Under the pieces are notes generated by a model that did not search any database, was not told the origin of the DNA, and was given only the letters and a program-made list of their open reading frames with translations. From positions 2,170,001 to 2,234,000 of the forward strand of contig NZ_CP072876.1 in the NCBI RefSeq assembly GCF_017968845.1: a DNA stretch of 64,000 nucleotides, given 5' to 3'. Of the stretch, positions 1-64,000 are shown piece after piece (positions within the stretch are counted from its first letter, which is position 1; each line of letters starts with the position of its first letter). A program made the position numbers and the translations under genes. The DNA comes from Microbacterium sp. NIBRBAC000506063 (GTDB lineage: Bacteria; Actinomycetota; Actinomycetes; Actinomycetales; Microbacteriaceae).

Positions 1-71
1 GATGCCGTGAGCGCACGGCCACGGGCGCGCCGATCCGGCGCTGCGCGCGGGAGGCGCCGCTGCGCGCGGAC

Positions 72-163
72 GACAACTCCGGAAGAATCGCTCTTCGTGA
101 GGGAGCCGCGCCCGTGTTTCCGCGCACCGACAGTCGGACGAACGGGGTTCTTCCGGAGTTGTC
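72..163. repeat. Long inverted repeat, possible terminator
   Basis: A perfect 16-base inverted repeat (GACAACTCCGGAAGAA at 72-87 and its complement at 148-163) encloses about 60 bases; pairing continues imperfectly outward into CG-rich flanks. It lies just past the stop of the leftward membrane-protein gene, so it may end transcription, but no T run follows. It may equally be a dispersed palindromic element. I see no gene in 1-180. Confidence 0.5.
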
Positions 164-180
164 GGCGCGCGGCGAAGCGC

Positions 181-777
181 TCAGACGGCGAGCGTGACGG
201 CCCGTGGGCCGCCCGGGATCGCGGGAGGCCCACGCCGTGAGACCGGGCCGAGCGCGGCGGCGCGCAGGACCGGCATCCGATCGATGAACCCGGCGGGAGT
301 GAGATGCGCGGGAGCGGGCACCGCGGGCAGCGGGCGCAGGGCGGCGCGGACCCAGCGGACGACGGCGAGAAGGAGCTGTTCGCCGTGCCAGAGCAGCAGC
401 GTCGTCAGGAGCGCGGCGGCCGCGTGCGCGGCGAGCATCGCGGGGCCGGTCGCCGCCCCTTGCGTGACCGGGCCGAGCGCGACCGGGTCGACGTGGTGCG
501 CGTGCCCGGCCGTCGCTCCGCCGGCGGTCGTTCCGAGCGCGTGGAACAGGGCGTGGAACACGCCCTGGCTGACGAGGACGCTGAGGGCGACCCGCACGCG
601 GTGCGGCGTCGGCCCGACCAGCAGTGCTGCGACCGGCGTCAGGAACACGGCGAGGGTGATGACGAGCAGCGGATGCGGCGGCGCCCCGCCACCGAGCGTG
701 TGCGACATCGCCGCGAGGAGCGTGGCGAGCCAGGAGGCGGACGTCGCACGCAGCAGGCGGAGCTGGCGGGCGGTCAC
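181..777 (-). CDS. Small integral membrane protein, function unknown
   Basis: Predicted 198-residue protein rich in Leu, Ala and Val, with about four hydrophobic stretches (roughly residues 12-28, 36-54, 65-80 and 108-132) and several His residues (SHTLGG, FHALFHALG, GHAHHVD). I do not recognise a family with certainty; proteins like this are often found near copper-handling genes in actinobacteria, which is only a suggestion because the neighbour beyond the window edge is not visible. The GTG start at 777 is chosen because a TAGGCT -10 box ends exactly six bases upstream, fitting a leaderless transcript. The frame is intact. Confidence 0.6.
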   Translation of the reverse strand: MTARQLRLLRATSASWLATLLAAMSHTLGGGAPPHPLLVITLAVFLTPVAALLVGPTPHRVRVALSVLVSQGVFHALFHALGTTAGGATAGHAHHVDPVALGPVTQGAATGPAMLAAHAAAALLTTLLLWHGEQLLLAVVRWVRAALRPLPAVPAPAHLTPAGFIDRMPVLRAAALGPVSRRGPPAIPGGPRAVTLAV

Positions 778-783
778 ACCGTC

Positions 784-789
784 AGCCTA
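784..789 (-). promoter_or_regulatory. -10 box TAGGCT, leaderless promoter
   Basis: TAGGCT on the minus strand, six bases before the GTG at 777. Confidence 0.55.
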
Positions 790-847
790 GAGGAACGCCA
801 TCGGCCCGCTGGACCCGAGATCGGAGGCGCCGGGCGTGTCCGACTCC

Positions 848-861
848 GGAGGAATTCCTCC
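848..861. promoter_or_regulatory. Perfect 14-base palindrome, candidate operator
   Basis: GGAGGAATTCCTCC sits in the 230-base intergenic region between divergent genes (starts at 777 and 1008). A perfect palindrome in a divergent promoter region suggests a dimeric regulator site. No regulator is known for it. Nothing else coding is seen in 790-1007. Confidence 0.35.
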
Positions 862-995
862 TCGGCCCACTGCCCGCGCACCGGAGCACGGCGTGTCGGC
901 CTGACATCCGTCATCCGCTCCGGAGCCGAGGACACCCGCCTATCCGGCCGCACCCGCCACCGCACGCCGCTCAGCGGATTCCACGACGCGCCCAC

Positions 996-1001
996 TACGG
1001 T
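996..1001 (+). promoter_or_regulatory. -10 box TACGGT, leaderless promoter
   Basis: TACGGT, six bases before the GTG at 1008. Confidence 0.5.
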
Positions 1002-1007
1002 GGGCAG

Positions 1008-2321
1008 GTGGACATCCTGCTGTATCTGGGCGGCATCCTCTTCATGGTGCTGGCCCTGACGATCTCGATCGCCCTGCACGAGATCGGGCACCTCGTGCCG
1101 GCGAAGCTCTTCGGCGTGCGAGTGAGCCAGTACATGGTCGGCTTCGGCAAGACCCTGTGGTCGACGCGCCGGGGCGGGACCGAGTACGGCGTCAAGGCGC
1201 TGCCGCTGGGCGGCTACATCTCGATGGCGGGCATGTACCCGCACTCGGGGGCGACCAAGCCCGCCGGCGGAATGTTCCGCACGCTCGTGCAGGAGGCGCG
1301 CGACGCCAACGACGAGACGATCGTGGCGGATGCCGAGACGGGTGTCTTCTACCGGCTGCCGGTGTGGAAGCGGGTGATCGTGATGCTCGGCGGCCCGTTC
1401 ATGAACCTGCTCCTGGCGCTCCTGGTCTTCACGATCGTCTTCTCGGGGATCGGCGTGCAGCAGGGCACGACGACCATCGCGACGGTGTCGGAATGCGTGC
1501 TGCCTGCCGGCTCGACCCAGACCGAGTGCGGGCCGGAGGATCCGGCGGCGCCGGCGGCCGAGGCCGGGCTCCTCCCGGGCGATGTGCTGCTGTCGGTCGA
1601 CGGGCAGGACGTGGAGACCTTCGCGGATGCCGCGGCGATCGTCCAGGCCTCGCCGGGGGAGTCGCTTCCCGTCGTCGTCGAGCGCGACGGTGCCGAGGTG
1701 GCGCTCACGCTGACGCCGGTGCTCGCCGAGCGTGCCGTGTTCGACGAGCGTGGGCAGCCCGTCGTCGATGAGGACGGCGCCCCGGTGACGACCGAGGTCG
1801 GCTACGTGGGCATGGGCGCACAGGTGAGCTTCGTGCCTCAGCCGATCGGCGCCGGCGCGGAGTTCACCTGGGAGAACACGCAGGCCGTCGCCGGGATCAT
1901 CGTCCACCTGCCCGCACGTCTCTGGGATGTCGCGGTCTCGACCTTCACGGGCGGTGAGCGCGACCCGAACGGGCCGCTCAGCGTCGTGGGAGTCGGGCGC
2001 CTGGCCGGCGAGGTTGCCGCCACCGATGCGCCCGTGCTCAACCGCGTGTGGACGCTGCTGAGCCTGACGGGGTCGCTGAATATCGCCCTGTTCGTCTTCA
2101 ACCTCATTCCGCTCCTGCCGCTGGACGGCGGACACGTCGTCGTCGCGCTCTGGGACGGGCTGCGCCGCGCCTGGGCGAAGCTCTGGCGCCGTCCGCCGCC
2201 CGCGCCCGTGGATGCGACGCGGCTCGTGCCCGTCACGATCGTCGTGGCGGCGCTGCTGATCGGCATGGGCGCGCTCCTGCTCATCGCCGATCTCGTCAAT
2301 CCCGTCAACCTGCTGGGGTAG
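1008..2321 (+). CDS. rip: M50 site-2 protease (RseP/Rip1-type)
   Basis: Intramembrane zinc metalloprotease expected to cut membrane-anchored substrates such as anti-sigma factors. The 437-residue product has the zinc motif HEIGH at residues 24-28 inside the first membrane segment, a central PDZ-like region (roughly 170-235, around LLPGDVLLSVDGQ) and the second catalytic motif LPLDGGH near residue 375, followed by a last membrane helix. Length and order match RseP-type proteins; in Mycobacterium the homologue Rip1 (Rv2869c) lies between dxr and ispG. Here ispG follows only after about 4.5 kb of inserted genes, and no dxr is in the window. GTG start fixed by the TACGGT box. Frame intact. Confidence 0.9.
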   Translation: MDILLYLGGILFMVLALTISIALHEIGHLVPAKLFGVRVSQYMVGFGKTLWSTRRGGTEYGVKALPLGGYISMAGMYPHSGATKPAGGMFRTLVQEARDANDETIVADAETGVFYRLPVWKRVIVMLGGPFMNLLLALLVFTIVFSGIGVQQGTTTIATVSECVLPAGSTQTECGPEDPAAPAAEAGLLPGDVLLSVDGQDVETFADAAAIVQASPGESLPVVVERDGAEVALTLTPVLAERAVFDERGQPVVDEDGAPVTTEVGYVGMGAQVSFVPQPIGAGAEFTWENTQAVAGIIVHLPARLWDVAVSTFTGGERDPNGPLSVVGVGRLAGEVAATDAPVLNRVWTLLSLTGSLNIALFVFNLIPLLPLDGGHVVVALWDGLRRAWAKLWRRPPPAPVDATRLVPVTIVVAALLIGMGALLLIADLVNPVNLLG

Positions 2322-2339
2322 CTGCCGTCGCCGCACGGA

Positions 2340-2369
2340 TGTCGAAAACGGGCTTGCCCGTTCGCTGAC
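2340..2369 (+). promoter_or_regulatory. Candidate ECF42-type promoter, copy 1
   Basis: TGTCGA at 2340-2345 followed, after 17 bases, by CGCTGAC at 2363-2369, upstream of the first DGPF gene. From memory, the published ECF42 target motif has TGTCGA at -35 and CGA/TC at -10; the -35 matches exactly, the -10 only loosely. The whole stretch up to the start codon is repeated before the second DGPF gene (2797). Confidence 0.5.
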
Positions 2370-2418
2370 GCCATGCGACGGTCGAATCGGCCGTGCGATA
2401 CGCCGACGGAGGAGACCC

Positions 2419-2786
2419 ATGAAGTACGTGCTGATGTTCACGTCCACCCTGTGCACGATGCGGCGGTGCCGCCGGAGCGCGCGCAAGAGATCTATGCGCA
2501 GGTCTACGAATGGTTCCAGCAGAACGCGGCGGTCTTCGCGGAAGCGGGCGCCGAGCTCCAGTCGGTCGAGACGGCCAGCACCGTGCGCCATCGCGCGGGC
2601 GGGCCGGTGATCGTCGACGGGCCGTTCACCGAGGCGCGGGAGGCGGTGGGCGGATTCGCCGTGGTCGATGTGCCGGATCGGGATGCCGCGCTCGCGCTCG
2701 CCCGCACGTGGCCGATGCTCGTCCTGCCGGGCACGTCGGTCGAAGTGCGGCCGATGGTGACCGACTACAGCCAGTTCGAAGAGTGA
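2419..2786 (+). CDS. YCII/DGPF-domain protein, copy 1
   Basis: Small cytoplasmic protein of the YCII-related (DGPF) family, 122 residues when repaired. It begins MKYVLMFTS and carries the diagnostic DGPFTEA motif around residue 67, then the GGFAVVDVPD segment. Biochemical function of the family is unclear; members are the usual gene neighbours and targets of ECF42 sigma factors, and such a sigma factor lies two genes downstream. A C is missing from the run at 2447-2449 (ACCCCT read as ACCCT), which breaks the frame after nine residues. The ATG at 2419 is preceded by GGAGGAG. Sister of the next gene; the pair is a tandem duplication including upstream DNA. Confidence 0.85.
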
Positions 2787-2796
2787 TCCCCGAAAG

Positions 2797-2826
2797 TGTC
2801 GAAAACGGCCTTGCCCGTTCGCTGAC
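2797..2826 (+). promoter_or_regulatory. Candidate ECF42-type promoter, copy 2
   Basis: TGTCGA at 2797-2802 and CGCTGAC at 2820-2826, same 17-base spacing as copy 1. The roughly 80 bases from here to the ATG at 2878 are nearly identical to 2340-2418, so promoter and gene were duplicated together. Confidence 0.5.
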
Positions 2827-2877
2827 TCCATGCGACGGTCGAATCGGCCTCGCGACACGCAGACGGAAGGAAGACCC

Positions 2878-3245
2878 ATGAAGTACGTACTCATGTTCAC
2901 ATCGGATCCCGAGCGGGATGCCGCGGTCCCGCCGAGCGGCAGGAGGCCGATCTGCAGCGGATCTTCTCCTGGTTCGAGGAGAACGCCGCGGTCGTCCTCG
3001 ACGGCGGCGCGGCGCTGCACGGAGTGGAGACCGCGACGACCGTGCGCGCGGGCGGGGAGGGCCCGGTCGTCGTCGACGGCCCCTTCTCGGAGGCCAAGGA
3101 GGTGATCGGCGGCTTCTCGATCGTCGACGTGCCGGACCTGGACGCCGCCATCGCGCTCGCGAAGACCTGGCCGTCGCTGGAGCTTCCCGGCAACTCCGTC
3201 GAGATCCGGCCGATGTACGACGATGAGGAGCTCTTCGGGCAGTGA
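2878..3245 (+). CDS. YCII/DGPF-domain protein, copy 2
   Basis: Second DGPF-family protein, also 122 residues when repaired. Starts MKYVLMFTSDPE, with the DGPFSEA motif near residue 67 and GGFSIVDVPDLDAA after it. One G is missing near 2934 (CCGGAG read as CCGAG), moving the remainder to another frame. The stop TGA (3243-3245) overlaps the ATG of the sigma-factor gene, so translation of the two is probably coupled. Role inferred from the ECF42 context only. Confidence 0.85.
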
Positions 3246-4491
3246 TGCGATCGGATGCCGCGAACGACCGTGCGGGGGCATCGGATGCGGTGCTCGCGGA
3301 GACGGTCCGTGCCGAGGCGGGGCGGATCGTCGGGGCGCTCGCGCGCTTCTTCGGCAGCATCGACGTGGCAGAGGAGGCCGTCGCCGAGGCGGTCGAGGAG
3401 GCGCTGGGCGCGTGGCGGCGGGCGGGGGTGCCGCCAGGCGCCGCCGCATGGCTCACGATCGCCGCACGCCGCAACGCCCTCGATCGGATGCGGCGCGCGA
3501 AGCTCCATCGCGACCGGCTCCCGCTCCTCGCGCCGATGCCCGACGCCGTGCCGCCCGCCGGGCAGGGCGGGGAGGCGGACGACAGGCTTCCGCTGCTGTT
3601 CGGATGCTGCCACCCGGCGCTCTCGCCGGAGGCGAAGCTCGCCCTGACGCTGCGCGCGGTGCTCGGCGTGACCACGGCGCAGATCGCTCAGGCGACGCAG
3701 GAGCCGGCGGCGACGGTCGGACAGCGGATCAGCCGGGCCAAACGGAAGATGGCGGCCTCCGGCATCCGACTGCGGATCCCGGAGGGCGCGGAGCGCGCAT
3801 CACGCCTGGATCTCGTGCTCACGGTGATCTCCGTGATGTACGACACCGCCCATCATCGTCCCGGCGCCGACGCGCGGGCCGATCGCGATCTCGCCGAGGA
3901 CGCGCTCTGGCTCGCCTCGGTCGTGGCCGAGGAGCTCCCGGGCGAGGCCGAGGCGCACGGCTTGCGGGCGCTGCTGCTGTTCCATCGGGCGCGGGACCGT
4001 GCGCGGTCGCAGGGCGGCGAGTTCGTGCCGCTGCCGCAGCAGGATCGACGGCTGTGGGATCGATCGCTGATCGCCGCCGCCCACTCCTCGCTGGAGCGCG
4101 CGGCGGCGCTGCGGCGGCCGGGGCGATGGCAGCTGCAGGCCGCGATCGCGGCGTGCCACTCGGATGCGGCCGAGGCGGCCGACACCGACTGGCCCAGGTG
4201 CTCGCCCTCTACGATCTGCTGCTGCGCTACGACTCCTCGCCGTTCGTGCGGTTGAACCGCGCGGTCGCGCTCGCCGAGGTGGCCGGGGCCGAACCGGCGC
4301 TCATCGAGGTCGACGCCCTCGCGGGGCGCTTCGAAGAGTACCACCTCTGGTGGGCGCTGCGGGCGGATCTGCTGCGGCGGCTCGGGAAGCCGGATGCCGC
4401 GCGCGGCGCCGACCGCCGTGCCCATGCGCTCGCGGCGAACGAGGCCGAGCGGCGTCTGCTGGCCGCGCGGTTGGACGCCCCCGGTCGTTGA
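3245..4491 (+). CDS. ECF42-type RNA polymerase sigma factor with TPR-like C-terminus
   Basis: Alternative sigma factor; repaired length 415 residues, typical of ECF42 proteins, which carry a long C-terminal extension. Region 2 (FFGSIDVAEEAVAEA, then ARRNALDRMRRAKL) and region 4 (ALTLRAVLGVTTAQIAQATQ...VGQRISRAKRK) are clear; residues about 200-415 form an Ala/Leu-rich helical extension with LYDLLLRY and LNRAVALAEVAG, as in the TPR-like domain of the group. One C is lost at 4193-4195 (CCCCAG read as CCCAG). It overlaps the upstream DGPF gene and no anti-sigma gene is present, as usual for this group. Its stop codon TGA lies inside a CGGTCGTTGAGCGAG repeat, so the repeat set the protein's end. 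Confidence 0.88.
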
Positions 4492-4580
4492 GCGAGGCGA
4501 CCCCGGTGACTTCGCGACGGGCAGGCTGCGGGCGATCAGCCCCTCCCGGTCGTTGAGCGAGCGCAGCGAGACGAAACGCC
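4482..4580. repeat. CGGTCGTTGAGCGAG dispersed repeats, two copies
   Basis: Copies at 4482-4496 and 4547-4580; the second continues into GCGCAGCGAGACGAAACGCC. Same family as at 20684, 27625, 39027, 42673, 57146 and 59901. The first copy contains the stop codon of the sigma-factor gene. Confidence 0.8.
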
Positions 4581-4617
4581 CTGGCGTCGATCGCGATCAA
4601 GTGGCATGCGAGGGTAC

Positions 4618-4697
4618 AGGGGGTCTGCGGGAGCGAGCCTCGGGAGGGCCCACGCGAAGCGTGGGAGGGACCCTCCGCTCGCTCCCGCAGACCCCCG
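4618..4697. terminator. Long compound hairpin between convergent genes
   Basis: GGGGGTCTGCGGGAGCGAGC pairs perfectly over 20 bases with its complement ending near 4696; inside lies a second hairpin, CCCACGC-GAA-GCGTGGG. It sits between the convergent sigma-factor and anthranilate-synthase genes, so it probably ends both transcripts. No clear T run; could also be a dispersed palindrome. Nothing coding is seen in 4492-4724. Confidence 0.55.
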
Positions 4698-4724
4698 GAG
4701 CCCGACCACAACCAGTCCAGCCCT

Positions 4725-6629
4725 TCAGCTCAGCGCGTGAGCCACCAGCCGCTCCAGCGTCGTCATGCCGTCGCGCGAGAGGATCGACTCCAGGTGCCCC
4801 TGCACGGAGGCGAAGCCTTCGCCGCGCAGCGCGTAGACATCGCCGCTGGCGGCATCCGCTGACACCTCGGCCGCGCCGACCTGTGTCGTCCCGGGGGCGA
4901 CGCGCGCCGTGAAGGTGTTGTAGAAGCCGATCGAGGCGTCTTCGCCGAAGACGGGCACGCTCTTCTGCAGGCCCTGATGAGGCGCCGCGAGCGGCTCGAG
5001 GGCGATGCCGAAGCCGTCGCTGAGGATCTGGTGACTCAGGCACACGGCCAGCAGCGGTGCGCCGGAGCCACGGCGGCGGGCGACGATCTCGCGCATGCGG
5101 GCGATGCGGGGAGGGCGGCGTCACGCGGATCACCGGGGCCCGGGCCGGCGACGAGGAGATCGGCGGAGTCGACGGCGGCATCCGACACCTCGTCCCAGTT
5201 CACGATCTCGACCGAGAGGCCCAGATGGCGCAGCTGGTGCGCGAGCATTGTGGTGAAACGGTCCTCGGCGTCGACCAGGAGGGCCGAGCGGCCGGCGAAG
5301 GCGTCGCCGGTGTGGTCCTGCTGCGGCTGCAGCCAGAAGTCCGCGAGGCGCGAGTTGCGGGAGGCGAGAAGGGCGGCGACGTCGGGGTCCGCGGCGAGGT
5401 CCGTGTGCTCGCCCGGGGCGTCGGCGTCCTCGCGGGCTTCGGCGACGGTATCGCGCGGGATCGCCCCGATCGCCCCCAGCACGCCGGCCGCCTTGCCATG
5501 TGTCTCGCCGACCTCGCCGTGCGGGTCGGAGTGTCGCACGAGCGTCGCCCCGACCGGGACGCGCAGGGTCTGCTCATCGAGGTACACGGTGCGGATGAGG
5601 ATCGGCGCGTCCAGATCGTGCGAGCCGGCATCGTTCGGGGTGAACAGCGCAGCGACGCCCGAGTAGTAGCCGCGGGGTTCACGCTCATGGCGTCGGATGA
5701 CCGTGCAGGCGTTCTGCATGGGCGACCCGGTCACGGTGGGCGCGAACATCGTCTCGCGCAGGATGTCGCGGGGTCCATCGTGCTGCGCCCGCGCAGCATG
5801 TACTCGGTGTGCGTCAGGCGCGACATCTGCTTGAGGTGGGGGCCGGTGATCCGGCCGCCGTCGGAGCAGACGGCGCTCATCATCTTCAGCTCTTCGTCGA
5901 CGACCATGAACAGCTCCTCGGTCTCCTTGGTGGAGGTGAGGAACTCGATGAGCGATTCCTTCGTCGCCCCGCCCGCCGGATGCCGGAACGTGCCCGAGAT
6001 CGGGTTCATGGTGACGACGCCGCCCCGGGCGACGACGTGCGCCTCAGGGCTCGCACCGACGGCGATCACACCGGGGGTGACGACGGCGAAGGTCCAGTAC
6101 GCGCCCCGCTCGTGGGCGAGCAGCGCCCGGAACCAGGTGAGGGCCGCCTGTCGCTCGTCGGCGTCTATGCGGGCGGTGAAGTCGCGGCGGATGACGAAGT
6201 TCGCTCCCTCGCCGCGGCCGATCTCGTCGGCGATGACCCGCTCGACGATCTCGGCATATTCCTCGTCGGCGAGGTCGAATCCGGCATCCGACAACGGCAC
6301 GGCGACCTGGGGAGGGCGGCCAGTGCCGCTTCGCGGGGGAAGTGCCGGTGCTCGTCGACGAGCAGGCAGCGCAGCGGCGCCCCGTCGTCCTGCGCGACGA
6401 AGCCGCGCTCGCGCACCTGCCGGTAAGGGACCATCGCGAACACCTCGCGCGCCTCCGTGCCGGTCCCCGCGCCCGTCGACGAGTGCAGCGGGATGTCGGC
6501 GAGCAGGTCCACATCGCGGACCTCGCCCGTGAGCACCTCGACGGTCTCCGCGCCGTCGCGCGCGATGAGCACGAAGGAGGCGGCCGGATCGGCGGCGAGC
6601 TGGGCGAGCAGGGCGGCGGGATCGGTCAT
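4725..6629 (-). CDS. Fused anthranilate/ADIC synthase (TrpE-TrpG fusion, PhzE order)
   Basis: Chorismate-using synthase with its own glutaminase; repaired length 635 residues, as in PhzE and fused TrpE(G). Residues about 1-430 form the chorismate-binding part (NPISGTFRHPAGG, DEELKMMSAVCSDGGRITGP, LTHTEYMLRGRS, REPRGYYSGVAALF). The rest is a class-I glutamine amidotransferase with VAGPGPGDPRD and the nucleophile region AVCLSHQIL. PhzE enzymes make ADIC; fused TrpE enzymes make anthranilate. The tandem-Trp attenuator just upstream points to tryptophan supply, and no other phenazine gene is nearby. Three C deletions break the frame, at 6309-6312, 5770-5773 and 5108-5111. ATG at 6629 follows AGGAGTGATCG. 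Confidence 0.88.
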
Positions 6630-6660
6630 CGATCACTCCTGGGATTCGGGCGGCTCAACC

Positions 6661-6687
6661 AAGAAAGACCGCCGATGCGGGCGGTCT
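6661..6687 (-). terminator. Trp attenuator terminator hairpin
   Basis: On the minus strand AGACCGCC (6687-6680) pairs with GGCGGTCT (6673-6666), followed by TTTCTT. The 5' arm can instead pair with GGCGGT at 6715-6710 just after the leader stop, forming an antiterminator. A third pairing, ACGCGAAC (6746-6739) with GTTCGCGT (6707-6700), completes the mutually exclusive set. Confidence 0.85.
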
Positions 6688-6714
6688 GGTTTCGTGGGAA
6701 CGCGAACACACCGC

Positions 6715-6750
6715 CTAGGAAGCGGGCCACCAGGTGGAGTTCGCGTGCAT
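6715..6750 (-). CDS. trpL: Trp leader peptide with tandem Trp codons
   Basis: Eleven-codon ORF reading MHANSTWWPAS, with two adjacent TGG codons at 6732-6727. A ribosome stalled there leaves GGCGGT (6715-6710) free to form the antiterminator; a ribosome reaching the stop covers it and lets the terminator form. This is the layout of known actinobacterial trp attenuators. A TAGTTT -10 box lies six bases before the ATG, so the transcript probably begins at the leader start codon. Confidence 0.88.
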   Translation of the reverse strand: MHANSTWWPAS

Positions 6751-6756
6751 GAGCCG

Positions 6757-6762
6757 AAACTA
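6757..6762 (-). promoter_or_regulatory. -10 box TAGTTT of the trp leader
   Basis: TAGTTT on the minus strand, six bases before the leader ATG at 6750. Divergent from and close to the ispG promoter (6793). Confidence 0.55.
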
Positions 6763-6792
6763 TCACACAGCGCGTGTTCACCCGGCGCGTCG

Positions 6793-6798
6793 TAGGCT
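6793..6798 (+). promoter_or_regulatory. -10 box TAGGCT, leaderless promoter of ispG
   Basis: TAGGCT, six bases before the GTG at 6805. Confidence 0.6.
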
Positions 6799-6804
6799 GG
6801 TGGG

Positions 6805-7956
6805 GTGCCAGCAGTCAATCTGGGGATGCCCAAGGTTCCCGAAGTCCTCGCTCCGCGACGCAAGTCCCGGCAGATCCGCGTCGGAAAGGTCCTCGTCGGC
6901 GGCAACGCCCCCGTGAGCGTGCAGTCGATGACCACGACCAAGACGACCGACATCAACGGCACTCTGCAGCAGATCGCCGAGCTCACGGCATCCGGATGCG
7001 AGATCGTGCGCGTCGCCGTCCCCTCGCAGGACGACGCCGATGTGCTGCACATCATCGCGAAGAAGTCGCAGATCCCGGTCATCGCCGACATCCACTTCCA
7101 GCCGAAGTACGTCTTCCAGGCGATCGACGCCGGCTGCGCCGCGGTGCGGGTGAACCCGGGCAACATCCGCAAGTTCGACGACCAGGTCGGTGCGATCGCG
7201 AAGGCGGCGAAGGATGCCGGTGTCTCGCTGCGCATCGGCGTGAACGCCGGCTCCCTCGACAGGCGCCTGCTGGAGAAGTACGGCAAGGCGACGCCAGAGG
7301 CGCTCATGGAGAGCGCCGTCTGGGAGGCGTCGCTGTTCGAGGAGCACGATTTCCACGACTTCAAGATCTCGGTCAAGCACAACGACCCGATCGTCATGGT
7401 CAAGGCCTACCGGCTGCTCGCCGAGCGCGGCGACTGGCCGCTGCACCTGGGCGTGACCGAGGCCGGTCCGGCGTTCCAGGGCACGATCAAGTCGGCGACG
7501 GCGTTCGGCATCCTGCTCGCCGAGGGCATCGGCGACACGATCCGTGTGTCGCTGTCGGCACCGCCGGCCGAAGAGGTCAAGGTCGGCCACCAGATCCTGC
7601 AGTCGCTGAACCTGCGCGAACGCAAGCTCGAGATCGTCTCCTGCCCCTCGTGCGGGCGGGCGCAGGTCGACGTCTACTCGCTCGCCGACAGCGTGACCGA
7701 AGGGCTGAAGGACATGACCGTGCCGCTGCGCGTGGCCGTCATGGGCTGTGTCGTCAACGGTCCGGGCGAGGCCCGCGAGGCCGATCTGGGCGTGGCCAGC
7801 GGCAACGGCAAGGGGCAGATCTTCGTCAAGGGCGAGGTCATCAAGACCGTGCCCGAGGCCGAGATCGTGCAGACCCTCATCGAAGAGGCCAATCGCATCG
7901 CCGCCGAGATGGGGGCGGACGCGCCCGTCGGCACGGCGCAGGTCATCACCGCGTAA
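6805..7956 (+). CDS. ispG: 4-hydroxy-3-methylbut-2-enyl diphosphate synthase
   Basis: Iron-sulfur enzyme of the MEP isoprenoid pathway, converting methylerythritol cyclodiphosphate to HMBPP. The 383-residue product is intact and full length: N-terminal TIM-barrel motifs ([62 protein letters not shown]) and the C-terminal cluster-binding part with CPSCGRAQ and [11 protein letters not shown] supplying the three cluster cysteines. GTG start supported by the leaderless -10 box. First gene of a run of close or overlapping genes reaching 10042. Follows the M50 protease in the conserved actinobacterial order, but with extra genes between. Confidence 0.97.
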
Positions 7957-7958
7957 TC

Positions 7959-8339
7959 GTGCTGCACCACGTCGAGCTGTGGGTCGCGGATCTGGATGCC
8001 GCGCGCGCCGAGTGGGGATGGCTGCTCGAGCGGCTCGGCTGGGAGCACGACGGCTCGTGGGACGAGGGATCGACGTGGACGTCCGGTGCGACCTACATCA
8101 CCCTGACGACCTCTCCGAACCTGCACGGTGACGCGCACGACCGTCGGATGCCGGGGCTGAACCATCTCGCCTTCGGCGCCGGCGAGCGCTCTGCGGTCGA
8201 TGCGATCATGACCGCAGCGCCCGGGCATGGCTGGACCCCGCTGTACCAGGAGCGGTACCCGCACGCCGGCGGCCCGGACCACTACGCGGGATGGCTGGAG
8301 AACTCGGCCGGGTTCAAGGCGGAGATCGTCGCGGCGTGA
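7959..8339 (+). CDS. VOC (glyoxalase/bleomycin-resistance) family protein
   Basis: 126-residue single VOC module: LHHVELWVADLDAA at the start gives the first metal-type His, MPGLNHLAFGAGE gives a second, and HYAGWLENSAGFKAEIVAA ends the second beta-alpha unit. VOC proteins are metal-dependent lyases, dioxygenases or binding proteins; substrate cannot be told. GTG at 7959 starts two bases after the ispG stop, and its own TGA overlaps the next gene, so all three are likely co-transcribed. Frame intact. Confidence 0.8.
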   Translation: MLHHVELWVADLDAARAEWGWLLERLGWEHDGSWDEGSTWTSGATYITLTTSPNLHGDAHDRRMPGLNHLAFGAGERSAVDAIMTAAPGHGWTPLYQERYPHAGGPDHYAGWLENSAGFKAEIVAA

Positions 8340-9189
8340 CCGAAGACCCCCTCCGCAGGCTCAGCGGGAGCCAACGCCGGCTCCTGCGCGGATGGATGCC
8401 GCACGCCCGGGCTCTTGCCGATCACAGCTGGGGACTCGTCGACACGGTCGTGCTCGAGATCTCGGATGGGCGGCGCCGCGCGATCGTCAAGGCCGGAGGC
8501 CCCGACAACCACCACCTGGACCGGGAGCTCGACGCGCATGAGGGCTTCACCTCGGTGTGGACGCGCACGGATTCCGCGCCGACGCTGCTGCACGCCGATC
8601 GCGCCGAGAGGATCGCCGTGCTCTCCTACCTGCCGGGAACGCTCGCCTATCGGGCGCCCGCTGCGACCGACCCCGCGGTGCACCGCCGAGCGGGGAGCTG
8701 CTGCGCCTCTTCCACAGTCAGGCGTCGCGTGCGGGCGGACGCGAGGCGGAGGAGAGGATCACCCGGCGCACCCGCGAGTGGCTCGATGCCGAGCACCGGA
8801 TCGCCGGAGACGTCGAGGCGCGGCTGCGGGAGGCGCTGGACGCCCTCGACCCCGGCGACCCGCCGCTCGTGCCGACCCACGGCGACTGGCAGCCGCGCAA
8901 CTGGCTCGTCGACGGCGACGAGGTGCGGGTGATCGACTTCGGCCGGTTCGCGTTCCGGGCGGCGGCGACCGACCTCGCCTGGCTCGCCGCGCAGGAGTGG
9001 CGGGAGAGCCCGGTGTGCGAGGAGGCGTTCCTGGACGGGTACGGTGGTGATCCGCGGCATCCGGAGCATTGGCTCCTCGTGCGTCTCCGTGAGGCGATCG
9101 GCACCGCCGTCTGGGCGTTCCAGGTGGGCGATGCCAACTTCGAGGCGCAGGGGCATCGGATGATCGCAGAGATTCTGGAGGAGCTGTGA
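8336..9189 (+). CDS. Aminoglycoside-phosphotransferase-like kinase
   Basis: 284 residues when repaired. Kinase-like (APH family) with the catalytic loop PTHGDWQPRNWLVDG, where HGD holds the base and N the metal ligand, and DFGR as the metal-binding motif. Such proteins phosphorylate small molecules, and resistance is only one possibility; nothing indicates the substrate. GTG start overlaps the stop of the VOC gene; its TGA overlaps the ATG of the next gene. One G is missing from the run at 8692-8695, moving GELLRLFHSQ out of frame. Confidence 0.78.
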
Positions 9190-10042
9190 TGACTGAGACG
9201 ATGGTGACCTTCCCGCAGGGTGCGGTGGCCGGTGTGGGCACGGTGATGCGTGTCGAGGGCGACATCGTGGTCGTGGACCGGACGCCCTTCCACCCCGTCG
9301 ACCACACCTGGCCCGATCAGCCCGGCGACTCCGGCTTCCTCGTGCACGGTGAGGAGCGGGTCGCGGTCGTCGAGGCAGTGATGGCCGCGGTGAGCGACGA
9401 CGGAGAGTTCGCCGTCGGTGCGGCGATCCCCGTCAAACGCGGCGCCGAGGGCTGGACGTGGCTCGTGGGGCACAGGGTGTCGGATGCCGGAGCGCACTGG
9501 CTCGCGCCCGGCACGGATGTCGAGCTCGCCGTCGACGCGGAACGGCGGGCGGCGCTGAGTCGTGGTCACACGGCGTGCCATCTCGCCTCGCTCGCGCTGG
9601 ATGCGGCGCTCGCGGATCTGTGGCGGAAGGACCCGGGCACGGATCCACTCGGCGCCCCCGACTTCGAGGGGCGCGCCAATCAGACGAGCTTCATCCACGA
9701 GGACGGTGCGGTCGACGAGTACCGGCTCGGCAAGAGCCTGCGCAAGGCGGGCTTCGACACCGAAGGGCTCGCCGCATCGCTGGGGAGCGTCAGGCGCGTG
9801 TCGACGCGCAGCTGGCCTCGTGGATCACCGCGGGCGGCGCGAGCGGCGTCGAGACAGACGGTCCGCGGATCACCGATCGGCGGCGCTGGCGGTGTGCGCT
9901 GCCCAAGGGCGAGGCGGTCTTCCCCTGCGGAGGGACGCACGTGGACGCGCTCGCCGCGTTCTCGGCGATCACGGTGACCCTGGAGATGCCGGACCCGCAG
10001 ACGCTCGTGATGACGACGACGGTGCACCCCGCGCGCACATAG
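9189..10042 (+). CDS. AlaX-like alanyl-tRNA editing hydrolase
   Basis: 284 residues repaired. Free-standing relative of the alanyl-tRNA synthetase editing domain, which removes Ser or Gly mischarged on tRNA-Ala. The zinc site is visible: HTACH (H-x3-H) near residue 124 and FPCGGTHVDAL (C-x3-H) near residue 245; the N-terminal half has the beta-barrel-like GVGTVMRVEGD...DQPGDSG typical of the family. One G is missing at 9782-9785. The ATG overlaps the stop of the kinase gene, making this the last member of the ispG-VOC-kinase-AlaX run. Alternative: a related metal hydrolase with another substrate. Confidence 0.8.
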
Positions 10043-10131
10043 GATCAGGCGTCTCCGCGACAAGGGGGACCGGGCGGCGTAGAGTGTCGAGCGAGGCGCC
10101 GCAGGAGCGCCGGGGAGACATGGGGGAAGAC

Positions 10132-10464
10132 ATGGCTGAAGTGACCCTTCCGGCGCCGGTGCAGGCGCTCGTGGACGCGATCAACGATGCGGATACCGAG
10201 GCGTTCGTCGCCGCATTCACCGCGGACGGCTTCGTGGACGACTGGGGCCGGGTGCTGAGCGGACCGGAGGGTGTGCGCAGCTGGGCGGGAAGCGATGCGA
10301 TCGGCATGGGCGCGCAGATGACAGTGCTGTCCGCCTCCACCGAGGGCGACACGACCCGCATCCGCTTCGGGTGGGTGAGCAGGCGCTTCACCGGGGAGTC
10401 CGACGGGATCCTCGTCGTCGACGGCGACCGGCTCGCGAGCTTCACGATCCCGCCGCACGGCTGA
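10132..10464 (+). CDS. NTF2-like/SnoaL-fold small protein
   Basis: 110 residues, intact. Pattern VQALVDAINDADTEAFVAAFTADGFVDDWGR is the usual opening of NTF2-like folds, with a following GPEGVRSW and a C-terminal beta section ending DGDRLASFTIPP. These small domains act as binding proteins or enzymes; function unknown here. An in-frame ATG at 10120 is an alternative start, but its GGGGAG is too close; the ATG at 10132 has GGGGGAAG at a workable distance. Confidence 0.65.
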   Translation: MAEVTLPAPVQALVDAINDADTEAFVAAFTADGFVDDWGRVLSGPEGVRSWAGSDAIGMGAQMTVLSASTEGDTTRIRFGWVSRRFTGESDGILVVDGDRLASFTIPPHG

Positions 10465-10486
10465 CGCGCCGTCGGGTGCATTGGTC

Positions 10487-10513
10487 GTACGTCCCCTCTC
10501 TTCTTGGACGTAC
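10487..10513. promoter_or_regulatory. GTACGTCC inverted repeat, candidate operator
   Basis: GTACGTCC at 10487-10494 and GGACGTAC at 10506-10513; the right half continues as CGTACGTCCC, so the motif is also directly repeated. It lies in the 167-base gap before the secreted protease. A TAGCGT -10 box lies further down (about 10566), so the repeat could control that promoter. Role is inference. Confidence 0.3.
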
Positions 10514-10631
10514 GTCCCATCCCGCCTGCTCGGAGGCCTCTTCCCGTCCGACTCGACAGAGGGTTAGCGTTCTGAGCGCCGTCTGTCATGAGCGGACGGT
10601 GAAGACACCCCTGACGAGAGGCGGTTCACTG

Positions 10632-13600
10632 ATGCATCGACGAATACTGGCCATAGCGGGCGCGATCGCGCTCACGCTTCCCGCGGGAGCCGCGATGGCT
10701 GCCGGGGAGGAGGATCCCTCCTCCCGGTTCCCCTCATCCGACGGGGCCGGCGCCATCGACAGCGACTTCACCCCGAGCGCCATCGGCGCCGACGGCCGAG
10801 TGACCGTGATCGTCGAGCTGGAGGGCGACCCGGTCGCCGTCGTGGAGGCGGAAGAGGGTCGCGAGCTCAGCACGAGCGAGCGAGAAGACATCGCCGACTC
10901 CCTCGAGGACGCCCAGGAGGTCGTGGTCGACGCGATCGTCGATGCCGGCGGCGAGGTGAGCGCTCAAATGCACTCGGCCTACAACGGTGTGCAGGCGGCG
11001 ATCCCGGCCGCCGAGCTCGACGCCGTCGCCGACCTTCCCGGCGTCGTCGCCATCCATCCCGTGCGGACGTACTCGCTCGACAACGCGGTGTCGGTGCCGT
11101 CGCTGGACATCCCTGCCCTGTGGGAGAACACGGGATACACGGGCGAGGCGATCAAGGTCGGCATCATCGACACCGGCATCGACTACACCCATGCGACCTT
11201 CGGAGGGCCCGGCACGGTCGCGGCCTTCGAAGAGGCGGCGGCGAACTCCACACTGCCCGCCGACCCGGCGCTGTTCGGTCCTGACGCCCCGCGCGTCAAG
11301 GGCGGCATCGACCTCGTCGGCGACGCCTACGATGCGAGCTCGAGCGACCCCGAACGCCGCATTCCCGTGCCCGACGACAACCCGTTGGACTGCCAGGGCC
11401 ATGGCTCGCATGTCGCGGGCACTGCGGGCGGCAGCGGCGTGAACCCTGACGGCACGACCTACACCGGCCCCTACGACGAGTCGACGGCCGGCCGCGAGTT
11501 CCGGGTCGGCCCCGGCGTGGCCCCTCAGGTCGACCTCTACGCGATCCGCGTCTTCGGCTGCACCGGTTCCACCGATGTCACCGTCCCGCCATCGACTGGG
11601 CCGTCGCCAACGGTCTGGACGTCATCAACCTCTCGCTGGGCTCCTCCTACGGACGCGGCGACGATCCGAGCGCGGTCGCCGCCGCCAATGCGGTGGGGGC
11701 GGGCGTCGTCGTCGTCGCCTCGGCGGGCAACTCGGGTCACAACCCCTACCTCACGGGCTCGCCGGGCTCGGGCGAAGGCGTGATCTCCGTGGCCGCGACG
11801 GACGGATGGTCGTCGTTCCCCGGTGCGACCGTCACGGTCGACGGCGAGGCGATCGAGGCGATCAACGCGAACGGAGCCGATGTCTCGGATCTCGGCGAGC
11901 TCGCCGTGGTCAGGCTCGTGGACGATCCGGCGACTCCGGGCAATGAAGCGCTCGGATGCCGTGAATCCGACTTCGTCGCGGCGGGCGTCGTGCCCGATGG
12001 CGGCCAGCTCGCCGTCGTCGAGCGCGGCGAGTGCGCCCGTGTCGCGAAGGCGATCGAAGGCGAGAAGGCCGGCGCCGCGGCGGTCCTTCAGATCAACAGC
12101 GACGACTCGCTCCCTCCCTACGAGGGCCCGATCTTCTCGAACCCCGACACCGGCGAGGAGTTCGACGTCACGATCCCGTTCCTCGGCGTGCGTTCCTCGG
12201 CGGCATCCGCCTTCACCGCAGACGCGGTGGCGACGGTGGAGCCCATGGAGATCACCAACCCGAACTTCGGCGCGTACGCCGGGTTCACCTCGGCCGGCCC
12301 CCGCAGCGGGGACGGCGCGCTGAGCCCGAACGTGGCGGCTCCGGGTGTGTCGATCGCATCCGCGGCCGTCGGTACGGGCAGCGGCGTCGCGATCTCGTCG
12401 GGAACGTCGATGGCGGCCCCGCACGTCGCGGGCGTCGCGGCGCTGTCGGTGCAGGCGCACCCGACCTGGTCGGTCCCGCGGATCGCGGCCTCCATCGTGT
12501 CGACGGCCGACCCCGACAAGGTCGTGGGACAGGACCTGGTCACGGGAGGTGTCGGTCTGGTCGACGCGACCCGGGCCGTGACCACGCAGGTGACGGCGCT
12601 CGGCGATGCGTTCCGTGTCGAGAGCGGATGGGCGCGCGAGGCGGCGCTGAGCTTCGGATTCCAGGAATCGCTGCTCGGCTACGCCGGGGTCAAGGCCGTC
12701 ACGATCCACAACGACGGTCCGAAGTCGGTCACCTACCGGGTGTCGACGACGCCCACGGCCGAGTCCGCGAAGGCGAAGGTCAACGTCTCGTCGAAGTCGC
12801 TGACCGTCGGCGCCGGGCGCTCGGCCACGGTGCTCCTGACACTCACCGCGGCGGCCAAGGACGTTCCCTCGTCGCTGGGACACGGCACGTTCGGGTTCCA
12901 CGAGATCTCGGGGAACGTGACCTTCACCTCGGCCGACTCGGTGCTGCGGGTGCCGTACCTGTTGGTTCCGCGCTCGAACAGCGTGGTCTCGACGAGCACC
13001 TCCGCGCTCTTCACGAAGAGTCAGAATGTCGGGGACGCGAAGAAGTCGATCACGCTGAACAATCTGCTCGGTGCGATCGACGCGGATGCCGATGTGTTCC
13101 AGTGGGGGCTCAGCGACCCGAAGGACGCCACGCGAGAGCTGCCCGACGACGGTTACGATGTGCGCGCCGCGGGCGTGCAGTCGTTCGCCGTCGGCGACGA
13201 CACGCTGCTCGTGTTCGCGATCAACACCCACAAGCGGTGGTCGAACGCGGCGTCCAACGAGTACAACGCCGTCATCGACGTCGACCAGGACGGCGAACCC
13301 GATTGGTACGTGTTCTCCTACGATTCGGGGGCGGTGCGCACCGGCTTCGCGGACGGACTCCCGGAGACGTTCCTCGCCGATGCGCACACGGGTGCACTGT
13401 ACGCGAGTGGGTTCCTGACCCAGGCGCCCACCGACAGCAGCACTCTGCTGATGCCGGTCTACGCGAGCAGTCTCGGACTCGAGGGGGAGTTCGACTACAC
13501 GGTCGAGACCTATGGCCGCAACGGCGGTGAGGACGTCGTCGACGCCTGGGCGACCTACGACCCGACGGCGCCGGCGCTGAGCAACGGCCAGTACGTCACG

Positions 13601-13741
13601 GTGAAGAAGCGCGGGACCGCGAAGTTCACCGTCGACGTGGACGCCGCGGGTGTCGAGGCGCAGAAGCCGCTCGGCACGATGGTGGTCGTCCTCGACAACC
13701 AATCCGGTGCCGGAGAGGCGCTGCTGATCAAGGTCAAGTAG
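10632..13741 (+). CDS. Secreted subtilisin-like (S8) serine protease with PA domain
   Basis: 1036 residues repaired. A Sec signal peptide (about residues 1-29: MHRRILAIAG..., cleavage after AMA) is followed by an inhibitor-like propeptide (VTVIVELEGDPVAVVEAEE...VVAIHPV). The catalytic domain has Asp in IIDTGIDYTH, His in CQGHGSHVAGT and Ser in SGTSMAAPHVAG. A PA insertion (LGCRESDFVAAGV...VVERGECARVAKA) lies between His and Ser, and about 400 C-terminal residues look beta-rich (Fn3-like). Layout resembles secreted vacuolar/minor extracellular-type subtilases; expected role is extracellular protein degradation. One C is missing at 11585-11587, before AIDWAVANGLDVINLSLGS. No cell-wall anchor motif seen at the C-terminus. 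A strong hairpin follows the stop. Confidence 0.92.
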
Positions 13742-13749
13742 ACCTCATG

Positions 13750-13781
13750 CGATGGGGCGGATGCGTGCATCCGCCCCATCG
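13750..13781. terminator. Perfect hairpin between convergent genes
   Basis: CGATGGGGCGGATGC and its exact complement separated by two bases (15-base stem). Lies nine bases after the protease stop and just before the stop of the leftward lipoprotein gene; probably serves both. Confidence 0.8.
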
Positions 13782-13787
13782 TCGCCC

Positions 13788-14197
13788 TCAGGGCGTGACG
13801 CAGAGGGTCGGGGTGTCGCCCCGGCCGAAGCGGTAGTCGTAGTGCTTGCCGTCGGCGGTCACGATGACGCGCATCCCGTCGACGAGGGCTTGCGTGTAGG
13901 ACTGGCCGGGTTGCGGGCAGCCGAGGGAGCCGTCTGAGAACGTGACCCGCTCCGCCGTGACGAGCTCGGGGGGCGCCGTGACGCCGCGGCCGGCCAGGTC
14001 GGACTCGATCGCCGCCCAGCGTGCCGGGGGGACATCGGTGGGTGTTCCGCTCGGTTCCGCCGATGGGCTCACCGGGCCAGGCGTCGTCGTCTGGAACGGT
14101 GGACGTGACGTGGGGGATCGGACACGGGGTCTCCCATCGCGCAGCCGGTCACGGTGAGCGCAAGCAGCATCGGCGGGATCAGATACCGGATTCGCAT
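13788..14197 (-). CDS. Small lipoprotein, function unknown
   Basis: 136 residues repaired. N-terminus MRIRYLIPPMLLALTVTGCAMG has a short hydrophobic helix and a lipobox ending in Cys 19, so it should be lipid-anchored outside the membrane. The mature part is Pro/Thr/Ser-rich, then a small domain with DGSLGCPQPGQSYTQALVDGMRVIV and a final CVTP. The LGCPxPGxxY pattern recurs in small actinobacterial lipoproteins of unknown role. ATG at 14197 has GGAGG eight bases upstream. One C is missing from the run at 14112-14116, without which the anchor and the domain are in different frames. Confidence 0.7.
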
Positions 14198-14334
14198 TGC
14201 GGGCACCTCCTTGGGTTGCTCCCAGGCTATGGCCGATACCTGCGAGCGGGCGGGGAGTGAGGCTCGCTCGCGATCCCGCCGTACGGCCGACCGGGTCGTC
14301 GCGCCGCGGAAATGTCGTTGTAACGCGCCGCCGC

Positions 14335-14340
14335 TACTCT
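14335..14340 (+). promoter_or_regulatory. -10 box TACTCT, leaderless promoter
   Basis: TACTCT, six bases before the ATG at 14347. Confidence 0.5.
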
Positions 14341-14346
14341 CGGGTC

Positions 14347-14837
14347 ATGCTGGCGAGCTTCACGGTGCGTCCGGCGGTTCAGACCGACGGTGCTTTCCTC
14401 GGCGACATGCTCGTCGAGGCGGCCAATTGGCGCGGCACGGTGCGTCTGCGTCACGAAGTGCTCACGAGCGTCGAGCATCGCCGCTACATCGCGGGTGGAT
14501 GCGCCCCGGGGATGCGGGACTGGTCGCGGTCGATGGCGCCGGCGAGTCGATCGGTGCGGCGTGGTATCGGATGCTGCCGCGCAGTGATCCGGGTTTCGGA
14601 TTCACCGGCGTGGGCGTTCCCGAGCTGATCATCGGGGTTCGTCCGATCTGGCGGGCGCACGGCGTCGGTCGTGATCTCTTGCGTCGATTGTGCGAGCTGG
14701 CGCGCGCCGAGGGCCATGCGCGACTGAGTCTGAGCGTCGAGCGCGGCAACTTCGCCGCCACCCTGTATCGCAGCGAAGGGTTCGCGGTGACGAGCGCCGG
14801 CATCATCCGCGAGACGATGGTCAAGCGCCTGCGGTGA
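14347..14837 (+). CDS. GNAT-family N-acetyltransferase
   Basis: 163 residues repaired. Acetyl-CoA-dependent transferase fold: N-terminal beta strand SFTVRPAVQTDGAFL, a middle strand GDAGLVAVDGAGESIGAAWYRML, and the CoA-binding segment RPIWRAHGVGRDLLRRLCELARAEG (the R/Q-x-x-G-x-G/A pattern as RAHGVG), then LSVERGNFAATLYRSEGF. Substrate unknown. One G is missing at 14493-14495. A leaderless -10 box supports the start. Divergent from the lipoprotein gene. Confidence 0.82.
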
Positions 14838-14968
14838 TGCTGCCGGGCCTGCCGGCGTCGTTGCAAATGACGCCCCGCGTGTACTGCCGAGGCGGACTCA
14901 TCCCCGGGCTCCGCCTCATCCTCGGGGCGCGCCTCAATCTCGGGGCGCGCCTCACCTCCTCGTGGGCT

Positions 14969-16499
14969 CTACGCCGCCGCGGGGCGGAAGCGTCTGGGAG
15001 GCGGGTCGATTCCCGCCCAGGCGTAGCCGAGCGCGAGTTGGGGGTGCAGCACTGTTCCGCTGCCGTCCGGGTGCTGGAGGATGAAGTCGCCTTTGCCGTC
15101 GCGGGTGATCCGCCACCCGCCGTGATGAAGCTGCATATGGTGAAAGCGGCACAACAGGATGCCGCGATCGATGTCGGTGCGCCCGCCTTCCGAGTACGGA
15201 TCTATGTGATGCGCCTCGCAGTAGGAGGCGGGCCGGTCGCAGCCCTTCCACCTGCATCCGCCGTCGCGGATCGCCAGCGCGATGCGCTGTCTGGGGGTGA
15301 ACAGGCGCTGTTCCCGGCCCACGTCGAGTGGATTGCCGAAGGCATCGACGGTGACCGTGGTCGTGCCGCTGTTGCAGATGTGCCGTTCTGCGACGGCTCC
15401 GGGAAGGCTGATGATGCCGTCTTCGCTGTGCGCCGTGGGTGCGGGCTGATCGTTGCCGTCTTCATCGGTGTCGACCACGCGTACGATTCGCACGCCCGCC
15501 TGCCGGGTTCCGAACACGTTCTCGGACTCGGCCAGGGTTCCGGCGCGGAGGACATCGATCATCAGATCGTAGGTGAGCTGGTCGTTCGTACGCGGGTCGT
15601 CGACCAGGTCCTGCGCGCGGGCGGCTTCAGCGGAGTCGACGAAACGAGGGCCGCCGCGCCGCGGTCGCAGTGCGCTGTCGATGAGGGTGCGGACCCACAG
15701 CATCGCCTCGTCATCGAAGACGAAATGGCCGTGGTGCACGCCTTCGCGGTCGGTCCACACCCGGAACGAGCGCCGTGCGAGCTGTTTCCGAAAGCGTTCT
15801 TCGGCGCCCTTCGGGTCGAGTCGATCGCGCACCGCCTTAGCGGCGGCGCGCAGCTCCTCGACCGTGCGATGCGGTGCCTCGGTCAGCAGCTGCTCGGCAG
15901 CGAGCGTCCACATCTCGCGCACCGCGGCGTTCTCACTGTCACGATCGGGCCCGCCGTCTCGAACATCTGCGGCATCGGCACCCTGCTCGCCGTCACCCGG
16001 CTGCTCCGGCGGTTCCCCGAGGCCCCTGCGGATCGCGTCGTGCTGCGCGGAGGTGAGCGCGCCCTCCAGCACCGCGCGCCCGAGCGGTGCGTGCCAGGGC
16101 GTGGACGGGGGTGCCGCGGTAGCTGCCTCTCCGGCCAGAGCATCCGCCTGCGGCGCCGCATCGGCCAGGAGCGCCTCGCCCACACGCACTGTTCGTTCCG
16201 CCTCAGCGCGGCTGCCGCCGGTGACATCCTGTATCAGGGAGACCGCGGTGCGGTGCCCCTCGCCTGCGCCAGCCCGGCATGCCCGGTCTCTTTCGTGGAT
16301 CGTGCGGCCACGACTCCCGAGGCGAGCAGCCGCAGCCGCTCGACGGCCAGGGCGGTCTCGGTGACTTCTGTCAGCACGGCGAAGACCTCGGCATCCGACA
16401 TCGCACCCAGCGTCGCCCGCACATCGTCTGTCGTCCCCGCATCACCGAGCTGCGCGCGCAGTGTGGGAGGAGCCCCAGAACCTCGGTGAAAGTTGCCAT
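14969..16499 (-). CDS. DUF222 / HNH endonuclease protein (13E12 family)
   Basis: 510 residues repaired. N-terminal DUF222 (MATFTEVLGLLP..., SDAEVFAVLTEVTETALAVERLRLLASG, later FRVWTDREGVHHGHFVFDDEA) and a C-terminal HNH nuclease module: CRWKGCDRPASYCEAHHIDPYSEGG followed by LLCRFHHMQLHHG, with paired Cys and the HH/N/H ligands. This is the multicopy REP13E12-like family of actinobacteria; its role is uncertain (mobile-element or defence-linked nuclease). Two frame breaks, each one missing base: C4 to C3 at 16466-16468 (in LLPT) and the G run at 16256-16259. Start ATG 16499 gives the family's usual N-terminus. Just downstream (14841-14968) are short CTCGGGGCGCGCCTCA direct repeats and no gene. 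Confidence 0.85.
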
Positions 16500-16649
16500 A
16501 CTCAGGATTCTCATCGACCACCGACATTCGAAGAGAGAAGCGAGCAGAGATCACCCGCAGAGCATCACGAAACGATAACTGTGCTGCGAGGCCTATTGGG
16601 CTCACACCCGTCATCCTGCCATCCGGGACACGAATACTGCAGCCCAAGA

Positions 16650-16681
16650 AAGGGGACCCCGGCCGAAGCCGGAGTCCCCTT
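16650..16681 (-). terminator. Terminator of isocitrate lyase gene
   Basis: AAGGGGACCCCGGC and GCCGGAGTCCCCTT pair over 14 bases with one mismatch and a CGAA loop; minus-strand TTCTTGGG follows. About 15 bases past the stop of aceA. The stretch 16500-16649 is less GC-rich and must hold the HNH gene promoter; no clear -10 was seen. Confidence 0.75.
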
Positions 16682-16696
16682 CTGCAGAGACGGAAC

Positions 16697-18292
16697 TCAG
16701 CCGAACTGGTTCATCGTGTTGTCCTTGCCGCCGGCCTTGAGGGCGGCGTCGCCGGCGAAGTACTCCTTGTGGTTGTCGCCGATGTCGGAGCCGGCCATGT
16801 TCTGGTGCTTGACGGTGGCGATCCCCTCACGGATCTCGCGGCGCTGCACGCCCTTCACGTAGGCGAGCATGCCCTCGTCGCCGAAGTAGCCCTTCGCGAG
16901 GTTGTCGGTCGACAGGGCGGCCGTGTGGTAGGTCGGCAGCGTGATGAGGTGGTGGAAGATCCCGGCGCGCGCCGAGCCGTCGCGCTGGAAGGTGCGGATC
17001 TTCTCGTCGGCCAGCTGTGCGAGCTCGCTGTCGTCGTACTCGACGCTCATCAGGTTGTCGCGGTCGTAGGCCGAGACGTCCTTGCCTTGCTCCACGAGCA
17101 GGTCGTAGGCCTGCTGGCGGAAGTTGAGCGTCCAGTTGAACGAGGGGCTGTTGTTGTAGACGAGCTTGGCGTTCGGGATCTCCTCGCGGATGCGGTCGAC
17201 CATGCCCGCGATCTGCTCGACGTGGGGCTTCTCGGTCTCGATCCACAGCAGATCGGCACCGTTGCGCAGCGAGGTGATGCAGTCGAGCACGACGCGGTCC
17301 TCGCCGGTCCCGGCGCGGAACTGGTACAGGTTGCTCGCCAGGCGCTTCGGACGCAGGAGCGCTCCGTCGCGCTTGATGACGACGTCGCCGTTGCCCAGCG
17401 CGCTCTCCGAGATCTCCTCGACGTCGAGGAAGGAGTTGTACTGGTCGCCGAGGTCGCCGGGGGCGTTCGTGACCGCGAGCTTCTGCGTGAGTCCGGCGCC
17501 GAGCGAGTCGGTGCGGGCGACGATCACGCCGTTCTCGATGCCGAGCTCGAGGAAGGCGTAGCGGACCGCATTGAGCTTGGCGATGAAGTCCTCGTGCGGA
17601 ACCGTGACCTTGCCGTCCTGGTGGCCGCACTGCTTCTCGTCGGAGACCTGGTTCTCGATCTGGATGGCGCAGGCGCCGGCCTCGATCATCTTCTTGGCCA
17701 GCAGGTACGTCGCCTCGGGGTTGCCGAAACCGGCGTCGATGTCGGCGATGATCGGCACGACGTGGGTCTCGTAGGTGTCGATCTGTGACTGGATGAAGTC
17801 GACCGCGGTCTCGTCGCCGGCGACGCGCGCCTCGTCGAGCTGTGTGAAGAGGAGGTCGAGCTCGCGGGCGTCGGCCTGGCGGAGGAACGTGTACAGCTCC
17901 TCGATGAGCGCCGGCACGGAGGTCTTCTCATGCATCGACTGGTCGGGCAGCGGGCCGAACTCGGAGCGGAGCGCCGCGACCATCCAGCCCGAGAGGTACA
18001 GGTAGCGCTTGTTCGTGGTCTTGAGGTGCTTCTTGATCGAGATGAGCTTCTGCTGCCCGATGAACCCGTGCCAGACGCCGAGCGACTGGGTGTACAACGA
18101 GGAGTCGGCGTCGTACTCGGTCATGTCGCGGCGCATGATGTCGGCCGTGTACTGGGCGATCTCGAGTCCCGTCTTGAAACGGTTCTGCGCCCGCATTCGG
18201 GCGACGTACTCGGGGTTGATCGCATCCCAGGAGGAGCCGTGCTGCTCCTTGAGCGCCCGGATGGCTTCGATGTCGTCTTCGTACGCAGTCAT
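16697..18292 (-). CDS. aceA: Isocitrate lyase
   Basis: First glyoxylate-shunt enzyme, splitting isocitrate into succinate and glyoxylate for growth on acetate or fatty acids. 531 residues, intact. Motifs: SLYTQSLGVWHGFIGQQK, DIDAGFGNPEATY (metal site), QIENQVSDEKQCGHQDGKV with the catalytic Cys (K-x-CGH), and WIETEKP. The length is that of the larger bacterial ICL type. AAGGAAG precedes the ATG. Malate synthase is not in the window. The 5' region (18293-18420) is relatively AT-rich with a GAAATTTC palindrome at 18379, which could be a regulator site, unproven. Confidence 0.96.
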   Translation of the reverse strand: MTAYEDDIEAIRALKEQHGSSWDAINPEYVARMRAQNRFKTGLEIAQYTADIMRRDMTEYDADSSLYTQSLGVWHGFIGQQKLISIKKHLKTTNKRYLYLSGWMVAALRSEFGPLPDQSMHEKTSVPALIEELYTFLRQADARELDLLFTQLDEARVAGDETAVDFIQSQIDTYETHVVPIIADIDAGFGNPEATYLLAKKMIEAGACAIQIENQVSDEKQCGHQDGKVTVPHEDFIAKLNAVRYAFLELGIENGVIVARTDSLGAGLTQKLAVTNAPGDLGDQYNSFLDVEEISESALGNGDVVIKRDGALLRPKRLASNLYQFRAGTGEDRVVLDCITSLRNGADLLWIETEKPHVEQIAGMVDRIREEIPNAKLVYNNSPSFNWTLNFRQQAYDLLVEQGKDVSAYDRDNLMSVEYDDSELAQLADEKIRTFQRDGSARAGIFHHLITLPTYHTAALSTDNLAKGYFGDEGMLAYVKGVQRREIREGIATVKHQNMAGSDIGDNHKEYFAGDAALKAGGKDNTMNQFG

Positions 18293-18422
18293 TTCGCTTC
18301 CTTTGCGGTGGTGGTGGGCTTGTTTCCACCTTGTGCCAAGAAAGACGCGTATTCCGACCGCTTTCAATGGGAAGATTATGGAAATTTCTGCGAAGAGGAA
18401 GAACTATCGCCGGATGGAACGC

Positions 18423-19177
18423 TCAGAGACCCCGCACCAGTCGCTGAAGGTGCGCGTATTCTTCGTCCATCCCCGGGTTCGCGCGGCGCGGATCGTCCGA
18501 CTCTCCTGTGCGCACCACCTCGTCGATGTAGCGTCGATCGGCGTCGAGGCGGGCTGCGGCATCCGTTCCGATCGTCCCGTGTCCGGGCACGACGACGGCG
18601 GCCTTCGCCGCATACGGCGCAAGCGCGTCGAGGGCGGCGATGTACGCAGGAAGATCGTCCGGCCAGAACGGCAGCGGCAGCTCGATGTCGCTGAGCATGT
18701 CGCCCGCGAGGAGCACGCGCTGCCGAGGCAGCCACAGCGCCGCATGGCCGGGCGCATGACCGTCGTGCACCACGGGCTCGACCTCGACCCGGGCGGCAGT
18801 GGCATCGGCCCCGACACGCCCCGGACCCGCCCCATCAGCTCCACGAGCTCCTCCGGCCACCCCTCGCCCAGCGAAGCCACGAGCGACTCCCGCTCGGTCT
18901 CAGCCAGTGACGCCGTCTGCGCAGATGCCCACCGCGGCACGTCACCGAACCTCGAATGCCACAGCAGATGATCGTGGTGCGCGTGCGTGGCGAATCCGCC
19001 CATCACGTCGAGCCCGCGCGCGTCCAGCCATGCCGCGAGTCCGTCGAGCTCCGCGGGCACCCAACCCGGGTCGACGAGGAATGCCTGATCGGATGCCGCG
19101 AGCACGGTCGATGTCGTGTGCATCACCCGGCTCGTGGCGACATGCACGCCCGGTGCGATCTCCTGCAGTTCCCGCAT
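18423..19177 (-). CDS. Metallo-beta-lactamase-fold hydrolase
   Basis: 251 residues repaired. MBL fold with the metal motif HAHHDHLLW (H-x-H-x-D-H) near residue 70, a further His in HAPGHAALW, Asp in LLAGDMLSD and His in VVPGHGTIG. Hydrolyses an unknown ester, thioester or lactone; no feature identifies it as a true beta-lactamase. One G is missing from the run at 18809-18812. AAGGAGAAC precedes the ATG. Followed at its 5' side by pcp in the same direction with a 25-base gap, so the two are probably co-transcribed. Confidence 0.82.
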
Positions 19178-19202
19178 CCGTTCTCCTTCCGCGCAGGCGC
19201 CG

Positions 19203-19838
19203 TCAGTGCAGCGCCCCGCCGGGCACCACGTCGTCCTCCGCCGTGTCGAGTGTCGTCCGCACCGCGATCTCGAGCGCCCGCGCGATCGCGTCCAGCGGCA
19301 TCTCCGGCTGCCCGCCCGGCGCCTGCCCGGTCGCCCACGGCACATGCACGAACCCGGCGCGGCGCCCCGCGGCGGCGGCCCACAGCGCGGCGCGGAAGAA
19401 CACGTGGTTGCAGACGAAGCTGCCCGCGGAGAGGGAGAGCTCCGAGCGGATGCCGGCATCCGACATCTCCCGCACGATCGCCTTGGCGGGCAGCGAGGTG
19501 AAGACGGCGGGAGGTCCTCCCGGCACCGATTCCGCGTCGACGGGCTGCGCGCCGGCGCTGTCGGGGGTGCGCGCGTCCAGCAGATTCACCGCGACGCGTT
19601 CGACGCTGACCGCTGCGCGGCCTCCGGCGAGACCGGTCGCGATCACCGCATCCGGGCCGTGCATGTCGATGAGCCGGGAGAGCTCCTCGGCCGCGCCCGC
19701 GAACGTCACCGGCAGCACGGCGGTGACGAGTCGCTCCGGGCCGGTCCACTGCGTCGCCGCGAGCGAGACCGCCTCGCCGGAAGGGTTGTGCGCGTCGCCG
19801 GCGAAGGGCTCGAATCCGGTGAGGAGCACGGTGGTCAT
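19203..19838 (-). CDS. pcp: Pyroglutamyl-peptidase I (C15)
   Basis: Cysteine peptidase removing N-terminal pyroglutamate from peptides. 211 residues, intact, normal family length. N-terminal LLTGFEPFAGDAHNPS; catalytic Glu in GLAGGRAAVSVERVAVN, Cys in LSAGSFVCNHVFF, His in AGFVHVPWATGQ. ATG at 19838 supported by a TAGTCT box six bases upstream on the minus strand (19845-19850). Upstream gene of the pcp-MBL pair. Confidence 0.93.
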   Translation of the reverse strand: MTTVLLTGFEPFAGDAHNPSGEAVSLAATQWTGPERLVTAVLPVTFAGAAEELSRLIDMHGPDAVIATGLAGGRAAVSVERVAVNLLDARTPDSAGAQPVDAESVPGGPPAVFTSLPAKAIVREMSDAGIRSELSLSAGSFVCNHVFFRAALWAAAAGRRAGFVHVPWATGQAPGGQPEMPLDAIARALEIAVRTTLDTAEDDVVPGGALH

Positions 19839-19844
19839 CGAGCC

Positions 19845-19850
19845 AGACTA
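19845..19850 (-). promoter_or_regulatory. -10 box TAGTCT, leaderless promoter of pcp
   Basis: TAGTCT on the minus strand, six bases before the ATG at 19838. Confidence 0.55.
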
Positions 19851-19888
19851 TCTCTGTCAACCCCGTCCCCCTCCGGCTCCGACGCCGC

Positions 19889-19894
19889 TAGCGT
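19889..19894 (+). promoter_or_regulatory. -10 box TAGCGT, leaderless promoter
   Basis: TAGCGT, seven bases before the ATG at 19902; divergent from the pcp promoter only about 40 bases away. Confidence 0.5.
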
Positions 19895-19901
19895 GGGAGT
19901 C

Positions 19902-20672
19902 ATGAGCACCGTCGAGAAAGCCCAGACCCTTGCCCGCCTGTATGACGCTCCCGAGATCCTCCGCGTGGTGAACGTGTGGGACGTCGTCTCGGCGAAGGCG
20001 ATCGCCGACCTCCCCGAGACGACCGCGCTGGCCACGGCCGGCCACTCGATCGCCTCGACCTTCGGGTTTCCCGACGGTCAGATCCCGCGTGAGCTCATGA
20101 TCGACATGGTCGGGCGCATCGCCGCCGCCGTCGACCTCCCGGTCTCCGCAGACCTCGACGACGGCTACGGCGACGCGGGGGAGACCACGCGGCTCGCGAT
20201 CGGCGCCGGCGTCGTCGGCGCGAACGTCGAGGATCGCTTGAAGCCACTGTCCGATTCGGTCGCCGTGGTCGAGGCGATCGTGCGCGCGGGCGAGGCCGAG
20301 GGCGTGCCCTTCGTGCTCAACGCCCGCACCGATGCGATCGTGCGGGGCGGCGACCGTCCGCTGTCCGAGTCGCTGGTGGATGCCGTCGAGCGCGGCCGGG
20401 CGTTCCTCGACGCCGGCGCGCACTGCGTCTTCGTCCCGGGCATCCTCGACGTGGAGGCCACCAAGACGCTCGTCGAGGGGATCGGCTACGGCAAGGTCAG
20501 TGTGATCGGGCTTCCGGGCGCACTCGCCGCGAACGAGTACGAGTCGCTGGGTGTGGCCCGCATCTCCTATGGCCCGCTGACCCAGCGTGTGGCGCTCACG
20601 GCGCTGCAGGATGTCGCGAGCAGCCTGTACGCCGACGGCGTCATCCCCGAGGGGACGCGGGCGCTGAACTGA
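19902..20672 (+). CDS. Isocitrate lyase / PEP mutase superfamily protein
   Basis: 256 residues, intact. TIM-barrel enzyme of the ICL/PEP-mutase superfamily: VVNVWDVVSAKAIADLPETTALATAGHSIA, the metal motif SADLDDGYGD, GVVGANVEDR, PFVLNARTDAIVRGG and HCVFVPGILD. It lacks the long insertions of true isocitrate lyase and the Cys motif, so it is more likely a lyase of another 2-hydroxy-dicarboxylate or C-P compound. Close to but divergent from aceA/pcp. Substrate not determinable. Confidence 0.85.
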   Translation: MSTVEKAQTLARLYDAPEILRVVNVWDVVSAKAIADLPETTALATAGHSIASTFGFPDGQIPRELMIDMVGRIAAAVDLPVSADLDDGYGDAGETTRLAIGAGVVGANVEDRLKPLSDSVAVVEAIVRAGEAEGVPFVLNARTDAIVRGGDRPLSESLVDAVERGRAFLDAGAHCVFVPGILDVEATKTLVEGIGYGKVSVIGLPGALAANEYESLGVARISYGPLTQRVALTALQDVASSLYADGVIPEGTRALN

Positions 20673-20683
20673 CGCGGCTGCGC

Positions 20684-20762
20684 CTCACTGCGCGCAGCGC
20701 GTTGAGGCGAGCCGGGTCAGGTCGAGCGAGCCCGCGCGCAGCGCGAGTGAGTCGAAACACTC
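20684..20762. repeat. Dispersed GTTGAGGCGAG/GAGTCGAAAC repeat
   Basis: A degenerate double copy of the TTGAGCGAG...GTCGAAAC family lies in the gap after the PEP-mutase-family gene (20673-20803), where no gene is seen. Confidence 0.6.
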
Positions 20763-20803
20763 CTGACGGGATGACCAAGGACGTCGGATGCCGAGCGCGC
20801 GGT

Positions 20804-21738
20804 TCACGGCCACGCGAGAAGCGCAGAGCTGACCTGCACGGCCCCGACGCCGTAGCGCTCATCGAGATCCTGCTGGATCGATCCGTTGTCGAAGATGACC
20901 TCGACGTGAATCGTGCTCGTCGTGGTGTCCGGCCAGGAGGATAGGAGGTCCGAGCGCTCGGCGGTGATCTTCTCCACGATCCCGCGCAGCTCGGATTCGC
21001 TGCGCTCGGCGGCGCTGACGCACAGCATGCCGCCCCAGCGATCCCTGAGCGCCGACTCGGTCCGGGCGACGTCGCCGGTCGTCTTGACGTTGATGATCAG
21101 CAGCTCCGGATCGTTCATGCTCAGTTCGATGCGGAGGTTCTCGTCGTCGTCCTCGCCGAGCGGGGCATTGTTCAGCGGGTTGGGCGACTGATCGAGCCAG
21201 GCGCCGGCGTAGCCGGCGAGCGTCTCGGCGAGCATGAGCACCTCTTCCATGCTCTCCTCGGTGGTCAGCGCGGGGTCGAGCACGCGCCAGCCGCCCGCGG
21301 GCTCGGGGCAGGGCGAGGTGAAGTCGACCTCTCCGACACCGCTCGTGTCGGGCCAGTCATGTTCTTCCGCGGGCTCTGCGTCCTCCACGGCGATGGTGGA
21401 CTCCCAGGGGTTGTAGTAGCCGGCGACCCAGAACGTCCCCAGCGCACCCCGGAGGCCTCCTCGTAGTGACCCTCCCAGTCGCTCCAGTCCCAGCCGGTGA
21501 GCGCAGGACCGCCGCACTGGGGCGGGTGCGACTCCATGACACCGCCGAGGCACAGCTCCGGTCCGCTCCCGTCGTCGAGCACGGTCGCGTGGTACGCGGT
21601 CGACACGCCCAGCTGCGTCCCGTCGCCGGGAGGGCTCGTCGGGGCGCCGGCGATGCCACCCGCACAGGACACCAGCGCCGTCGCGCTCAGCAGGGCGGCG
21701 GCGATCGCGAGGACGCGTCGTGGGGTCATGGGCTCCAT
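20804..21738 (-). CDS. Lipoprotein, function unknown
   Basis: 311 residues repaired. Signal MTPRRVLAIAAALLSATALVSCAGG with lipobox LVSC, so probably lipid-anchored. Mature protein acidic, rich in Trp/Tyr/Glu (GWDWSDWEGHYEEAS, FWVAGYYNPWES, EEHDWPDTSG), C-terminal alpha/beta part with IIVEVIF-like strands and one CVSAAERSESE stretch. No family recognised; the C-terminus resembles actinobacterial LppA-like lipoproteins only loosely. One G is missing from the run at 21447-21450. ATG 21738 has GGAG six bases upstream; ATG 21729 is an alternative. Confidence 0.65.
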
Positions 21739-21803
21739 ACTCTCCAGTGTCGGATGCCGGCGGATCGTCTCAAAGCCGATCCCGCGCTTTCCGCCTCTCC
21801 TGT

Positions 21804-21919
21804 CGGTCTCACTTGTTGCGGGTGTCTTGCCGCGGAGGTCGCGTTTTGTGAGACACCGACGAGCGCCGGTCTCATTCGTGGTGGCCTTCAGGCATCGGAT
21901 GCCGCAACAAATGAGACCG
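21804..21919. repeat. 116-base palindromic element, copy A
   Basis: CGGTCTCACTTGTTGCGG at 21804-21821 and CCGCAACAAATGAGACCG at 21902-21919 (one mismatch) form the ends of a 116-base unit with weaker inner symmetry (TGAGAC...GGTCTCA). Copy B of identical length is at 47913-48028. Sits between the divergent lipoprotein and proS genes; the gap 21739-21966 holds nothing else besides the proS -10 box. Confidence 0.75.
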
Positions 21920-21954
21920 CCGCGGTCAGGTGCTGACGAGCCGACGCGCCTCAC

Positions 21955-21960
21955 TAGACT
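21955..21960 (+). promoter_or_regulatory. -10 box TAGACT, leaderless promoter of proS
   Basis: TAGACT, six bases before the GTG at 21967. Confidence 0.6.
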
Positions 21961-21966
21961 GGCACC

Positions 21967-23721
21967 GTGGTCACACGTCTCTCCAACTTCTTCCTCCGCA
22001 CGCTCCGCGACGACCCGGCAGACGCCGAGGTCCGCAGCCACAAGCTGCTCATCCGCGCAGGCTACATCCGCCGTGCCGCGCCAGGCATCTTCACCTGGCT
22101 GCCGCTGGGGCTGAAGGTCAAGGCGAGGATCGAGCGCATCATCCGCGAGGAGATGACCAACGCCGGCGCGCACGAGGTGCACTTCCCGGCCCTGCTTCCG
22201 CGCGAGCCCTACGAGGCATCCGGTCGCTGGGAGGCCTATGGCGACGGCATCTTCCGTCTGAAGGACCGCAAGGATGCCGACTACCTGCTCGCGCCCACGC
22301 ACGAGGAGATGTTCACGCTCCTCGTGAAAGACCTGTACTCCTCGTACAAGGACCTGCCGCTGGCGATCTATCAGATCCAGGACAAGTACCGCGACGAGGC
22401 GCGCCCTCGCGCGGGCCTGCTCCGCGGCCGCGAGTTCACGATGAAGGACGCCTACTCGTTCGACGCGAGCGATGAGGGCCTCGAGGCGTCGTACCAGGCG
22501 CAGCGCGACGCCTATGAGCGCATCTTCCAGCGGCTCGGCCTGGAGTACGTCATCGTCAACGCCGACAACGGCCTGATGGGTGGCGCGCGCTCGGAGGAGT
22601 TCCTGCATCCGACGCCCATCGGAGAAGACACCTTCGTCCGCTCGGCCGGCGGCTACGCGGCCAACGTCGAGGCGTTCACCACGGTGGTTCCCGAACCGAC
22701 CCCGTTCGACGGGCTGCCCGCGCCGGAGATCTTCGACTCGCCCGACACCCCGACGATCGAGACGCTCGTCGCGCACAGCAACGCGGTCCTCGGCGGCGAA
22801 TACACGGCCGCCGACACGCTCAAGAACGTCGTCCTCGCCCTCACGCACCCGAGCGGCGCCCGCGAGGTCGTCGTCGTGGGCATCCCCGGTGACCGCGACG
22901 TCGATGACAAGCGCGCCGAGGTCGCCTTCGCGCCCGCCGACGTCGAGCCCGCCACGGACGAGGACTTCGAGCGGCATCCGCTGCTCGTCCGCGGTTACAT
23001 CGGCCCCTGGTCCGAGACCGGCCCGATCCTCGGCGAGGAGTCGGCGACCGGCATCCGCTATCTCCTCGACCCCGGGTCGTGGACGGCACGTCGTGGATCA
23101 CCGGTGCGAACATCGATCAGAAGCACGTGCACTCCCTCGTCGCCGGCCGCGACTTCACGGCCGACGGCTTCGTCGAGGTCGCGGACGTGCACGCCGGGGA
23201 CCCCGCGCCGGACGGCTCCGGCCCGGTCGAGCTGGCCCGCGGCATGGAGATCGGTCATGTGTTCCAGCTCGGGCGTTTCTTCGCCGAGGCGCTGGGTTTG
23301 AAGGTGCTCGACGAGAACGGCAAGCTCGTCACGGTCACGATGGGCTCGTACGGCATCGGCGTCACCCGCATCCTGGCGATCCTCGCCGAGTTGAACAACG
23401 ACGACAAGGGCCTCCTCTGGCCGGCATCCGTCGCCCCCTTCGACGTGCACGTGGTCGCCACGGGCAAGGATCAGGTCGCCTTCGACCTGGGCGCCCGGCT
23501 CTCGGCGGATCTCGAAGCCGCCGGACTCGAGGTGCTCTTCGACGACCGCCCGAAGGTGTCGCCCGGCGTGAAGTTCGGCGACGCCGAGCTCATCGGGGTG
23601 CCGCAGATCGTGATCGCCGGGCGGGCTCCGCCGAGGGGCAGGTCGAGCTGTGGGATCGCCGCACGGGGAGCGCGAGGTCGTCGCCGTATCGGATGCCGTG
23701 GCGCGCCTGACCGGCCGCTGA
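21967..23721 (+). CDS. proS: Prolyl-tRNA synthetase
   Basis: Class II aminoacyl-tRNA synthetase charging tRNA-Pro. 585 residues repaired, the usual bacterial-type length with the editing insertion. Motif 1 region [21 protein letters not shown], motif 2 [21 protein letters not shown], editing domain about 225-390, motif 3 [13 protein letters not shown], and a C-terminal anticodon-binding domain ([15 protein letters not shown]). Three separate one-base losses break it: C run at 23070-23073, G run at 23623-23625 and G run at 23665-23668. An essential gene with three breaks argues strongly for sequence error. GTG start from the leaderless box. Confidence 0.95.
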
Positions 23722-23839
23722 GCCGGAGCGCGCAGGCCTCAGGCCTTCATCGAAGGTGTGCACTCGAGAGCACGGAGCGGGGGAGAGGAAGTCGGCGGGT
23801 GAACGCGCTCGCCGGCATCCGGCGTGAAAGGGTGGAGGC

Positions 23840-24882
23840 ATGACGGATGAGAGCAATTCCCTGCCGCCCGAGGTGACCGACGCGATCCGCGTCCTGCTCG
23901 ACGAGGCGGGGGTGACCGCGAACAAGGCGCTCATCGCCCGCATCCTCGCCACCGGGGTCATGCTCGGCACCGACGGCACCTCGCGGCTGGATCTGAAGAT
24001 CACCTCGGCCGCGATCGCCGAGATGCGCGAGGCCTTCGCGCTCTTCCGTCCCTTCGCCTCCCGGCGCAAGGTGACCGTCTTCGGCTCGGCGCGCACGCAG
24101 ATGGACTCGCCGTTGTATCACCGGGCGCGCGATGTCGCCGCGGCGCTCGCCGCCCAGGACTGGATGGTCGTGACCGGCGCGGGCCCGGGGATCATGCAGG
24201 CCGCGGCCGAAGGCGCCGGGACCGACATGTCCCTGGGCGTGTCGATCCAGCTGCCCTTCGAGGAGAAGCCCAACGACATCGTCGCCGATGCGCCGCGCGT
24301 CGAGATGAAGTACTTCTTCACCCGCAAGCTCATGCTCGTCAAGGAGTCGTCGGGGTTCGTGTGCCTGCCCGGGGCTTCGGCACGCTGGACGAGATGTTCG
24401 AGCTGCTGACGCTGCAGCAGACCGGCAAGGCCGTGCCGGTGCCGATCGTCCTGCTCGACGAGCCGGGCGGCACTTTCTGGACGGGCCTGGAGCGCTACGT
24501 CCACGAGCACATGGTGCCCGCGGGCGTCATCTCTCCCGACGACTTCGAGCGCGTGCTGGTCACGGATTCGGTCGAGGAGGCCGTCGCCGAGATCACCGGA
24601 TTCTGGCGCAACTACGACTCGCTGCGATGGGTCGGCGACAGGCTCGTGCTCCGGATGAGGCAGGCACCCACCGACGCGCAGCTCGCCGAGCTCAACGAGC
24701 GCTTCTCCGGCGTCTGTGCCGAGGGCGGGATCGCCCGGACCGAGGCGCTGCCTGAAGAAGTCGCCGGCCGTGACAAGACGGATCTGCCGCGGCTCGTGCT
24801 CGTGCCGAAGCAGCGGCACATCGGGTCGCTGCACCACCTGATCCGCGCGATCAACGACTTCGGGTCGGATGCCGCCGGCTGA
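23840..24882 (+). CDS. LOG-family protein (TIGR00730-like)
   Basis: 347 residues repaired. Rossmann-like LOG fold: [26 protein letters not shown], and the active-site motif [12 protein letters not shown] once a missing G at 24371-24374 is restored. LOG proteins hydrolyse nucleoside 5'-monophosphates, releasing the base (cytokinin activation in plants and some bacteria); the long form here, with N- and C-terminal extensions, is common in actinobacteria and its substrate is not settled. GTGGAGGC precedes the ATG. Lies downstream of proS in the same direction with a 118-base gap. Confidence 0.85.
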
Positions 24883-24924
24883 TCAGCGGCATCCCTCGCC
24901 GTCATCGGTGGTCGTCGCGGCCCG

Positions 24925-26429
24925 TCAGTCCTCCGTGTGGAGACGGTCGCGGTGCTTCTCGTCGCGATCCTCCTTGGTCAGTACGCCCAGGGGACCGGTG
25001 ACGGTGATCTCGTCCTCCCAGCACTCGATGCCCTTGACCTCGGGCAGCTGATCGCGGGTGAAGACGGGGTCCTTGCCTTCTTTGCGCTGCCGTGAATAGT
25101 TGCGGATGAGCTTGAAGGCGATCGGGGAGAGCAGCAGCACGGCGACGAGGTTGATCAGGGCCATGAACCCCATGACGCCGTCGGCGAGGTTCCAGATCAG
25201 GTCGGCGCCGGCGATGCAGCCGAGGAAGACCGCGACGATCACGAACCAGCGGAAGATCGTGAGGTAGCGCGGACTCGAGGTGATGAACTGGATGTTCGAC
25301 TCGCCGTAGTAGTAGTTGCCCAGCACCGAGGTGAAGGCGAGCACGAAGATGATCACGGCCAGCAGGATGCCGGTCCAGTCGCCGAGGGCGCTGGCGAGGG
25401 CGTTCTGGGTCAGGTACACGCCGCGCTCCGCGGTGGCGAGGTCGGGTGCGGAGACGAGGATGATGAAGGCTGTGATCGAGCAGACCAGCCAGGTGTCGAA
25501 GTAGACGCCGAGGGTCTGTACGAGTCCCTGCTTGACGGGTGGGTGACCGCGGCGGTGGCTCCGGCGTTCGGCACCGAGCCGAGGCCGGCCTCGTTCGAGA
25601 ACATCCCTCGGCGCACGCCCTCCATGATGATGACGCCGAGCGTGGCCCCGATCACCTGGTTCGGTCCCCACGCGTCGGTGAAGATCGACGCCGCGGCGGC
25701 GGGCAGGTGCTCGGCGTTGATGCCGACGATGATGATCCCGATGATGAGGTAGGCGAAGGCGACGGCCGGGATCGCCGCCTGCGAGATCGTCGCGATGCGT
25801 CGGATGCCGCCGAAGATCACCAGTGCGGTGAGCGTGGCGACCACGCCGCCGACCACGAAGGGGATCCACGCCGGCGAGGTCTCGCCTCCCGTGACGCCCA
25901 CGATGGTTCGCGAGAGCGTGTTCGCCTGCAGGGCGTTGAAGGCGAAGGGAAGCAGATGAGCAGGGCGATGGCGAAGACGATGCCGCCCCAGCGCTTGCCC
26001 AGGCCCTTCTCGATGTAGTACGCCGGGCCGCCGCGGAACGAGCCTTTCTCGCGCACTTTGAACAGCTGGGCGAGCGAGGACTCGAACAGGCTCGTCGCTC
26101 CGACGATGAGTGCCATGAGCCACATCCAGAAGATCGCCCCGGCCCCGCCCGACGACGATCGCGGTGCCCACACCGGCGATGTTGCCGACGCCGACGCGGG
26201 AGGCGGCCGACACGGTGAACGCCTGGAACGCCGAGATGGACTGCGGTCTGCCGTGCTCGTCGAGAGGGGAGCGGTCGGTGACCGTGCGGAGCATCTCTGG
26301 AATCCAGCGGAACTGGATGAACCCGGTCCGGATGCTGAGATACAGCCCCACGCCCGCGACGAGTGGCGCGAGCACCCAGGTCCAGAGGTTGTTCTGGAAG
26401 CTTCCGAGAATGTCTGCGATGACGTCCAT
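24925..26429 (-). CDS. Sodium:alanine/glycine symporter (AGCS family)
   Basis: About 501 residues repaired; multi-pass membrane transporter taking up Ala or Gly with sodium. Family motifs: TGFIQFRWIPEM, SAFQAFTVSAASRVGVGNIAGVGTAI, GAIFWMWLMALIVGATSLFESSLAQLFKVR, FRGGPAYYIEKGLGKRWGG, SNEAGLGSVPNA. Three frame breaks: one C lost at 25537-25539 and one at 25947-25949. At 26141-26151 the frame suggests one extra G (GTCGGGCGGGG where GTCGGCGGGG fits the family GGxGA), the only apparent insertion in the window. Reads against proS/LOG and nusA, so it separates proS from nusA. Cytoplasmic C-tail is highly charged. Confidence 0.9.
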
Positions 26430-26604
26430 GCGCGAAGTATGGCGAAGATCCGCGCCGAGCGGCAGGGGTCGGCCTTCCGGGGTGCCGGAAGGAGCGGTCT
26501 TCCTCGCGCGGTGCGCGAGTTCCCGCCCACCGCGGCATCCGGTACCGTAGTACGGATATCCGCAGCGAGCGTGTGCGGATGAGAGCTGAATAGAGGAGAG
26601 TGTC

Positions 26605-27590
26605 ATGGACATCGAGCTGAGGCTTCTGCAGACGATCGAGAAGGAGAAGGGCATCCCCTTCGATGAGCTCGTCAGCATCATCGAGCAGGCCGTTCTGACC
26701 GCTTACACCAAGCACGTCTCCGCTGACGGTGCGCCTCTGGAGGGCGTGCGCGTCGAACTCGACCGCAAGACCGGTCACGTGGCGGTCATGGAACCCGTCC
26801 TCGACGAGGAGGGCGCCGTCATCGGGGAGGCGGAGGCCACGCCTGAGGACTTCGGCCGCATCGGCGCCTTCGCCGCCAAGCAGGTCATCAACCAGCGCTT
26901 GCGCGACGTCGCCGACGATGCGGTGCTCGGCGAGTTCCGCAGCAAGGAGGGCGACATCGTCGCCGGCGTCATCCAGCAGGGCCCCAACCCCAAGATGATC
27001 CATGTCGACCTCGGCTCGGTCGAGGCGATCCTCCCGCCCGAGGAGCAGGTGCCGGGCGAGGACTACGCGCACGGCTCCCGCATCCGCGTCTACGTCACGA
27101 GCGTGGCCAAGGGCGCCAAGGGCCCTCGATCACCGTGTCGCGCACGCATCCCGGTCTTGTCCGCCGGCTCTTCGCGCTCGAGGTCCCCGAGATCGCGACG
27201 GGGCTCGTGGAGATCGTCTCGCTGGCCCGCGAGGCCGGTCACCGCACGAAGATCGCCGTGGTCGCCCATGACCCCTCCATCAACGCCAAGGGTGCCTGCA
27301 TCGGCGAACTCGGTCGTCGCGTGCGCGCGGTCACCGAGGAGCTGGCCGGCGAGAAGATCGACATCGTCGACCACGACCCGGATCTGGCGACCTTCGTCGC
27401 CAACGCGCTCTCGCCGGCGAAGGTCACCTCCAGTTTCGTGCTGGATGCGACCACCAAGGCCGTGCGCGCGCTCGTCCCCGACTACCAGCTCTCGCTCGCC
27501 ATCGGCAAGGAAGGTCAGAACGCGCGTCTGGCCGCCAAGCTGACCGGTGCGAAGATCGACATCCAGCCCGATTCGATCCTTGAGTCGTGA
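26605..27590 (+). CDS. nusA: Transcription termination/antitermination factor NusA
   Basis: 328 residues repaired, normal for actinobacterial NusA without acidic repeats. N-terminal RNA-polymerase-binding domain ([25 protein letters not shown]), S1 domain ([37 protein letters not shown]), then KH1 ([20 protein letters not shown]...[10 protein letters not shown]) and KH2 ([25 protein letters not shown]). One C is missing at 27123-27125 (GPS). AGAGGAGAG precedes the ATG. In most bacteria rimP lies directly upstream; here the 175 bases before nusA hold no gene and the next gene is the opposing symporter. Confidence 0.95.
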
Positions 27591-27624
27591 CGGATCAATG
27601 CCCGGAGGGCGTTGATGCGGCATC

Positions 27625-27669
27625 GACTCAAGATTGAGCGAGGACGCGCAGCGACCGAGTCGAAGTCTC
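27625..27669. repeat. Dispersed TTGAGCGAG...GAGTCGAAG repeat
   Basis: GACTCAAGATTGAGCGAGGA..., a member of the GTTGAGCGAG family, inserted between nusA and ylxR inside a normally tight operon. Confidence 0.6.
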
Positions 27670-27689
27670 TCACGGCGCGGAGGGGTAAG

Positions 27690-27961
27690 ATGGAACCCGT
27701 ACGAACGTGTGTCGGATGCCGCGAACGTGCGCCCCGATCCGCCCTGCTGAGGGTGGTCGCGGAAGATTCCTCCCTCATCGTCGATGAACGGGCGAGTCTG
27801 CCGGGAAGGGCGCGTGGGTGCATCCGACCGCGGATTGCATGGAGGCCGCGCTGCGGCGTCGTGCATTCGCACGAGCACTCCGTGTGTCCGAGCCTTTGGA
27901 CACGCAGACCATCGAGAAACGGCTGAACGGCTATGGAAACAAAGTGAACGGCTCGAGATGA
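27690..27961 (+). CDS. ylxR: YlxR-family (DUF448) RNA/nucleoid-binding protein
   Basis: 90 residues repaired. Signature RTCVGCRERAPRSALLRVV at the N-terminus and GRGAWVHPTADCMEAALRRRAFARAL after repair of a missing G at 27808-27810. YlxR is encoded between nusA and infB in most Gram-positive bacteria and has been described as an RNA-binding or nucleoid-associated regulator and as an RNase P modulator. GGAGGGG precedes the ATG at the usual distance. Confidence 0.93.
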
Positions 27962-28020
27962 GACCCGTCCGCGACTAGTGGTCTGCCCTGCCTGGGTAGA
28001 CCGACCCAGACAGGAGAATT

Positions 28021-30757
28021 GTGGCTGCCAAACCACGTGTACACGAGATCGCCGCTGAACTCGGCGTCGACAGCAAGTTCGCGCTTGCGAAGCTGAAGGA
28101 GATCGGCGAGTTCGTCAAGAGTCCCTCTTCGACGATCGAGCCGCCCGTCGCGCGCAAGCTGCGTGCGGCGATCGAGGCCGACGAGTCGGCCAAGCCGGCG
28201 GCGAAGCCCGCCGAGAAGGCGGCGCCGAAGAAGCCCGCCGCGGCCAAGCCCGGACCCAAGCCCGGCCCGGCCAAGCCCGCCGCGCCCGCACCGGCCGAAC
28301 CGCCGGCGAGCGAGCCGGCACCCGCGGCCGAGGCCGCTCCGGCAGCCGAGGCCGCTCCGGCAGCCGAGGCCAAGCCCGCCGCCGCTGAAGGCGGTTCGGC
28401 TCCCGCGCCGGCGCCGCGTCCCGGTGCCCCGCGTCCGGGCAACAACCCCTTCTCGTCCTCCCAGGGCATGGGCCAGCGTCCCGCCGGTCCGCGTCCGGGC
28501 AACAACCCCTTCGCATCCGCCCAGGGCATGGGCCAGCGCCCGACCCCGGGCAACATCCCGCGTCCCCAGGCGCCGCGTCCCGGTGCCCCGCGTCCGGGCG
28601 CTCCGCGTCCCGGTTCGCCCCGTCCCGGCGGCCCCGCGGCGGTCAGGGCGGTCGTCCCGGCGCACCGTTCCAGCAGCGTCCCGGCGGCGCGGGTGGCGGC
28701 GGTCGTCCCGGTGGCGGCGGTCCCGGCTTCCAGCAGCGCCCTGGCGGCGGCCCCGGTTTCGGCGGTCGTCCCGGTGGTGGCGGCGGTCGCGGTCGTGGTC
28801 CCGGCGGCGGCACGGCAGGTGCCTTCGGCAAGGGTGGCGGCAAGTCCAAGCAGCGCAAGTCGCGGCGGGCGAAGCGGCAAGAGTTCGAGATGCGGGATGC
28901 CCCGCAGGTCGGCGGCGTCAACGTCCAGAAGGGCAACGGCGAGATCATCCGCCTGCGTCGCGGTGCATCGATCGCCGACTTCGCCGACAAGCTCGAGGCG
29001 CTGAACGGCTACACGGTCCAGCCCGGCACGCTCGTGACGATCCTCTTCAACCTCGGCGAGATGGCCACGGCCACCGAGTCGCTGGACGAGGCGACCTTCG
29101 AGGTGCTCGGCGAAGAGCTCGGCTACAAGATCCAGATGGTCTCGCCCGAGGACGAGGACAAGGAGCTCCTGGAGGGCTTCGGTCTCGACCTCGAGAAGGA
29201 GCTGGAGGAGGAGAACGAGGACGACCTCGAGATCCGCCCGCCGGTCGTCACTGTCATGGGTCACGTCGACCACGGTAAGACCCGTCTTCTCGACGCGATC
29301 CGTCAGACCAACGTCATCGAGGGCGAGGCCGGCGGCATCACCCAGCACATCGGCGCCTACCAGGTATGGACGGAGCACGAGGGCATCGAGCGCGCGCTGA
29401 CCTTCATCGACACCCCGGGTCACGAGGCGTTCACCGCCATGCGTGCCCGTGGTGCGCAGGTCACCGACATCGCGATCCTCGTGGTCGCGGCCGACGACGG
29501 CATCATGCCGCAGACGGTCGAGGCGCTCAACCACGCCCAGGCCGCGGGCGTTGCGATCGTCGTCGCGGTCAACAAGGTCGACAAGCCCGAGGCGAACCCC
29601 GCCAAGGTGCGCCAGCAGCTCACCGAGTACGGGCTGGTCGCCGAGGAGTACGGCGGCGACGTCCTGTTCGTGGATGTCTCGGCCCGCCAGGGCACCGGCA
29701 TCCAGGAGCTTCTGGACGCCGTGCTGCTGACCGCCGACGCAGGGCTCGACCTCACCGCCAACCCCAACAAGGCTGCCCGCGGTGTCGCCATCGAGGCCAA
29801 GCTCGACAAGGGCCGTGGTTCGGTCGCGACGGTGCTGATCCAGTCGGGAACCCTCCGGGTCGGAGACGCGATCGTCGCCGGCACCGCCTACGGTCGCGTG
29901 CGTGCGATGCTCGACGAGAACGGCGACGCCGTGACCGAGGCCGCCCCCTCGCGTCCGGTCCAGGTGCAGGGTCTGAACTCCGTGCCCCGCGCCGGCGACG
30001 TCTTCATCGTCACCGAGGAAGACCGCATGGCGCGTCAGATCGCCGAGAAGCGCGAAGCCGTCGAGCGCAACGCCCTGCTGGCCAAGGCCCGCAAGCGCAT
30101 CTCGCTCGAGGACTTCACCCGCGCACTCGAAGAGGGCAAGGTCGAGACGCTCAACCTCATCATCAAGGGCGACGTGTCCGGTGCCGTCGAGGCCCTGGAG
30201 GAGTCGCTCCTCAAGATCGAGGTCGACGACTCGGTGCAGCTGCGCATCATCCACCGGGGCGTCGGCGCGATCACCGAGTCGGATGTGAACCTGGCGACGA
30301 TCGACAACGCGATCATCGTCGGCTTCAACGTCCGCCCCGACACGAAGGCCGCGAAGCGGCCGCCCGCGAGGGCGTGGACGTGCGCTTCTACTCGGTCATC
30401 TACGCCGCCATCGACGAGATCGAGAACTCGCTCAAGGGCATGCTCAAGCCCGAGTTCGAAGAGGTCCAGTCGGGCGTGGCGGAGATCCGCGAGGTGTTCC
30501 GTTCCTCGAAGTTCGGCAACATCGCCGGATGTATCGTGCGCTCGGGCACCATCACGCGCAACGCCAAGGCGCGCATCATCCGCGACGGCGTCGTGGTCGC
30601 CGATGGCCTGGCCATCGAGTCGCTGCGTCGCTTCAAGGATGACGTCACCGAGGTCCGCACCGACTACGAGTGCGGTATCGGCCTCGGCAAGTTCAACGAC
30701 ATCCAGGTCGGCGACGAGATCGAGACGACCGAGCTCGTCGAGAAGCCGCGAGTCTGA
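28021..30757 (+). CDS. infB: Translation initiation factor IF-2
   Basis: GTPase placing fMet-tRNA on the 30S subunit. 912 residues repaired. N-terminal IF2_N ([24 protein letters not shown]), a long low-complexity linker (about 55-290) rich in Pro-Ala-Lys then repeated PRPG/GGGRPG, second IF2_N ([21 protein letters not shown]), and the G domain: [22 protein letters not shown] and SARQGTG. C-terminal domains follow. Two one-base losses: C run at 28632-28635 within the Gly/Arg linker and one G near 30356. GTG start with AGGAGA upstream. A fully in-phase, very long antisense frame over this gene is a GC artefact. Confidence 0.96.
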
Positions 30758-30770
30758 TCGATGGATCGGT

Positions 30771-30794
30771 GAGGGGCGCCCACGGGCGCCCCTC
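30771..30794 (+). terminator. Hairpin between infB and rbfA
   Basis: GAGGGGCGCCC and its exact complement with a two-base gap, 13 bases after the infB stop. No T run follows, so it may only partly stop transcription or act as a processing site. Confidence 0.5.
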
Positions 30795-30816
30795 ATTCGT
30801 CACGAAGGAGAAGGAA

Positions 30817-31248
30817 ATGGCTGGAGAACGACAGGCACGCCTCGCGGACCGCATCCGCGTGATCCTGGCCGAGCGGCTCGACAAGGGCCTGCGCGACCCG
30901 CGACTGGGCTATGTGACGATCACCGACGTGCGTGTGACCGGCGATCTGCAGCACGCCTCGGTCTTCTACACGGTGCTCGGCACCGACGAAGAGCGCGCCT
31001 CCTCGGCGGCGGCGTTGAAGGCGGCCACCGGCCTGCTGCGCACCGAGGTGGGCAAGCAGCTCAACACCCGGCTCACCCCCTCGCTGGAGTTCATCCCGGA
31101 TGCCCTCCCCGAGACGGCGGGGCACATCGCCGAGCTGTTGCGCGAAGCGCGCGAGCGCGATGAGGCCGTGGCTGGTCTCGCCGCCGGCGCGCAGTACGCC
31201 GGCGATGCCGACCCCTATGTCGCGCCGCGCGAGGCGGACGAGGAGTAG
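30817..31248 (+). CDS. rbfA: 30S ribosome-binding factor A
   Basis: Ribosome-maturation factor needed for 16S rRNA 5'-end processing. 143 residues, intact. Typical [40 protein letters not shown] and the KH-like core with [31 protein letters not shown] short acidic C-tail (EADEE). Strong GAAGGAGAAGG just upstream. Third gene of the nusA-infB set; truB would usually follow directly but is 4 kb away. Confidence 0.96.
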
Positions 31249-31357
31249 CGCGCCGCGCGGAGGCGCCGGCACCACGGCATCCGGGCTTTGATCATCCTCG
31301 AAACATATGTAAAGTAGCTTGACTTTCACATTCGGATCAGGGGGATCGGAGGGCCGG

Positions 31358-33576
31358 GTGAAAGAAGCGACGTCGAGGCCGCAGATGGGCATGCCCACTG
31401 TCTCGCTCCTCGAACGACCGCTCATCACCCTCGATGATGTCCTGACGCTGCTGCGCGACGATGGGCTGACGGTGGCTCCGCATGTCGCCAGCGCCCTGTC
31501 GGCAGCGCTCGCCGGAGACGCGCGCGCCGTGCTCGAGACCGCCCGCATCCTCTCTGCCTCCCAGCGTTCCGGAGGGCGGTTCCTTCCCGATCCTTTGCCG
31601 CTGACCGACTCGGTTCGCCTGCGTTTCGAAGACATCGAGCTGGAGGGCTGGGAGCGCGAGGTGCTCCTGGCCGCCTCCGTGTGCGTCGACGATCGTCTCG
31701 ACGGGATCCTCCTCGGCTTCGGACGCTCGATCGAGGAGCTCGTGACCAGCAGGGTGAGCGCTCTGGTCACCCTCGCGGCCGGCCGCTTCGCCTTCTCCGA
31801 CGCCCGGACGCGCATCTGGGTGCACGGCACGGCCTCCCTGGAGGAGCGCACCGTGGTCCACGCGCGGCTCGCCGAGGCGTACGGACGCCTGGGCGATTCC
31901 GACCGTGCGGCGTGGCATCGCTGCCTGACGGAGTTCGGCGGCGATCCGTGCGTGGTCCCGCAGCTGATCGGGCTCGCCGACGCGGCCGCCCGCAGCGGTG
32001 AATCTGCACGCGCGTTCCGCATCGCCCGTGAGGCCGGTGCCCGCGCCCGTGGCGACGACCTGACCCGCGCTCGTGCGATCGCGGCGGATGCGGCGTTGGC
32101 CGCCGGGTGCCTCGACGACGCCGTCGAGTTGCTCGAGACGATCGGCGCGACGCATCCGTCCCGGCGCTGGAGCTTCCTGCCCTCGCTGTCGGTGGCCAAG
32201 ACGCTCCGTTCGGGGCTGGCCCCGACGATGGAGCTGCTGCGCTGGCATCCGGGGGCGGACGGCGACAAGAACTGGGCGTCGTGGGCCACGCGGCCGGACT
32301 CGTGGCCGGGCTCTGCGCCGAGCGCGGCAGCCGTACGGAGGCGCGGGAGTGGCTGGCCCGTGCCCGCGATGCCGCGGTCAGGGAACCCTCGGGGCGCGTG
32401 CGTCGTGACCCGGCCGAGGCCTGGACGCTGTTCCTCCTCGGTGAGATGCCCGATCCGGAAGAGCCGGTGAGCGTCGGTCTGCTCTCGGGCACGGTCTACC
32501 GTGCGCTGCGCGCAGGACTCGAAGGAGACACGAGTGCCGGCATCCGCCTCCTCCGCGACAGCGATGCGCTCGACGAGGTGGGCACCGATCCGCTCGCCGC
32601 GGGGTTCGAGCGCACACCGATCGTCCAGGCCTATCGTGCGGTGGCCGAGTCGCTGCTGTGGCTGTGGCAGGGAGATCTCCGGGCGGCTCGCGACGCGCTC
32701 TCGCTCGCCGCGGCGAGCTATCCCGTGGCGCTTCCCTTCGCAGGTCTGGGCGTCGCCCTCGCCCGGCGTCTCGAACTGGCCGTCGACGGTCGTATCGGAG
32801 TCCTGTCGCGGGCGCTCGCGGAAGTCCTGCCGCCGACGATGCGCATCGACCAGCTGGTCGATCGTGCGCTGAGCGCCTATCTCGCCGGTGAGACGGATGC
32901 CGCGGCGGTGCAGATGTCGCTCTGGAAGGAGCGTGGCGCGGTGCAGGGCTGCTTCGCGCTGCCGGGGCTCGACGAGGTCGGCCCGCTGAGCGTGCCGGTG
33001 TCGTGGGAGCCTCCGGATGCGGCCGAGGCCCGCCGTCTGCGCGAGGTCGTGCGTGCGGCGCGGGGCGGCTCCTGGGAGCCGGAGCTGCGCAGCGTCGCCG
33101 ACTCTGGCCGGGCGATCGTCTCTCCCTTCGAACGTGCGCGCGTCGAGGCCCTGCTGGGCACCGCTTATGTGCTGCGCGAGGAGTTCGCCTCGGGGCGGCG
33201 TCATCTGCGGGTCGCCCAGAGCCTGTTCGCCGAGGCAGGGGCTGGAGCCTGGGTGCGTGCGGTCGACACACGCCTCACCCGGCTGGCGGAGGCGGAGGCG
33301 GCCTCTCTGCGTGTCGAGACCGGTCCGATACCGACGCTGCCGGCGGGTGATCCGCTCGAGCGCTGCCGCATGGCGTGGGCGCCGTTGCTGACCGAGCGGG
33401 AGCTCGAGGTGGCCATGCTGATCGCCGGCGGCGCCAGCAACCGTGAGATCGCCGACCGGCTGAAGGTCTCGGTGCGCACGGTGGAGGTGCATGCCGGCCG
33501 GGCCTGCACGAAGCTCGACGTGCGCACCCGCGCGAGCCTGACGGTCCTTGCGTACCGCACCGGTCACCACGTCTGA
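31358..33576 (+). CDS. LuxR-family transcriptional regulator with long helical N-terminus
   Basis: 739 residues repaired. C-terminal LuxR/NarL helix-turn-helix (LLTERELEVAMLIAGGASNREIADRLKVSVRTVEVHAGRACTKL) and about 650 residues of Ala/Arg/Leu-rich helices resembling TPR-like MalT/LAL regulators, but with no P-loop at the N-terminus in the visible frame. Signal unknown. One G is missing at 32283-32285 (SWGHAAG). GTG at 31358 is chosen for the upstream GGAGGG; a TTG at 31319 is less likely. The 108 bases before it (31250-31357) are markedly AT-rich (GAAACATATGTAAAGTAGC), suggesting a strong promoter or regulator site. Confidence 0.8.
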
Positions 33577-33605
33577 GCGTCGGATGCCGCGGCGACCCGG
33601 GAGCG

Positions 33606-34510
33606 TCACGCCCGGGGCAGCGAGAGGAGCCCTTCGGAGGCTTCGACGAGGCCGTCCGCGATGAGGGAGTCGATCGCGCGATCGCGCTGTGCGGCATCCG
33701 GCCAGTCGTGCAGAACCGCGTCCAGGGCGACGGGTTCTGGGGCCGCAGCCCGCAGCGTGCGCAGGGCGGCTCCGCGGGCCTGCCGGTCCGAGCCCTCGTA
33801 GCGGGCTTGACGGCGTCGGGTGTCGCCCGTGTCGGGATAGCCCGCGGCGCGCCAGGCGCACATGGTCTGGATCGGGCACGCCTCGCAGCGGGGCGCCCTG
33901 GCGGTGCAGACGGTCGCCCCGAGCTCCATGGTCGCGGCGTTCAGCACCGTCGAGTCCTCCTCGATCGCCTCGAGGAAGGACTCCATCGCGACGAGGTCGC
34001 GCCGCGCCGGCGGGCGGGCAGAGACCGCCCGTCGATGGCCCGCGCGAGCACGCGGCGGGTGTTGGTGTCGACGACCGGGTGGTGCTCTCCGTAGGCGAAG
34101 ACGGCGACGGCACGGGCGGTGTAGTCGCCGATGCCGGTAAGTGCGAGGAGGGAGCCCACATCCCGCGGGACGACGCCGTCGTGCCGATCGCGGATCTCGA
34201 CCGCGGCGCTGCGCAGCCAGAGCGCGCGGCGGGGATAGCCCAGGTTCGCCCACTGCGTCACGGTCTCGGCGGGCGTCGCCGCCGCCTGCGCCGTGGGGTT
34301 GGGCCAGCGGGCGAGCCACGCCTCCATGTGCGGAATCACCCGGTTCACGGGCGTCTGCTGCAGCATGAACTCGCTCACCAGCGTGCCCCAGGCTCCGAAC
34401 TCGGTGTGAAACTCCGCGCGGCGCCACGGCAGATCCCGCGCGTTCTCGCGGTACCAGGCGGCAAGCGCATTCTGAGCGCTTGCTGAGTGCCTTGCATCCG
34501 GAGTCATCAT
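33606..34510 (-). CDS. mutY: A/G-specific adenine glycosylase
   Basis: Base-excision enzyme removing A opposite 8-oxoG. 301 residues repaired. HhH-GPD domain with LPWRRAEFHTEFGAWGTLVSEFMLQQTPV (catalytic Glu in SE), the hairpin ALTGIGDYTARAVAVFAYG and catalytic Asp in VVDTNTRRV. The 4Fe-4S site is CTARAPRCEACPIQTMC (C-x6-C-x2-C-x5-C). Shorter C-terminus than E. coli MutY, as usual in actinobacteria. One C is missing near 34016-34018. Starts at ATG 34510 or 34507; a TAGGCT box (34516-34521) lies five or eight bases upstream. Confidence 0.93.
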
Positions 34511-34515
34511 GTTTC

Positions 34516-34521
34516 AGCCTA
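34516..34521 (-). promoter_or_regulatory. -10 box TAGGCT of mutY
   Basis: TAGGCT on the minus strand, five bases before ATG 34510 and eight before ATG 34507. Confidence 0.5.
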
Positions 34522-34575
34522 GGCGGACATTCCGGGGTGCTGCCGCCCGGGTACGAGGGCAAGGAGAACGAGACG

Positions 34576-35199
34576 ATGCGTACACATCGAGCGAGCGTGA
34601 TGATCGCGGCCGCACTGGCCGCTGTCGCCCTGGCCGGATGCTCCGCGGGATCGCCCGCACCGACCACGCCGATCGAACCCGATCCGGTGCTGACCGATGA
34701 CCCGGGGGCCGCTGCCGCTCCGGAGGATCCGTCGACCTGGCTGATCGACGACGCCGGGATCGGCCCGGTGGTCATCGGCGGCGACTTCGCGGCGACGCTG
34801 GGCGAGCTGCCGGAGGGGTGGAACAACGACGAGCAGTGCGCGTATCTGGCGTACTGGAACGCTCCGGATGCGAGCTACACGGCGTCCTTCTCCCAGGATG
34901 CGCAGGACGACAGCGCGCCGATCTCGCTCGTCGCCGTGTCCGTCCCCGCAGACGCGGTGACACCCGTCGGCCCGGTGACCGCCGCCGGCCTGGGCATCGG
35001 CGCGACGAAGGAGCAGGTGCGTGCGGAGTATCCGCAGGCCGAGGAGGGAGAGGCCTCGATCGGCGACGGCTCGACGTGGATGCGGGTGCCGTTCGAGGGG
35101 GAGGCCGCAATCTTCTTCCAGTACGCGCCCGATGCCGAGGAGGCCTTCGCGGTGGTCGTGACGACGCTCCTCGAGCCGCCCTACGAGCAGTGCGCCTGA
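34576..35199 (+). CDS. Lipoprotein, function unknown
   Basis: 207 residues, intact. Signal MRTHRASVMIAAALAAVALAGCSAG with lipobox LAGC. A Pro/Asp-rich spacer then a domain with GDFAATLGELPEGWNNDEQCAYLAYW, AAGLGIGATKEQVRAEYPQAEE, FFQYAPDAEEAFAVVVTTL and a final EQCA; two widely spaced Cys may pair. The pattern (GIGPVVIG...GATKEQV) recalls secreted actinobacterial proteins of unknown role. AAGGAG stands ten bases before the ATG. Divergent from mutY. Confidence 0.75.
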   Translation: MRTHRASVMIAAALAAVALAGCSAGSPAPTTPIEPDPVLTDDPGAAAAPEDPSTWLIDDAGIGPVVIGGDFAATLGELPEGWNNDEQCAYLAYWNAPDASYTASFSQDAQDDSAPISLVAVSVPADAVTPVGPVTAAGLGIGATKEQVRAEYPQAEEGEASIGDGSTWMRVPFEGEAAIFFQYAPDAEEAFAVVVTTLLEPPYEQCA

Positions 35200-35226
35200 G
35201 CGCCGTCGGCCGGGACGCACCCCCAT

Positions 35227-35232
35227 TAGGCT
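35227..35232 (+). promoter_or_regulatory. -10 box TAGGCT, leaderless promoter of truB
   Basis: TAGGCT, six bases before the GTG at 35239, which supports that start although the frame breaks three codons later. Confidence 0.6.
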
Positions 35233-35238
35233 GAGGGA

Positions 35239-36238
35239 GTGACAACCCCGGCATCCTGCTCGTAGACAAGCCCGGCGGCCTGACCAGTCATGACGTGGTG
35301 GCCCGCACACGGCGGGCTTTCGGCACCCGCAAGGTCGGGCACGCCGGTACGCTCGATCCGATGGCGACGGGGCTGCTCGTGCTGGGCATCGAGGGCGCGA
35401 CGCGGCTGCTGACCTATGTCGTCGGCGCCGACAAGACCTATGAGGCGACCATCCGGCTCGGCGCCTCGACGACGACCGACGACGCCGAGGGCGAGACGCT
35501 CGCCCATGCCCCCGCCGACGCGTGGGAAGCCGTGACGTCGGAGCGCATCGCGGAGGAGATCGCGGCGCTCACCGGCGACATCTCGCAGGTGCCGAGCGCG
35601 GTCTCGGCGATCAAGGTCGACGGGCGTCGCGCCTATGACCGGGTGCGCGCGGGGAGGAGGTCACCCTCCAAGCGCGCGAGGTGACGGTCTCGCGCTTCGA
35701 GGTGCTCGCGCGACGGACTTCGGTCCCTGGGCCTTCCCCGGTCCCTGGGTCGTCCTCGGTCCCTGAGCTCGTCGAAGGGCCCGCGTCTTCGGTCCCTGAG
35801 CCTGTCGAAGGGCCCGAAGACCCAAGGACAGCCGAGTTCCTCGACCTGGACGTGATCGTCGACTGCTCTTCGGGCACCTACATCCGTGCGCTCGCTCGTG
35901 ATCTGGGGGCCGCTCTCGGCGTCGGCGGGCATCTGACGGCGCTGCGCCGCACCCGGGTGGGTCCGTTCACGGTGTCGGATGCCGCGGGCCTCGACGATCT
36001 CGCGGATGCTGCCCTGCTCACGCCGGCCCAGGCGGCATCCGATGTCCTCGGGGCGATCGAGGTGACCGCGGAGGAGGCGCGCGATCTGCGCCACGGCAAG
36101 CGGCTCACCGGGCAGGCGCATCGCCTGACGGGGCGTCACGCGGCGGCGATCGATCCGGACGAGCTGCTCGTGGGGATCGTGGAGCGACGCGGCGATGATC
36201 TGAAGAGCGCGATGAACATGCCCGAGGAGGCTCGATGA
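35239..36238 (+). CDS. truB: tRNA pseudouridine(55) synthase
   Basis: Makes pseudouridine 55 in the T loop of tRNAs. 333 residues repaired. N-terminal [22 protein letters not shown], catalytic [17 protein letters not shown], then [45 protein letters not shown], and [18 protein letters not shown]. Two single-base losses: C run at 35246-35249 (TTPG) and G run at 35651-35654 (AGEEV). Unusual: residues about 160-195 are encoded by dispersed repeats (35718-35823) in frame, adding a Pro/Ser/Glu-rich loop before [13 protein letters not shown]. Its TGA overlaps the ATG of the next gene. Confidence 0.93.
35718..35823. repeat. CCCTGAGC..GTCGAAGGG repeats inside truB
   Basis: Two close copies, CGGTCCCTGAGCTCGTCGAA at 35757 and CGGTCCCTGAGCCTGTCGAA at 35790, each continuing GGGCCC, plus two decayed CGGTCCCTGGG copies at about 35720 and 35739. 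They keep the truB frame and encode VPELVEGP and VPEPVEGP. This sequence family is widespread between genes in Micrococcales and relatives. Confidence 0.85.
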
Positions 36239-36603
36239 TTCTCTGGTTCACGGTCGTGCAGATCGCCGTGGCGATCGCTGCTGGGATCCTCTGCCTGGTG
36301 CTCGGCTTCGCCGGGCGCCGCCCGAGCGACCTGAGCGTCGGGAGTCTGGCGCTGGTCGAGCTGCTGCTGATCGTGCAGGTCGTGATCGCGATCATCGCGC
36401 CCTTCGCCGGCAATCCGCCCACCGGTGATCTGCTGGAGTACTGGGTCTATCTGGTCTCTGCCGTGATCCTCCCGGTCGGCGGCGTCATCTGGGCGCTCAT
36501 CGAGCGCAGTCGCTGGAGCACCGTGATCCTCGGCGTGGTGGCTCTCGCTATCGCCATCATGGTCTGGCGCATGCACGTCATCTGGACGATCCAGATCGCT
36601 TGA
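36235..36603 (+). CDS. Small integral membrane protein
   Basis: 122 residues, intact. Four hydrophobic helices (about 4-24, 38-56, 68-86, 94-112) with short charged loops (GRRPSD, ERSRW). No family recognised. ATG overlaps the truB stop (ATGA), so it is probably translationally coupled to truB. The IS element lies just downstream, and the membrane-protein gene past it (37654) reads the same way, so the IS probably split a former truB-membrane-membrane-ribF operon. Confidence 0.7.
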
Positions 36604-36629
36604 GCGCGCGGCGAGGGTCCGCCGCCCGC

Positions 36630-37640
36630 CTAGATGAGTGAGTCCGTTTGCCCTGATCGGCTCTGATGCGGCGTGGACGCTGTTAACGAGGGCGGAGGGC
36701 GTTAAGCCCTGTGTGTGAAAACCGACCTCAACACCCTCCTTGTCACACTCTACGTCCATCTCGATGACCGGATCCTCCCGGCGATCGGCTGCTCGCGCGA
36801 CCACACGCCGGGCCGAAAGCCGGCGCTCAACGATGTCGAGCTGCTCTGCCTGCTGGTCGCGCAGCACCTGCTCGGGATCGCATCGGACCGCAAATGGATC
36901 CGGCACGCCCGCGCTCACCTGAGAGGCATGTTCCCGGGTATCCCGAAGCAGTCCGGATGGGGGAAACGTGTCCGCCAGTCCACTGCTTTGCTGTCAGCGG
37001 TGATCACCGAACTTGCCCGCGATACCCCGTCGTGGAACGAAGTGACCCGGCTGATCGATTCCACCCCGGTGCCGTGCGGGGCGTCCCGGGAGACCGTGAA
37101 ACGCTCCGACCTGGCCGGGCACGCCGGCTACGGCTACTGCGCCTCCCACTCCCGGTTCTTCTGGGGTCTCCGGCTCTACCTCGTCTGCGCTCCCGACGGC
37201 ATGCCGATCATCTGGGGGCTCGCGAACCCGAAGATCGGGGAACGCGAGGCCGCCACCGCGATGCTCGATCACGACCGGCACCTCATCGCGCCGGGGCAGG
37301 TGATCGTCGGCGACAAGGGCTTCGCCGGGAAAGAGTTCGAGACCTTCGTCACCGATGACCTCGGCGCGCATCTGGTCCGCCCCGACCGCAAAGACGAGAA
37401 CCCCGGTTCGGGCGCCTCGGCGGGATCCGGCAATGGATCGAGTCGGTGTTCGACACCCTCAAGGGACAGCTCACCCTCGAACAGCACGGCGGCCGCACAC
37501 CAGCGGGCGTCTACTCCCGCATCGCCGCACGCCTCCTCGCCCTCGCCGCCGGCATCTGGCACAACTGGCTCAGAGGCGTGCCAGCGAAACGCTCCCTCAT
37601 CGCCTACGACCACTGAAAGCAAACGGACTCACTCATCTAG
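36630..37640. mobile_element. IS982-family insertion sequence
   Basis: About 1 kb element (36634-37636) with perfect terminal inverted repeats beginning ATGAGTGAGTCCGTTTGC. CTAG stands on both sides (36630-36633, 37637-37640), an apparent 4-base target duplication, though CTAG is itself a palindrome so the true edges could shift. Removing one CTAG and the element restores GCCTAGGATGGAAGG, a typical -10 (TAGGAT) of this genome before the ATG at 37654. Confidence 0.9.
36715..37616 (+). CDS. IS982-family transposase
   Basis: DDE transposase, 300 residues repaired. IS982 traits: KTDLNTLLVTLYVHLDDRIL at the N-terminus, LLCLLVAQHLLG, first Asp in LIDSTPVPCG, KRSDLAGHAGYGYCASHSRFFWGLRLYLVC, second Asp in VIVGDKGFAGKEFE, and Glu in WIESVFDTLKGQLTLEQHGGRTPAGV. 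GTG start. One C is missing at 37401-37404 (NPRFG). Because neighbouring housekeeping genes carry the same kind of break, the transposase is probably intact in the cell. Confidence 0.9.
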
Positions 37641-37653
37641 GATGGAAGGCGCT

Positions 37654-38073
37654 ATGAGCACCGTTTCCTCGCGCCCTCGGATGACCGGCATCGGCCGCGT
37701 CCTGGTGATCGTCTACGCCGTGATGGCCCTCGCCTCGACCGGACGCTCCTTCGTGCAGATCGTGCGCGACTTCGACGCCGCGCCCTTGGCCTACACGCTC
37801 TCGGCGGTCGCCGCCGTCGTCTACATCCTCGCCACGCTCGCGCTCATCCTCGCGCACAGGCCCGGCTGGTACACCGTCGCCTGGATCGCGATCGTGTTCG
37901 AGCTGACCGGCGTGCTCGTCGTCGGCACCCTGAGCCTGGTCAGCCCCGCCCTGTTCGCCCATGCCTCGGTGTGGTCGTGGTTCGGCATGGGGTACCTGTT
38001 CGTCCCCCTCGTCCTGCCGGTGTTCGGCATCTGGTGGCTGGTCTCGCATCGCCCGCAGAAGGCCGGGGCATGA
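37654..38073 (+). CDS. Small integral membrane protein
   Basis: 139 residues, intact, four hydrophobic helices (about 13-30, 42-62, 72-92, 103-125) and a short basic tail. No family recognised. Its stop overlaps the ribF ATG (ATGA), so it is coupled to ribF. The IS982 end lies 13 bases upstream, so its promoter region is now IS-derived apart from the retained TAGGAT. Confidence 0.7.
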   Translation: MSTVSSRPRMTGIGRVLVIVYAVMALASTGRSFVQIVRDFDAAPLAYTLSAVAAVVYILATLALILAHRPGWYTVAWIAIVFELTGVLVVGTLSLVSPALFAHASVWSWFGMGYLFVPLVLPVFGIWWLVSHRPQKAGA

Positions 38074-39020
38074 TCGTCTTCCGCGACCGCGCGGAGATCC
38101 CCGCGGACTTCGGCCCCTCGGCCGTCGCGATCGGCAAGTTCGACGGTGTGCACGTCGGGCATCAGGCCGTCATCGAGCGCTTGAGATCGGATGCCGCGGC
38201 ATCCGGTGCCCGCGCCGTCGCCGTGACCTTCGACCGCAACCCGCTGGCCCTGCTGCGCCCGGAGCTCTGCCCCGAGAGCATCGTGAGCCTGGAGACCAAG
38301 CTCGAACTGCTCGCGGAGCTCGAACTGGACGCGACGCTGGTGCTGACCTTCGACGAGGAGTTCGCTGCACTCGCGCCCGAGGAGTTCGTGCAGAGCTATC
38401 TTGTCGACGCGCTCGGTGCGACGACAGTGCTCGTCGGCGACGACTTCCGCTTCGGTCGCGGCGGCGCGGGAAACCCGGCTTTGCTCGCAGAGCTGGGCCC
38501 GCAGCACGGCTTTCGCATCGACGTCATCCAGGACGTCCTGCTCCCGGACCTGGAGCGTCGCGTGTCGTCGAGCTGGATCCGCGAGCTGCTCGCCGAAGGC
38601 GATGTCGCCGGGGCTGCGCGGGTGCTCGGGCGACCGGTGGCGGTGCGCGGCGAGGTCGTGCACGGGCACAAGCGCGGGCGGGAGCTCGGGTTCCCCACGG
38701 CGAATTTGTCGCCCCTGACGGATGCGATCGTCCCGGCCGACGGCGTGTACGCAGGTTGGCTCGACGACCACGACACCGGCATCCGGCATCCGGCGGCGAT
38801 CTCGGTCGGCACGAACCCGACGTTCGACGATGTGCTCACCCGTCAGGTGGAGGCGCACGTGATCGATCGCGACGACCTCGACCTCTACGGGCACCGCGTG
38901 ACGGTGGAGTTCGCGCAGCGTCTGCGCGGAATGGTCGCCTTCGAGGGCATCGAAGCGCTCAAGGAGAAGATGAGCGCCGACGTCGTCGAGGCGCGCGAAG
39001 TGCTCGCCGCCCGGCCCTGA
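38070..39020 (+). CDS. ribF: Bifunctional riboflavin kinase / FAD synthetase
   Basis: Makes FMN then FAD from riboflavin. 316 residues, intact. N-terminal adenylyltransferase: AVAIGKFDGVHVGHQAVIERL (nucleotide-binding G-x-F-D-G-x-H-x-G-H) and VSSSWIRELLAEGDV; C-terminal kinase: VVHGHKRGRELGFPTANLS (GFPTAN) and DGVYAGW, with VEFAQRLRGMVAFEG near the end. Normally follows truB closely; here two small membrane-protein genes and an IS lie between. ATG overlaps the previous stop. The long CGGTCGTTGAGCGAG palindrome just after the stop may end the transcript. Confidence 0.95.
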   Translation: MIVFRDRAEIPADFGPSAVAIGKFDGVHVGHQAVIERLRSDAAASGARAVAVTFDRNPLALLRPELCPESIVSLETKLELLAELELDATLVLTFDEEFAALAPEEFVQSYLVDALGATTVLVGDDFRFGRGGAGNPALLAELGPQHGFRIDVIQDVLLPDLERRVSSSWIRELLAEGDVAGAARVLGRPVAVRGEVVHGHKRGRELGFPTANLSPLTDAIVPADGVYAGWLDDHDTGIRHPAAISVGTNPTFDDVLTRQVEAHVIDRDDLDLYGHRVTVEFAQRLRGMVAFEGIEALKEKMSADVVEAREVLAARP

Positions 39021-39026
39021 GCATGT

Positions 39027-39166
39027 CCGGTCGTTGAGCGAGCACCGCCGGAGGCGACCGAGACGAAACGCCTTGGCGTGTCCGCGATCGACGCCAGGGC
39101 GTTTCGTCTCGGTCGCCTTCGGCGTCCTCGCTCAACGACCGGAAAGGGCGCCTCGCTCAACGACCG
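39027..39166. repeat. 116-base palindrome of the CGGTCGTTGAGCGAG family plus half copy
   Basis: CCGGTCGTTGAGCGAG (39027-39042) and CTCGCTCAACGACCGG (39127-39142) end a nearly complete palindrome: each arm is about 46 bases, including CGACCGAGACGAAACGCC, around a 24-base centre. An extra half copy CTCGCTCAACGACCGG follows at 39152. It lies right after ribF and could form a very stable hairpin in the mRNA. Confidence 0.85.
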
Positions 39167-39262
39167 GGGGCGGGGTTGTGTTGCGCACGCCGGGTGTTGA
39201 GCGCGGGGATGCACTGCTCGTGCTCATATGCGCATGCTGGTGCGCGGATGGCGGTGCGCGCC

Positions 39263-39268
39263 TAGGCT
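39263..39268 (+). promoter_or_regulatory. -10 box TAGGCT of the deo operon
   Basis: TAGGCT 20 bases before the regulator ATG; here an AAGGAGGT ribosome site (39276-39283) separates it from the start, so this transcript has a short leader. Confidence 0.5.
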
Positions 39269-39287
39269 GGTCTTGAAGGAGGTGCGC

Positions 39288-40226
39288 ATGGACGACGAGC
39301 TGCTGATGGTCCGGGTGGCCGAACTGACCTACGACCAGGGCAAGTCCCAGGCCGAAGTCGGCGCACTCCTGAAGATCTCGCGATGGAAGGTCGGGCGACT
39401 CCTCGCCCGCGCCCGCGAAGAGGGCATCGTGCGCATCGAGATCGTGCATCCGCGGGCGCGCCTGCTGAGCCTCGAACGAGAGTTGAGCGCACGATTCGGC
39501 CTCGCCGGCGCCGCGATCGTGCCGGTCTCCGAAGACTCCGAGAGCACACTCGAGCGGGTGGCCGTCGCCGCTGCCGACCTGCTCGCCGCGATTCGCCCGA
39601 CGCCGCGCGTGCTCGGTGTGAGCTGGGGGCGTACCCTCGCGGCGGTGGCCGAGGCGCTTCCCGAGGACTGGGCGACCGGCATCTCCGTCGTGCAGCTCAA
39701 CGGCGGAGTCAGCCTCAACCGGCGCTCGGGCGGCGCGGCATCCGTCGCCATGACGATCGCGCAGCGCGGGGGAGGGCAGGCGACGCTGCTGCCGAGCCCC
39801 GCGATCCTCGAAAGGGTCGAGACGAAGGAGGCGATCGAGTCCGATCGCACCGTCGCCGGCATCCTCGACGCCGCGGCCCGCGCGCAGGTGCTCCTCTTCT
39901 CCGCCGGCCCCTGCGACCACTCCTCGGCGCACATCGAGAACGGCTACCTCAGCCCCGACGACATCGACGAGCTCAGCCGCAGGGGCGCCGTGGGCGACGT
40001 GCTGGGCCGCTACATCGACGCCGACGGCAACATCGTCGATCCGCAGCTGGACGCCCGCACGGTCGGCGTCGGCCTCGATCGCCTGCGCGAGGCGACGACC
40101 CCCTCGATCTTCGTCACCATGGGCGGCGCGAAGTACGACATTGCGCGTACAGTCGTGACCAGCGGGCTGTGCAGCGTCCTGGTGACCGATGAGATGACGG
40201 CCCGAGTCCTGTTGGAGGAGAAGTGA
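39288..40226 (+). CDS. deoR: SorC/DeoR-type sugar-binding transcriptional regulator
   Basis: 312 residues, intact. N-terminal HTH (VAELTYDQGKSQAEVGALLKISRWKVGRLLARAREEGIVRIEI) and a sugar-phosphate-binding domain (VLGVSWGRTLAAVAEAL, VVQLNGGVS, DIDELSRRGAVGDVLGRYIDADG, SIFVTMGGAKYDIARTVVTSGLCSVLVTDEMTARVLL). Such regulators sense phosphosugars; with deoC directly downstream, deoxyribose-5-phosphate or a relative is the likely ligand and the regulator probably controls its own operon. Its TGA overlaps the deoC GTG. The symbol is by context and could also be given as deoR-like. Confidence 0.88.
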   Translation: MDDELLMVRVAELTYDQGKSQAEVGALLKISRWKVGRLLARAREEGIVRIEIVHPRARLLSLERELSARFGLAGAAIVPVSEDSESTLERVAVAAADLLAAIRPTPRVLGVSWGRTLAAVAEALPEDWATGISVVQLNGGVSLNRRSGGAASVAMTIAQRGGGQATLLPSPAILERVETKEAIESDRTVAGILDAAARAQVLLFSAGPCDHSSAHIENGYLSPDDIDELSRRGAVGDVLGRYIDADGNIVDPQLDARTVGVGLDRLREATTPSIFVTMGGAKYDIARTVVTSGLCSVLVTDEMTARVLLEEK

Positions 40227-41223
40227 CGGTCAAGGAAACCAGCCGCAGCAGCGCCCTGGCGGTGCTCGGCGCCGCCCCGATGAGCAGACGCTGCGGCGTT
40301 TCCTGCACGGGCTTCCCGGCGTCGACGCCGTCGGGCTCGAGCAGCGCGCGGCCTCTCTCGGAACCCGCTCGATCAAGACGAGCTCGAAGCAGTGGGCGCT
40401 GGAGAAGATCATCCGGCTCATCGACCTGACGACCCTCGAGGGCGCCGACACACCGGGCAAGGTGCGCTCCCTCGTGTCGAAGGCGAAGCATCCGGATGCC
40501 GCAGACCCGACCTGCCCGCCCGTCGCCGCGGTCTGTGTCTACGGCGACATGGTCGGGCACGCCGTCGACGCGCTCGGCGCCGCGCACGGCGACCCGGATG
40601 ACGGCGCGATCTCGGTCGCCGCGGTGGCCACGGCCTTCCCGAGCGGCCGCGCATCGCTCGACATCAAGCTCGCCGACACGGCCGACGCCGTCGCCGCAGG
40701 CGCAGACGAGATCGACATGGTCATCGACCGCGGCGCCTTCCTGACCGGCAACTACGGTCTGGTCTTCGATCAGATCGTGCAGGTAAAGGAGGCCTGCCGA
40801 CGCGCCGACGGCACCTACGCCTCTCTCAAGGTCATCCTCGAGACCGGCGAGCTGAACACCTACGACAACATCAAGCGCGCCTCGTGGCTGGCGATCCTCG
40901 CCGGCGGCGACTTCATCAAGACCTCCACGGGCAAGGTGCAGCCGGCGGCGACGCTGCCGACGACGCTCCTCATGCTCGAGACCGTGCGCGACTGGCATCG
41001 CCTCACGGGGGAGAGGATCGGGGTGAAGCCTGCAGGCGGCATCCGTTCGTCGAAGGATGCCGTGAAGTACCTCGTCACCGTCGCCGAGACGACCGGCGAG
41101 GAATGGCTGCAGCCGCACCTGTTCCGCTTCGGCGCTTCGAGCCTGCTCAACGACGTGCTCCTGCAACGTCAGAAGATCACCACCGGTCACTACTCCGGTG
41201 CCGACTACGTCACGATCGACTAA
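40223..41223 (+). CDS. deoC: Deoxyribose-phosphate aldolase
   Basis: Splits 2-deoxyribose 5-phosphate into acetaldehyde and glyceraldehyde 3-phosphate. 333 residues repaired, longer than the short E. coli-type but normal for this actinobacterial group. Schiff-base lysine in FIKTSTGK, with VCVYGDMVGHAV, DEIDMVIDRGAFL, LKVILETGEL and GVKPAGGIRSSKDA. One base is missing near 40275-40279 (AAPDEQTLRRF). GTG start overlaps the regulator. The acetaldehyde produced is the natural substrate for the aldehyde dehydrogenase encoded next. Confidence 0.95.
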
Positions 41224-41235
41224 GGGAACGAAAAC

Positions 41236-42747
41236 ATGTCATTCCTGGAATATGCACCGGCTCCCGAGTCGAAGGCGATCCTGAACCTCCGTGAGAGCTA
41301 TGGCCTCTTCATCGATGGCGAGTTCGCAGGCGGCGGCGGCACGCCCTTCCAGACGATCTCGCCGTCCGACGAATCCGTGATCGCCACCGTGTCCGCGGCC
41401 GACGAGGCGGACATCGACCGCGCCGTCGCGGCGGCACGTCGCGCCTACGACAAGGTCTGGTCGAAGATGAGCGGCCGCGACCGCGGCAAGTACCTCTTCC
41501 GCATCGCCCGTCTCGTGCAGGAGCGCGCTCGCGAGCTGGCCGTCGCCGAAAGCCTCGACAACGGCAAGCCGATCAAGGAGAGCCGCGACGTCGACGTGCC
41601 GCTCGTGGCGGCCTGGTTCTTCTACTACGCCGGATGGGCAGACAAGCTCGATCACGCCGGGCTCGGCGCGAACCCGCGGTCACTAGGTGTGGCCGGTCAG
41701 GTCATCCCGTGGAACTTCCCGCTGCTCATGCTCGCGTGGAAGATCGCCCCGGCGCTCGCCGCGGGCAACACGGTCGTGCTCAAGCCCGCCGAGACCACGC
41801 CGCTGTCGGCGCTGCTGTTCGCCGAGATCCTCCAGCAGGCGGACCTGCCTCCCGGTGTCGTGAACATCGTGACCGGAGCGGGAGCCGCGGGCGCGGCGCT
41901 CGTGCGGCATCCGGATGTCGACAAGGTCGCCTTCACCGGCTCGACCGGCGTCGGTCGCGACATCGCCAAGGCGGTCGCCGGTACGCACAAGAAGGTCACC
42001 CTCGAGCTCGGTGGCAAGGCCGCCAACATCGTCTTCGACGACGCGCCCCTCGAGCAGGCCGTCGAGGGCATCGTCAACGGCATCTTCTTCAACCAGGGGC
42101 ACGTGTGCTGCGCGGGCAGCCGCCTGCTCGTGCAGGAGTCCATCCACGACGAGGTCATCGACCGTCTCAAGTCGCGCCTGTCGACCCTGCGGCTGGGCGA
42201 TCCGCTCGACAAGAACACCGACATCGGGGCGATCAACTCCGCCGCGCAGCTCGACCGCATCCGCGAGCTCAGCGCGATCGGCGAGCAGGAGGGCGCCGAG
42301 CGCTGGAGCGCCGACTGCGTCATCCCCGACAAGGGCTTCTGGTTCGCGCCGACGATCTTCACCGGCGTCGAGGCCTCGCACCGCATCGCGCGGGAAGAGG
42401 TCTTCGGGCCCGTGCTGTCGGTGCTGACGTTCCGCACGCCCGCCGAGGCCATCGCCAAGGCCAATAACACCCCCTACGGCCTCTCGGCAGGGATCTGGAC
42501 CGACAAGGGCTCGCGCATCCTCGCCGTGGCCGACAAGCTGCGCGCCGGTGTCATCTGGGCCAACACCTTCAACCGCTTCGACCCGTCGAGCCCCTTCGGC
42601 GGCTACAAGGAGTCCGGCTACGGCCGCGAGGGCGGACGCCACGGGTTGGCTGCGTACCTCAAGCCGGCCTCCCGGTCGTTGAGCGAGCCGAAGGCGAGTC
42701 GAAACGCAGAGACGAAACGCAGCACCGCGAAGGGAGCACGAGCATGA
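41236..42747 (+). CDS. NAD(P)-dependent aldehyde dehydrogenase
   Basis: 503 residues, intact. Oxidises an aldehyde to the acid; acetaldehyde from DeoC is the likely substrate by context. Motifs: GQVIPWNFPLLMLAWKIAPALAAGN (cofactor site), FTGSTGVG, LELGGKAANIVFDD (catalytic Glu), NQGHVCCAGSRLLV (catalytic Cys), EEVFGPVLSVLTF and NTFNRFDPSSPFGGYKESGYGRE. The last 24 residues or so, from about SRSLSEPKASRN onward, are encoded by a CGGTCGTTGAGCGAG repeat (42673-42720), so the natural C-terminus was replaced or lengthened. Twelve bases after deoC; TGA overlaps the ATG of the partner gene. Confidence 0.92.
   Translation: MSFLEYAPAPESKAILNLRESYGLFIDGEFAGGGGTPFQTISPSDESVIATVSAADEADIDRAVAAARRAYDKVWSKMSGRDRGKYLFRIARLVQERARELAVAESLDNGKPIKESRDVDVPLVAAWFFYYAGWADKLDHAGLGANPRSLGVAGQVIPWNFPLLMLAWKIAPALAAGNTVVLKPAETTPLSALLFAEILQQADLPPGVVNIVTGAGAAGAALVRHPDVDKVAFTGSTGVGRDIAKAVAGTHKKVTLELGGKAANIVFDDAPLEQAVEGIVNGIFFNQGHVCCAGSRLLVQESIHDEVIDRLKSRLSTLRLGDPLDKNTDIGAINSAAQLDRIRELSAIGEQEGAERWSADCVIPDKGFWFAPTIFTGVEASHRIAREEVFGPVLSVLTFRTPAEAIAKANNTPYGLSAGIWTDKGSRILAVADKLRAGVIWANTFNRFDPSSPFGGYKESGYGREGGRHGLAAYLKPASRSLSEPKASRNAETKRSTAKGARA
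42673..42720. repeat. CGGTCGTTGAGCGAG repeat forming the end of a gene
   Basis: CGGTCGTTGAGCGAGCCGAA...GTCGAAACG followed by GAGACGAAACGC, read in frame as the C-terminus of the first aldehyde dehydrogenase. Confidence 0.8.
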
Positions 42748-43606
42748 GCAAGCGCCTCAGCATCCCCAAGACCTACAAGCTCGCGATCGGCGGGAAGTTC
42801 CCCCGCAGCGAGTCCGGCCGCACCTACGAGGTGCTCTCCGCCAAGGGCGACTTCCTCGCCAACGCCGCTCTGGCTTCGCGCAAGGACGCCCGCGACGCCG
42901 TCGTGGCCGCCCGTGCCGCGGTCAAGGGGTGGTCGGGGGCGACCGCCTACAACCGCGGCCAGGTGCTCTACCGCATCGCGGAGCTGCTCGAGGGGCGCCG
43001 TGCGCAGTTCGTCGACGAGATCGTCGCGCAGGAGGGCGTGAGCGCTTCCGCCGCCGGCGCCCAGGTCGACGAGGCCATCGATCGGTGGGTCTGGTATGCG
43101 GGCTGGTGCGACAAGTACGCGCAGGTCGCCGGGAACGCCAACCCCGTCGCCGGGCCCTACTTCAACATCTCCGTACCCGAACCCACCGGCATCGTCGCGA
43201 TCGTCGCGCCGCAGGACACCGCGCTCCTCGGACTCGTCTCGGTCATCGCCCCGGCGCTCGTCACCGGCAATGCCGTCGTCGTGATCGCCAGCGAGCGGCA
43301 TCCGCTCTCCGCGATCAGCCTCGCCGAGGTGCTGGCGACATCCGATGTCCCCGGGGCGTCGTCAATGTGCTCACCGGCTCGCCCGCCGAGATCGCCCCGT
43401 GGCTGGCCTCGCACGCCGATGTCAACGCGATCGACCTCGCCGGGGCGGCGGAGACCGACTGGGTCGACCTTCAGATCGCCGCCGCCGACACCCTCAAGCG
43501 GGTGCTCGCGCCCGAGCCCGACACGGCCTCGGTGCCGCTGAGCGTGGACCGGATCACGGCCTTCACCGAGACGAAGACCGTCTGGCACACGAAGAGCCTG
43601 GTGTAG
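42744..43606 (+). CDS. Short aldehyde-dehydrogenase-like protein lacking the catalytic Cys
   Basis: 287 residues repaired, about 60 percent of a normal aldehyde dehydrogenase. The N-terminal cofactor half is recognisable (YKLAIGGKFPRSESGRTYEVLSA, AEPTGIVAIVAPQ-like VPEPTGIVAIVAPQDTALLGLVSVIAPALVTGN, GVVNVLTGSPAEIAPWLA, DVNAIDLAGA). The catalytic Glu and Cys motifs are absent, and the C-terminus instead ends DRITAFTETKTVWHTKSLV. Short partners of this type occur beside deoC/aldehyde dehydrogenase in other actinobacteria, so it is probably a real subunit, not debris. One G is missing at 43353-43356. Coupled to the preceding gene by an ATGA overlap. Confidence 0.8.
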
Positions 43607-43682
43607 AGGCGGCCGCGGTCGGGAGCGGCGATACAGTGCCGACTACAGCCGTAACACTCGCCCCTCGCGGCCAGGACGCGCA

Positions 43683-43688
43683 TAGGCT
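43683..43688 (+). promoter_or_regulatory. -10 box TAGGCT of tRNA-Cys
   Basis: TAGGCT eleven bases before the mature tRNA 5' end. Confidence 0.5.
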
Positions 43689-43699
43689 CGATGCGTCTT

Positions 43700-43770
43700 G
43701 GTGCGTTGCCCGAGTGGTCAGGGAGCGGCCTGCAAAGCCGTGGACACGGGTTCGAATCCCGTACGCACCT
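43700..43770 (+). tRNA. tRNA-Cys (anticodon GCA)
   Basis: 71-base cloverleaf. Acceptor GGTGCGT pairs with ACGCACC and the discriminator is T; anticodon arm GCGGC-CTGCAAA-GCCGT gives anticodon GCA; T arm ACGGG-TTCGAAT-CCCGT. CCA is not encoded. U73 and the GCA anticodon are the identity elements of cysteine tRNA. Confidence 0.95.
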
Positions 43771-43792
43771 CTCTTGCGCGTGAGTGTGTCGC

Positions 43793-43798
43793 TAGGGT
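43793..43798 (+). promoter_or_regulatory. -10 box TAGGGT, leaderless promoter
   Basis: TAGGGT, six bases before the ATG at 43805. Confidence 0.5.
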
Positions 43799-43804
43799 CG
43801 AAGC

Positions 43805-44431
43805 ATGGACCTCATCGACAATCCCGCCGCGCGATCACGAGCGGGAGGGCTCGTCGCTGTCGCCGCGCTGGTGGTGCTTCTGACGGGCTGTCAACCCGAA
43901 CCGCTTCCGACCGACGAACCGACCCTTGAGCCTTCGCCCACGCCGTCGATGAGTGAGAGCCTCCCGGCCGAGCCGGAGGAGATCGCGCTGCCCGGCGACT
44001 GCGGCGAGGTGTTCGACGAGGCCTTCACCGCCGACATGGAGTCCGCGAACCTCCCGCTGAACGACCCGGGGCTCACCATGCCGTCCGCAGAGCTTCCCGG
44101 AGCGCTCGACCTCCTCGAGACAGTGCCCGCGCTGCGCTGCACATGGGGGACTCCCTCCGAGGTGGGGATCGCGACGACGGTCGCGCTCGTGACACCGGAG
44201 CAGGCGTCCGCGCTCCTCACCGAGGCGCAGGCGAACGAGTTCGCGTGCGCGGCGGCCACCGATGCCGAGACCCGGTGCACGTTCCTGCTCGAGGGCGGCG
44301 ACGACGAATTCGGCACCTTCCGTCAGGGTGGGGAGTACGTCCTGCGCGACAACGTGTGGATCGCGACCCAGTGGCTGAACGTGGAGATTCCGGAATACGC
44401 CGACCACGCCGTCGCGATGATCTGGGACTGA
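43805..44431 (+). CDS. Lipoprotein, function unknown
   Basis: 208 residues, intact. N-terminal helix AGGLVAVAALVVLLTGC ends in a lipobox (LTGC, Cys about 29), then a Pro/Thr/Glu spacer (PLPTDEPTLEPSPTPSMS) and a domain with four Cys (GDCGEVF, ALRCTWG, EFACAAAT, TRCTFL), which could form two disulfides outside the cell. No family recognised. Leaderless -10 box supports the ATG. Confidence 0.72.
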   Translation: MDLIDNPAARSRAGGLVAVAALVVLLTGCQPEPLPTDEPTLEPSPTPSMSESLPAEPEEIALPGDCGEVFDEAFTADMESANLPLNDPGLTMPSAELPGALDLLETVPALRCTWGTPSEVGIATTVALVTPEQASALLTEAQANEFACAAATDAETRCTFLLEGGDDEFGTFRQGGEYVLRDNVWIATQWLNVEIPEYADHAVAMIWD

Positions 44432-44445
44432 GCGCCCCGATGGCG

Positions 44446-44451
44446 TAAACT
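44446..44451 (+). promoter_or_regulatory. -10 box TAAACT upstream of the helicase gene
   Basis: TAAACT with a leader of about 140 bases before the ATG at 44597. The leader (44452-44596) holds GC-rich imperfect stems and no ORF I can support. Confidence 0.4.
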
Positions 44452-44596
44452 GGACGCAGGCTCGATTCCTCGGTGCCGTGCGCTGTCGGCACGGGCGGTG
44501 CGAGCTGCTGCCCGCAGTCCTGGCGCACGCCACAAGCGGGCATGGAGTAAGACCCCGACGCCTGCAGGCGTCCTGTGATTCAGGCTCAGGAGGAGC

Positions 44597-46735
44597 ATGC
44601 CGACTACGGCACCCGCCGCTCAGCGGCGAAAGAAGACCTCGCGTCGAGACGACGAGGCACCATTGATCCCGATCCTCGCGCGCAAGGTGCGCGAGACCGA
44701 GGCCAAGGCCCAGCGCGGCAAGCTGGGCCCGACCAACCGCGTCAAGTTCCAGGTGATCGCCTTCCTGGTGCGTGAGGAGCGCGCCCGCGTCAAGGCCGAC
44801 ACCGAGCTGACGGATGCCGCGCGAGCAGAGCTCCTCAAGCGACTCGACGGCGTGGCGACCATCCTCGCCAAGACCGCGGCCCGAGACACCTCTCTCATCC
44901 AGCTGCTCGAGGCCGACCAGGCCACGAGCCCCGTCGCCAAGCGCATGCGACGCGATTGGCTGCTGGAGTCGGGTGCCGAACTGCCGCCCGAGGAGCTCAT
45001 CATCACCGACGCGGCGCCTGCGGCCAAGGCGCCCGTGGTCCCCGAGGCGCTCGCCGAGCGCCAGGTGATCCCGCCGGCGGTCGAGTCGCGTCAGCTCGCG
45101 AACCCCTTCCTGGCCCCCGATCTCACCCCGCGGCCCGCCGCGACCCCCCGCCGTCGTCTGGACGACTGGGAGCTCATGGGCCCCCTGTACAAGGCGTTCG
45201 AGACGGGCGCCGGCGGCGCCTCGGCGAGCATGGAGCTGCCCGAACCGCCCGAGTACGACCGACTCTCGCCCAAGGGGCGCGAGATCATGGTGCACCAGTC
45301 GCGGTTCCTGGAGTCGGTGCGCGAAGGGCATCGCTCGTTCCTCCTGGCAGATGAGCCGGGCCTGGGCAAGACCGCACAGTCGGTGCTGGCGGCATCCGTC
45401 GCCGGTGCCTACCCGCTGCTGGCCGTTGTGCCCAACGTCGTGAAGATGAACTGGGCGCGCGAGGTCGAGCGCTGGACGCCGCAGCGCCGCGCCACCGTCA
45501 TCCACGGCGACGGCGCCGACATCGACGCCTTCGCCGACATCTTCATCGTCAACTACGAGATCCTCGACCGGCACCTGTCGTGGCTGAGCTCCATCGGCCT
45601 CAAGGGGATGGTCGTCGACGAGGCGCACTTCATCAAGAACCTCACCTCGCAGCGCTCGCAGAACGTCCTCGCCCTCGCCTCGCGCATCCGCGAGCAGGTG
45701 CGCGATCCGCTCATGCTCGCCCTCACCGGAACCCCGCTCATCAACGACGTCGAGGACTTCGACGCGATCTGGCGGTTCCTGGGCTGGACGACGGGCGACA
45801 AGCCCGGCCCCGTCCTCATGGAGAAGCTGGATGCGACCGGCCTCACCCCGCCGACAAGGCCTTCTACGCCGAGGCGCGCGACGCCGTGATCTCGATGGGA
45901 ATCGTGCGGCGCAAGAAGAAGGATGTCGCCGCCGACCTCCCCGACAAGCTCATCGCCGACCTCCCCGTGGAGCTCGACGACGAGTTCGGGCGCTCGATCC
46001 GCCAGGCCGAGCGCGAGCTGGGGAGCGGCTGGCCGCCAAGTACCGCCGCATCATCGAGTCCCGCGGAGACCGCGGGCTGGCTCCCGGCGAGATCGACGAC
46101 GACATCGTGCGCCTGGTCGCCCACAACGAGCTCGAGGAGTCCAAGGCCGCCGGTGCCGGGGAGACAACGTCTTCACCATGGTGCGCAAGATCGGTCAGGC
46201 CAAGGCCGGGCTCGCCGCCGACTACGCCGCGCAGCTGCAGCGCTCGGTGGGCAAGGTCGTGTTCTTCGCGAAGCACATCGACGTCATGGATCAGGCCGAG
46301 GCGCACTTCGCGGCCTCCGGCATCCGATCGGTGTCGATCCGCGGCGACCAGACGACCCCCGCCCGCCAGGAGGCCATCGACGCCTTCAACGGCGACGAGA
46401 GCGTCGGCATCGCCGTGTGCTCGCTGACCGCCGCCGGCGTGGGGCTGAACCTGCAGGCCGCGTCCAACGTGGTGCTCGCCGAGCTGTCGTGGACCGCCGC
46501 CGAGCAGACGCAGGCGATCGACCGCGTGCACCGCATCGGACAGGACGAGCCGGTCACCGCGTGGCGCATCATCGCCGCGCACACGATCGACACGAAGATC
46601 GCCGAGCTCATCGACCAGAAGCAAGGACTGGCCGCGCGCGCACTCGACGGCGACACGTCGGATGCCGCGGCAAGCGAGTCCGTGCAGCTCGCCGCTCTCA
46701 TGCACCTGCTGCGGGAGGCGCTCGGCTCGGCATGA
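44597..46735 (+). CDS. SNF2-family DEAD/DEAH helicase
   Basis: ATP-driven DNA translocase of the SNF2 group, 713 residues repaired. Charged N-terminal region (1-210, with a Lys/Arg-rich start) then motif I DEPGLGKTAQ, motif Ia VVPNVVKMNW, motif II VVDEAHFIKN (DEAH), motif III ALTGTPLIND, and C-terminal motifs GVGLNLQAASNVVLAELSW and QAIDRVHRIGQ. Layout resembles the single-strand annealing helicases of the SMARCAL1 type; a DNA-repair role is inference. Three one-base losses: 45846-45849 (C), 46020-46023 (G) and 46158-46161 (G). GGAGGAGC precedes the ATG. Confidence 0.9.
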
Positions 46736-46769
46736 CCCCCTCGGCGTGGAACGCCGCGTCCGGATCGTC

Positions 46770-46775
46770 TAGTGT
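46770..46775 (+). promoter_or_regulatory. -10 box TAGTGT of pfkA
   Basis: TAGTGT about 70 bases before the ATG at 46847. The leader contains a 15-base tandem repeat, TATCCCCCGAATCG, twice at 46803-46831, followed by a GAAGGAAG ribosome site. Confidence 0.4.
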
Positions 46776-46846
46776 CTGAAAGGGCACCGTCGCCGCATCC
46801 TGTATCCCCCGAATCGTCTATCCCCCGAATCGAAGGAAGCACCTGC

Positions 46847-50156
<3,310 letters not shown>

Positions 50157-50162
50157 CACACC

Positions 50163-50168
50163 ACGTTA
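50163..50168 (-). promoter_or_regulatory. -10 box TAACGT, leaderless promoter of ptrB
   Basis: TAACGT on the minus strand, six bases before GTG 50156. Divergent from the phosphate-transporter gene; 50169-50312 holds the promoters of both. Confidence 0.5.
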
Positions 50169-50312
50169 GCCGAGCCGGAGTTGACCACGGCGGGTGACGG
50201 TGCGACACTTTTTCGGGGCCGGTTAACGGGAAATGAACCCACGGCGAACTCTTCGTTCGCCACGTCGATCACGTCGACACCTCTCTTCCTGCACTCTGAC
50301 GGAAAGTGAACG

Positions 50313-51604
50313 GTGGAAACCGCAGCCCTCATAGTTTTGCTGGTGATCGCACTGGCACTCTTCTTCGACTTCACCAACGGGTTTCACGACACCGCGAACG
50401 CGATGGCGACGCCGATCGCCACGGGCGCGCTCAAGCCCAAAACGGCGGTGCTCCTGGCAGCGGTCCTGAACCTCATCGGGGCCTTCTTGTCGGTCGAGGT
50501 CGCCAAGACGATCTCGGGCGGCATGATCCGCGAGGAGCAACTGGTCGGCACCGACATCTTCCCCTCGCTGATCTTCGCCGGTCTCATCGGCGCGATCTCC
50601 TGGAACATGCTCACCTGGCTCCTCGGACTGCCCTCGAGCTCCTCGCACGCGCTCTTCGGCGGTCTCATCGGTGCGACGCTCGTGGGTGTCGGCGCCTCCG
50701 GGATCGACTTCGGTGTGGTGCTGTCGAAGGTGATCCTGCCCGCCTTCATCGCTCCGCTGACCGCCGGCATCATCGCGTTCACCGTCACCAAGATCGCCTA
50801 CGGCATCACCCGGCGCTACGACGGCAAGCCCGACGGGCGCGACGGCTTCCGCTGGGGCAGATCTTCACCTCTTCGCTCGTCGCGCTCGCCCACGGCACGA
50901 ACGACGCCCAGAAGACCATGGGCGTCATCACGCTCGCGCTCATCTCCGTCGGATGGCAGGTCACCGAGCGAGACGGGGACGGACCGTTCTTCTGGGTCAT
51001 CGTGGCCTGTGCAGTCACGATCGCCCTGGGCACCTACCTCGGCGGCTGGCGCATCATCCGCACGCTCGGCAAGGGCCTGACCGACGTCAAGCCCGCCCAG
51101 GGCTTCTCCGCCGAGGCGTCGACCTCGGCAACGATCCTCGCCTCCTCGGCGCTGGGCTTCGCCCTCTCCACGACCCAGGTCGCTTCCGGCTCGGTCATCG
51201 GTTCCGGTCTCGGCCGGCGCGGAGCGGCGGTGCGCTGGCGGACAGCCGGGCGCATCGCGGTCGGTTGGCTGTTCACCCTCCCTGCGGCCGGCGCCGTGGG
51301 CGCGCTCGCCGCGCTGCTGGTCGTCGCCTTCGGCGGCTGGGGCATCGCGATCGACGCCGTCTTCGCGGTCGCGATCATCCTCGGCCTGTACCTGTACTCC
51401 AAGCGCAACGAGGTCAACGCCTCGAACGCGATGAGCGATGTCGCCGAGTCCGGCCACGCCGTCGACGTTCCCGACGCGCCGCCGCCCACCCGTCGCCAGC
51501 GCCGCATCCTGCGCGCCGAGGCGGCCGAGAAGGCGCGCCGGGAGCGGATGGCGAAGAAGGCCGAGAAAGCCGCGAACGCCAAGCCGAAGAAGGTGAAGAA
51601 GTGA
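50313..51604 (+). CDS. pit: PiT-family inorganic phosphate transporter
   Basis: Low-affinity, ion-coupled phosphate uptake in the membrane. 430 residues repaired, about ten helices. Family duplication motif seen twice: FDFTNGFHDTANAMATPIATGAL near the start and ALAHGTNDAQKTMGVI in the middle, plus WGLPSSSSHALFGGLIG-type (LLGLPSSSSHALFGG) and STTQVASGSVIGSGLGRRG. Basic C-terminal tail (AEKARRERMAKKAEKAANAKPKKVKK region). One G is missing at 50854-50857 (WGQIFTSS). Its TGA overlaps the GTG of the small gene that follows. Confidence 0.93.
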
Positions 51605-51935
51605 CCATCGCCATCAACTGGGCCGCGTTCGTCCAGGTCTTCGTCGCCTCGATCCTGGGGCCGGGGCCGTCGTCACCTTCTACGCGCTCGGGCTGCGTCT
51701 GCTCGTGCGCAGCGGGCGGGCGCCGGTGGTGACTCCCGCGCAGTTCACGGACGCGATCACGATCATCTCGCCCAAGGAGGCCAAGCGCGCGGCGAAGATG
51801 GCGGAGAAGGCCGCCAAGAAGAGTCCGCTGACGCCTCGGCAGAAGCAGGTCGCGCTCGTGGGCGCCTACGGCTGCTTCGCGCTGTGCGCGGTCGCGGTGC
51901 TCATCGGCATCGTCATCCTCGTCGTCGGACACTGA
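51601..51935 (+). CDS. Small membrane protein coupled to the phosphate transporter
   Basis: 111 residues repaired. One helix near the N-terminus (FVQVFVASILGAGAVVTFYALGLRLLV), a charged middle (SPKEAKRAAKMAEKAAKKS) and a C-terminal helix (CFALCAVAVLIGIVILVVG). GTG overlaps the transporter stop (GTGA). Small proteins of this shape commonly follow pit in actinobacteria; a helper or regulatory role is inference. One G is missing at 51657-51660. Confidence 0.78.
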
Positions 51936-51958
51936 GCGCGGCATCCGCTGCTCCTGAA

Positions 51959-51964
51959 TAGGCT
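51959..51964 (+). promoter_or_regulatory. -10 box TAGGCT, leaderless promoter
   Basis: TAGGCT, six bases before the ATG at 51971. Confidence 0.6.
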
Positions 51965-51970
51965 GAGGGC

Positions 51971-52888
51971 ATGTCCGCACGCTTCGCCTTCGGTCAGCAC
52001 CCGCCCGCATCGCACACGGTCGTCCATCTGAGCGATCCGCATTTCCTGGCAGGCGGCGCGCGACTGGGCGGGCGGTTCGACGTGGAGACGACGTTCGCGC
52101 GCACGCTCGAGGCGATCGCGGAGGCGGCGCCGCACCCGGATGCGCTGGTGATCACCGGGGATCTCGCCGACCTCGGAGAGGCGGATGCCTACCGCCGACT
52201 CAAGGGCGCTTTCGAGCCGGTGGCCGAGCGCCTGGGGGCGCCGATCGTGTGGGTCGCGGGCAACCACGACGAGCGCCCGGCGCTGCGGGCCGAGCTCCTC
52301 GGGCTCGAGCCGAGCGAGGAGCCTGTGACCGGGGTGTGGAACCTGGGCGGGCTGCGCGTGATCGCCCTCGATACGAGCGTTCCGGGCTGGCACCACGGAG
52401 ATCTGGATGCCGGACAGCTGGAGTGGCTCGCATCCGAGCTCGCCACGCCGGCCCCGCACGGCACGCTGCTGGCCATGCACCATCCGCCGATCCCCAGTCA
52501 TATCCCGCTCTTCGGCATCCTGGAGCTGCAGCACCAGGACGCGCTGGCGTCGGTGGTCCGGGGGAGCGACGTGCGCGGAATCCTCGCGGGGCATCTGCAC
52601 TACTCCTCGCACGGCACCTTCGCAGGGGTGCCGGTGAGCGTGGCGTCGGCCACCTGCTACACGATGAACACCGCCCGTCCTCCGGAGGAGGTCAACGGCA
52701 TGGACGCCGCCCAGGCGTTCCAGCTGGTGCACGTGTATCCCGACACGATCACGCACACCGTCGTGCCCGTGACGGATGCCGCGACAGGCGATGTCTTCTC
52801 CACCGCCTGGGCGGAGGAGATGGCCGTGCGAAGCCCTGCCCAGCGGCTCGAGATCTTCTCGCGGAAGCAGGGTCGCGGCGTAGGATAG
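51971..52888 (+). CDS. CpdA-like metallophosphoesterase
   Basis: 305 residues, intact. Two-metal phosphodiesterase core in order: LSDPHFLAGG (D-x-H), VITGDLADLGE (GD), VAGNHDERPALR (GNHD), MHHPPIP and GHLHYSSHGTF (GHxH). Closest familiar type is 3',5'-cyclic AMP phosphodiesterase CpdA/Rv0805, with an alternative role on other phosphodiesters or phospholipids. Leaderless start. Stands between pit and aspA in the same direction; aspA has its own -10. Confidence 0.86.
   Translation: MSARFAFGQHPPASHTVVHLSDPHFLAGGARLGGRFDVETTFARTLEAIAEAAPHPDALVITGDLADLGEADAYRRLKGAFEPVAERLGAPIVWVAGNHDERPALRAELLGLEPSEEPVTGVWNLGGLRVIALDTSVPGWHHGDLDAGQLEWLASELATPAPHGTLLAMHHPPIPSHIPLFGILELQHQDALASVVRGSDVRGILAGHLHYSSHGTFAGVPVSVASATCYTMNTARPPEEVNGMDAAQAFQLVHVYPDTITHTVVPVTDAATGDVFSTAWAEEMAVRSPAQRLEIFSRKQGRGVG
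52879..52884 (+). promoter_or_regulatory. -10 box TAGGAT of aspA
   Basis: TAGGAT overlapping the end of the phosphodiesterase gene, giving a leader of about 45 bases that ends with AAGGATG before the ATG at 52935. Confidence 0.45.
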
Positions 52889-52934
52889 AGGCATCCCCCT
52901 TCGTGTATCCGCCACCTACCCACAAGGATGTGTC

Positions 52935-54392
52935 ATGGCCGCAGTTGCGCCTGCCCGTACCCGAACCGAATCCGATTCCCTGGGGAGCATGGAGATCCCC
53001 GCGGACGCCTATTGGGGTATCCACACCGCCCGTGCCGATGCGAACTTCCCGATCACGAAGCGGCCGATCTCGGTCTACCCCGACCTCATCCGAGGGCTGG
53101 CGATGGTCAAGCAGGCCAGCGCCCGGGCGAACCGCGACATCGGCACACTGGATGCCGAGCGGGCGGACCTCATCGACCGGGCCGCGCAGCGCGTCATCGA
53201 CGGGGAGTTCCACGACCAGTTCACGGTCGGTGTGATCCAGGGCGGGGCGGGCACCTCGACCAACATGAACGCCAATGAGGTCATCACCAACATCGCCCTC
53301 GAGATGGCGGGGCACGAGAAGGGCGACTACGCCTTCCTCTCGCCGATCGACCACACCAACCGCAGCCAGTCGACCAACGACGTGTATCCGACGGCGATCA
53401 AGATCGGCCTCTCACTGACGTTGCGCTCACTGCTGGAAGAGCTCGACCTGCTGCGACAGTCGTTCCTCGGCAAGTCGCGGGAGTTCCGCGAGATCCTCAA
53501 GGTCGGGCGCACGCAGCTGCAGGATGCGGTGCCGATGACGCTCGGGCAGGAGTTCCACGGCTTCGCCACGACCCTCGGCGAGGACCACAGCCGTCTCACC
53601 GAGAACGCCTCGCTGCTCTTCGAGATCAACATGGGCGCCACAGCGATCGGCACGGGCATCACGACGCACCGCGACTACTCGGCATCGGTGCTCGGGCACC
53701 TTCGCGAGATCACCGGGCTCGACCTCTCCACGGCGACAGACCTCGTCGAATCCACGAGCGACACGGGTGCCTTCATGTCGTTCTCGTCGACACTCAAGCG
53801 CAACGCGATGAAGCTGTCGAAGATCTGCAACGACCTGCGGCTGCTGTCGTCGGGTCCGCAGGCGGGGTTCGGCGAGATCAACCTCCCGCCGAAGCAGGCG
53901 GGATCGAGCATCATGCCCGGAAAGGTCAACCCGGTCATCCCCGAGGTCGTCAACCAGGTCGCTTTCGCCGTCGCGGGAGCCGACACGACGGTGACGATGG
54001 CCGTCGAGGGCGGGCAGCTGCAGCTCAACGCCTTCGAGCCGGTCATCGCCCACTCGATCTTCCAGTCGATCACCTGGATGCGCCAGGCGATGTGGACGCT
54101 GCGGGTGAACTGCGTCGACGGCATCACCGCCAACGAAGACCGCCTGGGCGCCATGGTGGGCTCCTCGGTCGGTGTCGTCACGGCGCTGACGCCGTTCATC
54201 GGCTATGCCGCATCCGCCGCTCTGGCCAAGACGGCGCTGCTCACGCATCGCAACGTCGCCGATCTGGTCGTCGAGGCCGAACTCATGACCCGCGAAGAGG
54301 TCGACAAGCAGCTCTCGCCGGCGCGCCTGTCGGGGCTCGAGGCGGTCACGGCCGCCATCCCGATCATCGCGGACGAAGACCTCGAAAGCTGA
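52935..54392 (+). CDS. aspA: Aspartate ammonia-lyase
   Basis: Converts aspartate to fumarate and ammonia. 485 residues, intact. Starts with the family N-terminus SLGSMEIPADAYWGIHTARADANFPI, active-site region TSTNMNANEVI, DHTNRSQSTNDVYPTA, KVGRTQLQDAVPMTLGQEF and the signature loop GSSIMPGKVNPVIPE. The residues around KVNP and the C-terminus favour aspartase over fumarase class II, but the two are close. A short run of low-complexity residues precedes SLGSME. Confidence 0.9.
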   Translation: MAAVAPARTRTESDSLGSMEIPADAYWGIHTARADANFPITKRPISVYPDLIRGLAMVKQASARANRDIGTLDAERADLIDRAAQRVIDGEFHDQFTVGVIQGGAGTSTNMNANEVITNIALEMAGHEKGDYAFLSPIDHTNRSQSTNDVYPTAIKIGLSLTLRSLLEELDLLRQSFLGKSREFREILKVGRTQLQDAVPMTLGQEFHGFATTLGEDHSRLTENASLLFEINMGATAIGTGITTHRDYSASVLGHLREITGLDLSTATDLVESTSDTGAFMSFSSTLKRNAMKLSKICNDLRLLSSGPQAGFGEINLPPKQAGSSIMPGKVNPVIPEVVNQVAFAVAGADTTVTMAVEGGQLQLNAFEPVIAHSIFQSITWMRQAMWTLRVNCVDGITANEDRLGAMVGSSVGVVTALTPFIGYAASAALAKTALLTHRNVADLVVEAELMTREEVDKQLSPARLSGLEAVTAAIPIIADEDLES

Positions 54393-54459
54393 TCTCTTCT
54401 CTGCCACCGGCGAGGACGCTTGCCACCCCGTGCCGTCCTCGCTACGTTCGGGTGGGTCG

Positions 54460-54483
54460 GTCGTACGTGATCGACTGTACGAC
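54460..54483. promoter_or_regulatory. GTCGTAC inverted repeat, candidate operator
   Basis: GTCGTAC (54460-54466) and GTACGAC (54477-54483) in the 114-base gap between aspA and the DUF4190 gene, close after a TACGTT possible -10 box (about 54452). The half-site resembles the GTACGTCC repeats at 10487. Weak evidence. Confidence 0.3.
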
Positions 54484-54506
54484 TCCCCATCGAGAGAGAG
54501 CCTGAG

Positions 54507-54868
54507 ATGACCTATCCCCCACACCGCCGGAGCAGCCCGGTCAGCCCGCCCCGCCCGTCGCCCCTGTTCCGGGAGCCGTGGCCGCACCGGTTCCCGGCAA
54601 GACGCTCGGGATCGTCGCGCTCGTCGTGGCCTTCTTCGCGTCGCTGATCGGCATCATCCTCGGCTTCGTGGCGAAGTCGCAGAGCAAGAAGGCCGGCGTC
54701 CGCAACACGCCGGCGACCGTGGCGATCGTGCTCGGTTTCGTCTTCCTCGCGATCCAGATCATCGTCGGCATCGTCCTGATCGTGACCTTCGGCAGCCTGG
54801 TCGCGCTCTGCGGAGACCTCGGCCCGGGCACGCACATCGTCGATGGCGTGGCCTACACCTGCGGCTGA
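54507..54868 (+). CDS. DUF4190-type small membrane protein
   Basis: 120 residues repaired. Pro/Gly/Ala-rich cytoplasmic start (TYPPTPPEQPGQPAPPVAPVPG), then two helices typical of DUF4190: TLGIVALVVAFFASLIGIILGFVAKSQSKK and TVAIVLGFVFLAIQIIVGIVLIVTF, and a short outside tail ending AYTCG with two Cys. Function of the family unknown. One C is missing from the run at 54516-54520. No strong ribosome site: GAGAGAGCCTGAG precedes the ATG. Confidence 0.75.
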
Positions 54869-54946
54869 TCTCCGGCCGCCGTCAGCAACGAACGCCCCGC
54901 ATCCGACCTCGTCGAGCGCGGGGCGTTCTGCGTGTGCCCTCTGAGG

Positions 54947-55816
54947 TCAGTCCAGGACGCGGCAGTGGGTCGTGAGCGTGCCGATCTCGTCGATGCCCAC
55001 CGAGACGGTCGAGCGGTCGCGCAGGAAGATCTGCGGGTCGCGCGAGTAGCCGGCACCGCCGGGGCTCCCGGTCGAGATCAGGGTTCCCGGCAGCAGCGTG
55101 ATCGACGAGGAGAGGTGGGCGATGAGCGTCTCGACGCTGCGCACCATCTGGTTCGTCGAGGCGTCCTGCACCGTCTGACCGTCCACGACCGCCCAGATGT
55201 GCAGATCGCCGGGATCGGCGATCTCGTCGGCGGTCACGACGACCGGGCCGGTGGGGGTGAATCCGTCGAAGGACTTGCAGCGCGACCACTGCGCCTCGGA
55301 GAACTGGATGTTGCGGGCGGTGATGTCGTTGACGACCGTATAGCCCCACACATTGTCGAGCGCGGCATCCGCTGTGACGTTCTTGGTGGGGCGGCCGATG
55401 ATGACGCCCAGCTCCGACTCGTAGTCGACGGCCTGACTGAGCTCCCGCGGCCAGGACGTCGTGCCGCCGTGCCCGGCCAGCGAGTTCGGCCACAGCGTGA
55501 ACACGGTCGGAGCGGCATCCGTCTTCAGCCCCAGCTCACTGGAGTGCGCCGCGTAGTTCAGTCCCACCGCGAGGACCACGGGCGGGTTCAGCACTGCGGA
55601 GTCGAACGCGAAGTCCTCGAGCGGATGCCGCGGAGCGGTGCCTGCGGCGAACGCCTCCCGCACCGCGGCGAGGGCGTCGTCACCGCCCTCGATCAGTTCC
55701 TGCAGCGTCGCCGGAGGCGCGTCGAGAAGATCGGTGAGGAGGATCGCCTCCGAGCCGTCGACGACCGCGAGACGCGGTGCGAGGTCATCGGGGCGGTGCA
55801 AATGGGCAAACCGCAT
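54947..55816 (-). CDS. Fumarylacetoacetate hydrolase (FAH) family protein
   Basis: 289 residues, intact. FAH fold acting on 2-oxo acids or acylpyruvates with a Mg ion: ILAVGLNYAAHSSELG-type start (VVLAVGLNYAAHSSELG), metal site DYESELGVIIGRPTKN (E-x-E pattern as YESELG), WGYTVVNDITARNIQF, KSFDGFTPTGPVVV and LLPGTLISTGSPGGAG. Likely a hydratase, decarboxylase or acylpyruvase in aromatic-ring degradation; no ring-cleavage genes are nearby, so the pathway is open. ATG from a TAGCGT box. Confidence 0.87.
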   Translation of the reverse strand: MRFAHLHRPDDLAPRLAVVDGSEAILLTDLLDAPPATLQELIEGGDDALAAVREAFAAGTAPRHPLEDFAFDSAVLNPPVVLAVGLNYAAHSSELGLKTDAAPTVFTLWPNSLAGHGGTTSWPRELSQAVDYESELGVIIGRPTKNVTADAALDNVWGYTVVNDITARNIQFSEAQWSRCKSFDGFTPTGPVVVTADEIADPGDLHIWAVVDGQTVQDASTNQMVRSVETLIAHLSSSITLLPGTLISTGSPGGAGYSRDPQIFLRDRSTVSVGIDEIGTLTTHCRVLD

Positions 55817-55823
55817 ACCGTCT

Positions 55824-55829
55824 ACGCTA
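55824..55829 (-). promoter_or_regulatory. -10 box TAGCGT, leaderless promoter of FAH gene
   Basis: TAGCGT on the minus strand, seven bases before the ATG at 55816. Confidence 0.5.
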
Positions 55830-55884
55830 CCCGGGCGGACAGGGGCAGCGGGTACGCCTTGGAGGATCTTGAGGAAGGATCTTC

Positions 55885-55890
55885 TAGGCT
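55885..55890 (+). promoter_or_regulatory. -10 box TAGGCT, leaderless promoter of prsW-like gene
   Basis: TAGGCT, six bases before the ATG at 55897; divergent from the FAH promoter. Confidence 0.6.
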
Positions 55891-55896
55891 CGGAGT

Positions 55897-57119
55897 ATGA
55901 CTTATGTTCCGCCGTCGCCGTCCCCGCAGCCGGGTCCTCCGCAGGGCCAGGCCCGCGGCTTCGTGTCGGCGCTGGAGCAGCCCACCCGCTATCGACCGCC
56001 GGCGACGCCGTCCTCCCACCTCGCGCCACTGCCTCTGCAGGTTCCGCCCGCACCCGTGCACGCCCACCGCACCGCTCTGGTGTGGTTCTTCGGCGTGCTC
56101 GGTTTCGCCCTGCTCGCGCTGGTCGGCTACTTCGTCACGGCGCTGGGGCTCGTCGCCTCCGGCATCGGACTCGTACTCGCGCTCATCCCGCTGGCGATCG
56201 TGCTGGCCGGGGTGCGGCACATCGACCGTTGGGAGCCCGAGCCGAAGGGGCTCGTCGTCTTCGCTCTCGCCTGGGGGCGATCGCGGCGGTCGGGCTGACG
56301 CTGCTGGTGGATCTCGCGCTCACCATGGCGGTGGGGCCGCGCTCGAGCGAGTTCGCAGCGGTCGTCCAGGCGCCCATCGTGGAGGAGATCGCCAAAGGGC
56401 TCGGAGTGTTCCTCATCTTCGTCATCGCCCGGGCCAACTTCGACGGCCCCGTGGACGGCGTCGTCTACGGGGCCCTCGTCGGCGCCGGATTCGCCTTCAC
56501 CGAGAACATCCAGTACTTCGCGGTCAGCCTCATCGAGGGCGGGGGAGCTGAGCTGACGGCCACCTTCTTCATGCGCGCGATCATGTCGCCCTTCGCGCAT
56601 GCGATGTTCACCGCACTCACCGGATTCGCGATCGGCCTCGTCGCCCGGCGCGGCGGTTCTGTCTCCGCCGCCTTCACCGCGGGGCTGGTCGGACTCCTCG
56701 GCGCGATCGTGCTGCACGCCTTCTGGAACGGCTCGGCCGTCTACGCCAACTTCTTCGCCCTCTATGTGACGCTGCAGATCCCGCTGTTCGTCGGCTTCAT
56801 CCTCGCGATCGTCGCACTCCGGCGCGAAGAGGCCCGTCTCACCTACGAGCGGCTCGGCGACTATGCGCACGCCGGCTGGTTCACCCCTCAGGAGGTCACG
56901 ATGCTCGCGACCAAGCAGGGACGCCGCGCGGGCCTTGCCTGGGCCGCAGCGTTGCGCGGCGACCGCACCGAGCTCATGAAGAGCTTCATCAAGGATGCGA
57001 CGGCCCTTGCGGCCCTGCGGCAGCGGGCGATCTCCGGCCGCGACCCGCACACGGCCGAGCGCGAGCGGATGCTGCTGGCGCGCACGACCGCGACGCGGCA
57101 GGCGCTGCTGGCCTACTGA
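55897..57119 (+). CDS. PrsW-type intramembrane metalloprotease
   Basis: 407 residues repaired. Pro/Gln-rich cytoplasmic start (1-60), then about eight helices. M82 motifs: VEEIAKGLGVF (EE-x-x-K, metal/catalytic Glu), FAFTENIQYFAV, SPFAHAMFTALTGFAIG (His) and LLGAIVLHAFWNGSA (His). In Bacillus PrsW starts cleavage of an anti-sigma factor; the target here is unknown, and the window also holds an M50 protease, so a sigma-factor proteolysis route is possible. Basic C-tail with QALLAY at the end. One G is missing at 56273-56277 (WGAIAAVG). Confidence 0.88.
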
Positions 57120-57145
57120 GGATCGACCTCGTCGGCGATCGTCGA

Positions 57146-57324
57146 GAGGTTTCGACGCGCTCGCCTGCGGCGTGCTTGCTCAACCTTGCTACGACCGGGC
57201 TCAACGCGCTTCGCGCATTGAATCGAAAGGTTGAGGTTTCGACGCGCTCGCCTGCGGCGTGCTTGCTCAACCTTGCTACGACCGGGCTCAAGGCGCTTCG
57301 CGCATTGAGCCCGGTCGTAGCAAG
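57146..57324. repeat. 87-base tandem repeat plus 20-base hairpin
   Basis: Unit 1 (57146-57232) and unit 2 (57233 to about 57309) start GAGGTTTCGACGCGCTCGCC and stay nearly identical for some 75 bases. Within unit 2, CTTGCTACGACCGGGCTCAA (57272-57291) pairs perfectly with 57305-57324. The content (TTTCGACGCGCT, GCTCAACC) belongs to the GTTGAGCGAG/GTCGAAAC repeat family in reverse. It follows the protease gene and probably ends its transcript; 57120-57145 and 57375-57500 hold nothing recognisable. Confidence 0.8.
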
Positions 57325-57374
57325 ACTCAGCGCCCGGTGCTGCGGCGATGCCTGCGAGTCTCCCGGGCGCTGAG
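57325..57374. repeat. Second inverted repeat
   Basis: ACTCAGCGCCCGG (from 57325) and CCGGGCGCTGAGT (to 57374) form a 13-base perfect inverted repeat around about 24 bases, directly after the previous hairpin. Confidence 0.6.
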
Positions 57375-57502
57375 TTGAACTGTTTCCAGGGTGCCTCGGA
57401 GTTTTCCCTCTGTCAAGACCCTCCTCGTTCGTTTTCACATCGCCGACCGCCACGATGATGTGGAGCAGGCGGCAGCGGTTGCCGCGGCATCCGCACGTCG
57501 CA

Positions 57503-57531
57503 TTGACCGCGCCCTGCCGCTCGGGTTGGAT
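57503..57531 (+). promoter_or_regulatory. Promoter of the FKBP gene
   Basis: TTGACC (57503-57508), 17-base spacer, TTGGAT (57526-57531), then six bases to the ATG at 57538: a full -35/-10 pair with leaderless spacing. Confidence 0.5.
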
Positions 57532-57537
57532 GGAACC

Positions 57538-57905
57538 ATGACAGATCGCACCAAGCCCGAGTTCGACGCACCCACCGGTCCCGCTCCGACGGAGCTGAAG
57601 ATCCGCGACCTCATCGAAGGCGACGGCGCCGAGGCGAAGCCCGGCGACACCGTGACCGTGCACTACGCAGGGGTCGAGTTCGACTCCGGCGAGGAGTTCG
57701 ACTCGTCGTGGGGGCGCGGCGAGACGATCCAGTTCCCGCTGCGCGGACTCATCCAGGGCTGGCAGGAGGGCATCCCCGGCATGAAGGTCGGCGGGCGTCG
57801 CGAGCTGGTCATCCCGCCCCACCTGGCCTACGGCGAGGCGGGCGGGGGCACTTCCTCTCCGGGAAGACCCTCATCTTCATCATCGACCTCGTGGGCGTCG
57901 GCTGA
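57538..57905 (+). CDS. FKBP-type peptidyl-prolyl cis-trans isomerase
   Basis: Protein-folding helper of 122 residues repaired. FKBP core in order: IEGDGAEAKPGDTVTVHYAGVEFDSGEEFDSSWGRGE, FPLRGLIQGWQEGIPGMKVGGRRELVIPPHLAYGEAGGG and FIIDLVGVG. Active-site residues (Tyr in VHYAG, Asp/Phe in FDSS, Trp in QGWQEG, Tyr in LAYG) are in place. No signal peptide, so cytosolic. One G is missing at 57843-57847, shifting only the last 18 residues. Stop is 38 bases from the stop of the convergent exporter gene. Confidence 0.93.
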
Positions 57906-57942
57906 ACACCGTTCGCCCAGACCCGAGAACCTCGTGGCCCGC

Positions 57943-59238
57943 TCAGGGCGCGGGGTTCTCCGCGTCGTAGGCGAGGAATCCTCGTGCGCCCCGGACGATC
58001 ACCGCGACGAGCGCGATGATGACGATGCCGCCCAGCAGAGGGGGGAACCACAGCGCGCCGAAGGCGGACAGCAGCCCGACGTAGAGGGCGCCCAGGCGCG
58101 GTCCGCCGGCGACGACGACGATGAAGACCCCCTGCAGCCGGCCGCGCATCGCGTCGGGGACGGAGGACTGCATCATGGTCTGGCGATAGATCGCGCTGAC
58201 GTTGTCGGCGGCCCCGGAGAGCGCCAGGGCGAGGCAGGCGAGCACGATGAGCGCCAGGTTGGGCGAGGTCTCGCCCACCTCGGGACCCCACACGCCGCAC
58301 AGCAGGACCACACCGAACAGGAGGATCGCCGCGCCGTAGGCCTGCACGGCGCGGGCGATGCCCCGGCCGTGCCAGCGGTAGCGCACGATCCTGCCCGAGA
58401 ACAGGCTCGACAGGAACGTGCCGGCGGCCACGGCCGCCGTCAGCAGGCCGGTCGTGATCGCGCCGCCGCCGAGCAGCACGGTGCCGAGGGCGGGGAAGAG
58501 CGCGAGCGGCTGGCCGAAGGTCATGGCGATGAGGTCGAGGATGTACTGCATCCGGATGTTCGTCGAACGCTTCAGGAATCTCCAGCCGTCCACGAGCGAG
58601 GCCAGGCCTGGTCGCACGGTCTCGCCCTCGGGCCTGAGTGCCGGCAGCGACCACAGACCCAGGAACATCGCGAGCATGAGGAGCACATCGACCGTGTAGG
58701 TCCATCCGTAGCCCGTCCAGGCCACCAGAAGCCCGGCGAGGGCGGGACCGACCATGACCATGAGGCCGAAGGTCATCCCCTGGAGGGCGGATGCCGCGGC
58801 CAGCTGATCGCGGGGGATGAGCCGGGGCACGATCGCGCTGCGAGTGGCCATGCCGACCGAGTTCGCGGCGGAGTTGATCATGCTGAGTGCGTACAGCCAC
58901 CAGATCGTCTCCCACTGCGCCCACGTGAGGGCCGCGAGGAGAGCGGTGGAGAGGAAGGTGATGGTCGCGGCGATGAGGGCGATGCGCCGTCGGTCGAAGG
59001 CGTCGGCGAGCATGCCGCCGTAGAGGCCGGCGAGGATCATCGGGACCAGGCCCGCCACCGCGACCATCGCGACGGCGAAGGTGCTCCCGGTGAGGGTGAA
59101 CACGTGCAGCATCACGGTGACGATCGTGAGCTGGCCGCCGAGACCGGCGAGCGTGGATCCCACCCACATCCGGGCGAAGGCCGGACTCGTCTTCAGGGGG
59201 CGCAGGTCGATGAAGTGGCCGCGCCGCTCGGCGCTCAC
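57943..59238 (-). CDS. MFS transporter, DHA3-like exporter
   Basis: 431 residues, intact, twelve predicted helices. Features: SPAFARMWVGSTLAGLGGQLTIVTVMLHVFTLTGSTFAVAM (helices 1-2), the MFS loop motif GGMLADAFDRRRIAL, MATRSAIVPRLIPRDQLAAASALQGM and QSSVPDAMRGRLQGVFIVV. These match the DHA3/enterobactin-exporter-like group that exports small molecules or drugs. GTG start overlaps the stop of the DUF167 gene upstream, so the two are coupled. Confidence 0.88.
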   Translation of the reverse strand: MSAERRGHFIDLRPLKTSPAFARMWVGSTLAGLGGQLTIVTVMLHVFTLTGSTFAVAMVAVAGLVPMILAGLYGGMLADAFDRRRIALIAATITFLSTALLAALTWAQWETIWWLYALSMINSAANSVGMATRSAIVPRLIPRDQLAAASALQGMTFGLMVMVGPALAGLLVAWTGYGWTYTVDVLLMLAMFLGLWSLPALRPEGETVRPGLASLVDGWRFLKRSTNIRMQYILDLIAMTFGQPLALFPALGTVLLGGGAITTGLLTAAVAAGTFLSSLFSGRIVRYRWHGRGIARAVQAYGAAILLFGVVLLCGVWGPEVGETSPNLALIVLACLALALSGAADNVSAIYRQTMMQSSVPDAMRGRLQGVFIVVVAGGPRLGALYVGLLSAFGALWFPPLLGGIVIIALVAVIVRGARGFLAYDAENPAP

Positions 59239-59458
59239 TCGTCGACCTCGACGCGCTTGATGCGCGAGGCGTGACCGCGCAGGATCGTCACCCGGGAGGG
59301 TGCGACGCTGAAGTGGGCGGCCAGGGTCCGCTCGACCCCTTGTTCGCGGCACCGTCGACAGCGCGCTCGCGGACGAAGACGGTGAGATCGCCCTTCTCGT
59401 CCTCCTCGACGAGGGGACCCTTCTTGCTGCCGGGCTTCACGCGGACGGTGTACTGCAC
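59235..59458 (-). CDS. DUF167 (UPF0235, YggU-like) protein
   Basis: 74 residues repaired; small alpha/beta protein. Starts VQYTVRVKPGSKKGPLVEED, then VFVRERAVDGAANKGVERTLAAHF (the ANKGV/A motif of the family) and SRVTILRGHASRIKRVEVDE. Function of DUF167 is unknown. One G is missing from the run at 59336-59339. GTG start chosen because a TAGCCT box (59465-59470) lies six bases upstream. TGA overlaps the exporter's GTG. Confidence 0.85.
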
Positions 59459-59464
59459 CAGACG

Positions 59465-59470
59465 AGGCTA
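59465..59470 (-). promoter_or_regulatory. -10 box TAGCCT, leaderless promoter of DUF167 gene
   Basis: TAGCCT on the minus strand, six bases before the GTG at 59458. Confidence 0.5.
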
Positions 59471-59520
59471 TCGGGGTTCCCGCGGGTCGGGGCTGGTCTG
59501 CGGCATCCGATCCCGACTGG

Positions 59521-59526
59521 TAGACT
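59521..59526 (+). promoter_or_regulatory. -10 box TAGACT and leader of rpsO
   Basis: TAGACT about 90 bases before the rpsO ATG. The leader (59533-59617) contains GCCCCACAC...GGTGCGGGGC, an imperfect hairpin, and GAAAGGGGA before the start. S15 represses its own mRNA through leader structures in several bacteria; whether this leader does so is not known. Confidence 0.45.
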
Positions 59527-59617
59527 CTTGTGGTTGCCGTTTGATCGGCCGCGGATAAAGAGAGCCCCACACGCCAGGTGCGGGGCGCCGCGCAACGAGT
59601 GAAAGGGGATCGAATCT

Positions 59618-59886
59618 ATGGCACTGGAAGCAGACGTCAAGAAGGCGATCATCGAAGAGTACGCGACGCACCCCGGTGACACCGGATCCCCGAGGTGCAG
59701 GTCGCAATGCTGACGCAGCGCATCAAGGACCTCACCGAGCACCTCAAGGAGCACAAGCACGACCACCACTCGCGTCGTGGGCTCTTTCTGCTCGTCGGTC
59801 AGCGCCGTCGTCTGCTCGGCTACCTCCAGGACATCGACATCGAGCGCTACCGCTCTCTTATTGAGCGTTTGGGCCTGCGCCGCTAG
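59618..59886 (+). CDS. rpsO: 30S ribosomal protein S15
   Basis: Primary 16S rRNA-binding protein of the central domain. 89 residues once repaired, the standard S15 length. [66 protein letters not shown] is canonical, with the conserved GDTGSPE and HxxDHHSRR rRNA contacts. One C is missing at 59688-59691 in GSPE. pnp, which usually follows, is not in the window; a strong terminator and a leftward gene follow instead. Confidence 0.97.
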
Positions 59887-59900
59887 GCGAAGGCTGCCTT

Positions 59901-59938
59901 CCGGTTGCTGAGCAGCGACCGGAGGGAGCGTGTCGAAG
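59901..59938. repeat. GTTGAGCGAG-family repeat copy
   Basis: CCGGTTGCTGAGCAGCGACC...GTGTCGAAG, a diverged member of the family, just after rpsO. The rest of 59939-60003 shows nothing else. Confidence 0.55.
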
Positions 59939-60003
59939 TACGAGCGCCTCGGACTCCGCCGATAAGGCACCGACCAGCGTTCAATCGCGCAAAACATTCT
60001 TGA

Positions 60004-60030
60004 GAAGGCCGCCCCGGTGGGGCGGCCTTC
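60004..60030 (+). terminator. rpsO terminator
   Basis: GAAGGCCGCCCC and its exact complement with a three-base loop, followed by GTCATT. Clear intrinsic-type hairpin. Confidence 0.85.
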
Positions 60031-60070
60031 GTCATTCCCGGCGTCAAGCCATAGATGCAGAGCTGCTCCA

Positions 60071-60109
60071 CGGATGTCGGAGACCCGCCGGAGGAATCTC
60101 CGACATCCG
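60071..60109. repeat. Inverted repeat, possible terminator of the oxygenase gene
   Basis: CGGATGTCGGAGA and TCTCCGACATCCG (perfect 13 bases) around a 13-base loop, 50 bases past the stop of the leftward oxygenase gene. No T run. The gap 60031-60159 holds no gene I can support. Confidence 0.45.
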
Positions 60110-60159
60110 CAGGAACTCCCTGCATCCGTGGCGACACGCGGCGGTACAGGGCTGGTGCC

Positions 60160-61161
60160 TCAGACGGATGCCGCCACAAGGTCGGGGTGGTGAATGGCGG
60201 CGACGTTCGGGTGGGCGCGGAGGCGGTAGCGGAGGGCGTTCTCGCCGTACACTCCGTCGATCGGGTTCGAGGACTCATCGCCCACACCGCGGGCCTGGGC
60301 CTTCAGGTCGGCGGGCAGCTCGATGACCGGGACCTGTGCGTTCAGCGCCGGGTTGAAGAAGAACGGCACGGAGATGCGATCCTGCGGAGCCCGGGGGAGA
60401 CGACCCTGTGGTTGGTCGCCTTCAAGTATCCGCCGGTCGCATACTCGAGCATCTCCCCGATGTTGACGACGAAGGTGCCCTCGATCGACGGTGCATCCAC
60501 CCATGCGCCGTCGCGCTCGACCTGCAGTCCGCCCTTGCCCGGTTCGACCCACAGGAGCGTCAGGACGCCGCCGTCCTTGTGGGCGCCCACCCCTGCTGGG
60601 GCTCCGGCGCGTCGGTTCCCGGGTAGCGTACGATCTTGACCAGCGTGGCCGGGTCCTCGAAGCTGGCGTCGAAGTGCGACTCAGGTGCCCCAGCGCCAGC
60701 GCCCAGCTGCGCAGCAGCTTGCGGGCGACGCCGCTGAGCTGATCGAACCACTCCTCGACCACTTCGCGCAGCTCTGGCTGTGCATCGGGCCAGAGGTTCG
60801 GCCCGGTGAGCCGGTTGTATGTGGCGCCGCCGGAGACGGGTGCTCGTTCTGGCCCGATGTCGATCTGCTCACGCCAGTCGACCTTGCCTTGGGTGAGTTC
60901 TCCGCCCGTGCGGGTGTAGCCGCGGAACTGGGGGCTCTTCACGTTCTCGATCGCGAGCTTCTCGGCCTCGGGCAGATCGAAGAACGCGCGTGCGACGGCG
61001 TGCAGCCGCTCGAAGAGCTCCGGCGGCACGCCGGTGCCGGTGAGGTAGAAGAAGCCGACCTCATGGGTGGCGGTGCGCAGCTCGGAACGGAAGCGGGCGG
61101 CGGCTTCGTCTCCCTGGTCGAGGAGGGACAGATCGAGAACGGGAAGGTCTGGTGTGGACAT
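60160..61161 (-). CDS. Isopenicillin-N-synthase-like 2-oxoglutarate/Fe(II) oxygenase
   Basis: 334 residues repaired. N-terminal DIOX_N (VPVLDLSLLDQGDEAAARFRSEL..., HEVGFFYLTGTGVPPELFERLHAVARAFFDLP) and the Fe(II)/2OG core: HKDGGVLTLLW (H-x-D), NIGEMLEYATGGYLKATNHRVV (distal His) and RISVPFFFNP (R-x-S for 2OG). Substrate unknown; no biosynthetic cluster is nearby. Three one-base losses: 60390-60392, 60590-60593 and 60688-60691. ATG 61161 supported by a TAGCCT box (61168-61173). Confidence 0.88.
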   Translation of the reverse strand: MSTPDLPVLDLSLLDQGDEAAARFRSELRTATHEVGFFYLTGTGVPPELFERLHAVARAFFDLPEAEKLAIENVKSPQFRGYTRTGGELTQGKVDWREQIDIGPERAPVSGGATYNRLTGPNLWPDAQPELREVVEEWFDQLSGVARKLLRSWALALGHLSRTSTPASRTRPRWSRSYATREPTRRSPSRGGRPQGRRRPDAPVGRTGQGRTAGRARRRMGGCTVDRGHLRRQHRGDARVCDRRILEGDQPQGRLPRAPQDRISVPFFFNPALNAQVPVIELPADLKAQARGVGDESSNPIDGVYGENALRYRLRAHPNVAAIHHPDLVAASV

Positions 61162-61167
61162 GACACG

Positions 61168-61173
61168 AGGCTA
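61168..61173 (-). promoter_or_regulatory. -10 box TAGCCT, leaderless promoter of the oxygenase
   Basis: TAGCCT on the minus strand, six bases before the ATG at 61161. Confidence 0.55.
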
Positions 61174-61261
61174 AGCGACTCCGGAGCCCGATTCGCGCCA
61201 TGTTTCACCCGGAATCCGGCTTTGTTACGAAGCGCCGGGACGGGGCTCGTGCCGGTCCGGC

Positions 61262-62392
61262 TCACCCTGAGCGGCGAGATCCGGTGGGGTCGCTGCGGCG
61301 CTCCTCGCGTGCGGCCAGGGCAGGGTCGGCGAACAGCCACGCGGGTCGCGGCTCGATGAGCGGCCGGAACACGGCCCGCACGGGCCTGGACGCCAGAGCG
61401 AGCGTGATGAGCACGGAGACGACGATCATCGCCGGCAGCCAGAGCCACGTCGGCTCGAGATAGTGGTGCACGCCGGTCTGCCTCATCGGATAGATCACGA
61501 AGGAGTGCAGCAGGTAGACGTACATCGTGTACTGACCGAGCGTCGTCCACCACTGCTTCCGGCGCGGGATGATGATGAAGAACGCCAACGACAGCACGAG
61601 GGCGACGGCGATCTGCAGCAGCCGGATGCCACCGGCCCACCACTCGAAGGCGCCCACCGCCTCATAGGACTGGGCGTAGAAGAACCAGCGGACCAGGTCC
61701 ACGTCCTGCCAGGTGTCCACCCAGAACCACATCACCCAGCCGGCCATGCCGAAGGTGAGGACGGCGAGACCGCGCAGCCACCACGGCCGACGGTCCATCA
61801 GCCGGAAGCGTTCGATGATGTCGTGCTCGCGCAGCCACCAGCCGAGCGTGAAGAAGGGCAGGAGTCCGAGGGTGCGGGCCAGGGAGAAGGTCTGGTCGAC
61901 GTTGGTGAGGTAGCCGACCGCGACCGAGGCCATGACGGTCCAGAGCAGGGGCCACCGCAGCAGCGCGAGGTAGGGGAGCACGAGCCGGAAGATGCCGAGC
62001 GCGAGGAGGAACCACAGGGTCCACGAGGGCTTGGTGAGGTTGGGATCGGCATTGCCCTCGACGAGCCACCGGGTCAGCGTCCACAGCATCTCGAAGATGA
62101 CGTAGGGGAGGATGATGTCGGTGATGATCCTCGCCATCTGGCGCTTGGTGAGCGCGCCCGCCTTGGAGAAGTAGCCCGAGATGAGGGCGAAGGCCGGCAT
62201 GTGGAAGGCGTACAGCAGCAGGTACAGCGCCATGCTGACATCGGAGTCGAGCGTGAGGCGCTGGATGGCGTGGCCGGTGACGACGAGGGTGATGCAGGCG
62301 AAGCGGGCGTTGTCCCAGAAGGGCACTCGGCGGGTGGCGCGCCGCATGGGCCCGGTGACGGGACCTGCGGGCGTGCGGGCGGCATTGCTCAT
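61262..62392 (-). CDS. Acyltransferase-3 family membrane protein
   Basis: 376 residues, intact, about ten helices. Starts RRVPFWDNARFACITLVVTGHAIQRL (the D-x-R-x-x-A and catalytic His region of acyltransferase 3), then DVSMALYLLLYAFHMPAFALISGYFSK (FHMPxFxxISGY), and WLREHDIIERF in a cytoplasmic loop. Such proteins O-acylate cell-surface sugars or other exported molecules; target unknown. ATG 62392 from a TACGCT box. The gap to the oxygenase start (61162-61261) holds only that promoter and short GC stems. Confidence 0.87.
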   Translation of the reverse strand: MSNAARTPAGPVTGPMRRATRRVPFWDNARFACITLVVTGHAIQRLTLDSDVSMALYLLLYAFHMPAFALISGYFSKAGALTKRQMARIITDIILPYVIFEMLWTLTRWLVEGNADPNLTKPSWTLWFLLALGIFRLVLPYLALLRWPLLWTVMASVAVGYLTNVDQTFSLARTLGLLPFFTLGWWLREHDIIERFRLMDRRPWWLRGLAVLTFGMAGWVMWFWVDTWQDVDLVRWFFYAQSYEAVGAFEWWAGGIRLLQIAVALVLSLAFFIIIPRRKQWWTTLGQYTMYVYLLHSFVIYPMRQTGVHHYLEPTWLWLPAMIVVSVLITLALASRPVRAVFRPLIEPRPAWLFADPALAAREERRSDPTGSRRSG

Positions 62393-62398
62393 CGTTCG

Positions 62399-62404
62399 AG
62401 CGTA
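62399..62404 (-). promoter_or_regulatory. -10 box TACGCT, leaderless promoter of the acyltransferase
   Basis: TACGCT on the minus strand, six bases before the ATG at 62392. Confidence 0.5.
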
Positions 62405-62498
62405 CTCGCCGGGAATAATGATGGCGGGGAGCCGTTGCAACAGATACATTCACTTGCATAAATATCGGATGCCGCAGCATCCGAGAGCGGAGAACACG

Positions 62499-63720
62499 AT
62501 GACCGAGAACACCCCTCGGGCGGCATGCAGTTCGGCCTCTTCAGCGTGAGCGACATCACGCAGGACCCGACCACCGGCTACACCCCAGCGAGGCCGAGAA
62601 GATCCGTGACGCCGTGACGATCGCGAAGCACGCCGAAGAGGCGGGGCTGGACGTCTTCGCCCTGGGCGAGCACCACAACCCGCCGTTCTGGTCCTCGTCG
62701 CCCACGACGGCCCTCGCCTACGTCGCGGCGCAGACCGAGCGGCTCATCGTCTCCACCGCGACGACCCTCATCACGACCAACGACCCGGTCAAGATCGCCG
62801 AGGACTACGCGATGCTCCAGCATCTCGCCGGCGGCCGCGTCGACCTCATGCTGGGGCGCGGGAACACCGGCCCCGTGTACCCCTGGTTCGGACAGGACAT
62901 CCGGCAGGGGCTGCCGCTCGCGATCGAGAACTACGCGCTGCTGCACAAGCTGTGGCGCGAGGACGTCGTCGACTGGGAGGGCAAGTTCCGCACCCCGCTC
63001 TCGGGCTTCACCTCGACCCCGCGTCCGCTCGACGGTGTGGCCCCTTCGTCTGGCACGGCTCGATCCGCACGCCCGAGATCGCGGAGCAGGCCGCCTACTA
63101 CGGCGACGGCTTCTTCGCGAACAACATCTTCTGGCCCTCCGAGCACTACCAGCGCCTCATCACCCTCTACCGCGAGCGCTACGCCCACTACGGCCACGGC
63201 ACCCCCGAACAGGCGATCGTGGGCCTGGGCGGCCAGGTGTTCATGAGCAAGAACTCGCAGGACGCCGTGAAGGAGTTCCGCCCCTACTTCGACAACGCCC
63301 CCGTCTACGGGCACGGACCGAGCATGGAGGACTTCACGAAGATGACGCCGCTGACGGTCGGGTCCCGCAGGAGGTCATCGACCGTTACGCGGGCATGCGC
63401 GACCTGTTCGGTGACTACCAGCGTCAGCTGTTCCTCCTCGACCACGCCGGGCTCCCGCTGAAGACGGTGCTCGAGCAGATCGACCTCCTCGGGGCCGAGG
63501 TCGTGCCGGTCCTGCGCAAGGAGCTGGCCACGGACCGTCCGGCATCCGTCCCGACGCCCCGACACACGCCGCCCGCGTGAAGGCGGCCTACGGCGACGGA
63601 CCCGCTCGCGAGGCGCGCCCGCGCGCGAACCGCGGCGACAACCTCACCGTCGGGACCCCGTATCAGGACACACCCTCGGCGCCCGGCGCCGCCTTCGGCG
63701 CGGTGAAGGAAGGGGCATGA
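62499..63720 (+). CDS. LLM-class flavin-dependent monooxygenase (CE1758-like)
   Basis: 408 residues repaired. Luciferase-like TIM barrel using FMNH2: MQFGLFSVSDITQDPTTGYTPSEAEKIRD, GLDVFALGEHHNPPFWSSSP, TTLITTNDPVKIAEDYAMLQHLAGGRVDLMLGRGN, VWHGSIRTPEIAEQAAYYGDGFFANNIFWP and a C-terminal DLFGDYQRQLFLLDHAGLPLKTVLEQIDLLG. Five frame breaks, the most of any gene here: 62518-62520 (G), 62583-62586 (C), 63041-63044 (C), 63364-63366 (C) and about 63553 (G). The last restores a 60-residue tail ending AVKEGA and overlapping the next gene. A flavin reductase follows directly, the usual pairing. Substrate unknown. Confidence 0.88.
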
Positions 63721-64000
63721 TCATGCAGGAACGCCGCATCGCCGTCATCTCGGCCGGGCTCTCCAGCCCTTCCTCGACCCGGATGCTCGCCGATCGCCTC
63801 GCACAGGCGACGGCCGACCGGCTCGTCGCCTCAGGAGTCGAGGTCGCGGCCGACACCTTCGAGCTGCGCGACTACGCGCACGACATCACGAACAACATGC
63901 TCACCGGCTTCGCGCCGGCGGAGCTGGAGTCGATGATCAACACCGTCGTCTCGGCTGACGCGCTCATCGTCGTGACCCCGATCTTCTCCACGAGCTACTC
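63717..64000 (+). CDS. NADPH-dependent FMN reductase (CE1759-like), 3' end outside window
   Basis: First 94 residues only. Flavodoxin-like start ERRIAVISAGLSSPSSTRMLADRLAQATADRL (the S-x-x-S-S-T phosphate-binding turn), then ELRDYAHDITNNMLTGFAPAELESMINTVVSADALIVVTPIFSTSY (TPIFSTSY flavin contact). Supplies reduced FMN to the monooxygenase encoded just upstream. ATG 63717 overlaps that gene's TGA (ATGA); ATG 63723 is an alternative. Confidence 0.88.
   Translation, partial: MIMQERRIAVISAGLSSPSSTRMLADRLAQATADRLVASGVEVAADTFELRDYAHDITNNMLTGFAPAELESMINTVVSADALIVVTPIFSTSY

What the first reader, a model, noticed from the sequence alone, without database searches (positions are those of the whole stretch)
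6661..6762. Complete tryptophan attenuator, itself leaderless, controlling a PhzE-type fused synthase
Seen: a minus-strand 11-codon ORF (MHANSTWWPAS) with tandem TGG codons, a terminator (GACCGCC/GGCGGTC plus TTTCTT), an antiterminator partner (GGCGGT right after the stop) and a 1:2 pairing (ACGCGAAC/GTTCGCGT), all mutually exclusive. A TAGTTT -10 box stands six bases before the leader ATG, so the ribosome would load on the very 5' end. The controlled enzyme has the domain order of phenazine PhzE, yet Trp control says it feeds tryptophan. Known: actinobacterial trp leaders exist. Inference: the leaderless start would tie ribosome loading directly to transcription start.
Basis: partly seen in the sequence, partly recalled or inferred. 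Interest (0 to 1): 0.75.

Follow-up and report, generated by a model that had tools for sequence, protein, structure and literature searches.

The report
Tryptophan attenuator of fused anthranilate synthase
A short stretch in front of a probable tryptophan-pathway gene of a Microbacterium-like bacterium carries a well-built tryptophan-sensing switch whose message probably starts right at the first codon; it is real and widely conserved, but the same arrangement is already described in Streptomyces and Sinorhizobium.

Summary
The minus strand of 6762-6661 holds a -10 box, an 11-codon leader (MHANSTWWPAS), competing 1:2, antiterminator and terminator pairings and a U-rich tail, ahead of a fused chorismate-amination enzyme (ATG 6629, end 4725). 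Of 80 related loci, 77 keep a tandem-Trp leader; two are contig ends and one lacks it. A TANNNT hexamer lies 6-7 nt before the chosen start codon in 77 of 78 leaders (0.16 expected), with no Shine-Dalgarno core just upstream. The terminator is near-invariant; the 1:2 pairing covaries. A leaderless ribosome-mediated Trp attenuator is well supported, though no transcript was measured. The 'PhzE yet Trp' puzzle largely dissolves: the enzyme groups with Streptomyces-type attenuator-linked fused synthases, apart from eight plasmid-borne PhzE-type enzymes, seven of which follow an isochorismatase gene. Four complete genomes of its genus hold only two other chorismate enzymes (PabB-like and isochorismate synthase), so it is probably their sole anthranilate synthase. 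Novelty is low: S. lividans trpL1-trpE is reported leaderless from RNA-seq, and S. meliloti trpL-trpE(G) RNA also starts at the leader AUG. The window's gene is frame-broken, but so are 19 of 33 conserved genes there, which points to assembly error.

The parts
6757..6762 (-). -10 box TAGTTT, with TGTG just upstream (extended -10); predicted to place the transcription start at the leader ATG
   Evidence: spacing 6-7 nt in 77 of 78 homologous leaders, G at -14 in 65 of 78; background 7 in 7020 positions
6715..6750 (-). leader ORF MHANSTWWPAS, ATG 6750, stop TAG 6717-6715
   Evidence: leader lengths 10-13 codons in 78 sequences
6727..6732 (-). tandem Trp codons TGG TGG, the sensor
   Evidence: invariant in the 57 of 78 sequences that were aligned
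6739..6746 (-). 5' arm of the 1:2 hairpin (ACGCGAAC), inside the leader ORF
   Evidence: covaries with its partner
6700..6707 (-). 3' arm of the 1:2 hairpin (GTTCGCGT)
6710..6715 (-). antiterminator 5' arm GGCGGT (overlaps the last base of the stop codon); pairs with ACCGCC of the terminator's 5' arm
6667..6686 (-). intrinsic terminator stem-loop GACCGCC-CGCATC-GGCGGTC
   Evidence: core in 78 of 78
6661..6666 (-). U-rich tail TTTCTT
   Evidence: at least 3 T in the first 8 bases after the stem in 72 of 78
4725..6629 (-). fused chorismate-binding + glutamine amidotransferase enzyme (TrpE(G)/PhzE domain order); AGGAG 7-11 nt before the ATG; frame-broken in this assembly
   Evidence: intact relatives:
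6805..7956 (+). divergent ispG, 54 bp between its GTG and the leader ATG; not part of the switch, defines its upstream edge
   Evidence: divergent ispG in 65 of 77 loci

Best explanation
A classical ribosome-mediated Trp transcription attenuator on a leaderless transcript, controlling a fused anthranilate synthase gene; it is the Microbacterium counterpart of the Streptomyces trpL1-trpE pair. RNA polymerase starts at or next to the leader ATG, set by a -10 box 6-7 nt upstream (promoter anatomy shown; RNA 5' end inferred). A ribosome binds the 5'-terminal AUG (inferred). With low charged tRNA-Trp it stalls on the WW codons, blocks the 5' arm of the 1:2 hairpin, and leaves GGCGGT, whose GCGG lies 12-13 nt after the WW codons, free to pair with ACCGCC and form the antiterminator, so the gene is read (inferred from the anatomy). 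With enough Trp the ribosome reaches the stop, covers GGCGGT, and the GACCGCC/GGCGGTC terminator forms. Without translation the 1:2 hairpin forms and termination is the default. The enzyme most probably makes anthranilate for tryptophan and is the only candidate anthranilate synthase found in this genus.
For: WW leader in 77 of 80 loci (the best 80 of 577 relatives) and in 23 of 24 fused-enzyme loci found across 199 genomes of the family. TANNNT 6-7 nt before the start in 77 of 78, SD core 0 of 78 in -18..-4, 0.16 expected. Terminator core in 78 of 78; distance from WW to GCGG 12-13 nt in 73 of the 76 sequences where it was found, which suits a ribosome footprint (footprint size recalled). 1:2 arms pair better with their own partner than with other sequences' (mean -17.3 against -15.3 kcal/mol, 0 of 2000 permutations as good, 66 distinct of 78 sequences). 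RNA free from nt 35 gives an antiterminator of -16.6 kcal/mol before the terminator 3' arm is made; RNA free from nt 48 forms the terminator. trpD in 5 of 5 genomes of the genus. Enzyme clade. Printed precedent: S. lividans trpL1 leaderless.
Against: No transcript, Trp response or enzyme activity was measured. Terminator and antiterminator are so conserved that only the two outer terminator pairs show compensatory change, so their pairing rests mainly on sequence, not covariation. At equilibrium the terminator wins even when the region from nt 35 on is free, so antitermination needs kinetic, co-transcriptional folding. 6 of 78 sequences have at most two T in the first 8 bases after the stem. 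7 of 78 have an SD-like 4-mer within the wider stretch -30..-4. The window's gene copy is frame-broken. The three active-site positions said to differ between PhzE and anthranilate synthase do not tell the two apart in this set. The PabB-like proteins score just under the PabB cut-off (316-327 against 328 bits), so a second anthranilate-forming activity from PabB is not excluded.
Confidence: 0.9

Rival explanations
1. The enzyme is an ADIC synthase (true PhzE function) for a secondary metabolite, and the Trp leader only uses Trp as a signal of aromatic supply.
For: Nearest solved structure is PhzE 3r74, 515 bits, far above any TrpE; same domain order; the active-site triplet S/A/T also occurs in enzymes inside phenazine clusters (L173, L174).
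Against: In the intact relative G106 the neighbours scanned with Pfam are an M50 protease (convergent), ispG (divergent), a SIMPL-domain and a DUF1775 protein, and two ORFs without a family; no isochorismatase. By contrast 7 of 8 cluster-borne homologues have an isochorismatase directly upstream (six annotated; L174 unannotated but found by Pfam; L172 has none), and 0 of 8 have a WW leader. All eight lie on the other side of a supported branch (100/96). Canonical TrpE was not found in the 3 genomes of the genus although trpD is present. PhzA/PhzB was not found in 5 of 5, but the control rang nowhere, so this says nothing.
Confidence: 0.06
2. The leader is not leaderless: transcription starts further upstream and the TAGTTT is incidental.
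For: No 5' end is mapped; positions around -35 show no clear conservation, so the promoter call rests on the -10 alone.
Against: Fixed 6-7 nt spacing in 77 of 78 against 0.16 expected; no SD core in -18..-4; ispG starts only 54 bp upstream and divergently. S. lividans trpL1 was reported leaderless from RNA-seq.
Confidence: 0.05
3. The locus is decaying: the fused gene is a pseudogene in this strain and the switch is a relic.
For: The gene lies in three frames in the window.
Against: 19 of 33 conserved genes mapped on the window are broken across frames, including some with stretches up to 97 percent identical to the relative; trpD and another chorismate-binding gene of the same genome are split too; completeness is given as 76.8 percent in two contigs. 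Frame breaks are thus general in this assembly. The leader itself is intact.
Confidence: 0.05
4. The main role of the short terminated RNA or its peptide is in trans, as reported for Sinorhizobium rnTrpL/peTrpL, with cis attenuation secondary.
For: The same leaderless architecture makes a trans-acting sRNA and peptide in S. meliloti (passages).
Against: The leader peptide varies outside WW (MHANSTWWPAS, MRTITWWPAF, MSAHLSWWLTA and others), though PAS or PAF endings are common (37 of 78), while the pairing elements and their spacing are kept, which fits a cis role.
Confidence: 0.03

Closest known systems
Streptomyces lividans trpL1-trpE (SLIV_27122/SLIV_27120), PMC8079986
   Same: Reported leaderless leader peptide with WWW before a monocistronic anthranilate synthase and a Rho-independent terminator (section 14 part 1 read). 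Leaders with the same NWWWTAHP core occur in 12 of 296 genomes of the class. In the 8 of these 12 looked at, the downstream protein is 59-62 percent identical to the window's in the chorismate domain, and a TANNNT box stands 7 nt (7 genomes, one of them at a start upstream of the one my script chose) or 6 nt (L118) before the start. The 4 genes read in full are fusions.
   Different: Leader 18 codons with WWW against 11 with WW; terminator AAGGCCGCC-type against AGACCGCC.
Streptomyces venezuelae trp attenuator and fused anthranilate synthase
   Same: Cited by PMC1262725 as an experimentally studied trp attenuator and by PMC5897657 as a fused, monomeric anthranilate synthase (passage).
   Different: The primary papers were not seen (one was asked for and not held); details are second-hand. 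Whether the 5' end is leaderless there is not known to me.
Sinorhizobium meliloti trpL-trpE(G), PMC7298713
   Same: Trp attenuator before a fused trpE(G); the RNA starts with the ATG of trpL (passages read).
   Different: If the rhizobial enzyme belongs to TIGR01815 (recalled), the enzymes differ: the intact Microbacterium-type enzyme L137 scores 151 bits against a cut-off of 739. Similarity is in how it works.
PhzE, ADIC synthase of phenazine biosynthesis (PDB 3r74)
   Same: Full-length homology and domain order.
   Different: Different clade from the eight cluster-borne homologues sampled, no isochorismatase among the neighbours scanned, Trp leader present.

Membership tests
Ribosome-mediated Trp transcription attenuator | Short leader ORF with tandem Trp codons | tested here: met
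   window plus 77 of 80 loci
Ribosome-mediated Trp transcription attenuator | Intrinsic terminator between leader and gene | tested here: met
   stem core in 78 of 78; weak U tract in 6 of 78
Ribosome-mediated Trp transcription attenuator | Mutually exclusive antiterminator and 1:2 pairings | tested here: met
   1:2 covaries, antiterminator near-invariant so not tested by covariation
Ribosome-mediated Trp transcription attenuator | Read-through depends on charged tRNA-Trp | not testable with these tools
   no expression data
Leaderless leader transcript | -10 box at a fixed 6-7 nt before the start codon and no SD | tested here: met
   77 of 78; SD core 0 of 78 in -18..-4, 7 of 78 in -30..-4
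Leaderless leader transcript | Mapped RNA 5' end at the AUG | not testable with these tools
   only precedent in S. lividans
Streptomyces-type fused anthranilate synthase TrpE(G) | Shared clade apart from cluster-borne PhzE-type enzymes | tested here: met
   branch support 100/96 with intact relatives; the window's own broken protein was not in the tree; sampling leaned towards relatives of the query and some cluster rows have long branches
Streptomyces-type fused anthranilate synthase TrpE(G) | Makes anthranilate from chorismate and glutamine | not testable with these tools
   inferred from gene content
PhzE (ADIC synthase) | Works with a PhzD isochorismatase, usually adjacent | tested here: not met
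   none among the neighbours scanned in intact relative G106; 7 of 8 cluster homologues have one. Isochorismatases elsewhere in the genome were not searched for
PhzE (ADIC synthase) | Active-site Ser217/Ser368/Thr369 | tested here: inconclusive
   here S/A/T in 79 of 80 loci, L045 undetermined, but phenazine-cluster enzymes L173 and L174 are S/A/T too
TrpE-clade3 TIGR01815 | Score above the curated cut-off of 739.15 bits | tested here: not met
   151.4 bits for the intact relative L137, 124 for L139
Rfam RNA families | Match at gathering score over the leader | tested here: not met
   only a tRNA at 43700-43770 in the whole window

The most novel reading that the evidence does not exclude
In Microbacterium and some other Microbacteriaceae a PhzE-like fused enzyme has replaced canonical TrpE as the sole anthranilate synthase, taking its leaderless Trp attenuator with it as a portable control cassette, so that the cell's entire tryptophan branch is gated by how a leaderless AUG is loaded. 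Because the AUG is the RNA 5' end, stress that shifts 70S leaderless initiation would change tryptophan-gene read-through independently of Trp.
Probability: 0.2. Interest if true: 0.5.

Novelty: new member of a known kind. Interest (0 to 1): 0.27.

Why it matters
It extends the leaderless Trp attenuator described in Streptomyces to every Microbacterium-titled locus in the sample that had enough upstream sequence and to several other actinobacterial genera, and shows that it travels with the fused anthranilate synthase. It also flags an annotation trap: a gene that looks like phenazine PhzE is here probably the primary tryptophan enzyme, so its presence should not be read as a phenazine marker. 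The conserved -10-to-AUG spacing gives a natural set for asking how leaderless initiation is coupled to attenuation.

Tried and rejected
Tried: (1) An active-site signature to tell anthranilate from ADIC synthases. The three positions named in PMC5906492 (passages read) are S/A/T here and in the Streptomyces type, but also in 5 of the 7 plasmid-borne homologues scored, two of them in clear phenazine clusters; dropped as a discriminator. (2) The idea that genomes with a second, canonical TrpE would have lost the leader on the fused gene: refuted, 13 of 13 such genomes keep it, and 10 of 11 genomes without canonical TrpE have it. (3) Absence of PhzA/PhzB as evidence against phenazines: the control rang in none of 14 genomes, so nothing is concluded. 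(4) RNAalifold on the alignment of 57 finds only the terminator and a 4-bp helix over the Trp codons; the 1:2 arms were tested instead by partner swapping. (5) My first terminator finder gave none for 16 of 78 and a wrong stem for a few others; the anchored count found the core in all 78. (6) LLES as a Trp-feedback motif (recalled): a crude frame search of the loci is not informative. (7) Other WW leaders with a -10 in the trpD, PabB-like and isochorismate-synthase loci: none found.

Rejected: a chance leader; decay of the locus in the species; a phenazine role.

Full report
What is there. On the minus strand of 6762-6661 stand, in order, TAGTTT, six bases, an 11-codon ORF MHANSTWWPAS, GGCGGT starting on the last base of its stop codon, GTTCGCGT, and a GACCGCC/GGCGGTC stem with TTTCTT. 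All agree with the finding. The RNA folds with z -3.15. No Rfam family reached its gathering score over it. The gene behind it starts at ATG 6629 with AGGAG before it and carries chorismate-binding and glutamine-amidotransferase domains. ispG lies divergently at 6805-7956, 54 bp from the leader ATG.

Relatives. A scan of species genomes with one piece of the enzyme gave 577 relatives, of which the best 80 loci were kept, mostly Microbacterium. A search of the upstream DNA for short WW-containing ORFs, blind to promoter signals, found leaders in 77 of 80. L041 and L050 are contig ends; L041 still shows the terminator's 3' arm; L084 (Ornithinimicrobium) showed none. With the window this gives 78 leader sequences, 10-13 codons long, 62 of them 11 codons.

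Leaderless start. In 77 of 78 sequences a TANNNT hexamer ends 6 (48) or 7 (29) nt before the start codon, and none has an SD core in -18..-4. The hexamer occurs at 7 of 7020 positions further upstream, so 0.16 would be expected. These sequences are related, so the figure shows constraint. A TG-rich extended -10 is visible and no -35 stands out. The exception L073 has a 14-codon alternative start with TACCCT 6 nt before it (read). Seven of 78 have an SD-like 4-mer somewhere in -30..-4.

Switch anatomy. The terminator core is present in 78 of 78, and GCGG follows the WW codons at 12-13 nt in 73 of the 76 sequences where it was found. Outer terminator pairs change in a compensated way (A-U to C-G in 11, G-C to A-U in 2 of 57). 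The 1:2 arms covary: own partners pair at -17.3 kcal/mol on average, permuted partners at -15.3, with 0 of 2000 permutations as good over 66 distinct sequences. Folded states fit the classical scheme: RNA free from nt 35 forms GGCGGU-ACCGCC pairing at -16.6 kcal/mol until the 3' terminator arm appears; RNA free from nt 48 forms the terminator; RNA without a ribosome forms 1:2 plus terminator. At equilibrium the terminator also wins in the stalled state, so antitermination must be kinetic.

The enzyme. By sequence the nearest solved structure of an intact relative (L137) is PhzE 3r74 (515 bits), and the enzyme falls far below the cut-offs of the TrpE families. Four complete genomes of this genus each hold exactly three chorismate-binding proteins. 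In all four, one is an isochorismate synthase above the TIGR00543 cut-off (L133-L136, 227-248 bits against 225). One is PabB-like: three of four were scanned and score 316-327 bits against a PabB cut-off of 328 (L129, L131, L132), the fourth (L130) was judged by eye. The third is the fused enzyme (L137-L140; two scanned). trpD is present in 5 of 5 genomes, the window's included. Among 199 genomes of the family, drawn evenly from a larger group, canonical actinobacterial TrpE (NF010086, E at most 1e-100) is found in 176, and the fused enzyme (E at most 1e-30) in 24. Eleven have only the fused enzyme, 13 both, 12 neither, 163 only the canonical one; three of the genomes without canonical TrpE (G171, G175, G188) were identified by elimination from the listing. 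The association is odds ratio 11.5, Fisher p 4e-6, not corrected for relatedness. All 3 genomes of the window's genus in that sample are fused-only; one of them is the error-rich window genome itself. Of the 24 fused loci, 23 have the WW leader, whether or not a second TrpE exists.

PhzE or TrpE(G)? Of 33 plasmid records with a homologue, eight were opened. Seven of eight have an isochorismatase directly upstream: six annotated, and in L174 an unannotated ORF of 158 aa that Pfam calls isochorismatase (E 3e-31); L172 has none. None of the eight has a WW leader. Around the intact fused gene of G106, Pfam finds an M50 protease (convergent), ispG (divergent), SIMPL and DUF1775 proteins and no isochorismatase; the window keeps the M50 gene at 1008-2318. 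A 56-row tree puts all eight plasmid homologues on one side of a branch with support 100/96 and the attenuator-linked enzymes, with two relatives lacking a leader, on the other. That group includes four complete fusions from the genus whose leaders share the NWWWTAHP core of the published Streptomyces trpL1. Sampling leaned towards relatives of the query, and several plasmid rows have long branches. The active-site positions once thought to differ do not discriminate.

State of the window's gene. Its coding sequence is spread over three frames. Mapping ORFs of a complete congener on the window shows 19 of 33 conserved genes broken in the same way, so this is most likely an assembly property.

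What is known. Seliverstov 2005 (PMC1262725, two of three parts of the text read) predicted classical trp attenuators in Corynebacterium and Streptomyces and names C. glutamicum and S. venezuelae as studied cases. The S. lividans reannotation (PMC8079986, passages and part 1 of section 14) lists trpL1 MFAHSTRNWWWTAHPAAH, transcribed leaderless, with a Rho-independent terminator before monocistronic trpE, and a leaderless trpL2 before trpS. For S. meliloti the RNA starts at the trpL ATG before trpE(G) (PMC7298713, passages). Searches naming Microbacterium or Microbacteriaceae with these terms returned no paper on this locus (0 papers; 4 papers, none of which mentions Microbacteriaceae). The finding is therefore a new member of a known kind, in a genus where those two searches of that library showed no earlier report.

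Noticed in passing
L169 (G164:C4:497000-500500), pattern at about 1065: A second leaderless-looking Trp leader, MMIHTAQWWWPTE with TACACT 7 nt before the ATG, lies before a tryptophanyl-tRNA synthetase gene (TIGR00233, above cut-off) in another genome of the genus, parallel to the published trpL2-trpS of S. lividans.
   Followed up: partly
window 1-64000: 19 of 33 conserved genes are split across reading frames; frame breaks also hit trpD and another chorismate-binding gene elsewhere in the genome, which suggests an indel-rich assembly.
   Followed up: partly
L045: A contig filed under Stenotrophomonas maltophilia carries a Microbacterium-like fused synthase and leader; probably contamination.
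   Followed up: no
genus g49: G048 has only the fused enzyme while G118 and G173 of the same genus have only canonical TrpE, a possible recent swap of anthranilate synthases within one genus.
   Followed up: no
L066, L068: Leaders with three Trp codons (WWW) instead of two, and GTG starts, in divergent Microbacterium species.
   Followed up: no
window 1008-7956: The fused gene sits, in the opposite orientation, between an M50 protease gene and ispG, in the window (with about 2.4 kb extra DNA) and in G106. Divergent ispG is kept in 65 of 77 loci, 52 of them with a gap of 41-155 nt.
   Followed up: partly
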